Assembly (NCBI GenBank): GCA_020438845.1
Contig: JAGQTV010000112.1
Coordinates: 42,057 to 106,056, forward strand
DNA: 64,000 nucleotides
Source: Mycobacterium sp.
Lineage (GTDB): Bacteria > Actinomycetota > Actinomycetes > Mycobacteriales > Mycobacteriaceae
Direction of reading: 5' to 3'
Shown: positions 1 through 64,000 of the stretch, one piece after another
Numbering within the stretch: the first letter of the stretch is position 1
How the letters are laid out: each line of letters opens with the position of its first letter
Program-made: the position numbers and the translations under genes
The notes under the pieces: generated by a model
What the model was told of the DNA's origin: nothing
The model's database searches: none
The model's input: only the letters and a program-made list of their open reading frames with translations

Positions 1-34
1 GGGCCCGTCCGGGCCTGTCCCTACAACGTGTTCC

Positions 35-73
35 GCCCCGGAAACCGCCCACTGTCGCGGGGATTTCCGGGGC
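35..73 (-). other. stem-loop downstream of groES
   Basis: A 10-bp perfect inverted repeat (arms 35-44 and 64-73, 19-nt loop) lies just after the groES stop. The next gene on this strand should be groEL1, outside the window. There is no U-tract, so an mRNA-processing or stability element in a groES-groEL1 transcript is more likely than a terminator. The function is inferred. Confidence 0.35.
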
Positions 74-90
74 GGGCCACGAACTGATTG

Positions 91-393
91 CTACTTGTTG
101 ACGACCGCCAGCACGTCACGAGCGGACAGGATCAGGTACTCCTCGCCGTTGTACTTGATCTCGGTGCCGCCGTACTTGCTGTAGATGACGGTGTCTCCCT
201 CGGAGACGTCCAGCGGAATCCGCTTCTCGCCGTCCTCGTCCCACCGGCCGGGGCCGACAGCGACGACGGTGCCTTCTTGCGGCTTCTCCTTGGCGGTGTC
301 CGGAATGACCAGACCCGACGCGGTGGTCGTCTCGGCCTCATTGGCCTGGACGAGGATCTTGTCCTCGAGTGGCTTGATTTTCACGCTCGCCAC
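91..393 (-). CDS. groES: co-chaperonin GroES (Cpn10)
   Basis: Heptameric lid of the cytosolic GroEL chaperonin, closing the cage in which client proteins fold. The 100-residue product has the family's usual length. It shows the [16 protein letters not shown] start, the mobile-loop region around [14 protein letters not shown] (about 27-40) and a C-terminal [11 protein letters not shown] strand. A CIRCE operator about 140 bp upstream predicts HrcA-controlled heat-shock expression. The partner groEL1 would follow at lower coordinates. Unlike M. tuberculosis, where tsaD lies directly upstream, a secreted-protein gene intervenes here. Confidence 0.98.
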
Positions 394-533
394 GATTGGA
401 GCCCTCCACTGTTATGGGGTGTGGCCCGGGGCTTATCCCCGGACCAATCTGATTTACAAGGTGTTTTCGGCATTCGTCCGTCCCTCGCGCCGTCGTCGCG
501 GGTGCCGACACAGGGGGTTGTCCGCCTGCCATC

Positions 534-564
534 TAGCACTCTATACGCGAGAGTGCTAGCACTC
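534..564 (-). promoter_or_regulatory. CIRCE operator (HrcA site) of groES
   Basis: TAGCACTC, nine bases, GAGTGCTA (534-558) matches the CIRCE inverted repeat bound by HrcA. A further half-site TAGCACTC follows at 557-564, overlapping the first element by two bases. A second, degenerate HrcA contact is possible. It lies about 140 bp upstream of groES, in the gap to the preceding secreted-protein gene. Confidence 0.93.
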
Positions 565-611
565 AAGGTGGGGGTGGTGCGGGTTCGCCGAGGGCGAAGC
601 CACGAACCTGC

Positions 612-2756
612 TCAGCCCAGGTAGGAGATGGTGGGGAAGCTGTAGCTCAGATCCCCACTGGCCCAGTACCCCTGCGTGATCGGCAGGGGATCGGTCTGCG
701 GCATCACCGAGCGACTCGGGGCATCCGGGATGTACGGATTCACATCGCGCATCCGCAGGACATTGCTCCACAGATAGTTTTGGACGATGGTGTACTGATC
801 GTCGATCGGCGTGGTTGCCGGGTCGAATCCGAGGTACTCGCCAAACACCGCCAGCACCTTATCTGGCGTGTCCCCATCTTTGATGAATTGCGTAACCGCT
901 GCGTCGAAGACCCCCTCTTGGATGGTGTAAAGGTTCTGTCCCTCGACAGTCGCCGATGCCAGGTAACCTTTCGCCGCCATGACACCCATCTGCGCCTCCT
1001 TCAGCGCAGTCTGCGGCGTCGGCACGTATCCAAGGTCCAGCGCCGTCACCTGCGTGTAGGGGTTGATGAGCACGATCGCTGACCACCGGTGGTGGCCATC
1101 GACGATGTACGTTCCGTCATTGGCGGTCACGATGGGGTTTCCGAACGGCTGGATGACCCCGCCGGCGAAGTAGGTCGCAAGTTGGTCGGGATCTTGCAGC
1201 GGGAACTTCAGCGACTTCGCCAGGTCGATCTCGTTCTGCGTCGGCACGAGAGTGGCGACGTTGGCGGTGATGGACGTCAACTGGAGACTGCTGTTGGGAA
1301 TACCGCGGGTTGCCCCGCCAGCCGTCACGAGCTCGTAAAGTGCGGTATTGCAACTCTGGTTGTCCATCGAGCAGGGATTTTGATCGCTGATCGGGTTGCC
1401 CGGGTCGAGGCTCAGCAGTCGATTGAAGAGCTTGGTGAAGCCATCCTGCGAGTCCGTGTAGTACGACAGGAGCAGTTGCTGCAATTCGGCTGCGGCAGCC
1501 ACATCGGGCATCTCTTCCGCCACCAGGCCGGCCTCGATGCGCTGCATGTTGGTAGTAGTAGCAAGCAGGCTCATCGAGATCCCGGACTGGCCGCCCGACC
1601 ACAACCATTTATTTACGTAGTCGGCGATGTCGGCCGCGGAGGCGGTCTGGCCGAGCACCTGGTAGATCTCCCCCACCTTCACCGTGCGGTAGGCGTCGGT
1701 TCTGACGAACTGGGTCGCGGCCCACGAGATGGGTAGGCCGCCCTGAATCCGCTGCACCAGGGGTGCCGCGCTGGAACCGGCCGCCTCGCCAAGCAGTGAA
1801 CGGTAGAGCAGGTTCACATAGGTCGTCGCGGAGGGCTGGGTGCCGAAATTTCCCCCGCCAGAGGCACTCTCACTGTAGAACTCCTGGCTGCCGGCGAGCA
1901 ACGCGGCGAAGTTCGGCTCAGTTCCCCACGCGAGCCGCAGTGCACCCCAGAACAATTCCTGCTGGGCAGGGAGGCGTCCGACGAGTTCGACGTAGTAGTT
2001 GTTAACCGCTGTCTGGCGGAACGCATCCGAGGTGTAGAGGCCGGCCACAACGCTATTGACCCCCCAGAACTTCAACCGGTTCAGGTAATTGTCGAGTTCG
2101 GTTGCTGTCGGGTCCCTGCGCAGCACCTCCTGGAACAGTCCGGTCACCACGGCGGTCGGGTCGGTCACTACGGGTTTTCCGGTCCCGCTGAACAAGTCCT
2201 CCAAGTTCAAGCGCAACATGGCGCCGAAGGAACCGGGGCCCGGAGCCGCGCTCGGCGCGGACGCCGCGGTCGCCTTCGACTGTGCGGCCGCAGCCGGCGG
2301 TGACGCGGCGGTAACCGCCGCGTTTGCGGTCGCGGCGGGCAGTGCAACGGTCTGCACCGCAAGGGATGACACCGCGGCGGATAGCGGACTCTCGTGGGCG
2401 ACAGCGGCCGTCGGGATACTTCCGGTGGCGGCCAGCTCAGCCGACGGCAGGTTGTCGAAAGTCCGTTCCCGGGTGGCTGCTGCGACGCGAGCAGGGCTGG
2501 GGCGACTCCAGCGCGGAGCATCGCGCACGGTCGAATCCGCGGTCGCGTCGTTCCCGGCGGTGTGCCGGAGTGTCGAGCGATGTGCGCCCGGCGAGCCAGA
2601 CCGGGACGCCGACTGCATTGGACTGTCCGACGCCGCGCCGTCTTCCGCCCAAGCGACCGCCGGTGCGGCCGCCAGCGCCAAACCGACCCCGGCAGCGACC
2701 GCACCGAGTTGGAGCCACCGCACCACCGGAAGAACCCGACTGCTCGAACCCGCCAT
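612..2756 (-). CDS. secreted DUF4214 protein with C-terminal ParB/Srx-like domain
   Basis: Predicted exported protein of 714 residues; function unknown. The ATG at 2756 has a GAGGGGGG ribosome-binding site seven bases upstream and opens a Sec signal peptide (1-37, ending AVAWA). An Ala/Ser/Pro-rich low-complexity stretch follows (38-175). Residues about 197-410 hold helical modules that look like DUF4214 repeats (for example LRRDPTATELDNYLNRL). Residues about 490-600 resemble the ParB/sulfiredoxin fold, with the core IVDGHHRWSAI at 551-561. The ORF reads open upstream to 2984, but that extension hides the signal peptide. It sits between groES and tsaD, adjacent genes in M. tuberculosis, so it is an insertion relative to that order. 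Domain calls are by eye. Confidence 0.8.
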   Translation of the reverse strand: MAGSSSRVLPVVRWLQLGAVAAGVGLALAAAPAVAWAEDGAASDSPMQSASRSGSPGAHRSTLRHTAGNDATADSTVRDAPRWSRPSPARVAAATRERTFDNLPSAELAATGSIPTAAVAHESPLSAAVSSLAVQTVALPAATANAAVTAASPPAAAAQSKATAASAPSAAPGPGSFGAMLRLNLEDLFSGTGKPVVTDPTAVVTGLFQEVLRRDPTATELDNYLNRLKFWGVNSVVAGLYTSDAFRQTAVNNYYVELVGRLPAQQELFWGALRLAWGTEPNFAALLAGSQEFYSESASGGGNFGTQPSATTYVNLLYRSLLGEAAGSSAAPLVQRIQGGLPISWAATQFVRTDAYRTVKVGEIYQVLGQTASAADIADYVNKWLWSGGQSGISMSLLATTTNMQRIEAGLVAEEMPDVAAAAELQQLLLSYYTDSQDGFTKLFNRLLSLDPGNPISDQNPCSMDNQSCNTALYELVTAGGATRGIPNSSLQLTSITANVATLVPTQNEIDLAKSLKFPLQDPDQLATYFAGGVIQPFGNPIVTANDGTYIVDGHHRWSAIVLINPYTQVTALDLGYVPTPQTALKEAQMGVMAAKGYLASATVEGQNLYTIQEGVFDAAVTQFIKDGDTPDKVLAVFGEYLGFDPATTPIDDQYTIVQNYLWSNVLRMRDVNPYIPDAPSRSVMPQTDPLPITQGYWASGDLSYSFPTISYLG

Positions 2757-2904
2757 ATGAACCCCCCTCGAAACCGCGGACAAGATACTTCGGACAGGTC
2801 TACACGAACCCTCGGGGCGGCAGCGTCGGTTCGCCGATAGTGCTACCTGCCAGTAATGCCGCATGGCTTCAGCGACACGGGTTTCCGCCGTCTGCGGCGG
2901 CGAC

Positions 2905-3927
2905 TCAGGCCACCTGCCCGCGCACCACCGGAAGGCCGGGGTCGCTGGCCACGTCCAACGGGGAGGGTACCGCCCCGGCCGCAACCAGGTGCGCAGCGAA
3001 GCTGGCGATCATTGCGCCGTTGTCGGTACACAGTCGGAGCCGCGGGATTCGCAACGTCAGACCGGCTTCCGCACAACGTTGTTCGGCAAGTTCGCGCAAT
3101 CGGGAGTTGGCCGCCACCCCCCCGGCGATCAGCAGCGTGGACACGCCGACATCGACCGCTGCCCGCACCGCCTTGGCGGTCAACACGTCGGCGACAGACT
3201 CCTGAAACCCGGCGGCGACGTCAGCGGGGTTCGCGTTCGGATTGGACTCCACGTAGCGCGCCACCGCGGTCTTGAGACCGGAGAAGCTGAAGGTGTAGGG
3301 ATCGTCGCGCGGGCCGGTCATGCCACGCGGGAAGAAAATGGCCCCGGCGTCGCCGGTGCGGGCCAACTCGTCGAGTGCTCTGCCACCCGGGTAGCCCAAC
3401 CCCAGCAGCCGGGCGATCTTGTCGTAGGCCTCCCCCGCGGCGTCGTCCAGTGTGGAGCCGAGTTCGACGATGGGTTGCGCCAGGGAACGTACGTGCAGCA
3501 GGTGGGTGTGCCCGCCGGAGACCAGCAGTCCAACGCACTCTGGCAGCGGACCATGGTCGTAGACGTCGGCGGCCAGGTGCCCGCCGAGGTGGTTGACGGC
3601 GTAGAACGGAACACCCCACGCGGCGGCGTAGGCCTTGGCCGCGGCCACCCCCACCATCAGCGCCCCGGCCAACCCGGGCCCGATGGTGGCGGCCACCACG
3701 TCCGGTCGCTCGATGCCGGCGGCGGCAAGGGCTCGGCACATCGTCGGCCCGAGCGCCTCCAAATGGGCTCGCGAAGCGATCTCGGGCACTACCCCGCCGT
3801 AACGGGCGTGTTCGTCGACGCTGGAGGCCACCTCGTCAGCCAACAAGCGGACCGATCCGTCCGGCGCGAGCTCGGCGATCCCGACGCCGGTTTCGTCGCA
3901 GGAACTCTCGATGGCAAGGACCTTCAC
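2905..3927 (-). CDS. tsaD: tRNA t6A37 threonylcarbamoyltransferase subunit TsaD
   Basis: Transfers the threonylcarbamoyl group to A37 of ANN-decoding tRNAs, working with TsaB and TsaE in the cytoplasm. The 340 residues start [16 protein letters not shown], typical of the ASKHA fold. They contain the metal-binding HxxxH motif in [11 protein letters not shown] and the ATP-site segment [15 protein letters not shown]. The ATG overlaps the rimI stop by four bases, consistent with a rimI-tsaD operon together with tsaE and tsaB. Confidence 0.97.
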
Positions 3928-4391
3928 GCCGGCTCCCGTCGCATCGTGTAGGCATCAGCCCCGCTGGCCCGGTAGTAGCGTTTCCGTAGGCCGACGGTGA
4001 CGAAGCCCAGGCTGGTGTAGAGATTGATCGCCGGTTCGTTGTCGGTGCGCACCTCCAGATACACCGCGGCGTCCGGGCCGGCGAACTCCAGCAGCACGTC
4101 CATCATCCCGCGGCCGATCCCCTGCCCCTGGTAGGCCGGGTCGACGCCGATGGTGTGGATCTCGTACTCGAACGGTGGCGTGCGGCCCAGTCGCGCCATC
4201 CCCGCGTAGCCGACCAGCTTGTCAGCCAACCGGGCGGCCACATAGCGGGTGTGCATGGCCGCGACCTCCCGGACGAAGGCGGCCTTCGGCCAAGGATCAT
4301 CGCCGCAGAACAGTTGCGCCTCCAATTCCGCGCACCGAGCGGCGTCGCGGTGGGTGAGCCGGTCGTAGACGACGTCCGCCGGGCTGTTCAT
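3924..4391 (-). CDS. rimI: ribosomal-protein-alanine N-acetyltransferase RimI
   Basis: GNAT-family N-terminal acetyltransferase of 155 residues, classically acting on ribosomal protein S18. The acetyl-CoA loop is visible as [15 protein letters not shown], followed by [20 protein letters not shown], the usual GNAT motif B. I start at the ATG at 4391 ([12 protein letters not shown]) because it overlaps the tsaB stop in an ATGA. The ORF extends to 4472, but that extension lies inside tsaB. Actinobacterial RimI homologues can have broad substrates, so the exact target is not fixed. Confidence 0.92.
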
Positions 4392-5023
4392 CGGACGCCC
4401 CGCTCGGCCAACGTCTTGGCGTCGGGCCGACGCAGATACAACGGAGCCAGCGGTCCCGGCGGGTGATCCCATGCCCCGACGGCGGCAACCAGACCGGCGG
4501 GCGAAGGGCTGGCCAAATCAATGCGCGGCAGGGCGAAGAGGTCGCAGTGCACGGGCGAACCGGCCACCTGTTGCAGACCGTCGGTCGGAACGTCGGCCGC
4601 GGCAGCCACGGCAGGCCCGTCGACGCGGACCCCGTCTCGGTAGCGGGCCCAATAGACCTCCCGGCGGCGGGCGTCGGTGACCACCAGAACGTCTCCGGCC
4701 GTATGAACGCCGACCGCGTCCAGCGAGCACACCCCGTAGACCGGCAGGCCCAAGGCATGGCCGTAGGCCGCGGCGCTGGCCATACCGACGCGCAAACCGG
4801 TGAAGGGTCCCGGCCCGCACCCGACCACCACTGCGTCCAGCGCCGCCATGCTCAGGCCCGCGTCACCAACCGCGGAAACGACGTTGGGGGTGAGCAGTTC
4901 GGCATGGGCGTGCGCGTCGACGGCGATCCGCTCGGCCAGGACGGTGACGCGGCCGTCATCGTCGCGACGAAGCACGCCGGCGACGACGGCGGGTGTTGCG
5001 GTGTCGATCGCGAGAATCCTCAC
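4388..5023 (-). CDS. tsaB: tRNA t6A biosynthesis protein TsaB
   Basis: Non-catalytic ASKHA-fold partner that dimerises with TsaD in the t6A complex. Visible hallmarks are the start RILAIDTATPAVVAGVL, the conserved VVGCGPGPFTGLRVGMA and VVTDARRREVYWARY. I place the start at the GTG at 5023, whose GTGA overlaps the tsaE stop. An in-frame GTG at 5035 would add four residues. The 3' end overlaps rimI by four bases. Confidence 0.93.
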   Translation of the reverse strand: MRILAIDTATPAVVAGVLRRDDDGRVTVLAERIAVDAHAHAELLTPNVVSAVGDAGLSMAALDAVVVGCGPGPFTGLRVGMASAAAYGHALGLPVYGVCSLDAVGVHTAGDVLVVTDARRREVYWARYRDGVRVDGPAVAAAADVPTDGLQQVAGSPVHCDLFALPRIDLASPSPAGLVAAVGAWDHPPGPLAPLYLRRPDAKTLAERGVR

Positions 5024-5544
5024 GGGCGGGACCACCGCCAGATGGCCGTCCTGGTGTCGCTGTCGGGAAGCCGCTGCAGCGTGATGCCGAGGTGACGGTC
5101 GGACAGGCGTTCGGCCAGACCCTCACCCCATTCGACCACGACGACGGCGTCGTCGAGATCGGTGTCGAGATCCAGCGAGTCCAGTTCGGCCAACAGGTCG
5201 GCCTCGCTTCGGGTCAGGCTGCTGTCCAGCAGCCGGTAGACGTCGACATGCACCATCGCGGGCGCGCCAGGCCGACGCGCGGGGTGGACTCGGGCGAGCA
5301 CGAAGGTCGGGGAGGTGATCGGCCCTTCGACATCCATACCGAGTGCGATCCCCTTGGCCAGAGCCGTCTTTCCCGCGCCGAGCGGGCCGGAGAGCACTAC
5401 GACGTCGCCGGAGCGCAGTTGCCGACCAAGTCGCTCACCGAAGGCGAGGGTGTCCTCGACCGTCGGCAGCGAAGCGGTGCCTTCCCCAGGGCCGTCTTCG
5501 GGGTCACAGCCCCCGGTGTCACAGTCGAGATTCGCCTCAGTCAC
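5020..5544 (-). CDS. tsaE: tRNA t6A biosynthesis ATPase TsaE
   Basis: P-loop ATPase that resets the TsaB-TsaD complex during t6A synthesis. Walker A is GPLGAGKTALAKG. It is followed by ITSPTFVLARVH and HVDVYRL, the switch and Walker B-like strands of the family, and VVVVEWGEGLAERL near the end. The start is a GTG at 5544 (VTEANLDCD) that overlaps the upstream hydrolase stop by eight bases; the product is 174 residues. The longer open frame to 5751 runs inside the hydrolase gene. Confidence 0.92.
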   Translation of the reverse strand: MTEANLDCDTGGCDPEDGPGEGTASLPTVEDTLAFGERLGRQLRSGDVVVLSGPLGAGKTALAKGIALGMDVEGPITSPTFVLARVHPARRPGAPAMVHVDVYRLLDSSLTRSEADLLAELDSLDLDTDLDDAVVVVEWGEGLAERLSDRHLGITLQRLPDSDTRTAIWRWSRP

Positions 5545-6721
5545 GCGCCTTGTCCTTGATACGCCGGGCGAATGCGACCAGTCGCGAGGGAGTCGCACGT
5601 TCGACCAGGCGCACCAGGGCATCGTTGATGACCTCGGGCCTCTCCATCTGCACCAGGTGCGCCGCACCCGGCACCACCACCAGCAGCGAATCCGGCAACG
5701 CGGCGGCCATCTCCTCGGAGTGCTTGACGGGTGTGAGCAGGTCGCGGTCACCGCAGGCGATCACTGTGGGGATCCGGGCCAGCACCGGCAGGGCGGCACT
5801 CTCGTCGTGGACTTCCAGCGCATGCAGGAACGCCACCAGGGTGGAGACCTCGGTGTCGTGGATCATGTCTTCGTTGAACGCGGCGAGGCTGGGACTGACC
5901 TCGGCGTCGCCGAAAGACGCCGTCTTGATGATCGGTCGCAACGCCGACCGGGTGGCCCCGCGGGTCCGGTGCACGAACTTGGGCGCATAACGAGCGGCGA
6001 AACGCACCGCCTCCAATGCCGGGTTGTGCAGGATCTCGCCCAGCGGCGACCGATGCACTCCTTCGGCAGCCGAGGAGATGATTGCAGCGCCGACGATGCG
6101 GCGGCCGTAGTTATCCGGGAACTGCCGGGCATGGGACAGCACCGTCATGCCGCCCATGGAGTGTCCGACCAGAACCACCGGCCCGCGGGGAACCATCACT
6201 TGCAGAATGGTCTGCAGGTCCTGGCCGAGTTGCTCGACGGTGTAGGTCCTGATCGAGGCGGAACCCGACTGGCCGTGACCGCGCTGGTCGTAGAACACCA
6301 TCCGGACCTGCTCACCCCAGCGCTCCGCGAGCGCGGCCCGTTGGAAGTGAAAGGCTCCCATCCGCTGACAGAACCCGTGAGCAAACACCACGGTCAGCGG
6401 TGCGGTGATCGGACCGACCTCACGCACGATCAGCGGCACGCCGTCCGGGGTCGTGACTACACAACCGCGGTCGGCCTCCAGCAGCGCGAAGTCCTCGCCC
6501 CGGTAGGCGTCCTCGATTGCCTTGCGGTTACGGATCGCCTTGGCCGCCGATCGCCCCGCAGCCGTGCCGACGGCTCCGAGCCCCGCAACACCAGCCATCA
6601 ATCCGGCCTTCTTGCCGGTGCTCGATGGCCTGTTGTCGGTAACACGGACCAGTTCACCGGCCGGTCGAGACTTGCGCCGGACCAACCCGAACGTCCGCTT
6701 TCGGGCGGGTTCATCGGCCAT
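5537..6721 (-). CDS. alpha/beta hydrolase of the tsaE-alr interval
   Basis: Serine hydrolase of 394 residues with a canonical fold: oxyanion region [10 protein letters not shown], nucleophile elbow [12 protein letters not shown], acid in [11 protein letters not shown] and His in [14 protein letters not shown]. An N-terminal basic segment of about 60 residues contains a short Ala/Gly-rich hydrophobic stretch ([19 protein letters not shown]) that could be a weak membrane anchor. The ATG at 6721 overlaps the alr 3' end and the stop overlaps tsaE, so it is translationally coupled in an alr-hydrolase-tsaE-tsaB-rimI-tsaD string. Substrate unknown. Confidence 0.88.
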
Positions 6722-7889
6722 TGGCGTCACCTCCGCGATATGCGCGCAACACCCGGCCGCGCGGGCTGGTCACCACCTCGTAGTGGATGGTGCCGAGCAG
6801 GTCGGCCCAATCCTGTGCCGTGGGCTCCCCGGCTGCGCCCGATCCGAACAGGATCGCCTCGTCGCCCTCGGCGACGTCGTGCGGGCCGGGGCCGAGGTCG
6901 ACAACGAATTGGTCCATGCAGATGCGGCCGACGTTGCGGTGACGGCGGCCGTTGATCAGCACATCGATGCGCCCACTCAGGGACCGGAACACGCCGTCGG
7001 CGTAGCCGATCGGAAGCAGCGCAACCACCGTGTCCCGTTCGGCGATCCAGGTGTGACCGTAGGACACCCCCTCCCCCGCGCTAACCGATTTCACCATCGC
7101 CACCGGACATCTCAACGTCATCGCCGGGCGCAGGCCCATGTCGCCGCGTTCAGGTATCGGGCTCAGCCCGTAGACGGCGATACCGGGCCGCACCATGTCG
7201 AAGGCCAGGTCGGGGCGGGTCATCGCCGACGGCGAGTTCGACAGGTGCGCCACCTCGAAGTCGATGCCGGCCCGGTGGGCCGCGGCGATCATCTCGGTAA
7301 AGCGCCGGGCCTGAAGGTCGTTGAGCGGATTGTCCGGCTCATCGCCGCTGGCCAGGTGGGACATGATGCCGCGCGGGCGAATCGAGTCGGCGGCAGCAGC
7401 ACGCCCTAGAGCGTCCAGTAGCTCGGGATAATCCCGGGCTCCGACCCCGTTGCGGTTGAGTCCGGTTTCCACTTTGACCGTCACGACAGCGGTGTGGCCG
7501 GTCCGCTCCACCGCGTCGAGCAGATCCGCGACCTGGCGGACAGATGACACTCCGATCTGGACGCCGGTCTGCAGAGCCGTTCCGAAGTCCGTCCCCGGGG
7601 GATGCAGCCAGGCCAGTACCGGTGCGGCGATGCCCGCCCGTCGCAATGCCACCGCCTCCGCGACTGTGGCCACCCCAAGTTCAGCCGCACCGGCGCCCAG
7701 CGCGGCGCGAGCCACCTCGATGGCGCCGTGGCCGTACCCGTCGGACTTCACCACCGCCATCACCTGCGCAGGTCCGGCGTGGTCACACAACACCCGAACG
7801 TTGTGGGCAACGGCATCGAGGTCGATGACTGCCTCACCGTTGACGGCTGCAGTCATCGAGGTCTTGGGGCTCAGCGGTTGGGTCTGCAC
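6711..7889 (-). CDS. alr: alanine racemase
   Basis: PLP-dependent racemase making D-alanine for peptidoglycan. The 392 residues show the PLP-lysine motif [10 protein letters not shown] near the N-terminus and ISYGHTW-like SYGHTW plus [13 protein letters not shown] further on, which carry the second catalytic Tyr loop and barrel end. It is the first gene of the alr to tsaD series, separated by 69 bp from gadB upstream. Confidence 0.97.
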
Positions 7890-7958
7890 GTTCTCACCAC
7901 GCTCGATTGTCCCAGAGCCTGTCTGCAGTCCTTCTCCAGAGCCCCGTTTCGGGGGCAG

Positions 7959-9371
7959 TCAGTGCGCGAAGTGTTCCTGCTTGAAGTGTCCTTTGGGCTG
8001 GATGGCGTCCAGGTGCTCGAGGACGGCGTGCAGATCCTCCCAGAGCGAGCGGGCCAGATCGGCGGAAAACCCCTCGCGCACCACCACCCGCAGCACCGAG
8101 ACGTCTTCGGCCCCCTCTGGCATGGTGTAGGCGGGCACCTGCCAGCCGTAGGTGCGCAGCGCTGCCGACACGTCGAACACGGTGTATCCGAAGTCCTTCT
8201 TCAACTTGAAGGCCACCACCGGCATTTTCGCGCCGTCCGAGATAACGTCGAAATGCTTCGAACGTCTCAACTGGTCGGAGAACCACCGCGCGGTCTCCGA
8301 CAGCGTCTTCATCACCTGCGTGTAACCGGCCCGGCCGAGGCGCAGAAAGTTGTAGTACTGGCCCACGACCTGGCTACCGGGCCGGGAGAAGTTCAAGGTG
8401 AAGGTGGGCATGTCGCCACCGAGGTAGTTGACCCGGAAGATCAGCTCCTCCGGAAGCTGCTCCGAATTGCGCCACACCACGAAACCGACCCCGGGGTAAG
8501 TCAGGCCGTATTTGTGGCCGCTCACGTTGATCGAGGCCACCCGGGGTAGCCGGAAATCCCATTTGAGTTCGGGATCGAGGAACGGCACGACGAACCCGCC
8601 ACTAGCGGCATCGACGTGGACCGGGATGTCCAGCCCGGTCTTTTTGTGCAGTGTGTCGAGAGCCGCACACACGTCGGCGATCGGCTCGAGTTCGCCGGTG
8701 TATGTGGTGCCCAGCACCCCCACCACCCCGATGGTGTCCTCATCGACCGCGTCGACCACCTGCTGCGGGGTGATGACGTACCGGTCCTCCCCCATCGGCA
8801 GATATCGCGGCTCCACCTCGAAATAGCGGCAGAACTTCTCCCAGACCACCTGGACATTGGAGCCCATCACCAAGTTCGGGGTGCGACCCTTCCAAGCCTC
8901 TTTGCCGTCTTTGGAGAAACGCTGCTTCCACCGCCACTTCATCGCCAAACCGCCGAGCATGACCGCCTCCGACGACCCGATCGTCGATACCCCGACAGCG
9001 CTGGCGGCATCATCGTCACGCAGATTCTCGGCATGGAAAAGATCGGCAACCATTGCCACGCAACGGGTTTCGATCGCAGCTGTGGCCGGGTACTCGTCCT
9101 TGTCGATCATGTTCTTGTCGAACGTCTCGGCCATCAACCGCTCGGCCTCGGGGTCCATCCAGGTGGTGACGAAGGTCGCGAGGTTCAGGCGGGAACTGCC
9201 GTCGAGCATGAGTTCGTCGTGGATGAACCGATAAGCCGCGGCCGGTTCCATCTCCTCGTCCGGCAGCCGCAGCGAGGGAATCGGATCGGTCGACAGCCGG
9301 CCGGTGTAGGCCGGAGCGATCGACGGCGAACGATATTTGACGTGCGGCAAGGAATCGGTCCCTTCTTCCAT
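7959..9371 (-). CDS. gadB: glutamate decarboxylase
   Basis: Group II PLP decarboxylase converting glutamate to GABA with proton consumption. The 470-residue protein shows HVDAASGGFVVPF, the PLP-binding lysine in NVSGHKYGLTYPG and YLGGDMPTFTLNFSRPGSQVVGQYYNFLRLG, all typical of GadB. I start at the ATG at 9371 (MEEGTDSLPHVKYR), since the open extension to 9482 lies within nnrD. It follows nnrD by four bases, matching the M. tuberculosis order. Confidence 0.95.
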   Translation of the reverse strand: MEEGTDSLPHVKYRSPSIAPAYTGRLSTDPIPSLRLPDEEMEPAAAYRFIHDELMLDGSSRLNLATFVTTWMDPEAERLMAETFDKNMIDKDEYPATAAIETRCVAMVADLFHAENLRDDDAASAVGVSTIGSSEAVMLGGLAMKWRWKQRFSKDGKEAWKGRTPNLVMGSNVQVVWEKFCRYFEVEPRYLPMGEDRYVITPQQVVDAVDEDTIGVVGVLGTTYTGELEPIADVCAALDTLHKKTGLDIPVHVDAASGGFVVPFLDPELKWDFRLPRVASINVSGHKYGLTYPGVGFVVWRNSEQLPEELIFRVNYLGGDMPTFTLNFSRPGSQVVGQYYNFLRLGRAGYTQVMKTLSETARWFSDQLRRSKHFDVISDGAKMPVVAFKLKKDFGYTVFDVSAALRTYGWQVPAYTMPEGAEDVSVLRVVVREGFSADLARSLWEDLHAVLEHLDAIQPKGHFKQEHFAH

Positions 9372-9375
9372 GGTT

Positions 9376-10809
9376 CTACAGCTTTGCAATCGAGTGGCGG
9401 ATGTGGGCCAGGATTCCGGAGGCCGACGTCGGTGCGGGCGCCGGACCCGGTTCGGCTGCCGAGAGGTTGGCCGCCCGGGCATGGACGAAAGCCGCGGCTG
9501 CGGCCGCCTCGACCGCTGGCAGCCCGGCGGCCAGCAGCGCCCCGACGATGCCGGTCAGAACATCTCCTGACCCCGCGGTGGCGGCCCAAGACCCACCGGC
9601 GGGGTTGAGGAAGGTCAGTCCGGTTTCTAATTCCGGATCGGCTATGACCGTGACGTTGCCCTTGAGCAGCACGGTGGCTCCGAATGTCTCGGCCAGGGAG
9701 CGTGCTGATGCGACCCTGTCCCCGCCGGGTGGCTGGCCGCCGTTGAGTCGCGCGAACTCGCCGGCATGCGGCGTCAGGACGGTCGGCGCGACGCGGCGGG
9801 TCACCAGGTGCGGGTGGGCGGCCAGCAGAGTGAGCCCATCGGCGTCGACGATCACCGGGAAGTCGGTGTTGAGCGCGAATGTCAGAGCGGTCATCGCGGC
9901 CTCGTTGGTCCCCAGGCCGGGACCCACCGCCCACGCCTGAACCTGACCCGCCGCCAGCGCGTCGGGGACGGCAACAACCTCCGGCCAATGTGAAACCACC
10001 TGTGCGGCAGCGGTGCCGGCGTAGCGCACCATTGCCGAGGTGGCGGCAACCGCCGCTCCGGTGCACAGAACCGCAGCCCCGGGGTAGGCAGTCGAACCGG
10101 CCAGGATGCCAACCACCCCCTGGGAGTACTTGTCGTCGTGCGGACCGGGTACCGGCCAGAGGGCCTTGACGTCGTCCGCGTCGAAGCCCAGCAAGTCGGT
10201 GTCGGGCAGGTCCAGGCCGATGTCGACGAGTGTGACCCGGCCGCAATCGGCCAGCGCATGCACCGGTTTGAGACCACCAAAAGTCACCGTCGCCACGGGT
10301 CGCACGGCCGGCCCGGTGATCGCTCCGGTGTGTACATCGACCCCGCTGGGAATGTCGACCGCGACCACCGGGACGCCCGCCCGCTCAACGGCGTCGAAAA
10401 GCACGGCGGCCGCAGGCCGCAACGGACCCTTGCCGGAGATGCCGACAACACCGTCGATCACCAGATCCGTTGCGGCAGGCACGTGTTGCACCACCCGGCC
10501 GCCGACGGCCCGGAACGCGGCCAACGCGCCAGGATGCGTGTGTTCGGGGTTGAGCAGAATCGCGCACGCCCCCGCTCCTCGCCGCCGCAGGAATGTCGCC
10601 GCCCACAGCGCATCACCGCCGTTGTCTCCGGAGCCCACCACTGCGCAGACCGTGCGACCGGCCAGTCCCCCGGTGCGCGCTCGAAGTTCGGCGGCAACCG
10701 CATTCGCCAGACCGGTTGCCGCGCGGCGCATGAGTGCGCCGTCGGGCAGCCTGGCCAGCAGGGGCGCTTCCGCCGCCCGGATCTGTTCGGCGGTGTAGTA
10801 GTGCCGCAT
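9376..10809 (-). CDS. nnrD: bifunctional NAD(P)HX epimerase/dehydratase
   Basis: Repairs hydrated NADH and NADPH. Residues about 1-210 are the YjeF_N epimerase domain with VVGSGDNGGDALWAA. The C-terminal ribokinase-like dehydratase domain has VLTPHAGEFARL and the ATP/ADP site AGSGDVLTGIVGALLAAG. The chosen ATG at 10809 (MRHYYTAEQIRAAE) gives 477 residues and lies 16 bp after the glmS stop. Upstream in-frame codons fall inside glmS. Confidence 0.95.
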   Translation of the reverse strand: MRHYYTAEQIRAAEAPLLARLPDGALMRRAATGLANAVAAELRARTGGLAGRTVCAVVGSGDNGGDALWAATFLRRRGAGACAILLNPEHTHPGALAAFRAVGGRVVQHVPAATDLVIDGVVGISGKGPLRPAAAVLFDAVERAGVPVVAVDIPSGVDVHTGAITGPAVRPVATVTFGGLKPVHALADCGRVTLVDIGLDLPDTDLLGFDADDVKALWPVPGPHDDKYSQGVVGILAGSTAYPGAAVLCTGAAVAATSAMVRYAGTAAAQVVSHWPEVVAVPDALAAGQVQAWAVGPGLGTNEAAMTALTFALNTDFPVIVDADGLTLLAAHPHLVTRRVAPTVLTPHAGEFARLNGGQPPGGDRVASARSLAETFGATVLLKGNVTVIADPELETGLTFLNPAGGSWAATAGSGDVLTGIVGALLAAGLPAVEAAAAAAFVHARAANLSAAEPGPAPAPTSASGILAHIRHSIAKL

Positions 10810-10825
10810 GTGTCGTACCGCCCGG

Positions 10826-12694
10826 CTATTCGACGGTGACGGACTTGGCGAGGTTCCGCGGCTTGTCGACGTCGTAGCCGCGCGCGCGGGCAACCGACGC
10901 CGCGAACACCTGCAACGGGATCGTCGACAACAACGGCTGGAAAAGTGTTGAAACCGAGGGTATTTCGATCAAATGATCGGCGTAGGGCCGCACTGTCTCG
11001 TCGCCCTCTTCTGCGATCACGATGGTGATCGCCCCGCGGGCCTGGATCTCCCGGATGTTGCTCAGAAGCTTGGCGTGCAGAGTCGCGGAATTCTTCGGCG
11101 ACGGCATGACGACGATGACCGGCAAGCCCTCTTCGATCAGGGCGATCGGGCCGTGTTTGAGTTCACCGGCGGCGAAGCCCTCGGCGTGCATGTAGGCCAG
11201 TTCTTTGAGTTTGAGCGCCCCTTCCAGGGCAACCGGGTAGCCGACGTGACGGCCCAGGAACAACACGGCCGAGGCATCGGCGAACCGTCGGCCCAACTCA
11301 GCAGCGGCCTCGACGTGGTCAAGTACCCGTTCGACCAGGGCGGGCATTGCCTCCAGGTCGTGGTACTCGCGGGCTACCTCGTCCGGGTACTTGGTGCCTC
11401 GGGCCTGCGCCAGCGCAAGACCCACAAGGTAGTTCGCCGCCACCTGCGCCAGAAACGTTTTGGTGGCCGCCACCCCGATTTCGGGCCCGGCGCGGGTGTA
11501 GAGAACGGCATCGGATTCCCGTGGGATTTGGCTGCCGTTGGTATTGCAGACGGCCAGTACCTTCGCCTTCTGCTTCTTGGCGTGCCGGACCGCCTCCAAG
11601 GTGTCGGCGGTCTCCCCGGACTGGGAGATCGCGATCACCAGGGTGCCGCGGTCCAAGACCGGGTCCCGGTATCTGAATTCACTGGCCACCTCGATCTCGA
11701 CGGGCAGCCTCGTCCAGTGTTCGATCGCGTACTTGGCCAGCAGCCCGGAGTGGTAGGCGCTGCCGCAGGCCACGATGAAGACCTTGTCGACTTCGCGGAG
11801 TTCCTGGTCGGAGAGTCGCTGCTCGTCGAGCACGATCCGGCCGTTGACGAAGTGACCCAGCAGAGTGTCGGAAACCGCGGCAGGCTGCTCGGCGATCTCC
11901 TTGAGCATGAAGTACTCGTAGCCGCCCTTCTCGGCAGCTGAGAGATCCCAGTCGATGTGGAAAAGCCGGGCGTTGGCGGCATCGTCGTTGCCGTCGAAGT
12001 CGGTGATCTGGTAGCCGTCGGCGGTGATCACCACGGCCTGGTCCTGGCCGAGTTCGACGGCATCCCGGGTGAACTCGATGAACGCCGCCACGTCCGAGCC
12101 CAGGAACATCTCGTCGGAGCCGATGCCCACCACCAGCGGAGTGGACCGTCGAGCCGCAACGATGGTGCCGGGATCCTCGGCGTGGGCGAAGACCAGGGTG
12201 AAGTGACCCTCGAGGCGGCGCAGAACGGCCAGCACCGACGCAACGAAGTCACCGGCAGTAGGCCCGGCCTGGTAGGCGTGTGCCACCAGGTGAACGGCCA
12301 CCTCGGTATCGGTGTCGCTGGCGAACTCGACGCCGGCAGACTCCAGTTCGGCCCGCAGGACAGCGAAGTTCTCGATGATTCCGTTGTGCACCACGGCGAA
12401 CTTGCCGGCCGCGTCACGGTGCGGGTGAGCGTTGCGGTCGGTGGGCCGACCGTGGGTGGCCCAGCGGGTGTGACCGATGCCGGCGGTTCCGCCCAGCGAG
12501 GCCGGGTCGGTCTCGACCAGGGCGGCCTCCAGATTGGCCAGTCGGCCGGCACGACGCCGCACGGTCAGCCCGCCGTCGCCGTCGAGCACCGCGATGCCCG
12601 CGGAGTCGTAACCCCGGTACTCCATCCGCCGCAGTGCGTCCACTACGACATCGCGGGCGGGCCGATGCCCGACATACGCCACGATTCCGCACAT
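10826..12694 (-). CDS. glmS: glucosamine-6-phosphate synthase (isomerizing)
   Basis: Makes glucosamine-6-phosphate from fructose-6-phosphate and glutamine, the entry to UDP-GlcNAc and the cell wall. The 622 residues carry the N-terminal nucleophile Cys2 in MCGIVAYVG, the glutaminase motifs GIGHTRWATHG and HNGIIENF, two SIS sugar-isomerase domains (for example ISQSGETADTLEA) and the C-terminal PRNLAKSVTVE signature. glmM, the next enzyme, lies about 3.7 kb away on the same strand. Confidence 0.98.
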   Translation of the reverse strand: MCGIVAYVGHRPARDVVVDALRRMEYRGYDSAGIAVLDGDGGLTVRRRAGRLANLEAALVETDPASLGGTAGIGHTRWATHGRPTDRNAHPHRDAAGKFAVVHNGIIENFAVLRAELESAGVEFASDTDTEVAVHLVAHAYQAGPTAGDFVASVLAVLRRLEGHFTLVFAHAEDPGTIVAARRSTPLVVGIGSDEMFLGSDVAAFIEFTRDAVELGQDQAVVITADGYQITDFDGNDDAANARLFHIDWDLSAAEKGGYEYFMLKEIAEQPAAVSDTLLGHFVNGRIVLDEQRLSDQELREVDKVFIVACGSAYHSGLLAKYAIEHWTRLPVEIEVASEFRYRDPVLDRGTLVIAISQSGETADTLEAVRHAKKQKAKVLAVCNTNGSQIPRESDAVLYTRAGPEIGVAATKTFLAQVAANYLVGLALAQARGTKYPDEVAREYHDLEAMPALVERVLDHVEAAAELGRRFADASAVLFLGRHVGYPVALEGALKLKELAYMHAEGFAAGELKHGPIALIEEGLPVIVVMPSPKNSATLHAKLLSNIREIQARGAITIVIAEEGDETVRPYADHLIEIPSVSTLFQPLLSTIPLQVFAASVARARGYDVDKPRNLAKSVTVE

Positions 12695-12748
12695 GACCCA
12701 TCAGGGTAGTCCAGCCCACGGGGGGCGACGGTCGGCTACGGTCGTGGG

Positions 12749-13588
12749 GTGGCTCGGACCCGCAAGCTTTTCTCCGCCTTGACACGGCGCGGCCCGCACC
12801 GGGTTCTGCGTGGCGACCTGGCCTTTGCCGGCATTCCGGGGGTCGTCTACACCCCGTCGACCGGATACCACCTGCCCGGCCTTGCATTCGGTCACGATTG
12901 GCTCACCGACGTCGGCCACTACCCCGGCATGCTGGCACACCTGGCCAGTTGGGGCATCGTCGCCGCGGCGCCCAACAGCCAGATCGGACTGGCGCCGTCG
13001 GTGGTCAACCTCTCCTACGACCTCGGCGCCACGCTTGACGTCATCAGCGGGGTGCGCCTGGGGCCCGGGGCGATCAGTGTGCACCCGGCGAAACTTGGGC
13101 TGGCCGGGCACGGGTTCGGCGGCGCCGCGGCGGTGTTTGCCGCGGCGGCGAAACCCGCCCGCGCCAAAGCCGTGGCCGCAATCTTCCCGTCGGTCACCAA
13201 GCCGTCTGCCGAGGAACCGGCGGCCACTCTGACGATGCCCGGTTTGGTACTGGCCACTCCGGACGACGCCAAGTCGCTGCGGACCGACGCGCTGGAGGTG
13301 GCCCGGGACTGGACGGGCGCGCAGCTTCGGGTGGTGGACAAGTCCGCGGCCGCCGAGGTCGCGGAGAAGCGGCGACTACTCGGTCTGGTGGGCCTATCCG
13401 GATCGAATACCCGCACCCAGAAAACGGTTCGCGCGGTGGTCACCGGGTTCCTACTCTTCCACCTCGCCGGGGACAAGACCTACCGCGAGTTCGCCGACAC
13501 CGAGGCCAAGCTGCCCGGTACCCGGCTTCCAGACCCCGACGCAGTGCCGGTGACCGACGAGGACCGGATCGTTGCGCTGTTCCGCTAA
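12749..13588 (+). CDS. alpha/beta-hydrolase-fold protein lacking the catalytic serine
   Basis: A 279-residue protein with a dienelactone-hydrolase-like layout. The nucleophile elbow reads GLAGHGFGGAAAV, with Gly where the catalytic Ser is expected, so hydrolase activity by the usual mechanism is unlikely. It starts at a GTG (VARTRKLFSALTRRG) divergent from glmS, with only 54 bp between them. The position and length match the Rv3438-type conserved hypothetical that follows glmS in M. tuberculosis. Function unknown. Confidence 0.82.
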   Translation: MARTRKLFSALTRRGPHRVLRGDLAFAGIPGVVYTPSTGYHLPGLAFGHDWLTDVGHYPGMLAHLASWGIVAAAPNSQIGLAPSVVNLSYDLGATLDVISGVRLGPGAISVHPAKLGLAGHGFGGAAAVFAAAAKPARAKAVAAIFPSVTKPSAEEPAATLTMPGLVLATPDDAKSLRTDALEVARDWTGAQLRVVDKSAAAEVAEKRRLLGLVGLSGSNTRTQKTVRAVVTGFLLFHLAGDKTYREFADTEAKLPGTRLPDPDAVPVTDEDRIVALFR

Positions 13589-13603
13589 ACGGCAGGGAGC
13601 TGG

Positions 13604-13635
13604 GCCCCGCCCGAAGTCAGTTTCACCGGCGGGGC
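13604..13635 (+). promoter_or_regulatory. 8-bp inverted repeat between two plus-strand genes
   Basis: GCCCCGCC and GGCGGGGC (13604-13611, 13628-13635) form a perfect dyad with a 16-bp loop, followed at once by CTATAA, a possible -10 element for the oxidoreductase gene starting at 13648. It could be a terminator of the preceding gene or an operator. No T-run follows. Confidence 0.3.
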
Positions 13636-13647
13636 TATAACCGGTTC

Positions 13648-14688
13648 ATGCGCACCGGGGTGTTTCTTTCCTACGCGGGCGGCTTCACGGAGACCGTCGA
13701 TCAGGTCGCGGTGCTGGAGAAGGCGGGGGTGAACATCGCCCTGGTAGCCGAGGCGTACTCCTTCGACGCCATCAGTCAGTTGGGCTACCTGGCCGCACGG
13801 ACGTCAACCATCGAGCTCGGCTCGGGTGTGGTCCCGATTTACACCCGGACCCCCACGCTGCTGGCGATGACCGCCGCCGGGTTGGACTACGTCTCCGATG
13901 GACGTTTCCGGCTGGGCATCGGAACATCCGGCCCGCAGGTGATGGAGGGCTTCCACGGCGTTCCGTTCGACGCGCCTCTGGGCCGCACCCGGGAGGTCGT
14001 CGAGATCTGCCGGCAGGTGTGGCGCCGCGAACGGGTGGAGCATCAGGGCAAGCACTACCAAATCCCGCTGCCCGCCGACCGCGGCACCGGGCTGGGGAAG
14101 CCGTTGAAACTCATCAATCAGCCCGTGCGCGAACGAATCCCAATCACCATTGCCGCGTTGGGGCCCAAGAACGTCGAGCTGACCGCGGAGATCGCCGAGG
14201 GCTGGCAGCCGGTGTTCTACCTCCCCGAGAGAGCGGACGACGTCTGGGGCGATGCCTTGCGAGCCGGTAAAGCAAAGCGGGACAGCGAACTCGGCGAACT
14301 CGACGTCATGGTCGGTGTAGCGGTGGCCATCGGCGACGATGTGGAGGAACGCCTCGAATGGGCTAAACCGCAGCTTGCGTTGTACATCGGCGGCATGGGG
14401 GCGAAGGGTCGCAACTTCTATCACAACGTGGCTAGTCGCTACGGATTCGGAGCAGCAGCCGACAGGATTCAGGAGTTGTACCTTTCCGGTCGCAAGATCG
14501 AGGCAATCGCGGCCGTGCCCGACGATCTGGTGCGCGGCGTGTCCCTCGTCGGGCCTCGTGGCTATGTCAAGGAACGCATCGCGGCTTTCGCGGAGGCAGG
14601 CGTTACGACGCTGCTGGCAACCCCTCTTGCCACCGACGGCGGTGAGTACGTCCGCTTCGTCGAGGAGATGCAGGATCTGCTGCCCTGA
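13648..14688 (+). CDS. LLM-class (F420-type) oxidoreductase
   Basis: Luciferase-like monooxygenase-fold flavin/F420 oxidoreductase of 346 residues. Visible features are the N-terminal strand GVFLSYAGGF, LGYLAARTSTIELGSGVVPIYTRTPTLLAMTAAGLDYVSDGRFRLGIGTSGPQV split over the barrel's cofactor site, and FHGVPFDAPLGRTREVVEICR. These resemble mycobacterial F420-dependent enzymes rather than bacterial luciferase. The substrate cannot be told from sequence. It converges on the minus-strand Ala/Pro-rich gene with a seven-base gap. Confidence 0.88.
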   Translation: MRTGVFLSYAGGFTETVDQVAVLEKAGVNIALVAEAYSFDAISQLGYLAARTSTIELGSGVVPIYTRTPTLLAMTAAGLDYVSDGRFRLGIGTSGPQVMEGFHGVPFDAPLGRTREVVEICRQVWRRERVEHQGKHYQIPLPADRGTGLGKPLKLINQPVRERIPITIAALGPKNVELTAEIAEGWQPVFYLPERADDVWGDALRAGKAKRDSELGELDVMVGVAVAIGDDVEERLEWAKPQLALYIGGMGAKGRNFYHNVASRYGFGAAADRIQELYLSGRKIEAIAAVPDDLVRGVSLVGPRGYVKERIAAFAEAGVTTLLATPLATDGGEYVRFVEEMQDLLP

Positions 14689-14695
14689 CACGGAG

Positions 14696-16060
14696 TCACT
14701 GACCCACCTGCGGCAGTTCGTCCATCGCGATCGAGCAGGGTGTCTTCGGCTCGGGGTTACTTCTGGTCGTATCGACAGTAACGGGATCGGACCGGGCCTC
14801 AGCGGCAAGCGGAGCAGATGGCGGTGTGGGCTGCACCAGCCCGGTTGGTTCGGGCGGCGCGGTTGGTTGCGTCGGCAGGGGCTGAGAGACCGGAGCGCCG
14901 CCGATCGGTTGAGTGTCGGCCGGCGTGATCGGCGGCGGCATGGGCGCAGCCGGCGTGATCGGCGGCGGCATGGGCGCAGCCGGCGTGATCGGCGTTGGCG
15001 GTAGAGGCTTTTCGAGAGAAGGATCAAGCTCGCCGGTGGCCAGCTCCGCGTCCGTCTCCGGATCGGCCTCTTCCGTTTGGCCGGAAATATCTTTCTCCGC
15101 TTCCAGTTCTCTGAGGGTTTTCGGATCATCGACGATCCCGAGGTTCGTCGGGCCGGAGTAAGAGCCAAGGGCCTCCACGATGCGACCGATCAACGCGGGA
15201 AGTCCGCCACCCACGCCGCCGATGCCCAGTGGCGCCGGCGACGCCCCTGAAGACAAGCCCGGGGTCCACTGGGCCAACTGCGGCGCAGCCGAACCCCACA
15301 GCGGCGCAGCCGCCGAACCCCACACCGGCGCAGCCGGAGTCGGAGACGATGCCCACATGGATTCGCTGACCTGGCCGGCAACCGAACCTGTGGCGGGACT
15401 GCTGAACTGTGGCAGCGGACGGTCGGCCAGCCGTGCCACTGCTCCGTCGTAGGCCGTTGCGACCGAGCCCGTTGCATCACTCATCGCCGGTATCCAGTCC
15501 GAGCGGACGTCGCGGTCGAGGTATGGACTGATCTGCTGGGCGACCACCTGGATCGCCACATCGTCGGCCAAACCGTTCAACACGGTCTCCGCCTCAGCGA
15601 GCCACACCGGATGCGCGGCAGCCCAGCGGTCATCGAAGCGCACCGCGGCCGCTACTTTCTGGTCGACCAGGCTGCCAAGTTCTTCCCGCAGCGATCGCAA
15701 CGCTCCCGACGCGGCCCGCAAAGACGCGGCCACAGCGGTCCCGTTAGCCAGGTGTCGTTCGACGAACTCCGCCGCGGCGGTGCCAGCGACTCCCTGCCAG
15801 GACCGCAGCACCGCCTCCAACGCCTCACCCTCCAGCCGCACACCCTCCTCGACTGCACCGGCCAGGCCGCCCAACGCCACACTGTCGGCCTCGAGGGCAT
15901 CGAGCCTCATTCCAGCTTCGGCTGTGTACGCCTCGCGGACACCGGTCACCGTCAAAGGCCCACGAGCACGGCCTATGGCGCAGGACGCGGCCACATATGT
16001 CTCGATGGCACGCACTGCTTCGGCACCCTCAGCCAACCGGGCCGCGACGTCGACACTCAC
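14696..16060 (-). CDS. Ala/Pro-rich WXG-like protein (Rv3439c-type)
   Basis: Conserved mycobacterial protein of 454 residues, function unknown. Residues 1-175 are helical and Ala-rich and contain RSWQGVAGTAAAEFV, a WxG-type turn as in type VII secretion substrates. The middle is Gly/Ser/Pro-rich. Residues about 375-430 are a proline-rich tail with PITPAAPMPP repeats. The start ATGA overlaps the stop of the small gene upstream, so the two are co-translated. No signal peptide is visible. A type VII export role is an inference from shape and pairing. Confidence 0.82.
   Translation of the reverse strand: MSVDVAARLAEGAEAVRAIETYVAASCAIGRARGPLTVTGVREAYTAEAGMRLDALEADSVALGGLAGAVEEGVRLEGEALEAVLRSWQGVAGTAAAEFVERHLANGTAVAASLRAASGALRSLREELGSLVDQKVAAAVRFDDRWAAAHPVWLAEAETVLNGLADDVAIQVVAQQISPYLDRDVRSDWIPAMSDATGSVATAYDGAVARLADRPLPQFSSPATGSVAGQVSESMWASSPTPAAPVWGSAAAPLWGSAAPQLAQWTPGLSSGASPAPLGIGGVGGGLPALIGRIVEALGSYSGPTNLGIVDDPKTLRELEAEKDISGQTEEADPETDAELATGELDPSLEKPLPPTPITPAAPMPPPITPAAPMPPPITPADTQPIGGAPVSQPLPTQPTAPPEPTGLVQPTPPSAPLAAEARSDPVTVDTTRSNPEPKTPCSIAMDELPQVGQ
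14919..14998 (-). repeat. 30-bp tandem repeat, about 2.7 copies
   Basis: A 30-bp unit repeats in frame within the Ala/Pro-rich gene and encodes PITPAAPMPP units. The first two copies are identical and the last diverges at its end. Being a multiple of three, copy-number change would only lengthen the tail. Confidence 0.9.
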
Positions 16061-16344
16061 CGCAGAGCCGCCGCCGAGTCCGCCTCAGCGTGGGCAGCGA
16101 GGTTGACGCCCGCCCGTAGGGCGCTGGCGGCCTCGCCGGCGGTGGATGCCCACCGCCGCGCGTCGGCGATCAGCGACTCCACCGCGTTCCGGACAGCTGC
16201 ACCGGCAGCCGTGTGCGAACGGCCTGCCACCGCGCCGTCGAACTGTAAGCGCACATTGCTGGCGTTCTGCACGATCTCGGCGGCAGCATCGAGTCGTTGT
16301 GCCGCAGCGTCCAGGGTCGCCAGGTCCACAGATGTTGTTCCCAT
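16057..16344 (-). CDS. small helical EspC/WXG100-like protein (Rv3440c-type)
   Basis: A 95-residue Ala-rich helical protein. The pattern VDLATLDAAAQRLDAAAEIVQ followed by ARRWASTAGEAASALRAGVNL resembles EspC-family/WXG100 helical hairpins that pair before type VII export. It overlaps its downstream partner by four bases, as paired Esx genes often do. It lies 63 bp after glmM on the same strand, as in M. tuberculosis. The export function is inferred. Confidence 0.82.
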   Translation of the reverse strand: MGTTSVDLATLDAAAQRLDAAAEIVQNASNVRLQFDGAVAGRSHTAAGAAVRNAVESLIADARRWASTAGEAASALRAGVNLAAHAEADSAAALR

Positions 16345-16407
16345 ACCGCTTTTGACGCCACGGACACGCCTGAGGTTCCGGCCGGGCGGGAAATCACAAC
16401 CCGGGCT

Positions 16408-17745
16408 TCAGCCCTGCGCGCTGACCGACTTCGCGACCCGGTGGGCCACTTGCTGCGCGGTGTCCTCGTCGGGCGCTTCAACCATGACTCGCACGATTTG
16501 CTCAGTGCCGGAGGGCCGCAGGAGAATTCGACCGGTCTGGCCCAGTTCCACTTCCGCTTCCCGCACCGCGCTCTGAACCGCTGGAGCCTCGGCGACGGTG
16601 GCCTTGTCAGCGACTTCGACGTTGATCAGCACCTGTGGAATAGATTGCATCGGCGAGGCCAGTGCCGCGAGGGACGAGCGGGTTTCGGCCATCCGCGACA
16701 TCAGCCGCAAGCCGGTGAGGATGCCGTCGCCCGTGGTCCCGAAAGCGGGCATGACGATGTGGCCGGACTGTTCCCCACCGAGCGCGAACTCGCCGGCACG
16801 CAGTTCCTCGAGCACATAGCGGTCGCCGACGCCCGTCGTGCGCACCTCGATACCGGCGTCACGCATGGCCAGGTGCAGGCCGAGATTGCTCATGACGGTG
16901 GCTACCAGGGTGTCGGAGGAGAGTTCGCCCGCCTCCTGCATAGCCAGGGCCAGCACCGTCATGATCGCGTCGCCATCGATGACCGCTCCGGTGGCGTCAA
17001 CGGCCAGGCATCGGTCTGCGTCGCCATCGTGCGCCAGTCCCAGATCAGCACCGTGTGCGACCACAGCGGCCTTCAGCGGCTCAAGGTTCGTCGAGCCGCA
17101 GCAATCATTGATGTTCAGACCATCCGGTTCGGCATTCATCGCGATCACCCTCGCGCCCGCAGCCTCATAAGCCCGTGGCGCAGCGGCAGAGGCCGCCCCG
17201 TTGGCACAGTCGACCACGACGGTCAAACCGGTAAGCGACGCGGTGGCAGCTTCGGCGATGTGCCGGAGGTACCGCTCCAGGGCATCGGAGGCACGGATCA
17301 CCCGGCCGATATTCGCCCCGACCGGTCGCAGACCTGGTCCCTGGGCCACCAGATCCTCGATACGGTCCTCGGTGTCGTCGTCGAGTTTGTGACCGCCCGG
17401 CCCGAAGATCTTGATTCCGTTGTCGGGCATCGGGTTGTGCGATGCGGAGATCATCACCCCGAAGTCGGCGTGATAAGCGGCAGTCAGATAGGCGACCGCC
17501 GGAGTGGGCAGGACACCGACAACCAGGGCGTCGACACCCTCGCTGGTTACCCCCGCGATCACGGCGGCCTCCAGCATCTCCCCGCTGGCCCGCGGGTCGC
17601 GACCGATGACCGCGAACCGGTGCCCCGAACCGGCCGGCGCTGCGAGGCGGCGAGCAGCCGCCCCGCAGAGCGCCATTGCCAGTTCCGCGGTCAGTTCGCG
17701 GTTGGCTACGCCGCGTACGCCGTCGGTCCCGAACAGTCGACCCAT
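16408..17745 (-). CDS. glmM: phosphoglucosamine mutase
   Basis: Converts glucosamine-6-phosphate to glucosamine-1-phosphate, the step after GlmS. The 445 residues start [18 protein letters not shown] and have the phosphoserine loop [18 protein letters not shown], the metal loop [12 protein letters not shown], the sugar loop [11 protein letters not shown] and the phosphate-binding [12 protein letters not shown]. It follows rpsI by three bases, linking translation capacity and wall-precursor supply in one transcript. Confidence 0.98.
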
Positions 17746-17748
17746 GTG

Positions 17749-18237
17749 TCAGCGCTTGCTGTACTGCGGCGCCTTGCGGGCCTTCTTCAGGCCGTACTTC
17801 TTACGTTCGATGGCGCGCGGATCACGGGTCAGGAATCCGGCTTTCTTGAGCACCGGACGATCCTCCGGCTGCACCAGGATCAGCGCCCGGGCCAGAGCCA
17901 GCCGCAACGCGCCAGCCTGACCGGAGGGTCCGCCTCCGTCGAGGTGAGCGTAAACGTCGAAGCTGTCCAGCCGATCGACGGTCACCAGCGGGGCCTTGAT
18001 CAGCTGCTGATGCACCTTGTTGGGGAAGTAGTCCTCAAGGGTGCGGCCGTCAAGGTTGAACTTGCCGGTTCCGGGCACCAGGCGCACCCGGACCACGGCC
18101 TCCTTGCGTCGGCCGACTGTCTGTATGGGGCGGTCGATGAACACCGGCTGACGCGGCCGGGACTCAGCCTCCGCCGCAGTCTCGGTGATCTCGTCAACGA
18201 GCGCCTCAGTGGCCTCGGTCAAAATCTCTTCGCTCAC
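17749..18237 (-). CDS. rpsI: 30S ribosomal protein S9
   Basis: Small-subunit head protein whose C-terminal tail reaches the P site. The 162 residues include an acidic N-terminal extension ([16 protein letters not shown]), the core [20 protein letters not shown] and the tail [12 protein letters not shown]. The start overlaps the rplM stop by four bases, the normal rplM-rpsI arrangement. Confidence 0.98.
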
Positions 18238-18677
18238 TGGGCCACCTGCTTGATCTCGAACGGAATCGGCTGCTGGGCGGTGTGCGGATGGTCAGGACCG
18301 GTGTACACCTTCAGTTTCTTCTGGATCTGCCGGCTGAGCTTGTTGTGCGGCAGCATCCCAACGATGGCCTTCTCGACAACCCGGTCCGCGTGCTTCTGCA
18401 TCTCCTCACCGACGGTGCGGGCACGCAGACCTCCGGGATACCCCGAGTGGCGGTAGGCCATCTTGTTGGCGAGCTTGTCGGCTCCGATGGCGACTTTGTC
18501 GGCGTTGACGACGATGACGAAATCGCCACCATCAACATTGGGCGTGAATGTCGGCTTGTGCTTACCGCGCAACAGATTTGCCGCTGCGACGGCGAGCCGG
18601 CCGAGCACTACGTCGGTGGCGTCGATGACGTACCACGAGCGCGTGGTGTCACCGGCCTTCGGCGTGTACGTAGGCAC
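18234..18677 (-). CDS. rplM: 50S ribosomal protein L13
   Basis: Early-assembling large-subunit protein of 147 residues. Recognisable segments are [34 protein letters not shown] and [19 protein letters not shown]. It leads a transcript with rpsI and glmM, from a likely promoter about 160 bp upstream. The long leader holds a short hairpin that could serve autoregulation, an inference. Confidence 0.98.
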
Positions 18678-18836
18678 AGCGTTTACCTCTCCTGTGTCGG
18701 GGTTGGATCCCGGACGGTCCGGGTGCCGGTCGGGGCGTCAACGGTCGGGATCTGAAACCCGGCGACCAACACTGACCCGGGACCCGGCTAACCCCGCGAC
18801 TTGAAAAGGTCGCGACGTACCGTTCGCTGAGCCGAT

Positions 18837-18866
18837 AGCCTACCGGCGAGGATCCGTGCAGGTCAA
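18837..18866 (-). promoter_or_regulatory. probable sigma-A promoter of rplM-rpsI-glmM
   Basis: On the minus strand TTGACC (18861-18866) and TAGGCT (18837-18842) are 18 bp apart, close to vegetative promoter consensus. The predicted leader of about 150 nt contains a 6-bp stem at 18795-18800 and 18809-18814. Confidence 0.5.
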
Positions 18867-18906
18867 AACGCCCCTTCAGCGATCCCGCGCCCGCTAGGAG
18901 CCACCC

Positions 18907-20667
18907 ATGCCGGACCACCCCTACCAGGACAGCGCATTGCCGGTCGGGCAACGAACCAACGATCTGTTATCCCGGCTGAGCCTGGCCGACAAGGTGGGTC
19001 TGATGTTCCACACCATGGCGGTGCCGTTAGGCGGCGGACAGGGGTTGGATCACCCGGTTTTCGGCGGGCGCTCGCTGCGTGAGGAAATCGAGGCGGGCGT
19101 CAACCACTTCAACATCGTGGGATCGCTGCCCGACGGCCGGTCTTTCGCAGCATGGCACAACGCGGTTCAGCAGGTGGCACTCCAGCGCCCGCCGGGGATT
19201 CCGGTGACGTTCTCCTCGGATCCGCGTCACCACTTCGGCGACAACCCCCTGACCCAGATGATGGCCGGCCCGTTCTCGCAGTGGCCGGAGACACTCGGGT
19301 TGGCGGCGATCGGATCGGCGCAGCGCGTCGAGGAATTCGCCGACATCGTCCGCCAGGAGTACCTGAGTGCCGGGATAAGGGTTGCCCTGCATCCCCAACT
19401 CGACCTGGCCACCGAACCGAGGTGGTCACGGATCAACACCACCTTCGGCGAGGACGCCGACCTGGCCACACGGTTGGGCGTGGCCTACGTCCGGGGTTTG
19501 CAGGGCCCCAATCTCAGTCCTGCTTCAGTGGCGGCCATGCTCAAGCACTTTCCCGGCGGCGGTCCGCAGCTAGACGGCGACGACCCGCACTTCCCCTGGG
19601 GCCGTGAGCAGGTTTACCCGGGCGGCAACGCCGAATATCACCTTGCGCCGTTCCTTGCCGCCATCCAGGCCGGCGCCGCCGAGGTCATGCCCTACTACGG
19701 CATTCCGACGGAAACCGCCGGGGATTCCCTGGCCGCCGCCTGGGATCCGGTCGGCTTCGGGTTCAACAGGCCCGTCATCACCGAGCTACTACGCCAACGG
19801 TTGCGTTTCGACGGGGTGGTGTGCACCGACTGGGGATTGATCACCGACCGGCCTTACCTTGGAGATCTCGGAACCGCACGGGCCTGGGGCGTCGAGCATC
19901 TGAGTCCCGAAGATCGGATGCTGCGGGTGATTGAGGCCGGCGCGGACCAGTTCGGCGGGGAGGACTGCACCGAAGTGCTGCTCGCACTGGTGCGCTCGGG
20001 GCTGATTGCGGAGTCGCGGATAGACGAATCAGCCCGTCGGCTGCTGCGGGTGAAATTCTCCCTCGGCCTGTTCGACCAGCCGCTCCTCGACGAACAGCAC
20101 GCCGCGCTCACCGTGGGCAGGGCGGACTTCCGGGAAGCCGGCCTACAGGCCCAGCGGGACTCGCTGACCGTCTTGACCAATCAGGACCTCCTGCCGCTAC
20201 CAGCCGGGGTGCGGATGTTCGCCCCGGAGATCGCGGACCTAGGCGGGAGGGCCGTGAAAGTCGAGCACCCCGCCGACGCCGACCTGGCGGTGCTGCGGGT
20301 GAAGGCGCCGTTCGAGCCGCGCTCCGATGGCATGGCGTCGCTCTTCCACCACGGCTCGCTGGAGTTCGCGGCGCCGGAATTGGAGCGAATCCTGGAGGTA
20401 TGCGCGGCGGTGCCAACGGTTGTCGACGTCTACTTGGACCGGCCAGCAGTCCTCACCCCACTTCTCCAACGGGCCAGGGTGATCGTCGCCAATTTCGGTC
20501 TCACCGAGTCGGCCCTGCTCGACGTCCTGTTCGGCACGTCGCCGCCGCGAGGCAAACTCCCCTTCGACCTGCCCCGGTCCGATGACGCCGTTGCAGACAG
20601 CCGCAGCGACGTACCTTTCGACACCGTCGATCCGCTATTCCGATTCGGCCACGGGCTGCGCTACTGA
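18907..20667 (+). CDS. glycoside hydrolase family 3 protein (beta-glucosidase-like)
   Basis: Retaining glycosidase of 586 residues, no signal peptide, so probably cytosolic. The N-terminal barrel has KHFPG (213-217) and the likely nucleophile Asp308 in GVVCTDWG. The C-terminal alpha/beta domain follows from about 390. It lacks the KHFPGHGDT-type signature of NagZ peptidoglycan enzymes and instead has a longer loop (KHFPGGGPQLDGDDPHF), which favours a beta-glucosidase or xylosidase role. It occupies the start of the interval used by ESX-4 genes in M. tuberculosis. Confidence 0.87.
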   Translation: MPDHPYQDSALPVGQRTNDLLSRLSLADKVGLMFHTMAVPLGGGQGLDHPVFGGRSLREEIEAGVNHFNIVGSLPDGRSFAAWHNAVQQVALQRPPGIPVTFSSDPRHHFGDNPLTQMMAGPFSQWPETLGLAAIGSAQRVEEFADIVRQEYLSAGIRVALHPQLDLATEPRWSRINTTFGEDADLATRLGVAYVRGLQGPNLSPASVAAMLKHFPGGGPQLDGDDPHFPWGREQVYPGGNAEYHLAPFLAAIQAGAAEVMPYYGIPTETAGDSLAAAWDPVGFGFNRPVITELLRQRLRFDGVVCTDWGLITDRPYLGDLGTARAWGVEHLSPEDRMLRVIEAGADQFGGEDCTEVLLALVRSGLIAESRIDESARRLLRVKFSLGLFDQPLLDEQHAALTVGRADFREAGLQAQRDSLTVLTNQDLLPLPAGVRMFAPEIADLGGRAVKVEHPADADLAVLRVKAPFEPRSDGMASLFHHGSLEFAAPELERILEVCAAVPTVVDVYLDRPAVLTPLLQRARVIVANFGLTESALLDVLFGTSPPRGKLPFDLPRSDDAVADSRSDVPFDTVDPLFRFGHGLRY

Positions 20668-20730
20668 CACCCGAATGCAGCCCGGTCCCAACGGCTCTCC
20701 CTCCGTCGGAACTTCGCTGCAATTCGGGTG
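20668..20730. terminator. hairpin between convergent genes
   Basis: A 13-bp inverted repeat with one bulged base (arms 20668-20680 and 20717-20730) starts directly at the GH3 stop and fills the gap to the convergent gene ending at 20736. The arrangement suits a bidirectional terminator, though the loop is long (36 nt) and no strong T-run follows. Confidence 0.5.
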
Positions 20731-20735
20731 CATAC

Positions 20736-21893
20736 TTAGTTCGACGGTGACGGCGGCTCCGAGGTTCCCGCCAATTCCCGAACCGATCGAATCGCCTCGA
20801 TGCAGACCTCGCTGATCGAGTTCTCGCGACCAGCTGCACTCTGGCATCCGATCCCGACCCGGGTCGCCCCGACAAGCACTACCGACCAGCGCACAACCTT
20901 GCCGGGCCGGATTTCCCGGTAGGTGACCGCCAGCCGACCGGCCACCTCATCGTGGGGCCGGAAGTCGACGAAAACCCCCGCGGGCTGAGCGCTGGCCGCC
21001 CGTCCCAGGACGTCAGCTGCCTGAGCCAAGGTGGTCCCGGGGGCATAGGTCTGAGTGATGTGCAGGGCGGCACCCGCATAAGCGGTCGAACTCACCTGAA
21101 TCCGGCGGGATCCGGCCCCCCGCGTCACCTTCTCGACAACCCAGCCCACCGGAACGTCCACCGCGACCGAGCCTTCCACCAGACTGGAGGTCCGCTGCTC
21201 GGACCCCGAAATGCGGGTCGCCACCGTCGCGGCCACAGCGGTCAGCAGCGTGACGGAAACAGCTAGCGCGATCCCTCGCCGCCGTCGTTTTGGCCGATCG
21301 ACACCGACGGCAGCCGACATTGCCAACACAGCCACATCCACCCGACGAACGGCAATCCGATCGGCCCAGAGGGCGTCGGTAATCGCCGCGGCAGTCTCGG
21401 CACTCCCCGGAATGCTGCGGGGTGCATCGAGTAGGACCGTGGATGTTTCCGGGGGTGCCCACGCCGCGGCAATGCGGACGATCTCCATGACGTCTGCGCG
21501 AACGCGGGCCTCCAGTTCAGCACCATTGCTTACCGCGACGAGGTCGGCGGCGATTTCGATCACCACGGCGGACCGTCGGCCCGCGACGATCAGGTCCCGC
21601 CTGGGCACAGCAATGACGTCGCGGGCCGGCACTCCCGTGGCACCGACCACCAAGTCCACCCGTTGTCTCGTCCACCAGGACGGATACACGATGCGGACCG
21701 ACTCTGCCGGTCCGGACGGCATCAGCGATGCCAGCAACGCTCGCCACACCTCGGTCGTCTCGGTCGGACTCTCGTCGACGAGGACTACCGGGTCATCGAT
21801 CCCGTTGAGTGCAGCGAACACCTCTTCTGGGTCGCCGGCCTTACCACCGAACCGGCGCACCTCGGCAGGTCCGATCTCCAGAACCACAGCCAT
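20736..21893 (-). CDS. type VII secretion-associated protein (Rv3446c-type), orphan
   Basis: Membrane protein of 385 residues of the family found next to ESX-4 core genes. An N-terminal ATPase-like fold of about 185 residues (VVLEIGPAEVRRFGG, IVYPSWWTRQRVDLVVGA) is followed by a basic stretch RPKRRRRG and one membrane helix (IALAVSVTLLTAVAATVATRI, about 203-223). A C-terminal extracytoplasmic domain (VAVDVPVGWVVEKVTRGAGSRRIQV) ends the protein. In M. tuberculosis its homologue lies between esxU and eccC4. None of those genes is present here. Family assignment is by recognition; its role without ESX-4 is unknown. Confidence 0.85.
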   Translation of the reverse strand: MAVVLEIGPAEVRRFGGKAGDPEEVFAALNGIDDPVVLVDESPTETTEVWRALLASLMPSGPAESVRIVYPSWWTRQRVDLVVGATGVPARDVIAVPRRDLIVAGRRSAVVIEIAADLVAVSNGAELEARVRADVMEIVRIAAAWAPPETSTVLLDAPRSIPGSAETAAAITDALWADRIAVRRVDVAVLAMSAAVGVDRPKRRRRGIALAVSVTLLTAVAATVATRISGSEQRTSSLVEGSVAVDVPVGWVVEKVTRGAGSRRIQVSSTAYAGAALHITQTYAPGTTLAQAADVLGRAASAQPAGVFVDFRPHDEVAGRLAVTYREIRPGKVVRWSVVLVGATRVGIGCQSAAGRENSISEVCIEAIRSVRELAGTSEPPSPSN

Positions 21894-21943
21894 CGCGCGA
21901 CGGTATCGCCCGCGGGCGTGGGGCGGCGGCAGCTATCCACAAG

Positions 21944-22128
21944 GCCACCCCTGCCAGCCGGCCACCGCCTCAGCCCTCCTTGGCCCGCCTCTCCCGATAC
22001 GCAGCCACCCCTGCCGGCCGGCCACCGCCTCAGCCCTCCTTGGCCCGCCTCTCCCGATACGCAGCGACCCCTGCCAGCCGGCCACCGCCTCAGCCCTCCT
22101 TGGCCCGCCTCTCCCGATACGCAGCGAC
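21944..22128 (-). repeat. 60-bp tandem repeat, about three copies, over a gene 3' end
   Basis: A 60-bp unit recurs with period exactly 60 (for example at 21961, 22021 and 22081), with only one or two base differences between copies. The copy nearest the gene supplies the last 13 codons and stop of the CGNR gene. The two farther copies repeat that coding tail and stop downstream of it. This looks like a VNTR made by repeated duplication of the gene end. Confidence 0.95.
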
Positions 22129-22644
22129 ATGCTGCCGGTTTCCGCAATTGCCGGTGTCGCAGAACATCCGCGACCGGTTGCGGGACAAGTCGATCAGAAC
22201 CGCGTCGCAATCCGGCGCGGCGCAGGTCTTGAGGCGGCGCAGTTCTCCCGACCGAACGACGTCGGCGAGGGCCATCGCCATCTCCGCGCCCATCCGTTGC
22301 GCCAACGGGTCGTCGGCGGAAGCCATGTGCAGATGCCACTCCGGCATCTCCGCGTGCCGCGTCAGCCACGGTGCCGCCCGGGTTTCGTCGAGTAGGGCAT
22401 TGACCTCCTCGACGGTACGAACATCGTCGTCGGCCACCGCCCAAATCCGGCCCAGCCGCGCGCGGAGCCGATGCACCGCCACCAACTCCGCCGCGTCGTG
22501 GTCCTGACGTCCAGTGGTGCCGTAATCGTGCAGGTAGGCGTCCAGAGTCAGCTGGTCGCCGAGTTGCTCACCATCGACCCGGTCACTGTTGACCAACACA
22601 CACGCGGCGCGAAGAGTGAGCTCAGTGTCATGACTAAAAATCAT
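22090..22644 (-). CDS. CGNR zinc-finger (ABATE-domain) protein
   Basis: Putative transcription factor of 184 residues. The N-terminal ABATE-like helical domain (LTLRAACVLVNSD, LDAYLHDYG) is followed by the C-terminal CGNR zinc finger: CAAPDCDAVLIDLSRNRSRMF then CDTGNCGNRQHVAAYRERR, with four Cys ligands. I start at the ATG at 22644 (MIFSHDTELTL), preceded by AGGAG. It is divergent from the EamA transporter, with only 74 bp between starts, so it may regulate that gene. The C-terminus lies in a tandem repeat. Confidence 0.9.
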   Translation of the reverse strand: MIFSHDTELTLRAACVLVNSDRVDGEQLGDQLTLDAYLHDYGTTGRQDHDAAELVAVHRLRARLGRIWAVADDDVRTVEEVNALLDETRAAPWLTRHAEMPEWHLHMASADDPLAQRMGAEMAMALADVVRSGELRRLKTCAAPDCDAVLIDLSRNRSRMFCDTGNCGNRQHVAAYRERRAKEG

Positions 22645-22674
22645 TTGACTCCTGACCCTTTCCTGCCGTAGCGT
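22645..22674 (+). promoter_or_regulatory. probable promoter of the EamA transporter gene
   Basis: TTGACT (22645-22650) and TAGCGT (22669-22674) are spaced 18 bp, upstream of the transporter ATG at 22719. The -35 box abuts the start codon of the divergent CGNR gene, so binding by that protein here would affect both genes. Confidence 0.45.
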
Positions 22675-22718
22675 CATCACCGTCCCAGACTTTACTCATG
22701 AACGGCAGGGGGTGCCCA

Positions 22719-23753
22719 ATGTCGAAGCCCGTCGAAGCAACCGGCAGCCAGGACAATTTCCAACTAGGACTGCTGTTCGCGATTGGGGCGGCCGTCACCT
22801 TCGGCCTATCGGGACCCTTCGCGAAATCGCTGATGGAAGCGGGGTGGTCGCCAACCGCGGCGGTGACGGCCCGGCTGGCCGGTGGTGCTCTGGCGTTAGC
22901 CATCGTCGCGACCATCGTGCGACCGCATTGGCTCCACGAGGCGCGCGCCCACTGGCGCACTGTCGTGATCTATGGATTAGCACCGGTCGCCGGGGCCCAG
23001 TTGTGCTACTACAACGCCGTCGCGCATCTATCCATTGGCGTTGCCCTGCTGCTCGAATACACCGCGCCGATCCTGGTGGTGGCGTGGATCTGGGCTACCA
23101 CCAAACAGGCCCCGCGCGCCCTGACTCTGGCCGGAGTGGGGCTCGCCGTCATCGGGGTGGCACTGGTGCTTGATGTGACCAACGGCGCCCGAGTCGACGC
23201 GGTGGGTGTGGCCTGGGGCCTCGGCGCGGCAATATGTGCGGTCTTCTACTTCATGATGTCCGACGAAGTGACCGCCGACGGCTCGGGCTTGAACTCCATC
23301 ACCCTGGCTGCGGGCGGTCTGTTGGTCGCCGCTCCCAGCGTGGGGCTCCTCGGACTGTCCGGCATCATGCCCTTGGAGTTCACGTCAAATGACGCCGTGG
23401 TCGCTGGCGTGACAGTGCCATGGACGGTTCCGGTTCTCTTGCTGGGCATCGTCGCCACTGCGGTGGCCTACACCCTGGGCATTAGTGGCGTGGCCAGGCT
23501 ACGACCCAGTTTCGCATCGCTGATGGGGCTGGGTGAGGTGCTGTGCGCCGTCTTGTCCGCCTGGTTGCTGCTTGGCGAGAAGATCAGCACCACACAGGCA
23601 ATTGGCGGCGCCGTCGTCCTGGCCGGTCTGGCACTGGCACGTCAGGGGCACCGCGACACCGCGGACGACTTCACGGTCAACCCATCGCAGCGGTCCGAGG
23701 TGGAGTCGCCGGAGCGAATCGTCGGCATGACGCCGAGCGCCTCGCCTCGGTAA
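22719..23753 (+). CDS. EamA/DMT-family transporter
   Basis: Integral membrane protein of 344 residues with about ten hydrophobic helices in two EamA repeats, typical of drug/metabolite exporters. Examples are LGLLFAIGAAVTFGLSGPFA in the first repeat and VLCAVLSAWLLLGEKIS in the second, the latter a conserved DMT signature. The ATG at 22719 has AGGGGG upstream, whereas the ATG at 22698 has no visible ribosome-binding site. Substrate unknown. The cutinase gene starts nine bases after its stop. Confidence 0.9.
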   Translation: MSKPVEATGSQDNFQLGLLFAIGAAVTFGLSGPFAKSLMEAGWSPTAAVTARLAGGALALAIVATIVRPHWLHEARAHWRTVVIYGLAPVAGAQLCYYNAVAHLSIGVALLLEYTAPILVVAWIWATTKQAPRALTLAGVGLAVIGVALVLDVTNGARVDAVGVAWGLGAAICAVFYFMMSDEVTADGSGLNSITLAAGGLLVAAPSVGLLGLSGIMPLEFTSNDAVVAGVTVPWTVPVLLLGIVATAVAYTLGISGVARLRPSFASLMGLGEVLCAVLSAWLLLGEKISTTQAIGGAVVLAGLALARQGHRDTADDFTVNPSQRSEVESPERIVGMTPSASPR

Positions 23754-23762
23754 CATCGCGGT

Positions 23763-24416
23763 GTGAAGTCGATACGCAAGCGGGCCGCTGGCGCCGCCGT
23801 CCTGTCCGCCGGCGCAGTGCTCTCGTCATTGATCGCCGCACCGCTGACAGTCCCCGTCGCCAACGCGGCATGCAACGACGTCGAGGTGGTCTTCGCCCGC
23901 GGGACCAAGGAGGCTCCCGGTATCGGCCGCGTCGGGGAGGCGTTTGTCAGCGACCTGCGGAACCTTGTGGGCAATCGCTCCCTCGGGGTCTACGGCGTCA
24001 ATTACCCGGCCAGCTATGACTTCCTGGCCGCCGCTGACGGCGCCAATGATGCGAGTGCCTATATCCAGAACGTCGTCAACAACTGTCCCAACACCAAACT
24101 TGTTCTGGGAGGCTATTCGCAGGGCGCGGCGATCATCGATGTTCTCGCCGCCGTCCCGTTCCCGGCGATTGGGTTCAATAACCCGCTGCCGCCGGACGTC
24201 GCCAATCGGGTCGCCGCGCTCGCTGTCTTCGGCAACCCGTCGACCAAACTCGGCTTGCCGCTGACCGCCAGCCCGGTGTACGGCGCCAAGGCGATCGATT
24301 TGTGCAACCCAGGCGATCCGATCTGTTCGGACGGCAGTGACGTACCCTCCCACCGCAACTACGGCCCGGACGGCTCTGCGGGCCAGGCAGCCGCCTTCGT
24401 GGCCAACCTGCTGTGA
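23763..24416 (+). CDS. cutinase-family secreted esterase 1
   Basis: Secreted serine esterase or phospholipase of 217 residues with a GTG start and a signal peptide ending VANAA (about 1-36). The fold markers are [19 protein letters not shown], the nucleophile Ser in LGGYSQGAAIIDVL, then DLCNPGDPICSDG and the His in VPSHRNYG. Cutinase-like proteins of mycobacteria hydrolyse lipids or polyesters. Cutinase genes occupy the same relative position in M. tuberculosis (cut3/cut4). Confidence 0.93.
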   Translation: MKSIRKRAAGAAVLSAGAVLSSLIAAPLTVPVANAACNDVEVVFARGTKEAPGIGRVGEAFVSDLRNLVGNRSLGVYGVNYPASYDFLAAADGANDASAYIQNVVNNCPNTKLVLGGYSQGAAIIDVLAAVPFPAIGFNNPLPPDVANRVAALAVFGNPSTKLGLPLTASPVYGAKAIDLCNPGDPICSDGSDVPSHRNYGPDGSAGQAAAFVANLL

Positions 24417-24453
24417 GTGCACGGTTTCGCACCGCTGTACGGGTTGTGTGAAT

Positions 24454-25113
24454 ATGGAACGCATGCGCATCGCCTCGGGGGTTTTGGCCGGTCTCGTGAC
24501 CTCCGCAAGCGCCCTGCTGAGCATGGCTGCGCCAGCCCAGGCAGCCCCATGCCCCGACGTCGAACTCGTCTTCGCCCGCGGAACCAGCGAGCCGACCGGA
24601 GTCGGGCGGGTCGGGCAGGCATTCGTTGATCAACTCCAGACCAACCTCGGCGGGCGCAGCCTCGGAACCTACGGGGTGAACTACCCCGCCAGCTACGACT
24701 TCCTGGCCGCCGCAGACGGTGCCACCGACGCAACAAACCGCATCGCGAGCATGGCGGAGCGTTGCCCTGCCACGCGGTTCGTTCTCGGTGGGTATTCGCA
24801 GGGCGCCGCCGTGGTCGACATGCTGATGGGCATCCCGCCGTTGGGTGCCAAGGTCGGCGACGTCGGTTCCGCGCCGCCGCTGCCGGCCAGCCTTGCCAAC
24901 CGAGTCGCCGCGGTCGCCGTTTTCGGCAACCCGTCGACGAAATTCGGCAATCCGGTCTCTGCGGCGCTCATGCCGTTCGCAGGCAAAGCCATCGATCTGT
25001 GCAATGACGGCGACCCCATCTGCTCACAGGGCCGCAACCCGTTCGCCCATACGAGTTACGAGAAGACCGATCTCGTCGGCCAGGCGGCCGGTTTCGTCTC
25101 GGGGCTCCTGTAG
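24454..25113 (+). CDS. cutinase-family secreted esterase 2
   Basis: Tandem paralogue of the preceding gene, about 219 residues from the ATG at 24454 (MERMRIASG; the ATG at 24463 is also possible). The signal peptide ends AAPAQA. It has VELVFARGTSEPTGVGRVGQ, VLGGYSQGAAVVDML, DPICSQGRNPFAHTSY, giving Ser, Asp and His. The 37-bp gap to the upstream copy suggests joint transcription. It is closer to copy 1 than to copy 3 in all these motifs. Confidence 0.93.
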   Translation: MERMRIASGVLAGLVTSASALLSMAAPAQAAPCPDVELVFARGTSEPTGVGRVGQAFVDQLQTNLGGRSLGTYGVNYPASYDFLAAADGATDATNRIASMAERCPATRFVLGGYSQGAAVVDMLMGIPPLGAKVGDVGSAPPLPASLANRVAAVAVFGNPSTKFGNPVSAALMPFAGKAIDLCNDGDPICSQGRNPFAHTSYEKTDLVGQAAGFVSGLL

Positions 25114-25115
25114 AA

Positions 25116-25784
25116 GTGACGTCCGTGCGCAGGCCCTGGATCATCGCGTCGCTTCTGCCGGCAGCCGTGGCCGCCACGGGACTCGTCTTCGGCCCGACTT
25201 TCCCGGCATCAGCGGACCCCTGCCCTCAGGTCGAGGTCGTCTTCGCCCGCGGGCGGATCGAGCCGCCGGGTCCGGGCCGTGTAGGGGAGGCTTTCGTCGA
25301 CGCTTTGCGTAGCAAGACCCCCCGCACGGTGGGCTACTACGCCGTCAACTACCCCGCAGACACCGAAATCGTCATCGGTGCGAACGACATGAGCCGGCAC
25401 ATTCAGTACATGGCAGCCAACTGCCCCAACACGAAGCTGGTTCTTGGGGGGTACTCGCTGGGCGCCGCTGTCACCGACGTCGTCCTGGGCGTACCCGCGC
25501 CGGCGTTCGGCTATGACAATCCGTTGCCACTGGGTATGAACGATCACATCGCGGCTGTGGCCTTGTTCGGAAACGGAACCCGCAAGGTCCTCGGTCCGGT
25601 GTCTGAGATCAGTCCGCTCTACGGCTACAAGACGATCGACCTGTGTACCGCAGACGACCCGATCTGCAACAACAATCTTGACCCCAACACCTGGATCGGC
25701 GACTTCCCTGCGCACCTCCAGGCGGCCTACATCGACTCGGGACTGGTCGACCAAGCCGCCGCGTTCGTAGCCGCCCGGCTCTAA
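25116..25784 (+). CDS. cutinase-family secreted esterase 3 (divergent)
   Basis: Third tandem member, 222 residues, starting at a GTG two bases after the stop of copy 2. The signal peptide ends PASA. The nucleophile motif is [15 protein letters not shown], with Leu for the usual Gln, and the segment before the His carries an insertion ([22 protein letters not shown]). A spacing loop present in copies 1 and 2 (SYDFLAAADGA) is shortened to DTEIVIGAN. It ends overlapping the convergent truA stop by four bases. The lineage-specific changes suggest a different substrate. Confidence 0.9.
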
Positions 25785-26635
25785 TCGAGGTTCCGCAGGT
25801 CTCGCGTCACCAACGTGCGCGCCGCCAGTTCGTCGTCCGGAGGGTAGTCGACACCGATCAGGGTGAGTCCCCTCGCCGGGGCAGCGGCGAAATCGCTCGA
25901 ACGGTGAGCGGTGGTCAACAACGTTGCACACCAATCGGGTTGGCGCCTGCCCTCCCCGACCGCCAGTAGGGCACCGACCAGGGATCGGACCATCGACCAG
26001 CAGAAGGCATCGGCGCTGACCCGCGCGGTCAGCAGGTCACCGTCGCGCGACCAGTCCAGACGTTGGAGTTCCCGGATGGTGGTCGCGCCAGGCCTCTGAC
26101 GACAGAACGCTGCGAAGTCGTGCAGGCCCAACAGAATTCGAGAGGCAGCCGACATCGCGTCGAGGTCCAGGGGGCGCGGCCACGGCGTGACGAACCGGGC
26201 CTGCTGTGGCTCGACGCCATAGGGTGCTGTCGACAGGCAGTAGGCATAGTGACGTCGAAGTGCCGAAAAACGCGCATCGAAACCCTCTGGAGCTCTGACG
26301 ATTCGACGAATCCGGACGTCCTCGGGCAGGAATCGGGCGAGCCGTCGGGTCAGCGGCGCGAACTCGGGGTCACCCGCACGCGTTCGACGAGGGTAGGCGT
26401 GCCCGAGAGCAGCCATCGGCACGTCGACATGAGCTGTTTGGCCAGTGGCGTGAACGCCGGAATCGGTGCGTCCGGCCGCGAACAGCCGCAACGGCGACCG
26501 AAACACCGTGGACAGTGCTTCATTGAGCACGCCAGCCACGGTCCGACGACCGTCTTGGGCCGCCCAGCCGGCGAAATCCGTTCCGTCGTAGGCGATGTCG
26601 AGCCGCAACCGGACGTAGTCCGGTTCATGGCGCAT
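25781..26635 (-). CDS. truA: tRNA pseudouridine synthase A (positions 38-40)
   Basis: Isomerises U38-U40 in the tRNA anticodon arm. The 284 residues show [16 protein letters not shown], catalytic Asp58 in [14 protein letters not shown] and the C-terminal [17 protein letters not shown]. It is the last gene of the alpha operon, 43 bp after rplQ. Confidence 0.97.
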
Positions 26636-26678
26636 CCGGGCAGAACCTACATCAGGATCCGGCCGGACCGACTCCGGG

Positions 26679-27290
26679 TCAGGACTTGTCAGACTCGGTC
26701 TGCTCCGAGACGTGCTCAGCGGCAGCCTCTTCGGCTAGCTCCTCTGCCGCCTCGGCCGTCTGAGCGTCGGCGATCGCGGCGTCTTCAGCCTCAACCGATT
26801 CGACCGATTCCAGCGACGGCTCTTCGACCGATTCGACCTCAGGGGCGGGCACCTTCTCAGGGTTCTCAGGGGCTGCCGCTGCCTTCTGGGCCGCCGCGGC
26901 GCGCCGTGCCCGGTTGGCCTCAGAGGTGACGGTCCGCTCCCGGACCAGCTCGATCACGGCCATCGGAGCGTTGTCGCCCTTGCGCGCCTCGACCTTGATG
27001 ATGCGGGTGTAACCACCGTTTCGATCGGCAAAGAATGGTCCGATCTCCGCGAACAGGATGTGGACCACATCCTTGTCGCGGATCTTCTTCATCACCTCAC
27101 GCCGGTTGTGCAGGTTGCCCTTCTTGGCGTGGGTGATGAGCTTCTCGGCGTAGGGACGCAAGGCCCGAGCCTTGGGCTCGGTGGTCTTGATCCGGCCGTG
27201 CTCGAAGAGCGAGGTGGCCAGGTTCGCCAGGATGGCCTTCTGATGCGAAGAGGAACCGCCGAGGCGAGGACCCTTGGTGGGCTTGGGCAT
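26679..27290 (-). CDS. rplQ: 50S ribosomal protein L17 with acidic tail
   Basis: Large-subunit protein of 203 residues. The core ([20 protein letters not shown] to about residue 120) is standard. The rest is an Ala/Glu-rich acidic extension ([19 protein letters not shown] onward), longer than in most bacteria but of a kind seen in Actinobacteria. It follows rpoA in the alpha operon. Confidence 0.97.
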
Positions 27291-27349
27291 TGCGACTGTC
27301 TCCTAGGTGGGGCCGACCCCCGTATCAGGTAGGGCCGGGACGAATTTCT

Positions 27350-28420
<1,071 letters not shown>

Positions 28421-28489
28421 TCATATCTCCTTCTCGGCACCCGCTATTTGATGCCGTCTGGGTCCGCGGAACGGGCGTTCCGCAGGCGA

Positions 28490-29095
28490 TTACTTCGAGT
28501 AGAACTCGACGATCAGCTGCTCGGCGAGCGGAACGTCGATCTGGGCACGCTCAGGCAGCTGGTGAACCAGGATGCGCTGACGCTCGCCGACCACCTGCAA
28601 CCAGGACGGAAGCGGACGGTCGCCGGCAACCTCTCGCGAGATCTGGAACGGCACGGTGTTGATCGACTTGTCCCGGACATCCACGATGTCGTACTGCGAC
28701 ACCCGGTAACTCGGGACATTGACCTTGACGCCGTTGACGGTGAAGTGGCCGTGGCTGACCAGCTGGCGGGCCATCCGCCGGGTGCGGGCCAGGCCGGCGC
28801 GGTAAACCACGTTGTCCAGCCGGCTCTCGAGGATGCGCAGCAGATTCTCGCCGGTCTTGCCGGTCTGACGCACTGCCTCTTCGTAGTAGCGACGGAACTG
28901 CTTCTCCATCACGCCGTAGGTGAAGCGAGCCTTCTGCTTCTCCTGCAGCTGCTGGCGGTATTCGCTCTCCTTGATCCGGGCACGGCCATGCTGGCCGGGC
29001 GGATAGGGGCGCTTTTCGAACGACTGATCGCCACCGACGAGGTCGACGCCGAGACGACGGGACTTGCGGGTGACGGGACCGGTATAACGAGCCAT
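28490..29095 (-). CDS. rpsD: 30S ribosomal protein S4
   Basis: Primary 16S rRNA-binding protein of 201 residues and, in other bacteria, translational regulator of this operon. It starts MARYTGPVTRKSRRLGVDL and carries the S4 RNA-binding domain RLDNVVYRAGLARTRRMARQ, ending VEFYSK. Confidence 0.99.
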   Translation of the reverse strand: MARYTGPVTRKSRRLGVDLVGGDQSFEKRPYPPGQHGRARIKESEYRQQLQEKQKARFTYGVMEKQFRRYYEEAVRQTGKTGENLLRILESRLDNVVYRAGLARTRRMARQLVSHGHFTVNGVKVNVPSYRVSQYDIVDVRDKSINTVPFQISREVAGDRPLPSWLQVVGERQRILVHQLPERAQIDVPLAEQLIVEFYSK

Positions 29096-29109
29096 TGAAA
29101 GAGTTCCTC

Positions 29110-29529
29110 CTAGACCCGGCGCCGCTTGGGCGGACGGCAGCCGTTGTGCGGCTGCGGGGTGACATCAGAAATTGCGCCAACCTCGAGGCCGGCGGCCTGC
29201 AACGAACGGATAGCTGTCTCGCGACCCGAGCCCGGGCCCTTGACGAACACGTCGACCTTCTTGACTCCGTGCTCCTGGGCCTTGCGCGCGGCGTTCTCGG
29301 CTGCCAACTGAGCGGCGAACGGCGTCGACTTACGTGAGCCCTTGAACCCGACGTGGCCCGACGATGCCCAGGCAATCACGTTGCCCTGCGGGTCGGTGAT
29401 GGACACGATGGTGTTGTTGAAGGTGCTCTTGATGTGCGCGGCGCCGTGCGGGACGTTCTTCTTTTCCCTGCGACGAGTCTTCTGCCCCTTCTTGGCGGCA
29501 GCTTGTCCGGTCTTCTTGGCTGGGGGCAT
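29110..29529 (-). CDS. rpsK: 30S ribosomal protein S11
   Basis: Platform protein of the small subunit, 139 residues. The ATG at 29529 ([16 protein letters not shown]) is one base beyond the rpsM stop and is preferred over in-frame codons up to 29589. Core motifs are [19 protein letters not shown] and [18 protein letters not shown] at the C-terminus. Confidence 0.98.
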
Positions 29530-29530
29530 G

Positions 29531-29905
29531 TTACTTGGCCTTCTTCTTGCCGGCGATGGTGCGCTTGGGGCCCTTGCGGGTGCGCGCATTGGTCTTGGTC
29601 CGCTGGCCGCGAACGGGTAGCCCGCGACGGTGCCGCAAGCCTTGGTAGCAACCGATTTCCATCTTCCGACGGATGTCGGCCTGCACCTCGCGACGCAGGT
29701 CGCCCTCGACTTTGAGCGTGGCTTCGATGTATTCGCGAAGCTGGGTCAGTTGGTCGTCGGTCAGATCCTTGCTGCGCATGTCCCGGTCAATGCCGGTAGC
29801 CTCCAGGATCTCCTTCGACCGGGTACGGCCGATGCCGTAGATGTAGGTCAGCGCGATCTCCATGCGCTTGTCGCGCGGAAGATCCACGCCCACTAGACGT
29901 GCCAC
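29531..29905 (-). CDS. rpsM: 30S ribosomal protein S13
   Basis: Head protein contacting the P-site tRNA and the large subunit, 124 residues with a GTG start. It has [20 protein letters not shown], the helix-two-turn-helix core and the C-terminal [19 protein letters not shown] tail. A 158-bp gap without recognisable signals separates it from rpmJ. Confidence 0.98.
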
Positions 29906-30063
29906 AGGGCTGTATTCCTTCTCTAAGCGGAGGTCTGTTCCCAGTCCGTTCCCATCAGCTTTTGCTTGCGGGGCCCGGCCTCCGTTCCGGGCGTGGCGGC
30001 CCGGCGTATCCGGGCAGTGGTTCTGGGAGGTCTACATTCAGTTGTTGCTTGAAGAGCTGGTGA

Positions 30064-30177
30064 TTAGCCCTGACGCTGCTTGTGGCGCGGATCAGAGCAG
30101 ATCACCATTACCCGCCCATGCCGGCGGATCACCCTGCACTTGTCGCAGATCGGCTTGACGCTCGGGTTCACCTTCAC
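30064..30177 (-). CDS. rpmJ: 50S ribosomal protein L36 (zinc-binding form)
   Basis: A 37-residue protein read directly from the sequence: it starts with GTG at 30177 ([14 protein letters not shown]), continues [19 protein letters not shown] and stops with TAA at 30064. The CxxC, Cys and His ligands make it the zinc-binding (C+) form, the type replaced by a zinc-free paralogue under zinc limitation in mycobacteria. It lies between infA and rpsM. Confidence 0.97.
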
Positions 30178-30230
30178 GGCTTGTTGATCCTGTTCTCACT
30201 CGTGTTCATCTGGCTTTGTGTGGCCTGGGC

Positions 30231-30452
30231 CTACTTGTAGCGGTAGACGATGCGGCCTCTGGTCAGGTCGTAGGGGGACAACTCCACCACGACGCGGTCC
30301 TCGGGCAGGATGCGGATGTAGTGCTGCCGCATCTTGCCGCTGATATGGGCGAGCACCTTGTGGCCGTTCTCCAACTCAATGCGGAACATCGCATTGGGCA
30401 GGGGCTCGACCACGCGGCCCTCGACCTCGATGGCACCGTCTTTCTTGCCCAT
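30231..30452 (-). CDS. infA: translation initiation factor IF-1
   Basis: OB-fold factor of 73 residues occupying the 30S A site during initiation. It reads [20 protein letters not shown], with [20 protein letters not shown] and the end [13 protein letters not shown]. It is the first gene of the alpha operon and is divergent from rmlB. Confidence 0.99.
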
Positions 30453-30586
30453 AACCTCACAAATCCTGCTGGTCTCGTTCGGGGCAGCCTTCGCCCGACT
30501 GCAAAACGTGAGCCGCTAGACGAAACCGGAAGACGATTCCAGGACTTGACACGCAAGAGCCGGCGCGATCACCGCACCGTTGCCCT

Positions 30587-30615
30587 ACCATACCTGGTCT
30601 TTGCCTGCTGGCCAA
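30587..30615 (-). promoter_or_regulatory. probable promoter of infA and the alpha operon
   Basis: On the minus strand TTGGCC (30610-30615) and TATGGT (30587-30592) are exactly 17 bp apart, about 135 bp upstream of the infA ATG. It lies in the 216-bp region divergent from rmlB. Confidence 0.4.
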
Positions 30616-30635
30616 AATGGCGGCGTACGGTTTAG

Positions 30636-31664
<1,029 letters not shown>

Positions 31665-31665
31665 C

Positions 31666-32271
31666 ATGGCATTTCGCGAGCTTTCCGTGCCCGGTGCGTG
31701 GGAGATCACGCCCGCGCTGCACGGTGACAGTCGCGGACACTTCTTCGAGTGGTTCACCGAAAGCGGCTTCAGGGAGATGAGCGGTCACCCGTTCGCCATG
31801 CGGCAGGCGAACTGCTCGACGTCGTCTGTGGGGGTCCTGCGGGGCCTTCACTTCGCACAACTGCCACCCAGCCAGGCAAAGTACGTGACCTGCGTCAAGG
31901 GCTCTGTTTTCGATGTAGTCGTCGATATCAGAGTCGGCTCCCCCACCTTCGGCCACTGGGACTCGGTCTTGCTCGACGACGTGGACCGACGGTCGATTTA
32001 CATCTCGGAGGGGCTGGCACACGGATTCCTCTCCATGCAGGACCAATCGACCGTTATGTACCTGTGCTCGACGCCATATGCGCCGCAACGCGAGCACACC
32101 ATTAACGCGGCCGACCCGGCGATTGGTATCGAATGGCCACTCCCGGCTTCGGAGTTGCTGTTGTCCGATCGCGATGCCGCGGCCCCGTCGCTTGCCGAAG
32201 CACACGCGGCGGGTTTGCTTCCCAAATGGTCAGAGGCGAAAGCATTCGTCGCGGGACTGGCTGAGGGCTAG
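31666..32271 (+). CDS. rmlC: dTDP-4-dehydrorhamnose 3,5-epimerase
   Basis: Third step of dTDP-L-rhamnose synthesis, a cupin of 201 residues. It shows DSRGHFFEWF, the catalytic His in VLRGLHFAQLPPSQAKYVT and YISEGLAHGFLSMQD. The ATG at 31666 is one base after the rmlB stop. The open frame upstream to 31444 is only read-through inside rmlB. Confidence 0.97.
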   Translation: MAFRELSVPGAWEITPALHGDSRGHFFEWFTESGFREMSGHPFAMRQANCSTSSVGVLRGLHFAQLPPSQAKYVTCVKGSVFDVVVDIRVGSPTFGHWDSVLLDDVDRRSIYISEGLAHGFLSMQDQSTVMYLCSTPYAPQREHTINAADPAIGIEWPLPASELLLSDRDAAAPSLAEAHAAGLLPKWSEAKAFVAGLAEG

Positions 32272-32276
32272 CGCCC

Positions 32277-32316
32277 TTGCGAACCCCCTCCGTCGCTTAC
32301 TAGGATATCCAACTAA
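32277..32316 (+). promoter_or_regulatory. promoter and overlapping palindrome upstream of mmsA
   Basis: TTGCGA (32277-32282), an 18-bp spacer and TAGGAT (32301-32306) form a likely promoter ending about 38 bp before the mmsA ATG. Over the -10 box lies a 20-bp palindrome, TTACTAGGATATCCAACTAA (32297-32316), with 8 of 10 bases matched between half-sites. That geometry fits a repressor operator for the valine-catabolic operon. Confidence 0.5.
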
Positions 32317-32344
32317 TCCCCCTTTTTTCAGCCGGAGGCAGTTC

Positions 32345-33865
32345 ATGACCACCCAGATTCAGCACTTCATCGACGGCCGCCTCAGCCCCCTGTCGAGTAC
32401 CCGCACAGCAGACGTTTTCAATCCCAGCACCGGCGAGGTGCAGGCCCAGGTGCTGCTGGCCTCTGCAACCGACGTCGACACCGCGGTGGCCTCGGCGGTC
32501 GAGGCGCAGAAAGTCTGGGCCGCGTACAACCCGCAACGACGCGCCCGGGTGTTGATGAAATTCATCGAGCTCGTGAATGCCAACGCCGACGAAATCGCCG
32601 AACTGTTGTCCAGGGAGCACGGCAAGACAGTGCCCGACTCAATGGGTGACATCCAGCGCGGCATCGAGGTCATCGAGTTCGCCGTCGGTATCCCGCATCT
32701 GATGAAGGGCGAGTTCACCGAGGGCGCAGGTCCTGGCATCGACGTCTACTCCATTCGCCAGCCGCTCGGCGTCGTGGCCGGGATCACCCCGTTCAACTTC
32801 CCCGCCATGATTCCGCTGTGGAAGGCCGGCCCTGCACTGGCGTGCGGAAACGCCTTCATCCTCAAGCCCTCTGAGCGCGATCCCTCGGTTCCCCTCCGGC
32901 TTGCCGAGCTGTTCGTCGAGGCTGGCCTACCGCCCGGCGTCTTCCAGGTTGTGCAGGGCGACAAGGAAGCGGTCGACGCCATCTTGGCCCACCCGGACAT
33001 CAAAGCCGTCGGCTTCGTCGGCAGCTCCGACATCGCGCAGTACATCTACTCGACCGCGGCCGCCAACGGAAAACGTTCGCAGTGCTTCGGCGGCGCGAAG
33101 AACCACATGATCGTCATGCCCGATGCCGATCTCGACCAGGCCGTCGATGCGTTGATCGGTGCCGGGTACGGCAGCGCCGGGGAGCGCTGCATGGCAATCA
33201 GCGTCGCCGTTCCGGTCGGTGAGGAAACGGCAAACCGGTTGCGGGCCAGGCTCGTCGAGCGAATCAACAACCTCCGGGTCGGCCACAGCCTGGACCCGAA
33301 GGCCGACTACGGTCCATTGGTGACCGGCGCCGCCCTGAAGCGGGTGCGCGACTACATCGACGCCGGGGTCGAGGCCGGTGCCGAGATCGTTGTCGACGGC
33401 CGCGAGAAAGCCAGCGACGAGATGACGTTCGGCGACGACAGCCTCGAAGGGGGCTTCTTCATCGGCCCGACCCTGTTCGACCACGTCACCACAGACATGT
33501 CGATCTACACCGACGAGATCTTCGGACCCGTGCTCTGCATCGTGCGTGCCCACGACTACGAGGAGGCTCTGCGGTTGCCGACCGAGCATGAGTACGGCAA
33601 CGGTGTCGCCGTGTTCACCCGGGATGGCGACACCGCAAGGGACTTCGTGTCCCGCGTCCAGGTCGGGATGGTCGGCGTCAACGTGCCGATCCCGGTTCCG
33701 GTGTCCTACCACACCTTCGGCGGCTGGAAGCGCTCCGGCTTCGGTGACCTCAATCAGCACGGCCCTGCGTCGATCCAGTTCTACACCAAAGTGAAGACCA
33801 TCACCGAGCGTTGGCCGTCGGGCATCAAGGACGGCGCAGAGTTCGTCATCCCGACGATGAAGTAG
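32345..33865 (+). CDS. mmsA: methylmalonate-semialdehyde dehydrogenase (CoA-acylating)
   Basis: Oxidises methylmalonate semialdehyde to propionyl-CoA in valine and thymine breakdown. This aldehyde dehydrogenase-fold protein has 506 residues. It shows GVVAGITPFNFPAMIPLWK, VGFVGSSDIAQYIY and catalytic Cys282 in GYGSAGERCMAIS, all typical of the MmsA subgroup. The ATG at 32345 follows a GGAGG sequence. It leads an operon with the acyl-CoA dehydrogenase and mmsB, the order also found as Rv0753c-Rv0751c in M. tuberculosis. Confidence 0.96.
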   Translation: MTTQIQHFIDGRLSPLSSTRTADVFNPSTGEVQAQVLLASATDVDTAVASAVEAQKVWAAYNPQRRARVLMKFIELVNANADEIAELLSREHGKTVPDSMGDIQRGIEVIEFAVGIPHLMKGEFTEGAGPGIDVYSIRQPLGVVAGITPFNFPAMIPLWKAGPALACGNAFILKPSERDPSVPLRLAELFVEAGLPPGVFQVVQGDKEAVDAILAHPDIKAVGFVGSSDIAQYIYSTAAANGKRSQCFGGAKNHMIVMPDADLDQAVDALIGAGYGSAGERCMAISVAVPVGEETANRLRARLVERINNLRVGHSLDPKADYGPLVTGAALKRVRDYIDAGVEAGAEIVVDGREKASDEMTFGDDSLEGGFFIGPTLFDHVTTDMSIYTDEIFGPVLCIVRAHDYEEALRLPTEHEYGNGVAVFTRDGDTARDFVSRVQVGMVGVNVPIPVPVSYHTFGGWKRSGFGDLNQHGPASIQFYTKVKTITERWPSGIKDGAEFVIPTMK

Positions 33866-33872
33866 CGGGCCG

Positions 33873-35036
33873 ATGGCCTTCCTCACACTGGACGACGACG
33901 ACCGTGTGATCGTCGACACCGCGGCGGCCTTCGCCGCAAAACGCCTCGAGCCGCACGCCATGGAATGGGACAAGAGCAAGCACTTCCCCGTCGATGTGAT
34001 GCGCGAAGCCGCCGAGTTGGGCATGGCGGCGATCTACTGCGGCGAGGATGTCGGAGGTAGCGGCCTGCGCCGCATTGACGCGGTGCGCATCTTCGAGCAA
34101 CTGTCCTACGCCGACCCCGTCATCGCGTCGTTCATCTCGATCCACAACATGTGCGCGTGGATGATCGACACCTACGGCAACGCCGAACAGCGCAAGTCGT
34201 GGATCCCGAGGTTGGCGTCAATGGACGCCATCGCCAGCTATTGCCTGACCGAACCGGGTGCCGGGTCGGATGCGGCCGCACTGCGCACCAAGGCGGTTCG
34301 CGATGGCGACCACTTTGTGCTCGATGGCGTCAAGCAGTTCATCTCCGGAGCCGGCACCTCCGACGTGTACGTCATCATGGCCCGCACCGGTTCCGAAGGC
34401 CCGCGGGGGATTTCTGCGTTCATCGTCGAAAAGGGCACGCCGGGGCTGAGTTTCGGCGCCAACGAGGAGAAAATGGGCTGGAACGCCCAACCTACCGCTC
34501 AGGTCATCATGGAGGGCGTCCGCGTTCCGGCCGACGCCATGCTCGGTTGCGCCGAGGGCGAGGGCAAGGGTTTCGGCATCGCCATGAGCGGCCTCAACGG
34601 CGGCCGCCTCAACATCGCGGCCTGCTCACTCGGCGGCGGTCAGGCCGCCTACGACAAGGCGGTTCGCTACGTGGCCGATCGCCGCGCTTTCGGGGGCGCG
34701 CTAATCGACGAGCCGACCATCCGCTTCACCCTGGCCGACATGGCCACATCGTTGGAGACCTCACGGCTGATGCTGTGGCGCGCCGCCGATGCGCTGGACA
34801 ACGACGAGGCGGACAAGGTGACGCTGTGCGCCATGGCCAAGCGCTACGTCACCGACTCCTGCTTCGACGTGGCCGACCAGGCTCTGCAACTGCTGGGCGG
34901 GTACGGCTATCTTCGGGAGTACGGTCTGGAAAAGATCGTCCGCGATCTCCGGGTGCACCGGATCCTGGAGGGCACCAACGAGATCATGCGCGTCGTGATC
35001 GGGCGGGCCGAGGCCTCCCGAGTGCGCACCGCGTAG
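33873..35036 (+). CDS. acyl-CoA dehydrogenase, probably isobutyryl-CoA dehydrogenase
   Basis: FAD enzyme of 387 residues, seven bases after mmsA. It has the FAD motif YCLTEPGAGSDAAALRTKA, a substrate-binding region DVYVIMARTGSEGPRG, QLLGGYGYLREYGLEKIVRD and the catalytic Glu in RVHRILEGTNEIMRVVIG. Position between mmsA and mmsB points to isobutyryl-CoA as substrate in valine catabolism (fadE9-type). The start is an ATG (MAFLTLDDDDRVIVDTA). Confidence 0.93.
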   Translation: MAFLTLDDDDRVIVDTAAAFAAKRLEPHAMEWDKSKHFPVDVMREAAELGMAAIYCGEDVGGSGLRRIDAVRIFEQLSYADPVIASFISIHNMCAWMIDTYGNAEQRKSWIPRLASMDAIASYCLTEPGAGSDAAALRTKAVRDGDHFVLDGVKQFISGAGTSDVYVIMARTGSEGPRGISAFIVEKGTPGLSFGANEEKMGWNAQPTAQVIMEGVRVPADAMLGCAEGEGKGFGIAMSGLNGGRLNIAACSLGGGQAAYDKAVRYVADRRAFGGALIDEPTIRFTLADMATSLETSRLMLWRAADALDNDEADKVTLCAMAKRYVTDSCFDVADQALQLLGGYGYLREYGLEKIVRDLRVHRILEGTNEIMRVVIGRAEASRVRTA

Positions 35037-35064
35037 CCAACTCCTCGGGTAGAAGGACTTTGAC

Positions 35065-35934
35065 ATGACCACGATCGCGTTCCTTGGCCTGGGCAACATG
35101 GGCGCCCCCATGGCCGCCAACCTGGTCAACGCCGGCTACAACGTCCGCGGCTTTGACCCCGTTCGAGCGGCCTGCGATGCCGCTGCCGAAAAGGGCGTCG
35201 CCGTCTTCGAAAGCGGAGCCGGCGCCGTCACGGGCGCCGACGTCGTCTTCACCATGCTGCCCAACGGCACCCTGGTGAAGGAGTGCTACGCCGAAGTCAT
35301 GCCGACGGCCGCACCGGGGTCGCTCTTCATCGACAGTTCCACCATCGCCGTCGGCGACGCCCGTAACGTCCACGCCTACGCCGCCGAGCGGGGATTCCCC
35401 CAGCTGGACGCCCCGGTGTCCGGCGGAGTCAAGGGCGCCGTCGCCGGGACGTTGGCGTTCATGGTGGGCGGCGAGACCGCTGCGCTGGAGACTGCGCGTC
35501 CGGTGCTGGAAGCCATGGCGGGCAAGATCATTCACTGCGGCGAATCGGGTGCCGGCCAGGCCGCGAAGCTTTGCAACAACATGCTGCTGGCGGTACAGCA
35601 GATCGCCGTGGGCGAGGCATTCGTCCTAGCCGAGAAGCTCGGGCTGTCGGCTGACTCGCTCTTCGAGGTGATCACCGGCGCGACGGGGAACTGCTGGGCC
35701 GTGCACACCAACTGCCCTGTGCCGGGCCCCGTTCCCACGTCGCCGGCGAACAATGATTTCAAGCCCGGCTTCGCCACGGCCTTGATGAACAAGGATCTCG
35801 GCTTGGCGATGGATGCGGTGGCCTCGACAGGGGCATCAGCACCGTTGGGTAGCCACGCAGCCCAGATTTACGCTCGCTTCGCCGCCGCACATCCTGACCT
35901 GGATTTCAGCGCGGTCATCGAAACCCTGCGCTAG
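35065..35934 (+). CDS. mmsB: 3-hydroxyisobutyrate dehydrogenase
   Basis: NAD-dependent oxidation of 3-hydroxyisobutyrate to methylmalonate semialdehyde, the substrate of MmsA. The 289 residues carry the Rossmann motif IAFLGLGNMGAPMAANLVNAG split as usual, the substrate signature DAPVSGGVKGAVAGTL and the catalytic Lys in GAGQAAKLCNNMLL, with KDLGLAMDA near the end. It completes the operon. An AGAAGGA sequence precedes its ATG. Confidence 0.96.
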   Translation: MTTIAFLGLGNMGAPMAANLVNAGYNVRGFDPVRAACDAAAEKGVAVFESGAGAVTGADVVFTMLPNGTLVKECYAEVMPTAAPGSLFIDSSTIAVGDARNVHAYAAERGFPQLDAPVSGGVKGAVAGTLAFMVGGETAALETARPVLEAMAGKIIHCGESGAGQAAKLCNNMLLAVQQIAVGEAFVLAEKLGLSADSLFEVITGATGNCWAVHTNCPVPGPVPTSPANNDFKPGFATALMNKDLGLAMDAVASTGASAPLGSHAAQIYARFAAAHPDLDFSAVIETLR

Positions 35935-35954
35935 TGCCAGAGAGCAACCGGGCC

Positions 35955-36479
35955 TCAGAAGTCACCCGCGTGGTGGCGCAGCGTTTCGATCGACTCGACC
36001 AGCGCGTGGGCCTGCCCCGCTGACATTCCGACGTCGGCGAACACCTGCTCGTTAAGGGTGACGGTGGCGTCCTCGACTGTGGAACGGCCCAGATCGGTGA
36101 TCTGCACCAGGGTGGTGCGGCCATCGGTGGGGTGCGGGACTCGCTGGACCAGTCCGTCGGCCTCCAAGCGCCGAATCGCGTGGGTGACACTGGTGACGTG
36201 GACTTGGAGCCGATCCGACGCTTTGGTGATCGGCAGCGCTCCGGTTCTGCTGAAGGCCAACAACCGCAGTAACTCGAAGCGAGAGAAGCTCAGGTCGTAG
36301 GGCCGAAGAGCGTTCTCCACCCTGGCCAGAAGGATCTGGTGCGCCCGCATCACCGAGGTCACCGCCATCATGCCGTCGGCGACCTCGCCCCAGCCCGCCC
36401 GTTCCCAATTCGCGCGCGCAGCGGCGATGGGATCGCGGGTGTCGCGCTCGGACAAATGTTTGGGCATCAGGTCTTTCAT
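35955..36479 (-). CDS. MarR-family transcriptional regulator
   Basis: Winged-helix dimer-type regulator of 174 residues. The DNA-binding part shows FSRFELLRLLAFSRTGALPIT, LQVHVTSVTHAIRRLEADGLV and the wing HPTDGRTTLVQITDLGR. It converges on mmsB (20-bp gap) and is divergent from the large lipoprotein gene 111 bp away. It could regulate either that gene or the valine operon. No site resembling the mmsA palindrome is visible in its own upstream region. Confidence 0.92.
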   Translation of the reverse strand: MKDLMPKHLSERDTRDPIAAARANWERAGWGEVADGMMAVTSVMRAHQILLARVENALRPYDLSFSRFELLRLLAFSRTGALPITKASDRLQVHVTSVTHAIRRLEADGLVQRVPHPTDGRTTLVQITDLGRSTVEDATVTLNEQVFADVGMSAGQAHALVESIETLRHHAGDF

Positions 36480-36590
36480 ACCGCATCATCGCGGTTGCGG
36501 TGATCGACGACCCGATGACGCACGTTCCACCACATCCGCACCAATCGTTACGGCAGAATGTGAACCGCCGACGAAGGTGGGAGGCCGCCG

Positions 36591-39212
36591 ATGGTTTGTG
36601 CGCGAGTCCTAATCGCGCTCCTCATCTCGGTTTTCGTCGTGAGCTGCGGCGGGAGTTCCACCCCGCAGAACGCGACCGGCGGGTCGGGCCCACTCATCAA
36701 GGCGGAGAAGCTACCCGAATCCGACCCGGCGGTACCCGCCGAAGCGGCCTCGGCCCAGCGCATCACCTACCGATCGCGGTCGGGGGTCGACGACTCCAAC
36801 CCCTACGTCACAGGGTCGGTCTACGTCCCCCGGTCCGCAGCCCCTCAGGGCGGGTACCACATCGTCGCCTATGGCCAAGCCCTGAATTCAACCAGCCCCA
36901 ATTGCCAGTCGCCACAGCCCACCGCGGCTTCAGCGGCGGCCATCAACACGCTATTGAAAGCCGGCTACGTCGTCGCGGTACCCGACTATCAGGGGTTGGG
37001 AGACCCGGCGGGCGGGAAACGTCTCTACCACCCGTCCCTGGACTCGACGACCGGCGGTTACAACATGCTCGACGTGGTACGCGCCACGTCCAAGCTGATT
37101 CCGGACGCATCGCCAATCTGGGTCGCCGTCGGCGAGGTTCAGGGCGGACAGGCCGCATGGGCCCTCAACGAACTCTCCGACAACTACGGATTCCAGCATC
37201 TGCGCGGCACCGTGAGCATTTCACCGATCGCGGATTTTTCCGGCCTCGCCGACACCGCCGCCCAGGGGAAGCTCACCGGCGAACAACGTCGCCTCTACAT
37301 CTCCTACCTGGCGGCGCTGTCAACCGAATACAAAGCCCAGTTCCCACTCGATGACTACCGCCGCGGGGTGGCCAAGGAGAAGTGGGATCTACTGTCGAAC
37401 TGCAATCCGGGCGACGACGCCGCCCGCAATGCGGTCATCGCCCAAATCGGCCCCGACGATCTCCGTCCCGCCAGCCCGGAGGCCCTGGCAGCGCTGAAAA
37501 GGTACATAGACAAGACGACGCTGCCGCAAGGCCCGGCCCAGGCGCCGATGCTGGTGATGTACGGCGACAATGATCCGCTCACCCCCGCGGCCTGGACCGA
37601 GCAGGCCATCGCTCGCGCCTGCGCGATGAACGACCGGATCACGGTCCGCGAGTCGCCCTCGCCGTCGCTGAACGCCGAGGTGATGGACTGGATCGCCCAG
37701 CGCGTCCGCGAAGAACCGGTCGCCGACGACTGCGCGGCTTTCGTGGCAGCGCATCCTCTGCCCCCCTCGGCAGCTGCGCCGGAGCCGAAACCCGTGGCGG
37801 CCCCCGTCGCCCCGCCGGCGGAGAGCTCACGCGGTGGCGAGCAGGCTGCTGCCACCAGTGAGGTCTCGCTGATCGACGGCTGGCTGCCGGTGACCATCCA
37901 GGTCGTGGCGGGGGCCGCATTGATTGCGGCCACCGGGTGGCGGTCGCGGCGCTGGCGGTTGCGCTGGCTGCCGATCGCCGCGGCAGTGGGCGCCGCGTCC
38001 ATAGGCGTCGCCTGGTGGTTCGTCACGAGCCAGGGCTGGGGCTCGGTCTATCCCTGGGGCATGTGGGTCTGGATCGGTCTGACCGGCCTGGCCGCCGTGG
38101 TCGCGGTACTCGGCTGGCCGGGATCACAGTGGTGGCGGCGCACCCTCGCGGTGCTGGCGGTCCCGCTCTGTTTCCTGTCCGCTGGCACAGTCCTCAACGC
38201 GTCGCTGGGCTACCTGCCGACCGTCACCGCCGCTTGGCAACGGGCAACCGGCCAGCTCCCCCCGCAGTGGATTGATCAGACCAAACTCGCCGAGATGCAG
38301 CGAGACGGAATCAGGCCGACGAGGGGAACCGTCGTTCGGATCACCACCCCGAGCAACATCTCCGGATTCGCCCACCGGGAGGAGATGGTGTACCTGCCGC
38401 CGGCGTGGTTCACCTCGAGCCCACCGCCCGAACTGCCGGCGGTGATGATGATCGGGGCGGAACTCAGCGCGCCCTCCGATTGGCTGCTGTCCGGCCGGGC
38501 CCTGGACGTCCTGGACAACTTCGCCCTGCAGCACCATGGGGTCACACCGGTCATGGTGTTCCCGGACACCAGCGGGTCGTTCACCAACGACACCGAATGC
38601 GTGAACGGCCTGCGCGGCAACGCCGCCGACCATCTGATCCAGGAGTTCGTGCCCTACGTGATCTCGAATTTCGGTGTCAGCTCGAAGGCCTCCGGCTGGG
38701 GCCTGGCCGGATGGTCCTCCGGCGGCACCTGCTCGCTCACCCTGGCCGTCAGCCATCCCGAAATGTTCAGCGCGATCGTCGATCTCGACGGACAACTCGG
38801 ACCGAACGCCGGGAAGAAGAAACAAACCATTGCCCGGCTGTTCGGCGGCGACGAAGAGGCCTGGGCGGCATTCGATCCGAAAACAATCGTGGAGAACCGC
38901 CGGTACTACTACGACATGGCGGCGTGGGTCGGAGTGTCGGACCAGATTCCGACCCGGCATTGGCCTGCGGACTCCGGTGCCGGGCACACCGATCAGCTAC
39001 ACGACTGGGATACCTATTCCGAGGACCACGCCAAGACCGCGAACCAGTTGTGCATCCTTCTCAGCGCGCACGGGATCGAATGCTCGGTAGTGGGATACAG
39101 GGGCGGTCACGACTTCCCGTCGGCCTCGTTCGGGTTCAAGGACGCGCTGCCGTGGCTGGCCGGTTGGCTTGGCACCCCCGGTGTCCCGAAGATCGACCTT
39201 CCGGGATCCTGA
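36591..39212 (+). CDS. lipoprotein fusing a pseudo-lipase, four membrane helices and an esterase
   Basis: Membrane lipoprotein of 873 residues. A signal peptide ends in the lipobox VVSC, with Cys19 as the lipidation site. Residues about 50-385 match the secretory lipase (LIP) fold, but the nucleophile elbow reads VGEVQGGQAAW (Val183 for Ser) and the usual C-terminal His is not evident, so this half looks inactive. A Pro/Ala linker and four hydrophobic segments follow (about 433-449, 459-478, 489-508, 518-536). Residues about 580-865 form an esterase-D/mycolyltransferase-like domain with Ser709 in LAGWSSGGTC and His840 in RGGHDF, apparently intact. With Cys19 outside, four helices leave the esterase outside too. 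Substrate unknown. Confidence 0.88.
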   Translation: MVCARVLIALLISVFVVSCGGSSTPQNATGGSGPLIKAEKLPESDPAVPAEAASAQRITYRSRSGVDDSNPYVTGSVYVPRSAAPQGGYHIVAYGQALNSTSPNCQSPQPTAASAAAINTLLKAGYVVAVPDYQGLGDPAGGKRLYHPSLDSTTGGYNMLDVVRATSKLIPDASPIWVAVGEVQGGQAAWALNELSDNYGFQHLRGTVSISPIADFSGLADTAAQGKLTGEQRRLYISYLAALSTEYKAQFPLDDYRRGVAKEKWDLLSNCNPGDDAARNAVIAQIGPDDLRPASPEALAALKRYIDKTTLPQGPAQAPMLVMYGDNDPLTPAAWTEQAIARACAMNDRITVRESPSPSLNAEVMDWIAQRVREEPVADDCAAFVAAHPLPPSAAAPEPKPVAAPVAPPAESSRGGEQAAATSEVSLIDGWLPVTIQVVAGAALIAATGWRSRRWRLRWLPIAAAVGAASIGVAWWFVTSQGWGSVYPWGMWVWIGLTGLAAVVAVLGWPGSQWWRRTLAVLAVPLCFLSAGTVLNASLGYLPTVTAAWQRATGQLPPQWIDQTKLAEMQRDGIRPTRGTVVRITTPSNISGFAHREEMVYLPPAWFTSSPPPELPAVMMIGAELSAPSDWLLSGRALDVLDNFALQHHGVTPVMVFPDTSGSFTNDTECVNGLRGNAADHLIQEFVPYVISNFGVSSKASGWGLAGWSSGGTCSLTLAVSHPEMFSAIVDLDGQLGPNAGKKKQTIARLFGGDEEAWAAFDPKTIVENRRYYYDMAAWVGVSDQIPTRHWPADSGAGHTDQLHDWDTYSEDHAKTANQLCILLSAHGIECSVVGYRGGHDFPSASFGFKDALPWLAGWLGTPGVPKIDLPGS

Positions 39213-39223
39213 ATCTGGGAGGC

Positions 39224-39238
39224 CCTGACCGCGTCAGG
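39224..39238. terminator. short hairpin between convergent genes
   Basis: CCTGAC, CGC loop, GTCAGG forms a perfect 6-bp stem in the 21-bp gap between the lipoprotein gene and the end of map, reaching into the map stop codon. It is a plausible weak terminator for either strand. Confidence 0.35.
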
Positions 39239-40031
39239 CCGTCAGGATTCGCGGGCCCGAATCGGTCACCGCGACGGTGTGCTCCCAGTGGGCGGCCCGG
39301 GAGCCGTCGGTGGTGACAACCGTCCACTCGTCGTCGAGGATGCGGGTCTTGGTGGTACCCAGAGTGAGCATGGGCTCTATTGCCAGCACCGATCCGGGGA
39401 CCAAGAGCGGACCACGTCCCGGTTCGCCCTCGTTCGGCAGGAACGGTTCCATATGCATGTGCCGGCCGATGCCGTGCCCGCCGTAGCCGGCGACAATGCC
39501 GTAACGCCGTCCATGCTCCTGCTCGGCAGCGCGCGTGCCGCGTTCAATGGCATGCGAGACGTCGCTGAGCCGATTCCCCGGTGCCATGGCCGCGATTCCG
39601 GCCTCCATGGCCTGCCGGGTCGCCGCCGACAGCGCCTCGTCGGCCGGGATCAACGCCCCGACCCCGAAAGTCACTGCCGAGTCACCGTGCCACCCGTCGA
39701 TGATCGCGCCACAGTCGATGGACACCAGGTCGCCTTCGGCAAGTACCTCGTCGAAGGCCGGGATGCCGTGCACAACACGGTCGTTGACCGAAGAGCAGAT
39801 GCTGGCCGGGTAGCCGTGGTAGCCGAGGAATGACGGTGTGCCGCCGGCATCGCGGATCACGCTTTCGGCGATGTCGTCGAGGTCTTTGGTCGACGCCCCC
39901 GGGCGGGCAGCGTCCTGCACTGCGCGCAGCGCGGCCGCAACTACCGATCCGGCGGCCGCCATGGCATCAAGCTCACCCTCGGAGCGGGCGGGAACGGTCT
40001 TGCGGCGACGCAGCCCGGGCACGGACACCAT
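39234..40031 (-). CDS. map: methionine aminopeptidase type I
   Basis: Removes the initiator Met from nascent proteins. The 265 residues have the pita-bread fold with metal ligands in [38 protein letters not shown] and [10 protein letters not shown]. It follows adk by nine bases in the secY-adk-map series. No N-terminal zinc-finger extension is present. Confidence 0.97.
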
Positions 40032-40040
40032 GGCGGACGC

Positions 40041-40589
40041 TCAGCGACCGAGCGCCTGCAGAGCCCGATCGAAGACCTCGTCGAGAGTCCCCACCGCGTC
40101 GACTGTCTTCAGTTCTGCGTCGCCGTAATAATCCAGAAGCGGTGCCGTCTCGTCCCGGTAGACCTGGAAGCGGTTACGGATCACTTCTTCGGTGTCGTCG
40201 GCACGGCCGCGGCCCTTGAGCCGTTGCACCAGTTCGTCCTCCGGCACCCGGAACTCCACCACTGCGTCCAGCTTCAGGCCCCGGCGCTCCAGCATGTCGT
40301 GCAAGGCCTGCGCCTGCTCCAACGAGCGGGGAAAGCCATCCAGAATGAAACCGTCGGCGACATCGGTTTCGTCGAGTCGGTCATCGACGAGTGCATTGGT
40401 CAGGCTGGCCGGCACCAAGTCACCGGCGTCAAGGTATTTCTTGGCCTCCAACCCCAGCTTGGTGCCATGGCTGATGTTGTGCCGGAACAGGTCGCCGGTG
40501 GAGATCTGCGGCACGCCTAACTCCTCGGCCAGCCTGACGGCCTGGGTGCCCTTGCCCGCCCCCGGCGGACCCAGCAGGACGATTCTCAC
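40041..40589 (-). CDS. adk: adenylate kinase
   Basis: Interconverts ATP plus AMP and two ADP. The 182 residues start [20 protein letters not shown] with the P-loop, then DLFRHNIS in the AMP site and [13 protein letters not shown]. It has the short LID (no zinc-finger insertion) typical of mycobacteria. The start overlaps the secY stop by four bases. Confidence 0.98.
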
Positions 40590-41914
40590 TTCAGGAACCC
40601 TTCGTAGTTGCGCTGCATCAACTGGCTCTCGATCTGCTTCACCGTGTCGAGACCCACGCCGATCATGATCAGCACCGCGGTGCCGCCGAACGGAAGGTTC
40701 TGCACCGCGCCACTGTTGCCGACCTGCAGGAACAGGTTAGGCAGAACGGCGATGATACCGAGGTAGATCGAGCCGGGAAGGGTGATTCGGTTTAGCACGT
40801 AGCTCAGATAGTCCGCGGTCGGCCTGCCGGGCCGGATGCCGGGAATGAAGCCGCCGAACTTCTTCATCTCGTCCGCCCGCTCCTCAGGGTTGAACGTGAC
40901 CGAGACGTAGAAGTAGGTGAAGAACATGATCAAGGCGAAGTAGACGGCGACGTAGGTCGGATCTGCGGGGTTGGTCAGATGCTGGGCGACGAAACGGTCC
41001 CACCAGTTGTTGCTGGGCCCGCCGCTGCGCCCGCTCTGAATCAGCTGGGTTACCAGGTGCGGGATGTAGATCAGCGACGACGCGAAGATCACCGGGATGA
41101 CGCCGGCCTGGTTGACCTTCAGGGGCAGGTAGGTCGACGTGCCGCCGTACATGCGACGGCCCACCATGCGCTTGGCGTACTGGACCGGGATGCGGCGCTG
41201 CCCCTGCTCGACGAACACCACACCGATGATGATCAGCAGGGCAGCCCCGCACACGGCGGCGAAAACCGGACCGCCGCGAGTGTCCAGGATGGTCTTGCCC
41301 TCGGCCGGGATGCGAGCCGCGATACCCGCGAAGATCAGCAGCGACATGCCGTTGCCGATGCCACGCTCGGTGACCAGTTCACCCATCCACATGACCAGCG
41401 CCGCGCCCGCCGTCATCACCAGAACGATCACGATCAGCGGGAAGATGCCCTTGTCCGGGAGCACCTCCACCGAGCAGTTCTGCAACAGGCCGCCGTTGGC
41501 GGCCAGCGCGACGATGCTCGTGGCCTGCAGGACAGCCAGTGCAACCGCCAGGTAGCGGGTGTACTGCGTCATTTTGGCCTGACCCGCTTGTCCTTCTTTG
41601 CGGAGCTCCTCAAATCGGGGAATGACCACGGTGAGGAGTTGCACGATGATGCTCGCGGTGATGTAGGGCATGACGCCCACCGCGAATACCGAAAGCTGGA
41701 GCAGCGCTCCACCGGAGAACAGGTTGATCAGTGAGTAGATCTGCGCTCCGGCGCCGCCACTGACTTCCTCGATGCACTGGTGGACGTTTTTGTAGTTCAC
41801 GCCCGGAGACGGCAACGCGGCGCCTGCGCGGTACAGGATGACGATGCCCAGGGTGAAGAGGATCTTCCGTCTCAGGTCGACCGTTCGCAGCGACGAGATG
41901 AAAGCCGAGAGCAC
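40586..41914 (-). CDS. secY: preprotein translocase subunit SecY
   Basis: Channel subunit of the Sec translocon in the plasma membrane, 442 residues with ten helices. The start [20 protein letters not shown], the lateral-gate region [20 protein letters not shown] and the C-terminal [12 protein letters not shown] are typical. It begins a secY-adk-map transcript, separated from rplO and the spc genes by about 3.9 kb of unrelated genes. Confidence 0.98.
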
Positions 41915-42138
41915 TGTTCCTCCTGGGCAGCCGGACCGGGGGCGCGGCGTGCCGATGGGCTGGCCTGGCCAGCGGTACGGTCAAATCCTTAGTCGGCGCT
42001 CGCACCGTGAACGGGCGCGCGCTCAAACAGTCTACGAGACTAACAGTTACCCCAGGCTGGCTGGGAATCCGTCCGCGCGCAGGCAGCTGATTACCTTGGC
42101 TAAGCAAGTGCTCCGCTGAACTCCCACGGGAGAACGCG

Positions 42139-42910
42139 ATGAAACGCACCCGACAGGCACCATTGGAATCTGGCGTCCAGCGTTGGCGCGACGGCAACGA
42201 TGGTCGCCAGGGCCCGGGCTCTGGCCACCCGAAATCGGGATCCGCTGGTCGAGGACCGCTTCGCGGAGCCTCTTGTCCGCGCTGCAGGGGTCCAGACCTT
42301 CACCAGCGTCCTGGACGGCGACATCGGAATCGCCGACCAGGACGGGACAACTCTTCTGAGCGATCTGGTCGCGGTGCGAACCCGGTTCAAGAACAACTTC
42401 TTCGCCGATGCGGCAGAGGCCGGCATCCGGCAGGCGGTCATCCTGGCCGCCGGAAGGCGAACCGTGGGCATCGACCTTCGCGACGATTGGCGGGCGGCGC
42501 TGCGGGCGGAGGGTTTCGACGAGGCGACGCCGAGCGCCTGGATCGCCGAATTGAGCACGCCGGGCAGCCGGTTCGCGACCGACTATCACCCCGCCGGCGG
42601 AGTCGGGGTCGCCCGGCGCACCTCGTCGATCAGTGACCAGTGGGCCGAGCACGGATTGGAGCTCTACCTCGGTGACCTCTTCCCCGGGGGCCGGCGCCGA
42701 CCCGTCGAAGACCAGCTCGACCAGTTAGGCTGTCGGGTGACGCTCTGCCCCCGACGCCCCCGACCGGAGATGTTCGCCAGCTATGGCCGTCACTTACCCG
42801 AAGGCGAGGCCAACGCGGCCCTTCGGAAGGCGCGGCCCTTCGGAAGGCGTGGCCCTTCGGAAGGCGTGGCTCTTCGGAAGGCACTGTATGTCACGGCAAT
42901 CCGGAAGTAG
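42139..42910 (+). pseudogene. decayed SAM-dependent methyltransferase (LCMT-like family)
   Basis: Remnant of the family represented intact by the next gene. Starting at the ATG at 42139, removal of one base from the CCC at 42149-42151 would restore MKRTDRHHWNLASSVGATAT and join it to the main frame (from 42140). As it stands, that frame has a stop codon and no start before 42200. Against the intact neighbour, 42 residues are missing after VILAAG (the SAM-binding region) and about 20 after AWIAE. The 3' end is replaced by four 17-bp repeats, each shifting frame. Activity is very unlikely. A sequencing error could explain the first shift but not the deletions. Confidence 0.85.
42819..42882 (+). 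repeat. 17-bp tandem repeat at the pseudogene 3' end
   Basis: Units CCCTTCGGAAGGCGTGG occur at 42819-42835 (one mismatch), 42836-42852 and 42853-42869, with a partial copy at 42870-42882. The unit contains an imperfect dyad CCTTCGGAAGG. The heptamer GGAAGGC from the unit also appears at the junction of the first internal deletion (near 42447). Confidence 0.95.
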
Positions 42911-42925
42911 AGGCATCAGAGGCAG

Positions 42926-43834
42926 ATGACACGGTACGACGGCGATTCCTGGGGCCCCGCGTCGAGCGTGGGGATGACGGCCACCCTCGTCGCAGCCGCG
43001 CGTGCGATGGGCACCAAGGACGAGCGTGGCTTGATCGACGACCCCTTTGCCGAGCCCCTGGTTCGTGCGGTGGGCATCCCCTTCTTCGTTGACCTGCTCG
43101 ACGGCCGCATCGACCCTGCTGCGCTCGGTGACGACGGCCCCGAACGCGCGGCCGCCATGGTCGCCGGCATGGCGATGCGCACCAGGTTCTTCGACGAGTA
43201 TTTCGCCACCGCGACCGGGACAGGAATTCGACAGGCGGTGATCTTGGCCGCCGGTCTGGATTCGCGCGCCTACCGGCTGCCCTGGCCGACGGGCACGGTT
43301 GTCTACGAGGTCGACCAGCCTGCCGTCGTCGAATTCAAGACCGACACCTTGGCAGGGCTCGGCGCCGTCCCGGCCGCCACGCGCAGGACGGTGAGTATCG
43401 ACCTCCGCGAGGATTGGCCTTCAGCGCTGCGGGCCAGCGGGTTCGACCCGGCGGCTCGCACCGCGTGGCTGGCCGAAGGGCTTTTGATCTACCTTCCACC
43501 GGAGGCGCAGGACCGACTACTGGACACGATCACCGAACTCAGCGCCCCGGGTAGCACGGTGGCCACCGAATACGTGCCGGGGATAGTCGACTTCGACGCC
43601 GACCGGGCAAGGGAAATGACGGCTCCCATGCAGCAGCAGGGACTCGACCTCGACATGCCTGCCCTGATCTATCCCGGACCCCGCAGCAACGTCATGGACC
43701 ACCTGAGCGCAACGGGCTGGCAGGTTACCGGCGTTCCCGAGCCGGAATTGTTCGCCCGTGCGGGCCTGCCGCCGCGGGAGCGCGGCGACCACGATCCACT
43801 CGGCGAGATCACCTACGTGAGCGCCACCCGCTGA
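42926..43834 (+). CDS. SAM-dependent methyltransferase (TIGR00027/LCMT-like family)
   Basis: Class I methyltransferase of 302 residues from a family greatly expanded in mycobacteria. It has [21 protein letters not shown] at the start, [20 protein letters not shown], the SAM site [30 protein letters not shown] and the signature [20 protein letters not shown]. Substrates of the family are largely unknown. It follows the pseudogene copy by 15 bp and converges on sppA with a seven-base gap. Confidence 0.92.
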
Positions 43835-43841
43835 CAACCGT

Positions 43842-45668
43842 TCAGAACCGCCACTCCCCCACCCAGAGTGCAGTGGTTCTGCCGCCCAGCAGAACGGCGA
43901 TGGCATCGACCAGCGCGGCCGGTCGCGATGAGGATTCGTGCCGCAACATGTCCCGCACCGACGAGCCGGGGTAGGCGGCCAGCCGCACCTCGGCGTCGAC
44001 GTCGAGGCCGGCAAGCACCTTCGCCCGCCGGACTGCGACACGAAATCCGCCGAGCTCGTCGACCAGGCCCCGCTCGTGGGCGTCGGCCCCGGTCCAGATC
44101 CGGCCACGGGCAATGCCGTCGACCTCCTCGACGGTCATCGAGCGGGACTCGGCAACGCGACGCACGAAGTCGTCGTAGAAGAGGTCGGCCTCGGCTTCGA
44201 CCATGTCGTGCTGCTCTGCAGTGAACGGCGCGTTGATCGACCAGGCGTCGGCATTGGTGTTCGTGCGCACCACATCGGAGCCGACCCCAAGGCGTTCCTT
44301 CAGATCACGAGCGACGAGCTTGCCGGTCACCACGCCGATCGAACCGGTGATCGTCCCGGGGTTCGCGACGATCGTGTCGGCCGCCATCGCGATGTAGTAA
44401 CCGCCGGAGGCGGCAACCGAACCCATGGAGGCGACGACCGGCTTTCCCTTCTCACGCAGCCGGCAGATCTCCCGCCAGATCGTCTCCGAGCCGGTCACCG
44501 ATCCGCCCGGACTGTCGACGCGCAGCACCACAGCCGTCACATCATCTTTCGACGCAGCCTCACGCAAGGCCGCGGCGATGGTGTCACCACCCGCACTGGA
44601 CCGCGACATCGGCAGCACCTGCGGGCCTCCCCGGCCGCTGACGATCGGACCCGCAACGGTCACCACGGCGATGGCGGGTTTGGGCTTGCCACCCGGGATC
44701 GACGGCAAGCGCTCGCGGGTCGCGGCGTAGTTGGACAGGAAGAGTCGCGGTGGCGCGTCTTCGCCGTCGGGGTCGGCACCGCCGGTGACGTCCCCCCCGA
44801 TGACATCTCTTTCGGTGACACCTCTGTCAGTGACATCTCTGTCAGTGACATCCCCGGTGACACCCCCGGTGACATCCCCGGTTACATCTCTGTCTGGGGC
44901 GGCGATCAGTTCGATGATGCGTGCGTAGGCCTCGTCGCGAAAGCCGATGCGGTCAACCAAGCGGGCCGTGAGGGCATCCTCGCGGAGCAAGGGCGCCCGG
45001 TTGGCCAACTCGTCGAGAGTTCCGACATCAACGCCGCGAGACTCCGCAATGGCCGTCCAGACCTGGCCATGCAGGCTTTCGATCATCCGGGAGTCGGCCT
45101 CCCGATGGGCTTCGGTGTAGCGATCCTGGGTGAAGAGGTTGGCCGCCGACTTGTACTCGCCCCGCGCGACGAACTGTGCTTCGATTCCGGCTTTATCCAG
45201 GGCATCACGCAGGAACAGAGCATTGGTGGCGAAGCCGATGAGCCCGACGGTTCCGGACGGCTGCATCCACACCTCACCGAACGCCGACGCCAGGTAATAG
45301 GACAGGGTGCCCGGATAGGTTTCCGACCACGCCAGCGACGGCTTGACCGCGGCGAACGTCGCGATCGCCTCGCGCAACTCCTGAACCGCGCCCGGGGGCG
45401 CAGCCGAAAGCTGCACGCGCGCGATCAACCCCGCAACCCGGCGATCTTCGGCTCCACGATGAATGGCGGCCACGGCGTCGCGCAGCACCAGCGGCTTACC
45501 CGCGCCGGTAATCAGTCGCAGCGGGTCGAACCCGGCGGTTTCCGGCGGCAAGGACTGCAGGTCGAGTTCCAGGATGCAGCCTTTGGGAACACCGTGGTGG
45601 CGCACGGTGTCGATGCGGCGGACCAGGGTACGAAGCTCATTCGGGACGTCGGGCAGGAAAGAACGCAT
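43842..45668 (-). CDS. sppA: signal peptide peptidase SppA (protease IV)
   Basis: Membrane-associated Ser/Lys protease degrading leftover signal peptides, 67K type with two homologous halves and 608 residues. The N-terminal half supplies Lys173 in GEYKSAANLF, the C-terminal half Ser421 in SMGSVAASGGYY. VDSPGGSVTGSE is the oxyanion region. Between the halves, residues 261-297 are a low-complexity DVT repeat. No obvious N-terminal membrane anchor is seen. It follows rplO beyond a terminator and shares its strand. Confidence 0.94.
   Translation of the reverse strand: MRSFLPDVPNELRTLVRRIDTVRHHGVPKGCILELDLQSLPPETAGFDPLRLITGAGKPLVLRDAVAAIHRGAEDRRVAGLIARVQLSAAPPGAVQELREAIATFAAVKPSLAWSETYPGTLSYYLASAFGEVWMQPSGTVGLIGFATNALFLRDALDKAGIEAQFVARGEYKSAANLFTQDRYTEAHREADSRMIESLHGQVWTAIAESRGVDVGTLDELANRAPLLREDALTARLVDRIGFRDEAYARIIELIAAPDRDVTGDVTGGVTGDVTDRDVTDRGVTERDVIGGDVTGGADPDGEDAPPRLFLSNYAATRERLPSIPGGKPKPAIAVVTVAGPIVSGRGGPQVLPMSRSSAGGDTIAAALREAASKDDVTAVVLRVDSPGGSVTGSETIWREICRLREKGKPVVASMGSVAASGGYYIAMAADTIVANPGTITGSIGVVTGKLVARDLKERLGVGSDVVRTNTNADAWSINAPFTAEQHDMVEAEADLFYDDFVRRVAESRSMTVEEVDGIARGRIWTGADAHERGLVDELGGFRVAVRRAKVLAGLDVDAEVRLAAYPGSSVRDMLRHESSSRPAALVDAIAVLLGGRTTALWVGEWRF
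44778..44888 (-). repeat. degenerate repeat encoding a DVT-rich linker in sppA
   Basis: Short units of 12-15 bp built on GTGACATC recur about nine times and encode DVTGD, GVTGD, DVTDR and GVTER type units (residues 261-297). They lie between the two protease halves and keep the frame. Their length is likely to vary between strains. Confidence 0.85.
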
Positions 45669-45714
45669 GGCACCGAGGCTACGGTCACCCTTTTCGCACG
45701 AGCAAACGCAAAAA

Positions 45715-45740
45715 CCTCCGACACGCCATGCGTGCGGAGG
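45715..45740 (-). terminator. intrinsic terminator after rplO
   Basis: Read on the minus strand, CCTCCG ... CGGAGG forms a stem extended by GTG/CAC and GC/GC pairs around one bulge, and is followed at once by a TTTTT run (45710-45714). It lies 46 bp past the rplO stop and 47 bp before the sppA start. It should end the spc transcript, leaving sppA to its own promoter or read-through. Confidence 0.8.
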
Positions 45741-45785
45741 CTTTCGCAGTCCCTCGCAGCGCGAGGTGGACCTCAGTTCGCGGAA

Positions 45786-46229
45786 CTAGCCGATTTCGGT
45801 GGCCGAGCCACCCGCCGCGGTGATCTTCTCCCGTGCGCTGCCGCTGAACTTGTGGGCGGTCACATTGACCTTCGCCGTCAGTTTGCCGTCGCCGAGCACC
45901 TTCACCAGGGTGTTCTTGCGAACAGCGCCCTTAGACACCAGGTCCTCCAGGGTGATGTCACCACCCTCGGGGAAGAGTCGGTTGATATCGCCGACGTTGA
46001 CCACCTCGAACTCGGTGCGGAACCGGTTGCGGAAGCCCTTGAGCTTGGGCAGCCGCATGTGGATCGGCATCTGGCCGCCCTCGAAGCCCACCGGAACGTT
46101 CTTGCGGGCGCCGGTGCCCTTGGTGCCCCGGCCGGCCGTCTTGCCCTTGGAACCCTCACCGCGACCGACACGGGTCTTGGCCTTCTTCTCGCCTGGCGCG
46201 GGGCGCAGGTCATGAAGCTTGATGGTCAT
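45786..46229 (-). CDS. rplO: 50S ribosomal protein L15
   Basis: Late-assembly large-subunit protein of 147 residues: [20 protein letters not shown], the Gly/Lys-rich [20 protein letters not shown] segment and the C-terminal [20 protein letters not shown]. Last gene of the spc transcript here. secY, which follows rplO in many bacteria, is displaced. Confidence 0.98.
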
Positions 46230-46231
46230 GG

Positions 46232-46411
46232 TCAGACCTCCTCAACTTCCACGAGGTGATGCACGACCCTGATCAGCCCGCGCGTCTGCGGGTTGTCCTC
46301 GCGGACCACCGACTGGCGAATCTTGCGCAGGCCCAGGGTCCGCAGGGTCTCACGCTGCTTCCAGCGGGCGCCCACGGTGCCCCGCACCTGAGTGATCTTC
46401 AGATCGGACAT
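46232..46411 (-). CDS. rpmD: 50S ribosomal protein L30
   Basis: A 59-residue protein starting [19 protein letters not shown], with [19 protein letters not shown] and the end HHLVEVEEV. The start at 46411 is chosen because it begins exactly at the conserved L30 N-terminus. The longer open frame to 46642 lies within rpsE. Gaps to both neighbours are two bases. Confidence 0.97.
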
Positions 46412-46413
46412 GA

Positions 46414-47115
46414 CTACACACTTCCTTCGGCAGCGGCGACCGCATGCCGGGCCGCTGCTTCGCTCTCGCGACGCGCCCGCAGCATGCCTGCCGGCGCGAC
46501 GTCTTCGATGGGCAGGCCGCGACGGGCCGCCACCTCTTCGGGCCGCTGCAACAGCTTCAGCGCGGCAACTGTGGCGTGCACCACGTTGATCGCGTTGTCG
46601 CTGCCCAGCGACTTCGCCAGCACGTCGTGCACGCCGGCGCATTCCAGCACGGCGCGGCAGGCACCGCCGGCGATGACACCGGTACCGGCGCTAGCCGGAC
46701 GCAGCATCACCACACCGGCAGCGGCTTCGCCCTGCACCGGATGCGTGATTGTGCCGCCGATCAGCGGCACACGGAAGAAGTTCTTGCGAGCCTCTTCCAC
46801 ACCCTTGGCGATCGCGGCCGGCACCTCCTTGGCCTTGCCGTAGCCGACGCCTACCAGTCCGTGGCCGTCGCCGACGATCACCAACGCGGTGAAGCTGAAC
46901 CGGCGACCGCCCTTGACAACCTTGGAGACGCGGTTGATCGTGACGACGCGCTCCAGGTACTGGCTCTTGTCGCCGTCGCGACTGTCACGGCCGCCCCGGC
47001 CGCCACGGTCGTCGCGTCGGCCACGCCCGTCCGAACGGCCACCACGATCGTCGCGGCCCTCGCCCCGGCTGCCCGCGGTGGTCTCCGGGGCCACAGAAGC
47101 CTGTTCCGCCATCAT
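46414..47115 (-). CDS. rpsE: 30S ribosomal protein S5
   Basis: Small-subunit protein important for decoding fidelity. The ATG at 47115 ([11 protein letters not shown]; the next ATG at 47112 is equally possible) has GGAAGGA six bases upstream. An Arg/Asp/Gly-rich N-terminal extension (about 20-52) precedes the core [20 protein letters not shown] and [20 protein letters not shown]. About 233 residues. Confidence 0.97.
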
Positions 47116-47143
47116 GCGGTCCTTCCGTTGTTCTTGTGGGTCA

Positions 47144-47545
47144 TCAGAACGCCAGGCCGCTCTCGCGGGCGGCATCGGCAAGCGCGGCGATGCGCCCGCC
47201 ATAGGTATTGCCACCGCGGTCGAACACCACGGCCTCGATGCCGGCGGCCTTGGCACGCTCGGCGATCAGCTGGCCGACCCGCTTCGCGTGAGCCTTCTTG
47301 TCGCCCTCGACAGCCCGCACATCGGGCTCGATGGACGAGGCAGCCGCCAGCGTGGTGCCATTCTCGTCGTTGACCAGCTGGACGTGGATGTGCCGCGAGG
47401 AGCGGTTGACCACCAAGCGGGGACGCGCCGAAGTGCCGGCGACCTTCTTGCGCAGCCGCGCGTGCCGGCGCAGCCGCGAGGCCCGACGGGCTGCCGACGC
47501 GGTGGTACCGATCGGCTTGCGGTCGATTGTCTGTGTGTCAGCCAT
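47144..47545 (-). CDS. rplR: 50S ribosomal protein L18
   Basis: 5S rRNA-binding protein of 133 residues: [34 protein letters not shown] and the conserved [20 protein letters not shown] near the end. Standard position between rplF and rpsE. Confidence 0.98.
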
Positions 47546-47547
47546 TA

Positions 47548-48087
47548 CTACTTACCTGTCTTTCCGACCTTGCGGCGGATCTGCTCACCCTCGTAACGCA
47601 CGCCCTTGCCCTTGTACGGGTCGGGGCGGCGCAGGCGGCGGATGTTCGCCGAGATCTGTCCGACCTTCTGCTTGTCGATTCCGGAGACCGAGAACTTCGT
47701 GGGGCTCTCCACCGTCAAGGTGATGCCCTCCGGAGCCTCGATCAGCACCGGGTGGCTATAGCCCAGCGCGAACTCGAGATTCGAGCCCTTCTGCTGCACG
47801 CGGTAACCGACACCGAAGATCTCCATCTTGGTGGTGTACCCCTGGGTGACACCGGTGACCAGGTTGGCGATCAAAGTGCGTGAGAGCCCGTGCAGCGAAC
47901 GGTTGCGCCGCTCGTCGTCGGGCCGGCTCACCACAAGTGCACCGTCGTCGTTGCGCGCCACCGTGATCGGCTCTGCGACCGACATCTCCAGGGTGCCCTT
48001 GGGCCCCTTGACCGACACGTTCTGCCCGTCGATGGTCACGTCGACTCCGGGGGGAACCGCAACCGGTTGCCTACCAATACGCGACAT
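47548..48087 (-). CDS. rplF: 50S ribosomal protein L6
   Basis: Large-subunit protein near the factor-binding site, 179 residues with two repeated domains. It begins [19 protein letters not shown], has [12 protein letters not shown] and ends with the conserved [20 protein letters not shown] signature. Confidence 0.98.
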
Positions 48088-48102
48088 TTTTCTAAGCCTC
48101 TC

Positions 48103-48501
48103 TCACCACACGTACGCGAGGACTTCGCCGCCCACGCCCTCTCGGGACGCCTGGCGATCGGTCTTCAGGCCGGCGGACGTGGAGATGATCGCCACGCCCA
48201 GGCCGCCGAGCACCCGCGGCAGATTGGTGGATTTCGCGTACACCCGCAGGCCGGGCTTGGACACCCGGCGCAGACCGGCGAGGCTACGCTCGCGGTTGGG
48301 GCCGTACTTGAGTTTGACGGTCAGCGACTTGCCCACCCGGGCATCCTCGGTGCGGTAATCGCTGATGTAACCCTCGCTCTTGAGGATCTCGGCGATGTTC
48401 GCCTTGAGCTTCGAGTGCGGCAAGGTCACTTCGTCGTGGTACGCCGAGTTGGCGTTGCGCAGACGGGTCAAGAAGTCTGCGATCGGGTCAGTCATGGTCA
48501 T
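48103..48501 (-). CDS. rpsH: 30S ribosomal protein S8
   Basis: 16S rRNA-binding protein of 132 residues and, in other bacteria, translational repressor of the spc operon. The start [17 protein letters not shown] at 48501 fits the mycobacterial family. The core [20 protein letters not shown] and the end GGEVLAYVW are conserved. Confidence 0.98.
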
Positions 48502-48583
48502 GACTGGGCCTCTACCTTCCTCGCAACGGTTCCCTGAGCCGGGCCTGCTGCGCCTTTGTCTTGACTGAAAAAGATCGGGGTTC

Positions 48584-48769
48584 TTACCAGCTGGACTTCT
48601 GCACACCCGGCAGTTCGCCGGCATGCGCCATCTCGCGCAAGCAGATTCGGCACAGGCCGAACTTGCGGTACACCGCGTGCGGTCGGCCGCACTTGTTGCA
48701 GCGGGTGTAGGCCCGCACCGCGAACTTCGGCTTCTTCTTGGCCTTGTTGACCAGAGCCTTCTTTGCCAT
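48584..48769 (-). CDS. rpsN: 30S ribosomal protein S14 type Z (zinc-binding)
   Basis: A 61-residue short S14 starting [20 protein letters not shown]. The CNKC and CRIC pairs in [20 protein letters not shown] are zinc ligands. Like the L36 gene in this window, it is the zinc-dependent isoform. It lies between rplE and rpsH. Confidence 0.98.
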
Positions 48770-48773
48770 CTGC

Positions 48774-49337
48774 TCAGTTCTCCTTGAACGGGAAGCCAAG
48801 GGCCCGCAGCAATGCGCGGCCTTCGTCGTCGGTCGTCGCCGAGGTGACGACGGTGATGTCCATGCCCCGGGGCCGGTCGATGGAGTCCACGTCGATCTCG
48901 TGGAACACCGACTGCTCGGCCAGGCCGAAGGTGTAGTTGCCGTGCCCGTCGAACTGCTTGGCGCTCAGTCCGCGGAAGTCGCGGATACGCGGCAGCGCGA
49001 TCGATACCAGGCGGTCCAGGAATTCCCACATCCGGTCGCCCCGCAAGGTGACCCGGGCGCCGATCGGCATGCCCTCGCGAAGTTTGAACTGCGCGATGGA
49101 CTTCCGAGCCTTGCGGATCTCCGGCTTCTGACCGGTGATCAGCGACAGGTCGTTCACCGCACCGTTGATCAACTTGGCATCGCGGGCGGCGTCACCGACG
49201 CCCATGTTGACGATCACCTTGACCACACCGGGGATTTGCATCACGTTGGCGTAGTTGAACTGACTGTTCAGCGAATCGCGAATCTCGCTGCGGTAGCGCT
49301 GCTTGAGCCGCGGCTGAACCTTCTCTGCGGTTGTCAT
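48774..49337 (-). CDS. rplE: 50S ribosomal protein L5
   Basis: 5S rRNA-binding protein of 187 residues, contacting the P-site tRNA. It has [39 protein letters not shown] and the C-terminal [18 protein letters not shown]. The start overlaps the rplX stop by four bases. Confidence 0.98.
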
Positions 49338-49657
49338 GCCTTGATGTCCTTGCCGTTGCGCTTGGAGATGCGGACCTTCTTGCCGCTCTCTTCATCGACG
49401 CGGTAGCCGATGCGGGTGGGCTTGCCGTCGGAGTCGACGACCATCACGTTGGAGACATGGATCGGCGCCTCCTGGGTGACGATGCCGCCGGAGGAAGCGC
49501 CGCGCTCATTTGCCGAGTTCGGAGTGTGCTTCTTGATCCGGTTGACGCCCTCGACGAGGATGCGTTCGCGCTCCGGGTAGGCCTTCAGGACCTTGCCCTT
49601 GGCACCCTTGTCCTTGCCGGCGATGACCAGCACGGTGTCGCCCTTGTGGACCTTCAT
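49334..49657 (-). CDS. rplX: 50S ribosomal protein L24
   Basis: Assembly-initiator protein of 107 residues with a KOW motif: [20 protein letters not shown] then [20 protein letters not shown]. It directly abuts rplN and overlaps rplE by four bases. Confidence 0.98.
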
Positions 49658-50026
49658 TTACAGCACCTCCGGAGCCAGCGAAACGATCTTCATGAAGCGC
49701 TTCTCACGCAGCTCGCGGCCAACCGGGCCGAAGATGCGGGTACCGCGCGGATCGTTGTCGTTCTTGATGATGACTGCGGCGTTCTCGTCGAACTTGATGT
49801 AGCTGCCGTCCGGGCGGCGGCGCTCCTTGACCGTACGCACCACCACGGCCTTGACCACATCACCGCGCTTGACGTTGCCGCCGGGGATGGCGTCCTTGAC
49901 CGTCGCGACGATGATGTCCCCGATCCCGGCATAGCGCCGCGACGAACCGCCCAGCACACGGATGCACAGGATCTCCTTGGCGCCGGTGTTGTCGGCAACC
50001 TTGAGCCGCGATTCTTGCTGAATCAC
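49658..50026 (-). CDS. rplN: 50S ribosomal protein L14
   Basis: Large-subunit interface protein of 122 residues. The GTG at 50026 ([20 protein letters not shown]) is the start expected from the family. The core VVRTKKxxRRPDGS-like segment reads [19 protein letters not shown], and the end [10 protein letters not shown] is conserved. It opens the spc transcript, downstream of a probable promoter and of the sulfatase module that separates it from rpsQ. Confidence 0.98.
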
Positions 50027-50168
50027 CAGATCTCCCTCGGTTGTGCACGCGCGGGACAATCCTTCGGCGCAAGCAGAAGGGAACCCGTCGTGCGTGGTCT
50101 TTGTCGTCTGAAGGCACGCGGGGCTGACGTTCACACGCCAGCCGAGGTCTGCCCGAGGCAACCCTTTG

Positions 50169-50233
50169 ATACTAGGCGACGAGCCCCCATCCAGCCAAAT
50201 CGCAGTCGGGCCAAACCCCAGTCGGGCCAAACC
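50169..50233 (-). promoter_or_regulatory. probable rplN promoter with tandem upstream repeats
   Basis: On the minus strand TTGGCT (50193-50198) and TAGTAT (50169-50174) are 18 bp apart, about 143 bp before the rplN start. Directly upstream of the -35 box two 15-bp direct repeats (50203-50217, 50219-50233; minus strand GGTTTGGCCCGACTG, period 16) occur, and their TTTGGC core recurs in the -35 region itself. Confidence 0.45.
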
Positions 50234-50296
50234 ACCCAAACGAACAGACGGGCGGAGAAGTGCGAGTGAAACTCGCCATTACGTCGATCTGGGCGG

Positions 50297-51181
50297 TCAG
50301 GGGCTCACGACGCAGCGAAAACCGATGTGCGTGGTCGCACTGTCTTGGGACTGCGGCGAGCGCGCGGCCGGCCGATAGCGGTGACAATACTCCGGCGCGC
50401 ACAGATGCGAACCGCCCTTGAGAGCCTGGATCAGGCCCGGATCGGGTTCGGAGGAAGTTGGGCAGCACGAATTGGACTGCGCGAGCTGGTGATGGCCGGA
50501 GTACTTGGTGGTGGTCCATTCCCAGACGTTGCCGATCATGTCCACCAGCCCGAAGCCGTTGGAGGCAAACGTGCCCACCGGGGAGGTACCCACCCAGCCC
50601 AGCGCCCCGTCGTTTCGGTAGGGAAACCGACCCTGCCAGGTGTTGGCCATCAGCCGCCCGTCGACCCGGGGCTCGTCCCCCCAGGCGTAAGTCGTGGTCG
50701 ACCCGGCCCGCGCCGCGTACTCCCACTCCGCCTCGGTGGGCAACCGCCGGCCCGCCCAGGCGGCGTACGCACCGGCGTCGGGGTAGGCGACCTGCACGAC
50801 GGGGTGATCTTCCCTGCCGGCGATGTCGCTTCCGACCCCGAACGGCGCCCGCCAGTGCGCACCGGGCGCCCAGTCCCACCACTGACGCCAATCGCTGAGG
50901 TTCACAGGGCCCGGAGTTCTGCGGAAGACCAGGGCACCGGGCCGCAAATCCTCCTCCGCGACACCCGGATACAACGCCGGGTCCAGCGGTCGTTCGGCGA
51001 CGGTGACGTAGCCGGTGGCATCGACGAATTCCGCAAACTGACGGTTGGTCACCGGGTGACGTTCGATTGCGAATGCCGCCACGGTCGCCGTGTGGATCGG
51101 AGCTTCCTCGGGGTAGAAACTCGTCGAACCCATGCGAAACGACCCGCCGGGCAGTTCGACCAGTTCAGTCAGCACTGACAT
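50297..51181 (-). CDS. formylglycine-generating enzyme (sulfatase activator)
   Basis: Oxidises the active-site Cys of type I sulfatases to C-alpha-formylglycine. The 294 residues have the N-terminal VELPGGSFRMGSTSFYPEEA, RLPTEAEWEYAARAG and the catalytic pair in GGSHLCAPEYCHRYRPAAR, ending GFRCVVSP. Its ATG overlaps the stop of the sulfatase gene by one base, so enzyme and substrate are made together. The homologous pair in M. tuberculosis is Rv0712 with AtsA (Rv0711). Confidence 0.95.
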   Translation of the reverse strand: MSVLTELVELPGGSFRMGSTSFYPEEAPIHTATVAAFAIERHPVTNRQFAEFVDATGYVTVAERPLDPALYPGVAEEDLRPGALVFRRTPGPVNLSDWRQWWDWAPGAHWRAPFGVGSDIAGREDHPVVQVAYPDAGAYAAWAGRRLPTEAEWEYAARAGSTTTYAWGDEPRVDGRLMANTWQGRFPYRNDGALGWVGTSPVGTFASNGFGLVDMIGNVWEWTTTKYSGHHQLAQSNSCCPTSSEPDPGLIQALKGGSHLCAPEYCHRYRPAARSPQSQDSATTHIGFRCVVSP

Positions 51182-53532
51182 CAGTCCCGTGCGAACGCGG
51201 CCGCCAGTTCACGTTCCCGGTCGACGTAGGGCGCACCCGAGACGTCGACCACCGCCTTAGCGATGACACCGCCGGTGAACGGATACGGTGCGGTGTACGC
51301 CTGGGACACCGGCTGACCGATGTTGCGGCCCACTTCCACTCCCCCGCCGGCCAACCCGAAGATGAACGGGTGGGCTTTCACGTTCGACTGCGTGGCGACC
51401 GCAGCCCCGTCAATGTAGAGGGTGGCGTCGCCGACCGGGGTGTGAGTGCCCTCGACCGTCCCGGTTCTGGCGTAACCGACGCCGAGGATGTGATCGCCCA
51501 AGGGCACCGGATCGGGTGCGATCACCCGTTGTTCCAATTCGCCGAAGAAGTTGTAGACGAACTGAAGCTTTCCGTCCTCGATGAAAAGAACGTATCCGCC
51601 GTGTCCGGCACCTTGCTTCAACAGCACGCCGCTGACATCGGCGCTATGGATGGTCACTTCCGCCAGCACGGAGAAGGAGCGTCCGAGAATGTTGACGCAC
51701 GCCCCGACCGGCACAGGCGCGGTGTGCGGGTAGTAGGTGTAACTAGTCCGCTCGCCGCCGAGCGTCGGCCGGGTGCGTCCAACCATCTCGAACATGCTCA
51801 GATCCGACAAGGGCAAGCCGTTGTACTTCTCGGCTTCGGCGAACCACAAAGCCTGTAACTCGGCCAGTTTGTCCGGGTGTTCAGCTGCCAGATCCCGGCA
51901 TTGACTGCGGTCGTTCTCGATGTGGAACAACTCCCAGCGGTCCTTGTCGAAGTTCGACCACCCGGACGGAGATGCGGCGTGCACCGTGTTCGCGAACCAC
52001 CCTTTGTGCCATATCCCGCGGGTGCCGAGCATGGTGTAGAACTGGGTCTCCTTACCGGTATCGGCATCCGGATCAGCAAGGGCCGCTTTAAAACTCACTC
52101 CGTCCAGCGGCTTTTGGGGGATTCCCTTCACGGATTCGGGCGGGCTGATGCCGACCAGGTCGTACACCGTCGGAGTGATGTCGCAGACGTTGATGTAGTT
52201 GTCCCGAACTTCGCCGTGAGCGGAAATTCCCGTGGGCCACGAGACGATGGCACTGTCTGCAATCCCGCCTTCGTGGGAGGCGTAACGCTTGTAGAGCTTG
52301 TAGGGGGTGTTGAACGCCATCGCCCAACCAATGGGGTAGTGGTTGTAGGTGGACGGCAAGCCCAGTTCGTCGTAGAACCGCATGCTGTCCTCGACGGTGT
52401 CGACGTAGCCGTTGAAGAATTTGGCCTCGTTGACCGAACCGTTGGGTCCTCCCTCACCGCTGGCGCCGTTGTCGCCGATCACGACGACGATCGTGTTGTC
52501 CAGCTGACCGGATTCCTCCAGATAGTCCAGGACCCGGCCGATCTGGGCGTCGGTGTAGGACAGGAATCCGGCGAAGACTTCCGCCATCCGGGCGAAGAGC
52601 CGCTTTTCCTCGTCGGACAACGAGTCCCAGGGCCGCACCGTGTCCTGCAACGGCCACGGCTGCCCGTTGGGTCCTTTGACATCCAGATACGGATTGACCG
52701 GTGACAATTCCGTCCCGGCCGGCACGATGCCGAGGTTCTTCTGGTTTTCCAGCACGATCTCGCGATAACGCTCGTAGCCCATATCGAACTTGCCCGCGTA
52801 GCGATCAGACCATTCCTTGAACACGTGATGCGGTGCATGACCGGCCCCTGGGCACAGGTAGGTGAACCACGGCTTGCCCGGCGCGACCTGTGTGGAGTCG
52901 CGGATGAATTCGATCGCTTTGTCAGCCAGGTCCTTCGAGAGGTGGTACCCCTGCTCCGGGGTCGCCGGCGCCTCCACCGGATGGTTGTCGTAGACCAGCT
53001 CCGGGTACCACTGGTCGGTCTCCCCGCCCATGAAGCCATAGAACCGTTCGAAGCCCCGCGACAGCGGCCAGTGCCGACGGGTGGCGGCGAGATTGGACTC
53101 CTCGATGGGCGTCAGATGCCATTTGCCGACGCAGTAGGTGTTCCAGCCGCGTTCGGCCAGCACCTCCGAGATCAGCGCGGTGTCGTGGGGGATGCGTCCG
53201 TTGTTGCCGGGAAATCCTTCGGTGAACTCCTCGACCATGGCCATGCCGACTGTCGTCGCGTTGCGCCCGGTCAACAGCGATGCACGAGTTGGCGAGCACA
53301 ACGCAGTGGTGTGGAACTGGCTCAGCCGTACCCCACGCTCGGCGATGCGGCTCATCGCCGGCATCTCCACCAGGCCGCCGAAGCAGTCCCAGGTGGCGAT
53401 GCCGACGTCGTCCCACACCACGTAGAGCACGTTCGGCGCGTTCTCCGGAGCAGTCGGTGGCGCGTACGGGCCCCAGTCGGGTTCGGAGTCACGGATGTCG
53501 AGGGCGATCGTGCCCTGGAACTCAGCTGCCAT
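51181..53532 (-). CDS. atsA: type I arylsulfatase
   Basis: Sulfate ester hydrolase of 783 residues, no signal peptide. The metal site includes YVVWDDVGIATWDC. The formylglycine motif CSPTRASLLTGR gives the Cys converted by the adjacent activator. GKWHLTP and the second metal-ligand strand VVIGDNGASGEGG follow. The C-terminal 200 residues form a beta-rich domain. The 5' neighbour MPT63 is divergent, 105 bp away. Confidence 0.95.
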   Translation of the reverse strand: MAAEFQGTIALDIRDSEPDWGPYAPPTAPENAPNVLYVVWDDVGIATWDCFGGLVEMPAMSRIAERGVRLSQFHTTALCSPTRASLLTGRNATTVGMAMVEEFTEGFPGNNGRIPHDTALISEVLAERGWNTYCVGKWHLTPIEESNLAATRRHWPLSRGFERFYGFMGGETDQWYPELVYDNHPVEAPATPEQGYHLSKDLADKAIEFIRDSTQVAPGKPWFTYLCPGAGHAPHHVFKEWSDRYAGKFDMGYERYREIVLENQKNLGIVPAGTELSPVNPYLDVKGPNGQPWPLQDTVRPWDSLSDEEKRLFARMAEVFAGFLSYTDAQIGRVLDYLEESGQLDNTIVVVIGDNGASGEGGPNGSVNEAKFFNGYVDTVEDSMRFYDELGLPSTYNHYPIGWAMAFNTPYKLYKRYASHEGGIADSAIVSWPTGISAHGEVRDNYINVCDITPTVYDLVGISPPESVKGIPQKPLDGVSFKAALADPDADTGKETQFYTMLGTRGIWHKGWFANTVHAASPSGWSNFDKDRWELFHIENDRSQCRDLAAEHPDKLAELQALWFAEAEKYNGLPLSDLSMFEMVGRTRPTLGGERTSYTYYPHTAPVPVGACVNILGRSFSVLAEVTIHSADVSGVLLKQGAGHGGYVLFIEDGKLQFVYNFFGELEQRVIAPDPVPLGDHILGVGYARTGTVEGTHTPVGDATLYIDGAAVATQSNVKAHPFIFGLAGGGVEVGRNIGQPVSQAYTAPYPFTGGVIAKAVVDVSGAPYVDRERELAAAFARD

Positions 53533-53553
53533 AGAAACCGACGTTACCCGCCC

Positions 53554-53580
53554 GGTTTGGAACCCCCGGGGAAGGGCTAT
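53554..53580 (+). promoter_or_regulatory. possible SigF-like promoter of the MPT63 gene
   Basis: GGTTT (53554-53558), a 15-base spacer and GGGCTAT (53574-53580) resemble the mycobacterial SigF pattern GGTTT-N15-GGGTAT apart from one inserted C. It lies about 60 bp before the MPT63 start. The match is imperfect. Confidence 0.25.
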
Positions 53581-53637
53581 CCAGTTCCAGCATCACTTTC
53601 ACCGTCGCTTCCAGCAAGGATTCGTAAAGGAGAGATC

Positions 53638-54111
53638 GTGAGACCTACCAGTGCACTGAAAACGGCTGCCGTCCTGATGACGGCCATCGGAATCGCCGGC
53701 GCCCCGGCCGCGTCGGCGGCGTACCCGATCGTCGGCAAACTCGGCTCCACGCTGACAATGACCGACTCCGTCGGCCAAGTGACCCTGAGCTGGAACGTCG
53801 GCAACCTCAAACCCAGCAACGACGTCATGCCGGGGTATCCGGTGGCGGGCAAGTTGTGGGAGGCCACGGCAACGGTCCGGGCCATCAGCGGTCCGGTTAC
53901 CCCGGCCATCTCGCAGTTCAACGCGGTGGCCCCCAACCAGGCTGCCTACCGTGTGCTGTGGGAGGTCGCCAGCCCGGTCAACATCAGCGGAGCGACGATC
54001 CCCCAGGGGGCGCAATCGACCGGCAAGATCCACTTCGATGTGACGGGGCCGCCACCCACGACGGTGACGATGAACAACGGCATGGAAGACCTGATGATCT
54101 GGGGACCCTGA
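53638..54111 (+). CDS. MPT63-family secreted immunogenic protein
   Basis: Small secreted beta-sandwich protein of 157 residues, homologous to the M. tuberculosis culture-filtrate antigen MPT63. The GTG at 53638 follows AAAGGAGAGA. A signal peptide ends in ASAAYP (mature start about AYPIVGKLGSTLTMTD). The conserved core MPGYPVAGKLWEATATV and the end TMNNGMEDLMIWGP match the family nearly throughout. Molecular function unknown. It is convergent with the DUF5709 gene. Confidence 0.93.
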   Translation: MRPTSALKTAAVLMTAIGIAGAPAASAAYPIVGKLGSTLTMTDSVGQVTLSWNVGNLKPSNDVMPGYPVAGKLWEATATVRAISGPVTPAISQFNAVAPNQAAYRVLWEVASPVNISGATIPQGAQSTGKIHFDVTGPPPTTVTMNNGMEDLMIWGP

Positions 54112-54145
54112 GTCCCAACGGTTCTGAGTCCCCAGCTGTCTGGCG

Positions 54146-54619
54146 TCAGTCCTCGGCGTCGGACCAGTCCTCGATGTCGATGATGTGAACTGCCGCCTCC
54201 TCCGCCGAGGCCGCTCCCCCGCTGATGCCGACGTCCTCGGCCACCAGGTCGCTTTCGGTGTCTTCACCGAAACCCAGGTCAGGCGCAACCAGTCGACCCG
54301 CTCGCACACGGCCGATCTCCCGGTGCCCGGGGAACTCGGCTTCGCGTTCAGCTGCGTCGGACTGCCACTGCTCATCTTCGTCCAGAGGGTCACCGATCCG
54401 GCTAGCCGGATCGGGTTCCTCCTCAGCGAGCCGCTGATCGAGGGTTTCCGTCGACCCGAAAGCTGCCCGACTGAAGGACCGTTCGGGTGGGGAATAACCC
54501 TCATCGAGAACGTCGGAGACGCCTCGGTCGATCAGCGTGTCCTCCGAAGGAAGCTGATTCTCATCGGCCACGCTGTACTCGCCCGCCGCCGGGCCCGAAC
54601 CGAACTCGCCGTTGCTCAT
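54146..54619 (-). CDS. DUF5709 family protein
   Basis: Acidic, probably disordered cytosolic protein of 157 residues. It has DTLIDRGVSDVLDEGYSPPE, a motif I associate with DUF5709 of Actinobacteria, then ETLDQRLAEEEPDPASRIGD and a C-terminal IIDIEDWSD. I start at the ATG at 54619 (MSNGEFGSG), which has AAGGAG five bases upstream. The GTG at 54625 overlaps that site. Function unknown. Confidence 0.83.
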   Translation of the reverse strand: MSNGEFGSGPAAGEYSVADENQLPSEDTLIDRGVSDVLDEGYSPPERSFSRAAFGSTETLDQRLAEEEPDPASRIGDPLDEDEQWQSDAAEREAEFPGHREIGRVRAGRLVAPDLGFGEDTESDLVAEDVGISGGAASAEEAAVHIIDIEDWSDAED

Positions 54620-54793
54620 AGACACTCCTTCTTCGACGCTCGCCCCGATCGCCGCGCCCGATTATCCGCTGACGTCCCGCTGACGGGTCAAGGGCCGTTG
54701 GTCATCGGCGTTTGAGCGGTTCGGACGGAGACGCCGCAGTCGTCTGAGCGGGCGTGTCACCGGCTGAGCGTGCCTGAACCACCCGCGCGCGGC

Positions 54794-54799
54794 TACTAT
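54794..54799 (+). promoter_or_regulatory. possible -10 box of the response-regulator gene
   Basis: TACTAT lies 40 bp before the GTG start of the response-regulator gene, in an otherwise featureless 219-bp region. No convincing -35 hexamer is seen, so this is a weak call. Confidence 0.25.
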
Positions 54800-54838
54800 C
54801 TGCAGACGTGACCGGCGGGACACCCCGAAAGACATGCC

Positions 54839-55531
54839 GTGGCAGCTAGGCAGTCGAAGTCGCCAGCACCTGGAACGAGCACCCGGGTGATCGTGGTCGA
54901 CGACGGCAGGCTTATCCGGGAATGCCTCGCCGCCCAACTCCGTGCAAACGGTGTCGCCGCGGGCGTCGCCTGGGACCTGCCATCGTTGTTCGCCCAGGTC
55001 GACGCGGGTCGGCCCGACGTCGTCCTGCTCAACGTGGGGACGCCGGACTACGCGACACTTCTTCCGGTCAGTCTGGATATCGACCCGGCTACGAAAGTCA
55101 TCGTTTTCGGCTTGTCGATGGACCGCGAGTCCGAGATCGTCGCGTCGGCTGAAGCGGGAGTCGCCGGGCTGCATCTGCGAACCGAATCGTTCGAGCACCT
55201 ACTCGCCTTGGTAGCCAATGCCGGGAAAGGCCAAGCGCAGTGCTCATCGGAGGTCTCGGCGATCCTGATGCGGCGGGTGTACGCCTTCGCGGTCCATGCA
55301 AATCCGGATTCGACGACCGATTCGCTGACTGCGCGGGAAACCGAGATCCTCGAACTGGTCGAGCAGGGACTGACCAACCAACAGATAGCCTCGCGTCTTA
55401 CCGTCACGGTCCACACAGTCAAGAACCACGTCCACAGCCTGCTGACCAAGTTGGGAGTCGGGTCCCGGACAGAGGCCGTCACGGTGTTCCGCGCGTCCAA
55501 GTACGCCAACCCGGACTTCGTCCAGAACTGA
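54839..55531 (+). CDS. LuxR-type regulator with degenerate receiver domain
   Basis: A 230-residue two-domain regulator. The receiver (about 15-128) keeps the acidic pair Asp21-Asp22 in VIVVDDGRL, but the phospho-acceptor position reads VVLLNVGTP, with Asn65 for Asp, and the conserved Lys region reads AGVAGLHLRT without Lys. Phosphorylation by the usual route should not occur. The C-terminal LuxR helix-turn-helix is intact: LTARETEILELVEQGLTNQQ and TVHTVKNHVHSLLTKLGVGS. It starts at a GTG (VAARQSKSPAP). The neighbour STAS gene converges on it with a 21-bp gap. Confidence 0.92.
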   Translation: MAARQSKSPAPGTSTRVIVVDDGRLIRECLAAQLRANGVAAGVAWDLPSLFAQVDAGRPDVVLLNVGTPDYATLLPVSLDIDPATKVIVFGLSMDRESEIVASAEAGVAGLHLRTESFEHLLALVANAGKGQAQCSSEVSAILMRRVYAFAVHANPDSTTDSLTARETEILELVEQGLTNQQIASRLTVTVHTVKNHVHSLLTKLGVGSRTEAVTVFRASKYANPDFVQN

Positions 55532-55552
55532 CGGCGTCGGTCGGGTACCGCG

Positions 55553-55915
55553 CTACTCTCGGGCACCCTCGATTCCGATCGGCTCGTCGAAAGCGTCCTC
55601 AGCCGACTCGTAAGACTTCAAGAGTTGGTTCAGATTGGTCAATTCCAGAACGGCTCTTGGCTGTTCCCCCGCAGCGGCGATCCTCAGGTCACCACCACAT
55701 TGCCGAGCTGCTTTCAGGCCGGCGATCAACGCGCCGAGACCGGACGAGTCGACGGTGTCGACTCCCGACAAATCAACCACCAGTCGGGCTTGCCCAGCCT
55801 CGACGAGGCTCTCAAGCTGCCCTCGCAACCCTGGGGCGGACGCCATGTTCAGACGTCCCTCGGGGCACACCACGACCACCCCGGAAGTGGTAATCCTCGT
55901 TGGCCACTCGGCCAT
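55553..55915 (-). CDS. STAS-domain anti-sigma factor antagonist
   Basis: A 120-residue SpoIIAA/RsbV-like protein. It shows VVVVCPEGRLNMASAPGLRG and VVDLSGVDTVDSSGLGALIA, where Ser57/Ser58 is the site phosphorylated by the anti-sigma kinase. Unphosphorylated, such proteins bind the anti-sigma factor and free the sigma factor. It is divergent from the SpoIIE-type phosphatase gene (204-bp gap), its likely activator. No anti-sigma kinase gene is in the window. Confidence 0.93.
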   Translation of the reverse strand: MAEWPTRITTSGVVVVCPEGRLNMASAPGLRGQLESLVEAGQARLVVDLSGVDTVDSSGLGALIAGLKAARQCGGDLRIAAAGEQPRAVLELTNLNQLLKSYESAEDAFDEPIGIEGARE

Positions 55916-56119
55916 GGTCGTCCTCCCTTGCCCACGTCAGGATAGCCGCACATCCCCAGACGACGCCTGATCAGCCAACCAGCGATTTTCCGGGGCGCCC
56001 GACCCCCCGACTGCTGTTAGCCTTCTTCGGGTGAGTGGGAAAAAGGCGCGCCGCGGCAATCGGCGGCCCCTGCATGGCCAAACCCGACGGGGTGATTCAC
56101 CCGGTCGATCTGACGCGCG

Positions 56120-58453
56120 GTGATCAATCAACTCGACAAGCAGCTGAAGCGGTTGCTACGGGGCCTGGGCGCACAATGCGCAGTGGTGTGGAGCAGCCAT
56201 CGCGATCCAGCCACCGGCACGGTGGTGAGCACCTGCCCACTCGGGCTGCTGGACAGCGGAACCGACTGGCCAACCCATAACGGGGTTTGCGAGTTTGCGA
56301 TGGAGCGTGACCCTGCGCGGCTGGCAACCCTGGTTCCCGCGCCGTTGCGCAACTCCCTCCCCACGCCGCCGCGGGCCGCCAGATCGTTCAAACTCGGGAA
56401 GGGAAATCTCCACCTGCTGGTCGTCTGGGACAACTCGGAAGCCAGCGGACCCCTCACCGAGGATCTGCAACAGCTGATTACCGAGGAACTCGGCTACCTG
56501 GCTCACCTCGTTGAAGAGGGACGTTTTCTCAAAGGGGAACTGACCCGCCTGCGCGCAGTGGTGAACGGACTGGATGACGCGGTGGTGTCGGTAGACACCG
56601 TCTTCCGGCATGCCACGCTGAACGAAGCCGCGGCGAAACTGTTTCAGCTGTCACCCGGCGAGGTCGAGGCCTACGACTTCGCCACTGCACTGACGGCACT
56701 GGCAAGCCGGGCGCTCAACTACGCCGATGTCGCCCAAGAGGCCAAGCGTCTGCATCTGGACCCGACGGCCCAGACCGACAGCGTCTGGAGATTCGCCGAG
56801 GAGCCCACCCATGTGCGGGTTTTCTCGACTCCGGTTAGCGATGGGACCTTCGACGGCCGGATCTGGGTGTTCTACGACGACTCGACGCTGCATCAGGCAC
56901 TTGAGGCCAGCGAGCACGCGCGCGCGGTGCTCCGCGCCTCCAGTGACGCAATGCTCGAGCCACAGGCTGAGATCGGCGCGGTGCGGGACGCGGACGGCAA
57001 AATCGTCGACTTCACCTTCCTTGAAGTCAACCGGGCAGCTTGCGAGTACCTGCAGTTGAGCCGCGACGATCTGGTCGGGACGACGGTGTTGGAGAGCTTT
57101 CCCAACGTGGACGGGTCGGGAATGCTGGCGCACTTCGTGCGGTGCGCTGAGTCCGGCGAACCGGCTGTTCTCGACGATTTCTACTATTTCAACGAGATTC
57201 TCGATGATGCCCGGCGATACGACATTCGGGCGGCCCAGATCTCGACCGAGCTGGTCAGCCTCACCTGGCGGGACGTCACGGAACGCTCCGAGGCGGCACG
57301 GATCATCGCGGAGTCCGAGGAGCGGTTCCGTCGGCTGATGGAGAACTCTGCTGTTGGCATGGCCCTGGTCACTCCAGACGGCGCCTACGACGTCGTGAAC
57401 GCCGCACTGTGCGAATTCCTCGGCCACGACGCCGACGCCCTGCGGGAGATGACCTGGATGGAAGTCACCGCCGCGGAGTATGTAGAAGCCGAACAAGAGA
57501 AGATCGCTGACATCGTCGCCGGCCGGCTCGACAGTTACCGGATGACTAAGCAGTACATCCATGCGGACGGGCATGCGATCTGGGGTGACATGTCCGTGAG
57601 CTGCATCCGCGGTGCGGACGGGCAAGTAAAAAACCTGATAAAGCAGATCATCGACGTCACAACCGAGGCCGAGCAGAACGCCAGCAACCTCATCCTGGCC
57701 AGCCGACTGCAAGAGCAGACCGACCGACTCATGGCCGAACTCAACAGTGCCTCGGCATACGTAGCGGCCCTGTTGCCGGGGGACCTCGACGGTCCGGTGG
57801 CGGTCACGTCGCGGTACCTACCCTCCGGGGAGTTGGCCGGCGATTGCTACGACTATTCCTGGGTGGGTGACGATCACCTACTGGTCTACCTACTCGACGT
57901 ATCAGGCCACGGAATCGCCCCGGCACTGGTCTCGATCTCGGTGCACAACATGCTGCGCTCGGCAGCGCTGCCACGCGAGACTCTCCTGTCCCCCGACAAA
58001 GTGCTGGCTCAACTCAACCACAATTTTCCGATGGAACGACAGGGCGGAAACTACTTCACCATCTGGTACGGCGTCTACCAGCAGTCCACCGGCACATTGC
58101 GTTACGCCAGTGCAGGCCACCCTCCGGCGCTGCTGTTCGCAACCCCCGGCGAGGAACCCATCCAACTCGCCACTGCAACGGTGCCGGTGGGAATGTTCGA
58201 AGACACCGCGTTCACGGCGAGCAGCGTCGCAGTACCCGAAGGCTCTCAACTGCTGCTGTACAGCGACGGCGCCTACGAATGGGCGCTGCCGGGCGGCCAA
58301 AGCTGGTCGTTGGCAGACTTCATCACGCTGTGCTCCCACCATGCGCAATCCGAGGACTGGTCACTGGGCGCTTTCGTGGAAGAGCTCCGAACCCACACTC
58401 CCGCAGGGCGCTTCGACGACGACTGCTCGCTCGTGCGGGTGGACTTTGGCTGA
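56120..58453 (+). CDS. multi-PAS SpoIIE/PP2C-type serine phosphatase
   Basis: Cytosolic sensor phosphatase of 777 residues. An N-terminal 130-residue domain of uncertain, GAF-like type is followed by three PAS modules (about 140-255, 265-385, 400-520; for example ERFRRLMENSAVGMALVTPD), a linking helix and a PP2C/SpoIIE domain (about 555-777). The latter has metal-binding GDCYD (574-578), LLDVSGHGIAPALVSI, RYASAGHPPALL, LLYSDGAYEWA and DDDCSLVRVDFG. The GTG at 56120 is the first in-frame start after a stop. It probably dephosphorylates the adjacent STAS protein. Transmembrane segments are absent. Confidence 0.93.
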   Translation: MINQLDKQLKRLLRGLGAQCAVVWSSHRDPATGTVVSTCPLGLLDSGTDWPTHNGVCEFAMERDPARLATLVPAPLRNSLPTPPRAARSFKLGKGNLHLLVVWDNSEASGPLTEDLQQLITEELGYLAHLVEEGRFLKGELTRLRAVVNGLDDAVVSVDTVFRHATLNEAAAKLFQLSPGEVEAYDFATALTALASRALNYADVAQEAKRLHLDPTAQTDSVWRFAEEPTHVRVFSTPVSDGTFDGRIWVFYDDSTLHQALEASEHARAVLRASSDAMLEPQAEIGAVRDADGKIVDFTFLEVNRAACEYLQLSRDDLVGTTVLESFPNVDGSGMLAHFVRCAESGEPAVLDDFYYFNEILDDARRYDIRAAQISTELVSLTWRDVTERSEAARIIAESEERFRRLMENSAVGMALVTPDGAYDVVNAALCEFLGHDADALREMTWMEVTAAEYVEAEQEKIADIVAGRLDSYRMTKQYIHADGHAIWGDMSVSCIRGADGQVKNLIKQIIDVTTEAEQNASNLILASRLQEQTDRLMAELNSASAYVAALLPGDLDGPVAVTSRYLPSGELAGDCYDYSWVGDDHLLVYLLDVSGHGIAPALVSISVHNMLRSAALPRETLLSPDKVLAQLNHNFPMERQGGNYFTIWYGVYQQSTGTLRYASAGHPPALLFATPGEEPIQLATATVPVGMFEDTAFTASSVAVPEGSQLLLYSDGAYEWALPGGQSWSLADFITLCSHHAQSEDWSLGAFVEELRTHTPAGRFDDDCSLVRVDFG

Positions 58454-58458
58454 GAACC

Positions 58459-58495
58459 AAAATGCCCACCGCTTTCGTTGAGCGGTGGGCATTTT
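58459..58495. terminator. strong bidirectional terminator
   Basis: A 15-bp perfect inverted repeat (58459-58473 and 58481-58495, loop TTCGTTG) starts with AAAA and ends with TTTT, so it works as an intrinsic terminator in both directions. It sits exactly between the convergent phosphatase gene and rpsQ, ending the S10 transcript and insulating the signalling block. Confidence 0.93.
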
Positions 58496-58509
58496 CGAGC
58501 GGGCGAAAA

Positions 58510-58815
58510 CTACTTCGCCTTCTCCAGGATCTCGACCAGACGCCAGCGCTTGGTGGCCGACAGCGGCCGGGTCTCCATCAGCGAGACACGGTCGCCGATG
58601 CCGGCAACGCCGTCCTCATCGTGCGCCTTGACCTTCTTGGTGGTGCGGATGATCTTGCCGTACTTGGGGTGCTGCACGCGCGACTCGAGTTCGACAACGA
58701 TGGTCTTCTCCATCTTGTCGCTCACGACGTAGCCGATCGCAGTCTTACGACGGCCGCGCGGCTTCTCGGTAGCCGGGGTGTGCTTGGGACCCTTGGTCCC
58801 TGTGGTTTCAGCCAT
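58510..58815 (-). CDS. rpsQ: 30S ribosomal protein S17
   Basis: 16S rRNA-binding OB-fold protein of 101 residues with a Lys/Thr-rich extension before the core [20 protein letters not shown] and the end [16 protein letters not shown]. Last gene of the S10 transcript here. rplN, normally next, is about 8.5 kb further on. Confidence 0.98.
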
Positions 58816-58817
58816 TT

Positions 58818-59048
58818 CTAGTCCTCACCACCGGGCCCGGCGGCCAGGCCCAGTTCACGTTCGCGCAGCACGGTGTAGATGCGCGCAATCTCCTGACGCA
58901 CGGTGCGAAGCCGGCGATTGTTGGACAGCTGCCCGGTAGCCATCTGGAAGCGCAGATTGAACAGCTCTTCCTTGGACTCGCGCAGCTTGTCGGTCAGTTC
59001 GGTGTCGGTCAGCTCACGCAGCTCACCGGCGCCCACGCCTACTGCCAT
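58818..59048 (-). CDS. rpmC: 50S ribosomal protein L29
   Basis: Peptide-exit protein of 76 residues: [40 protein letters not shown] and a short Gly-rich tail. It overlaps the rplP stop by one base and leaves two bases to rpsQ. Confidence 0.98.
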
Positions 59049-59464
59049 CAGAACTGCTCCTCTCGGGTCACGATGCGTGCCTTGATCGGCAGCTTGTGGA
59101 TCGCGCGGGTCAGTGCTGCGCGCGCGATCTCCTCATTCGGGTAGCTCAACTCGAAGAGCACCCGGCCGGGCTTGACGTTGGCAACCCACCATTCCGGCGA
59201 GCCCTTGCCCGAACCCATGCGGGTTTCGGCTGGCTTCTTGGTCAGCGGACGGTCCGGGAAGATGTTGATCCACACCTTGCCACCACGCTTGATGTGGCGG
59301 TTGATGGCGATACGGGCGGACTCGATCTGCCGGTTGGTGATGTAGGCGTGCTCCAGAGCCTGGATGCCGTAGTCACCGAAGGTAACGCTGGTGCCACCGC
59401 TGGAGATACCACGCTGCTTCGGGTGGTGTTGCTTGCGGTGCTTGACTTTGCGGGGAATCAACAT
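59048..59464 (-). CDS. rplP: 50S ribosomal protein L16
   Basis: Large-subunit protein near the A site, 138 residues. It begins [19 protein letters not shown] and has [20 protein letters not shown] and [20 protein letters not shown], all conserved. Confidence 0.98.
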
Positions 59465-59475
59465 GATTTCGTTCC

Positions 59476-60871
<1,396 letters not shown>

Positions 60872-60875
<4 letters not shown>

Positions 60876-61153
60876 CGCCGTTTACTCTTCCGGTCGTCCT
60901 TGATGTGACCCTTGAACGTCCGCGTCGGGGCGAACTCGCCCAGCTTGTGGCCGACCATCGACTCGGTGACGAACACCGGCACATGCTTGCGACCGTCGTG
61001 GACGGCGAAGGTGTGGCCGATGAAGTCCGGGATGATGGTCGAACGACGCGACCAGGTCTTGATGACCTGCTTGGTGTTCTTCTCGTTCTGAACGTCGACC
61101 TTCTTCAGCAGATGGTCGTCGACGAACGGACCCTTTTTCAGGCTGCGTGGCAT
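60872..61153 (-). CDS. rpsS: 30S ribosomal protein S19
   Basis: Small-subunit head protein of 93 residues: [40 protein letters not shown] and the end [19 protein letters not shown]. Conserved throughout. Confidence 0.98.
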
Positions 61154-61166
61154 TAGCTACTCCTGC

Positions 61167-62003
<837 letters not shown>

Positions 62004-62037
62004 GTCTGGTCCTTGGTCCTTTCGGGACACCCCGGCC

Positions 62038-62340
62038 TTAGGCCGGTGCTCCGAAGATGTCGATCGGCTTGCTTCCCGCGGCCAGGGTGACAATCGCGCG
62101 CTTGGTGTTCTTGCGCTTGCCGTAGCCGGTGCGGGTGCGCTTGCGCTTGCCCTGCCGGTTGGCGGTGTTCACCGAGTCCACCTTGACCGCGAAGATCTTC
62201 TCGATCGCGATCTTGATCTGCGTCTTGTTCGAGTCCGGGTGGACGATGAACGTGTAGACGTTGTCCTCGATCAGCCCGTAGGACTTCTCGGAGATCACCG
62301 GCGCGAGGATGATGTCGCGCGGGTCGGTCACGGTTGCCAT
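62038..62340 (-). CDS. rplW: 50S ribosomal protein L23
   Basis: Exit-site docking protein for trigger factor and SRP, 100 residues. It has [39 protein letters not shown] and [20 protein letters not shown]. The start overlaps the rplD stop by one base. Confidence 0.98.
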
Positions 62341-62990
62341 CAGGCCGACACCTCCTCTTTGGTGTTGTGCTCGATGTAAGCGTTCAGCGCCTCGACGCTG
62401 AACACCACGTCATCGGCTTTGAGCACGTCATAGGTGTTGAGCTGATCCGGCGAGATGACGTGCACGCCGGGCAGGTTGCGCACGCTGCGGGCGCCCACCT
62501 CGTCGGAGCGGCCGATGACGATCAGCACCCGCCGGCGATCGGTCAACGTGCCCAGGAACGTCTTGGCGCTCTTGGTCGACGGGGTCTGCCCGGCGATCAG
62601 CTCGGTGACCGCGTGGATCCGCTGGTTGCGGGCCCGGTCGCTGAGCGCACCGCGCAGCGCGGCGGCGATCATCTTCTTCGGGGTGCGCTGGCTGTAGTCG
62701 CGGGGCTGGGGACCGTGCACCGTGCCGCCGCCCTTGAACTGCGGAGCGCGGGTCGAGCCCTGCCGAGCGCGACCGGTGCCCTTCTGGCGGTACGGCTTGC
62801 GGCCGCCGCCGGAGACCAGCGCGCGGGTCTTGGTCGCGTGGGTGCCCTGGCGGCCGGCCGCCAGCTGGGCGGTCACCACCTGGTGCATCAGCGGGATGTT
62901 CGGCTCGACATCGAAGAGGTCAGCCGGAAGTTCGACCGTGCCGCTCTTCGTGCCGTCCGGGCTATGAACGTCAATCTTTACAGAAGCCAT
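62340..62990 (-). CDS. rplD: 50S ribosomal protein L4
   Basis: Tunnel-lining protein of 216 residues: [20 protein letters not shown], the extended-loop segment [20 protein letters not shown] and [20 protein letters not shown]. In other bacteria L4 also regulates this operon. The start overlaps the rplC stop by one base. Confidence 0.98.
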
Positions 62991-63643
62991 TACTTCTCAC
63001 CTCGTTTGACCGCGCTGCGAACCACGACCAGCCCGCCGGTGCGACCGGGGATCGCACCCTTGATCAACAGCACACCGTTGTCGGCGTCGACCTTGTGAAC
63101 CAGCAGATTCAACGTGGTCACCCGGTCATTGCCCATCCGGCCCGACATCCGGGTGCCCTTGAACACCCGGCCCGGGGTCGAGCAGCCGCCGATCGAGCCC
63201 GGCCGGCGGTGCACCGCCTGGGCGCCGTGCGCGGCGCCCTGGCCCCGGAAGCCGTGCCGCTTCATGGTGCCCGCGTAGCCTTTGCCTTTGGAGGTACCGG
63301 TGACATCGACGTAGTTGCCGGCCTCGAAGATCTCGGCGGTCAGCTCCTGGCCGACCTCGTAGCCCGCCGCGGCCGCCTCGTCGTCGAGACGCAGCTCGGC
63401 GAGGTGACGGCGCGGGTTGACCCCGGCGGCGGCGTATTGACCGGTGACCGGCTTGTTCACCTTGCGCGGGCTGATCTCGCCGTAGGCAACCTGCACGGCG
63501 CTGTAACCGTCCCGCTCCGGGGTGCGGATGCGGGTGACGACGTTCGGGCCGGCCTTGACGACCGTGACCGGAACGACGCGGTTGTTCTCGTCGAACACCT
63601 GGGTCATACCCAGCTTGGTGCCCAGAATGCCTTTTCTAGCCAT
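62990..63643 (-). CDS. rplC: 50S ribosomal protein L3
   Basis: Early-assembly large-subunit protein of 217 residues: [20 protein letters not shown], the loop [18 protein letters not shown]-type segment (here [20 protein letters not shown]) and [20 protein letters not shown]. It lies 11 bp after rpsJ. Confidence 0.98.
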
Positions 63644-63654
63644 TGTCCGGTCCC

Positions 63655-63960
63655 TTACTGAATGTTCACGTCGACGCTGGCCGGCAGGTCGATGCGCATC
63701 AGCGCGTCGACCGTCTTCGGCGTGGGGTCGAGGATGTCGATGAGCCGTTTGTGCGTGCGCATCTCGAAGTGCTCCCGCGAGTCCTTGTACTTGTGCGGGG
63801 AGCGGATGACGCAGTACACGTTCTTCTCCGTCGGCAGCGGCACAGGACCGACCACGCTCGCACCGGTACGGGTGACCGTCTCCACGATCTTGCGCGCCGA
63901 GGCGTCAATGGCCTCATGGTCGTAGGCCTTGAGCCTGATGCGGATCTTCTGTCCCGCCAC
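63655..63960 (-). CDS. rpsJ: 30S ribosomal protein S10
   Basis: First gene of the S10 operon, 101 residues, also the transcription-antitermination factor NusE. It starts at a GTG ([20 protein letters not shown]) preceded by GGAG and has [20 protein letters not shown] and the end [11 protein letters not shown]. The operon promoter should lie just beyond the window edge. Confidence 0.98.
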
Positions 63961-64000
63961 GCTTCTCCTACCTCACTCCTGGTCTTGCTGCACCGCGCAC

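What the first reader, a model, noticed from the sequence alone, without database searches (positions are those of the whole stretch)
53554..58495. Inserted signalling block next to the S10 genes: PAS/SpoIIE phosphatase, STAS antagonist and a phosphorylation-dead LuxR regulator
In M. tuberculosis atsA (Rv0711) directly follows rpsQ (Rv0710). Here about 5 kb separates them, holding MPT63, DUF5709, a LuxR regulator, a STAS anti-sigma antagonist and a three-PAS SpoIIE phosphatase, closed by a strong hairpin. Phosphatase plus STAS are two of the three parts of a partner switch; the anti-sigma kinase is absent. The block could be a PAS-sensed input into a distant sigma factor. MPT63 has an imperfect SigF-like promoter.
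Basis: partly seen in the sequence, partly recalled or inferred. Interest (0 to 1): 0.72.

Follow-up and report, generated by a model that had tools for sequence, protein, structure and literature searches.

The report
Partner-switch cassette that lost its kinases
A mycobacterial signalling switch beside the ribosomal protein genes still has its sensor phosphatase and its target protein but lacks the kinases that relatives keep in the same spot, and elsewhere in the genus the same switch proteins are built into operons with a cellulose-synthase-like enzyme.

Summary
In detail: atsA and rpsQ are separated by MPT63, DUF5709, a receiver-dead LuxR regulator, a STAS antagonist and a PAS-SpoIIE phosphatase, closed by a strong hairpin. 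The genes alternate in strand, so they are not one operon. Only LuxR, STAS and, in part, the phosphatase form a conserved unit. In all 9 other loci found with STAS and a convergent LuxR (7 distinct lineages; at least 5 of the 9 beside rpsQ or atsA), one or two HATPase kinases lie between them; the window has 21 bp there. So the kinases were lost. Three same-family kinases survive elsewhere in this genome, one beside a STAS 68% identical to the window's. The nearest relative also has a second SigF gene in its cassette. MPT63 is probably SigF-driven, but its place here is not conserved. Unexpectedly, in 32 of 64 loci across the genus this STAS-kinase pair ends an operon with a cellulose-synthase-like enzyme that seems to lack PilZ, once (G318) in this same interval, and some relatives fuse the kinase to a glycosyltransferase. 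A polysaccharide output is therefore at least as likely as a sigma factor. Kinase loss is well supported; action in trans and the output are inferred.

The parts
51181..53532 (-). atsA arylsulfatase, left flank (formylglycine-generating-enzyme-like gene follows at 50297-51181)
   Evidence: Pfam Sulfatase 1e-64, FGE-sulfatase 1.2e-83
53555..53580 (+). SigF-like promoter GTTT-N16-GGCTAT (one mismatch to GTTT-N16-GGGTAT) upstream of MPT63
   Evidence: consensus as in PMC4694148 Table 1
53638..54111 (+). MPT63-family secreted protein (DUF1942)
   Evidence: Pfam DUF1942 1.8e-47; orthologues elsewhere in relatives
54146..54625 (-). DUF5709 protein
   Evidence: Pfam DUF5709 4.4e-23; shared in place with G347
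54705..54797 (.). 93-bp spacer where the collinear G347 contig carries about 1.35 kb with a SigF paralogue
   Evidence: BLASTN collinearity window 54644-54704 <-> G347 147-205 and 54798-55516 <-> 1558-2269; TIGR02980 278 bits, cut-off 234
54839..55531 (+). LuxR/NarL-type regulator with degenerate receiver (Asn65 for Asp)
   Evidence: GerE 1.8e-18, Response_reg under its cut-off; alignments
55532..55552 (.). 21-bp junction where relatives have one or two kinase genes; the window STAS runs on into a C-terminal tail not seen in the aligned relatives
55553..55915 (-). STAS protein of the anti-sigma-antagonist type, Ser57 expected as phosphoacceptor
   Evidence: Pfam STAS 1.6e-17, TIGR00377 over cut-off; 68% to the C90 STAS; Ser at this position in 64 of 64 family members
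56120..58453 (+). PAS/SpoIIE (PP2C) phosphatase, 777 aa, with Asp575, 578, 593, 716, 767, 768 of the catalytic motifs present
   Evidence: Pfam SpoIIE 6.2e-39 and PAS; model pLDDT 84, pTM 0.38
58459..58495 (.). terminator-like hairpin between phosphatase and convergent rpsQ
58510..58815 (-). rpsQ, right flank (last gene of the S10 operon, named from its sequence and neighbours)
   Evidence: sequence; query

Best explanation
The LuxR-STAS-phosphatase part of the block is a kinase-less derivative of a mycobacterial partner-switch cassette. Shown by comparison: relatives carry STAS and one or two kinases on one strand, convergent with the same pseudo-receiver LuxR, several of them beside rpsQ and atsA and some with a PAS-SpoIIE phosphatase divergent from STAS; in the window the kinases between LuxR and STAS are gone while STAS and phosphatase keep their key residues. 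Inferred: the pair now works in trans. The PAS phosphatase dephosphorylates Ser57 of the STAS protein, which then binds one of the three surviving same-family kinases (best candidate the one on contig C90, partner of a 68% identical STAS) and pulls it off its target; that kinase re-phosphorylates STAS when the signal ends. Output, inferred: surface polysaccharide synthesis (my weight 0.4), SigF (0.3), other or none (0.3). MPT63 and DUF5709 are neighbours, not parts.
For: Of 10 STAS loci with a convergent LuxR, 9 have one or two kinases directly downstream of STAS and only the window has none. Three of the nine are identical in the aligned LuxR and STAS (G182, G209, G258), so 7 lineages. Five of the nine (G392, G391, G318, G258, G209) show rpsQ, atsA or both on the contig; three contigs are too short to show a flank (G182, G347, G212) and G284 showed neither in 19.5 kb. 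Two more relatives cut by contig ends also have kinases at this place (G258:C258; G032, split on two contigs). G347 is collinear with the window on both sides of the two gaps. Of 66 STAS-family places, 57 have an adjacent kinase; the 9 without are the window and eight others at 62% identity or less to the C90 STAS. Ser57 is kept in 64 of 64 aligned STAS proteins, the kinase-less ones included; the phosphatase aspartates are intact. Own genome: 3 same-family kinases.
Against: Only one genome shows this loss, and it is a draft (118 contigs), so a local misassembly is not excluded. Two LuxR relatives stand without STAS or kinase in the stretch read: G003:C17 (72-74%) and G347:C209 (62-64%), so LuxR is not tied to the kinase everywhere. 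The phosphatase is not in every rpsQ-locus cassette (none seen between rpsQ and STAS in G392, G391 and G318). The window STAS departs at 4 of 52 columns that are 90% conserved among kinase-linked homologues, more than 36 of 38 of those, which fits relaxed constraint as well as a new partner. No interaction was tested. The grouping of the C90 kinase with the STAS-adjacent kinase of G182/G209/G258 is weak (89/75). No hit to the GT2 synthase was found in the own-genome stretches that I examined; the rest of the genome was not searched for it.
Confidence: 0.6

Rival explanations
1. Input into SigF: dephosphorylated STAS binds the anti-SigF kinase encoded beside sigF on contig C95 and frees SigF, which transcribes MPT63 among others.
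For: One SigF over cut-off, at C95:3384-4055, with a HATPase gene just upstream. G347 has a SigF paralogue inside the cassette besides its ordinary SigF. In M. smegmatis a STAS protein (RsfB) acts this way with a separate kinase RsbW2 and a PP2C phosphatase RsfR (PMC7693655 and PMC10950880, abstracts and passages). MPT63 of M. smegmatis falls strongly in a sigF mutant (PMC4694148, passage of Table 1); a SigF-type box with at most one mismatch lies within 100 bp upstream of MPT63 in four of five relatives at 78-84% identity (G392 perfect; G182, G209, G258 near-identical to each other; G032 none).
Against: One cassette only (G347) was seen with a SigF gene inside; the SigF paralogues of G167 and G170 have no member of this STAS-kinase family in the stretch read. 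MPT63 adjacency is not conserved. No SigF-type box with at most one mismatch in the spacers before LuxR or between STAS and phosphatase. More distant MPT63 homologues of G284 and G170 and a second own copy have no such box.
Confidence: 0.3
2. The switch controls a surface-polysaccharide enzyme, not transcription: the kinase or the STAS protein gates a cellulose-synthase-like GT2, and the window copy is a spoke of that circuit.
For: 32 of 64 STAS loci have a cellulose-synthase-like GT2 on the same strand directly upstream of STAS (distance between aligned ends -21 to 21 bp in 30, 36 and 132 bp in the other two), with a homologue of a GH26-like protein in 30 and a SpoIIE phosphatase in 31 of the 32 stretches. 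The G318 copy is in this same rpsQ-atsA interval (L069). GT2-HATPase_c_2 fusions in G391, G003, G182, G209 and G032. In five synthases checked the TED and QRLRW motifs and a DAD are present and no PilZ-type motif follows.
Against: The other 32 loci, the window and most of its clade among them, have no such GT2 within 3.5 kb; none in the own-genome stretches read. Gene neighbourhood is not interaction.
Confidence: 0.35
3. A decaying remnant: with the kinases gone the STAS protein is permanently unphosphorylated or idle and the phosphatase has no substrate.
For: Six kinase-less STAS proteins depart at 15, 14, 13, 8, 8 and (window) 4 of 52 conserved columns, against at most 3 in 36 of 38 kinase-linked ones, the other two at 7 and 9. 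The phosphatase region of G347 is matched in separate pieces.
Against: All three window genes are open, phospho-site and catalytic residues are kept, and the window STAS is the least changed of the six.
Confidence: 0.25

Closest known systems
M. smegmatis rsfB locus (RsfB STAS, RsbW2 kinase, RsfR PP2C phosphatase, MSMEG_6128 receiver-HTH protein) of the SigF partner switch (PMC7693655, PMC10950880; abstracts and passages seen)
   Same: STAS followed by a separate small kinase, a receiver-HTH gene on the opposite strand in the locus, and a PP2C phosphatase as input; [quoted passage not shown]
   Different: No kinase in the window; the phosphatase has PAS domains rather than a receiver; whether the window STAS is an RsfB orthologue was not tested against a named RsfB
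Rv1364c of M. tuberculosis (PAS, phosphatase, kinase and STAS in one chain; described in passages of PMC7693655)
   Same: Same domain types; its phosphatase-kinase structure (PDB 3ke6) is among the structural matches of the window phosphatase
   Different: Separate genes, more PAS domains, no kinase domain
RsbU/RsbV/RsbW and SpoIIE/SpoIIAA/SpoIIAB of Bacillus (recalled)
   Same: Phosphatase plus STAS with a phosphorylatable serine
   Different: No kinase and no sigma gene in the window locus
SypA/SypE of Vibrio fischeri (PMC4517449, start of abstract in the search listing only)
   Same: A STAS protein that controls biofilm with a polysaccharide locus by an unknown mechanism
   Different: Other organism; nothing compared here by sequence

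Membership tests
RsbU-RsbV-RsbW type partner switch | PP2C (SpoIIE) phosphatase with metal-binding aspartates | tested here: met
   Asp575, 578, 593, 716, 767, 768 (which of them bind metal is recalled); fold matches to PP2C domains
RsbU-RsbV-RsbW type partner switch | STAS antagonist with phosphorylatable Ser | tested here: met
   DSSGLG, TIGR00377 over cut-off
RsbU-RsbV-RsbW type partner switch | HATPase kinase encoded in the locus | tested here: not met
   none in the window; present in 9 of 9 other LuxR-convergent loci
RsbU-RsbV-RsbW type partner switch | Ser phosphorylation, dephosphorylation and partner exchange | not testable with these tools
   needs biochemistry
SigF partner switch (RsfB/RsbW2/RsfR) | STAS is an RsfB orthologue that binds the anti-SigF kinase | not tested
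   no named RsfB sequence compared; no interaction test
SigF regulon (MPT63) | SigF-type promoter upstream | tested here: met
   one mismatch; box in four of five relatives at 78-84% identity, three of these near-identical to each other; expression not tested in this organism
Atypical (phosphorylation-independent) LuxR response regulator | receiver without phosphoacceptor Asp plus GerE HTH | tested here: met
   Asn65, GerE 1.8e-18
BcsA cellulose synthase (for the GT2 linked in relatives) | GT2 DxD, TED and QxxRW motifs | tested here: met
   DAD, TED and QRLRW in all five proteins checked; BcsA chains of the PDB at 2e-64 for the L081 protein; NCBIfam CelA hit under its cut-off
BcsA cellulose synthase (for the GT2 linked in relatives) | C-terminal PilZ c-di-GMP domain | tested here: not met
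   no Pfam PilZ hit in three proteins; no RxxxR or DxSxxG-type motif after residue 450 in five proteins (motifs recalled)

The most novel reading that the evidence does not exclude
Mycobacteria use a STAS-kinase-PP2C partner switch to gate a PilZ-less cellulose-synthase-like enzyme directly, in place of c-di-GMP; in the clade of the window this switch was copied, fused (GT2-kinase) and rewired so that several PAS-sensing phosphatase/STAS spokes without own kinases, the window locus among them, feed a few shared kinases.
Probability: 0.33. Interest if true: 0.75.

Novelty: new variant of a known kind. Interest (0 to 1): 0.55.

Why it matters
It turns a vague 'two of three parts' into a loss that can be placed: relatives show where the missing kinases stood. 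If the pair still works, it is a test case for how partner switches share kinases. The unexpected link of the same STAS-kinase pair to a cellulose-synthase-like enzyme across the genus gives a concrete, testable output that is not a sigma factor. A full-text search for cellulose synthase, Mycobacterium, anti-sigma factor antagonist and phosphatase together returned no paper, and the listings of two further searches showed none that describes the link by title or start of abstract; these cover open-licence papers only.

Tried and rejected
Rejected: 'one inserted five-gene block' (strands alternate; MPT63 lies elsewhere in relatives). Rejected: 'the receiver died locally' (13 of 13 relatives covering the site lack the Asp). 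Considered: the extra SigF paralogues of G167 and G170 as partners of a like cassette; no STAS or kinase of this family lies in the stretches read (G170:C40 has a STAS at 44% to another own STAS). Considered: a SigF-like box in G347 at 215; it points to the 3' end of the sigma gene, not its start, and was dropped. Led nowhere: the STAS tree, mostly unresolved (14 of 21 inner branches open); the only named relative of the phosphatase, MAG Mycobacterium sp. AQU-06 (L009), with no STAS or kinase marker match on its 8.3-kb contig; literature searches.

My ORF caller was a simple one of my own. The MPT63 marker in my scripts up to one search was out of frame (start 53639), so its absence there says nothing; it was corrected from then on and used corrected. 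One search covered 46 of the 66 STAS places, another 19, and one (G258:C258, STAS cut by the contig end) was read. One search counted 64 STAS loci: the cut one was in a fetched stretch but too short for its rule, as was a 52-aa piece in G182. One search used 44 distinct STAS sequences, before the last 19 were fetched. One search used 40 of the 58 genomes with rpsQ; G000 and G032 were left out on purpose and 16 were not read. One search counts kinases only downstream of STAS, so the third kinase domain of G391, upstream of STAS, is not in its count. Gene names given by eye from N-termini are marked so.
Full report
What is there. Between atsA (51181-53532, -) and rpsQ (58510-58815, -) lie five genes: MPT63 family (53638-54111, +), DUF5709 (54146-54625, -), a LuxR-type regulator (54839-55531, +), a STAS protein (55553-55915, -) and a 777-aa SpoIIE phosphatase (56120-58453, +). 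Strands alternate, so this is not one operon. A 16-bp hairpin at 58459-58495 separates the convergent phosphatase and rpsQ. Pfam finds two PAS regions and SpoIIE in the phosphatase; the model (pLDDT 84, pTM 0.38, so domain packing is unsure) shows a third PAS-like fold and an N-terminal part that I read as GAF-like. RssB, SpoIIE, Rv1364c, SiaA and RsbX phosphatase chains are among its structural matches, and the aspartates of the PP2C motifs are present. The LuxR receiver has Asn65 where the phosphoacceptor Asp is expected, and its Pfam receiver score is under the cut-off.

Genome context. The window is part of a 4.53-Mb draft genome of 118 contigs, 99.8% complete, of the genus Mycobacterium by its genes and its named relative. 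It has 11 SpoIIE hits, 10 STAS hits, some in long frames such as transporters, 14 HATPase_c_2 hits and one SigF over cut-off, next to a HATPase gene on contig C95. A full cassette on contig C90 has kinase, STAS (68% identical to the window STAS) and a divergent SpoIIE phosphatase (52% over 386 residues). Two further kinases of the same family, on C86 and C28, have no STAS match in the stretches read. C33 has a phosphatase with a STAS behind it and no kinase; no STAS or kinase was seen beside the phosphatases of C81 and C15.

The missing kinases. Relatives of the LuxR (57-85%) and STAS (65-77%) occur together in a small set of genomes; a further search of 397 relatives in 55 genera found LuxR at E<=1e-70 only in five genomes, all of this genus. 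By script, 10 STAS loci have a convergent LuxR; 9 have one or two kinases downstream of STAS and only the window has none. G182, G209 and G258 are identical in the aligned LuxR and STAS, which leaves seven lineages. In G392, G318 and G209 both rpsQ and atsA are on the contig, in G391 and G258 rpsQ; the G182, G347 and G212 contigs are too short to show a flank, and G284 shows neither in 19.5 kb. G258:C258 and G032 (split over two contigs) also have kinases at this place. G391 has a further kinase domain, joined to a glycosyltransferase domain, before STAS. Not fitting: the LuxR relatives of G003:C17 and G347:C209 stand without STAS or kinase in the stretch read, and the phosphatase is missing between rpsQ and STAS in G392, G391 and G318. 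The nearest relative, G347 (LuxR 85%), is collinear with the window on both sides of two gaps: a kinase pair in about 0.9 kb against 21 bp, and a SigF paralogue in about 1.35 kb against 93 bp. The other cassettes showed no SigF match, so the kinases are ancestral and lost here, while the sigma gene may be a gain in G347 or a loss here. The window STAS ends in a tail not seen in the aligned relatives. G347 is a fragmented draft (780 contigs, 6% contamination), and its phosphatase matches in separate pieces.

How general. Of 66 places with this STAS family, 57 have a kinase directly behind; 9 do not: the window, C33, G032:C278, G347:C559, G209:C28, G106:C274, G210:C60, G330:C152 and a partial one in G182. 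Seven of the nine are in genomes that also have close relatives of the phosphatase or LuxR; G210 and G330 I did not place. The eight others are at 62% identity or less to the C90 STAS, the window at 68%. Six kinase-less STAS proteins depart at more of 52 conserved columns (15, 14, 13, 8, 8, window 4) than kinase-linked ones (36 of 38 at most 3; two at 7 and 9). The serine expected to be phosphorylated is present in 64 of 64, one of which (G032) lacks the preceding Asp.

Is the spot special? In 40 other genomes of the genus none of the stretches after rpsQ matched any of these genes; 31 had atsA in the stretch, 12 within 500 bp and 19 at 1.5-7.1 kb. The interval varies across the genus, and the M. 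tuberculosis layout (recalled) is one state of it.

MPT63 and SigF. A SigF-type box lies upstream of MPT63. Alone it is within chance for a window of this size. But four of the five orthologues at 78-84% identity, on other contigs of relatives, also have a box with at most one mismatch within 100 bp (G392 perfect; G182, G209 and G258 near-identical to each other; G032 none); two more distant homologues (G284, G170) and a second own copy have none. In M. smegmatis the MPT63 gene MSMEG_5617 is listed with log2 changes of -3.63 and -5.99 in a sigF mutant and with such a box (PMC4694148, passage of Table 1). So MPT63 is probably a SigF target, but its place beside the switch was seen only in the window.

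A turn. Elsewhere in the genus the STAS-kinase pair sits at the end of an operon-like row: 32 of 64 STAS loci have a cellulose-synthase-like GT2 (about 640-710 aa) on the same strand directly before STAS, aligned ends -21 to 21 bp apart in 30 and 36 and 132 bp in two; a homologue of a GH26-like protein is in 30 and a SpoIIE phosphatase in 31 of these stretches. The GT2 of L081 matches BcsA chains of the PDB (2e-64) and NCBIfam CelA under its cut-off; in five proteins checked DAD, TED and QRLRW motifs are kept and no PilZ-type motif follows. G318 has such a GT2 (69%) in the very interval of the window: rpsQ, GT2, STAS, kinase, convergent LuxR, atsA (L069). Five proteins of five relatives join a GT2 domain to a kinase of this family. 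A polysaccharide output is therefore at least as well supported by neighbourhood as SigF. Against it, the other 32 loci, including the window and most of its clade, have no such GT2 within 3.5 kb, and none was found in the own-genome stretches examined; I could not search the rest.

Known parallels. In M. smegmatis RsfB is phosphorylated by RsbW2, a kinase that does not bind SigF, and dephosphorylated by RsfR; unphosphorylated RsfB binds RsbW1 and so relieves SigF (PMC7693655, PMC10950880; abstracts and passages). A receiver-HTH gene, MSMEG_6128, lies in that locus; it was not phosphorylated by RsfS and its deletion did not change the SigF reporter. The window cassette is like this in parts and layout, but I did not test orthology to RsfB.

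Verdict. Shown: the genes, the cassette in relatives, the loss of the kinases (in one draft genome), the retained key residues, the GT2 rows in the genus. Inferred: action in trans through a surviving kinase (C90 first), the signal by PAS, and the output (polysaccharide 0.4, SigF 0.3, other or none 0.3).

Noticed in passing
L068:1667-3061, L148:234-1577, L150:2438-3748, L151:7617-8897, L153:256-1596: Proteins that join a family-2 glycosyltransferase to an anti-sigma-type HATPase_c_2 kinase, in five genomes related to the window's; a further copy in L149 matched in two pieces.
   Followed up: partly
L081:5335-10177 and like stretches in 32 loci: Row of GH26-like gene, SpoIIE phosphatase, cellulose-synthase-like GT2 without PilZ, STAS and kinase across the genus.
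   Followed up: partly
L047 (G106:C64): The S10 operon is flanked on both sides by relatives of the window phosphatase; the one near rpsQ has an internal stop.
   Followed up: no
G000:C28:18990-23953 (L041): Three SpoIIE phosphatase genes in tandem in the same genome.
   Followed up: no
L163-L165, L168: Relatives of the LuxR (40-53%) in larger genomes, some in tandem, near GlmS-like and lipid-transfer-like genes (names by eye from N-termini); in the eight copies whose printed part covers the phosphoacceptor site it is Asn (6) or Ser (2); a 35% relative in L171 has Asp.
   Followed up: no
L074:1347-1883: A haem-NO-binding (HNOB) protein gene next to the phosphatase of G212's cassette, a possible gas sensor.
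   Followed up: no
L143 (G167), L144 and L145 (G170): Extra SigF paralogues without this STAS-kinase family in the stretch read.
   Followed up: no
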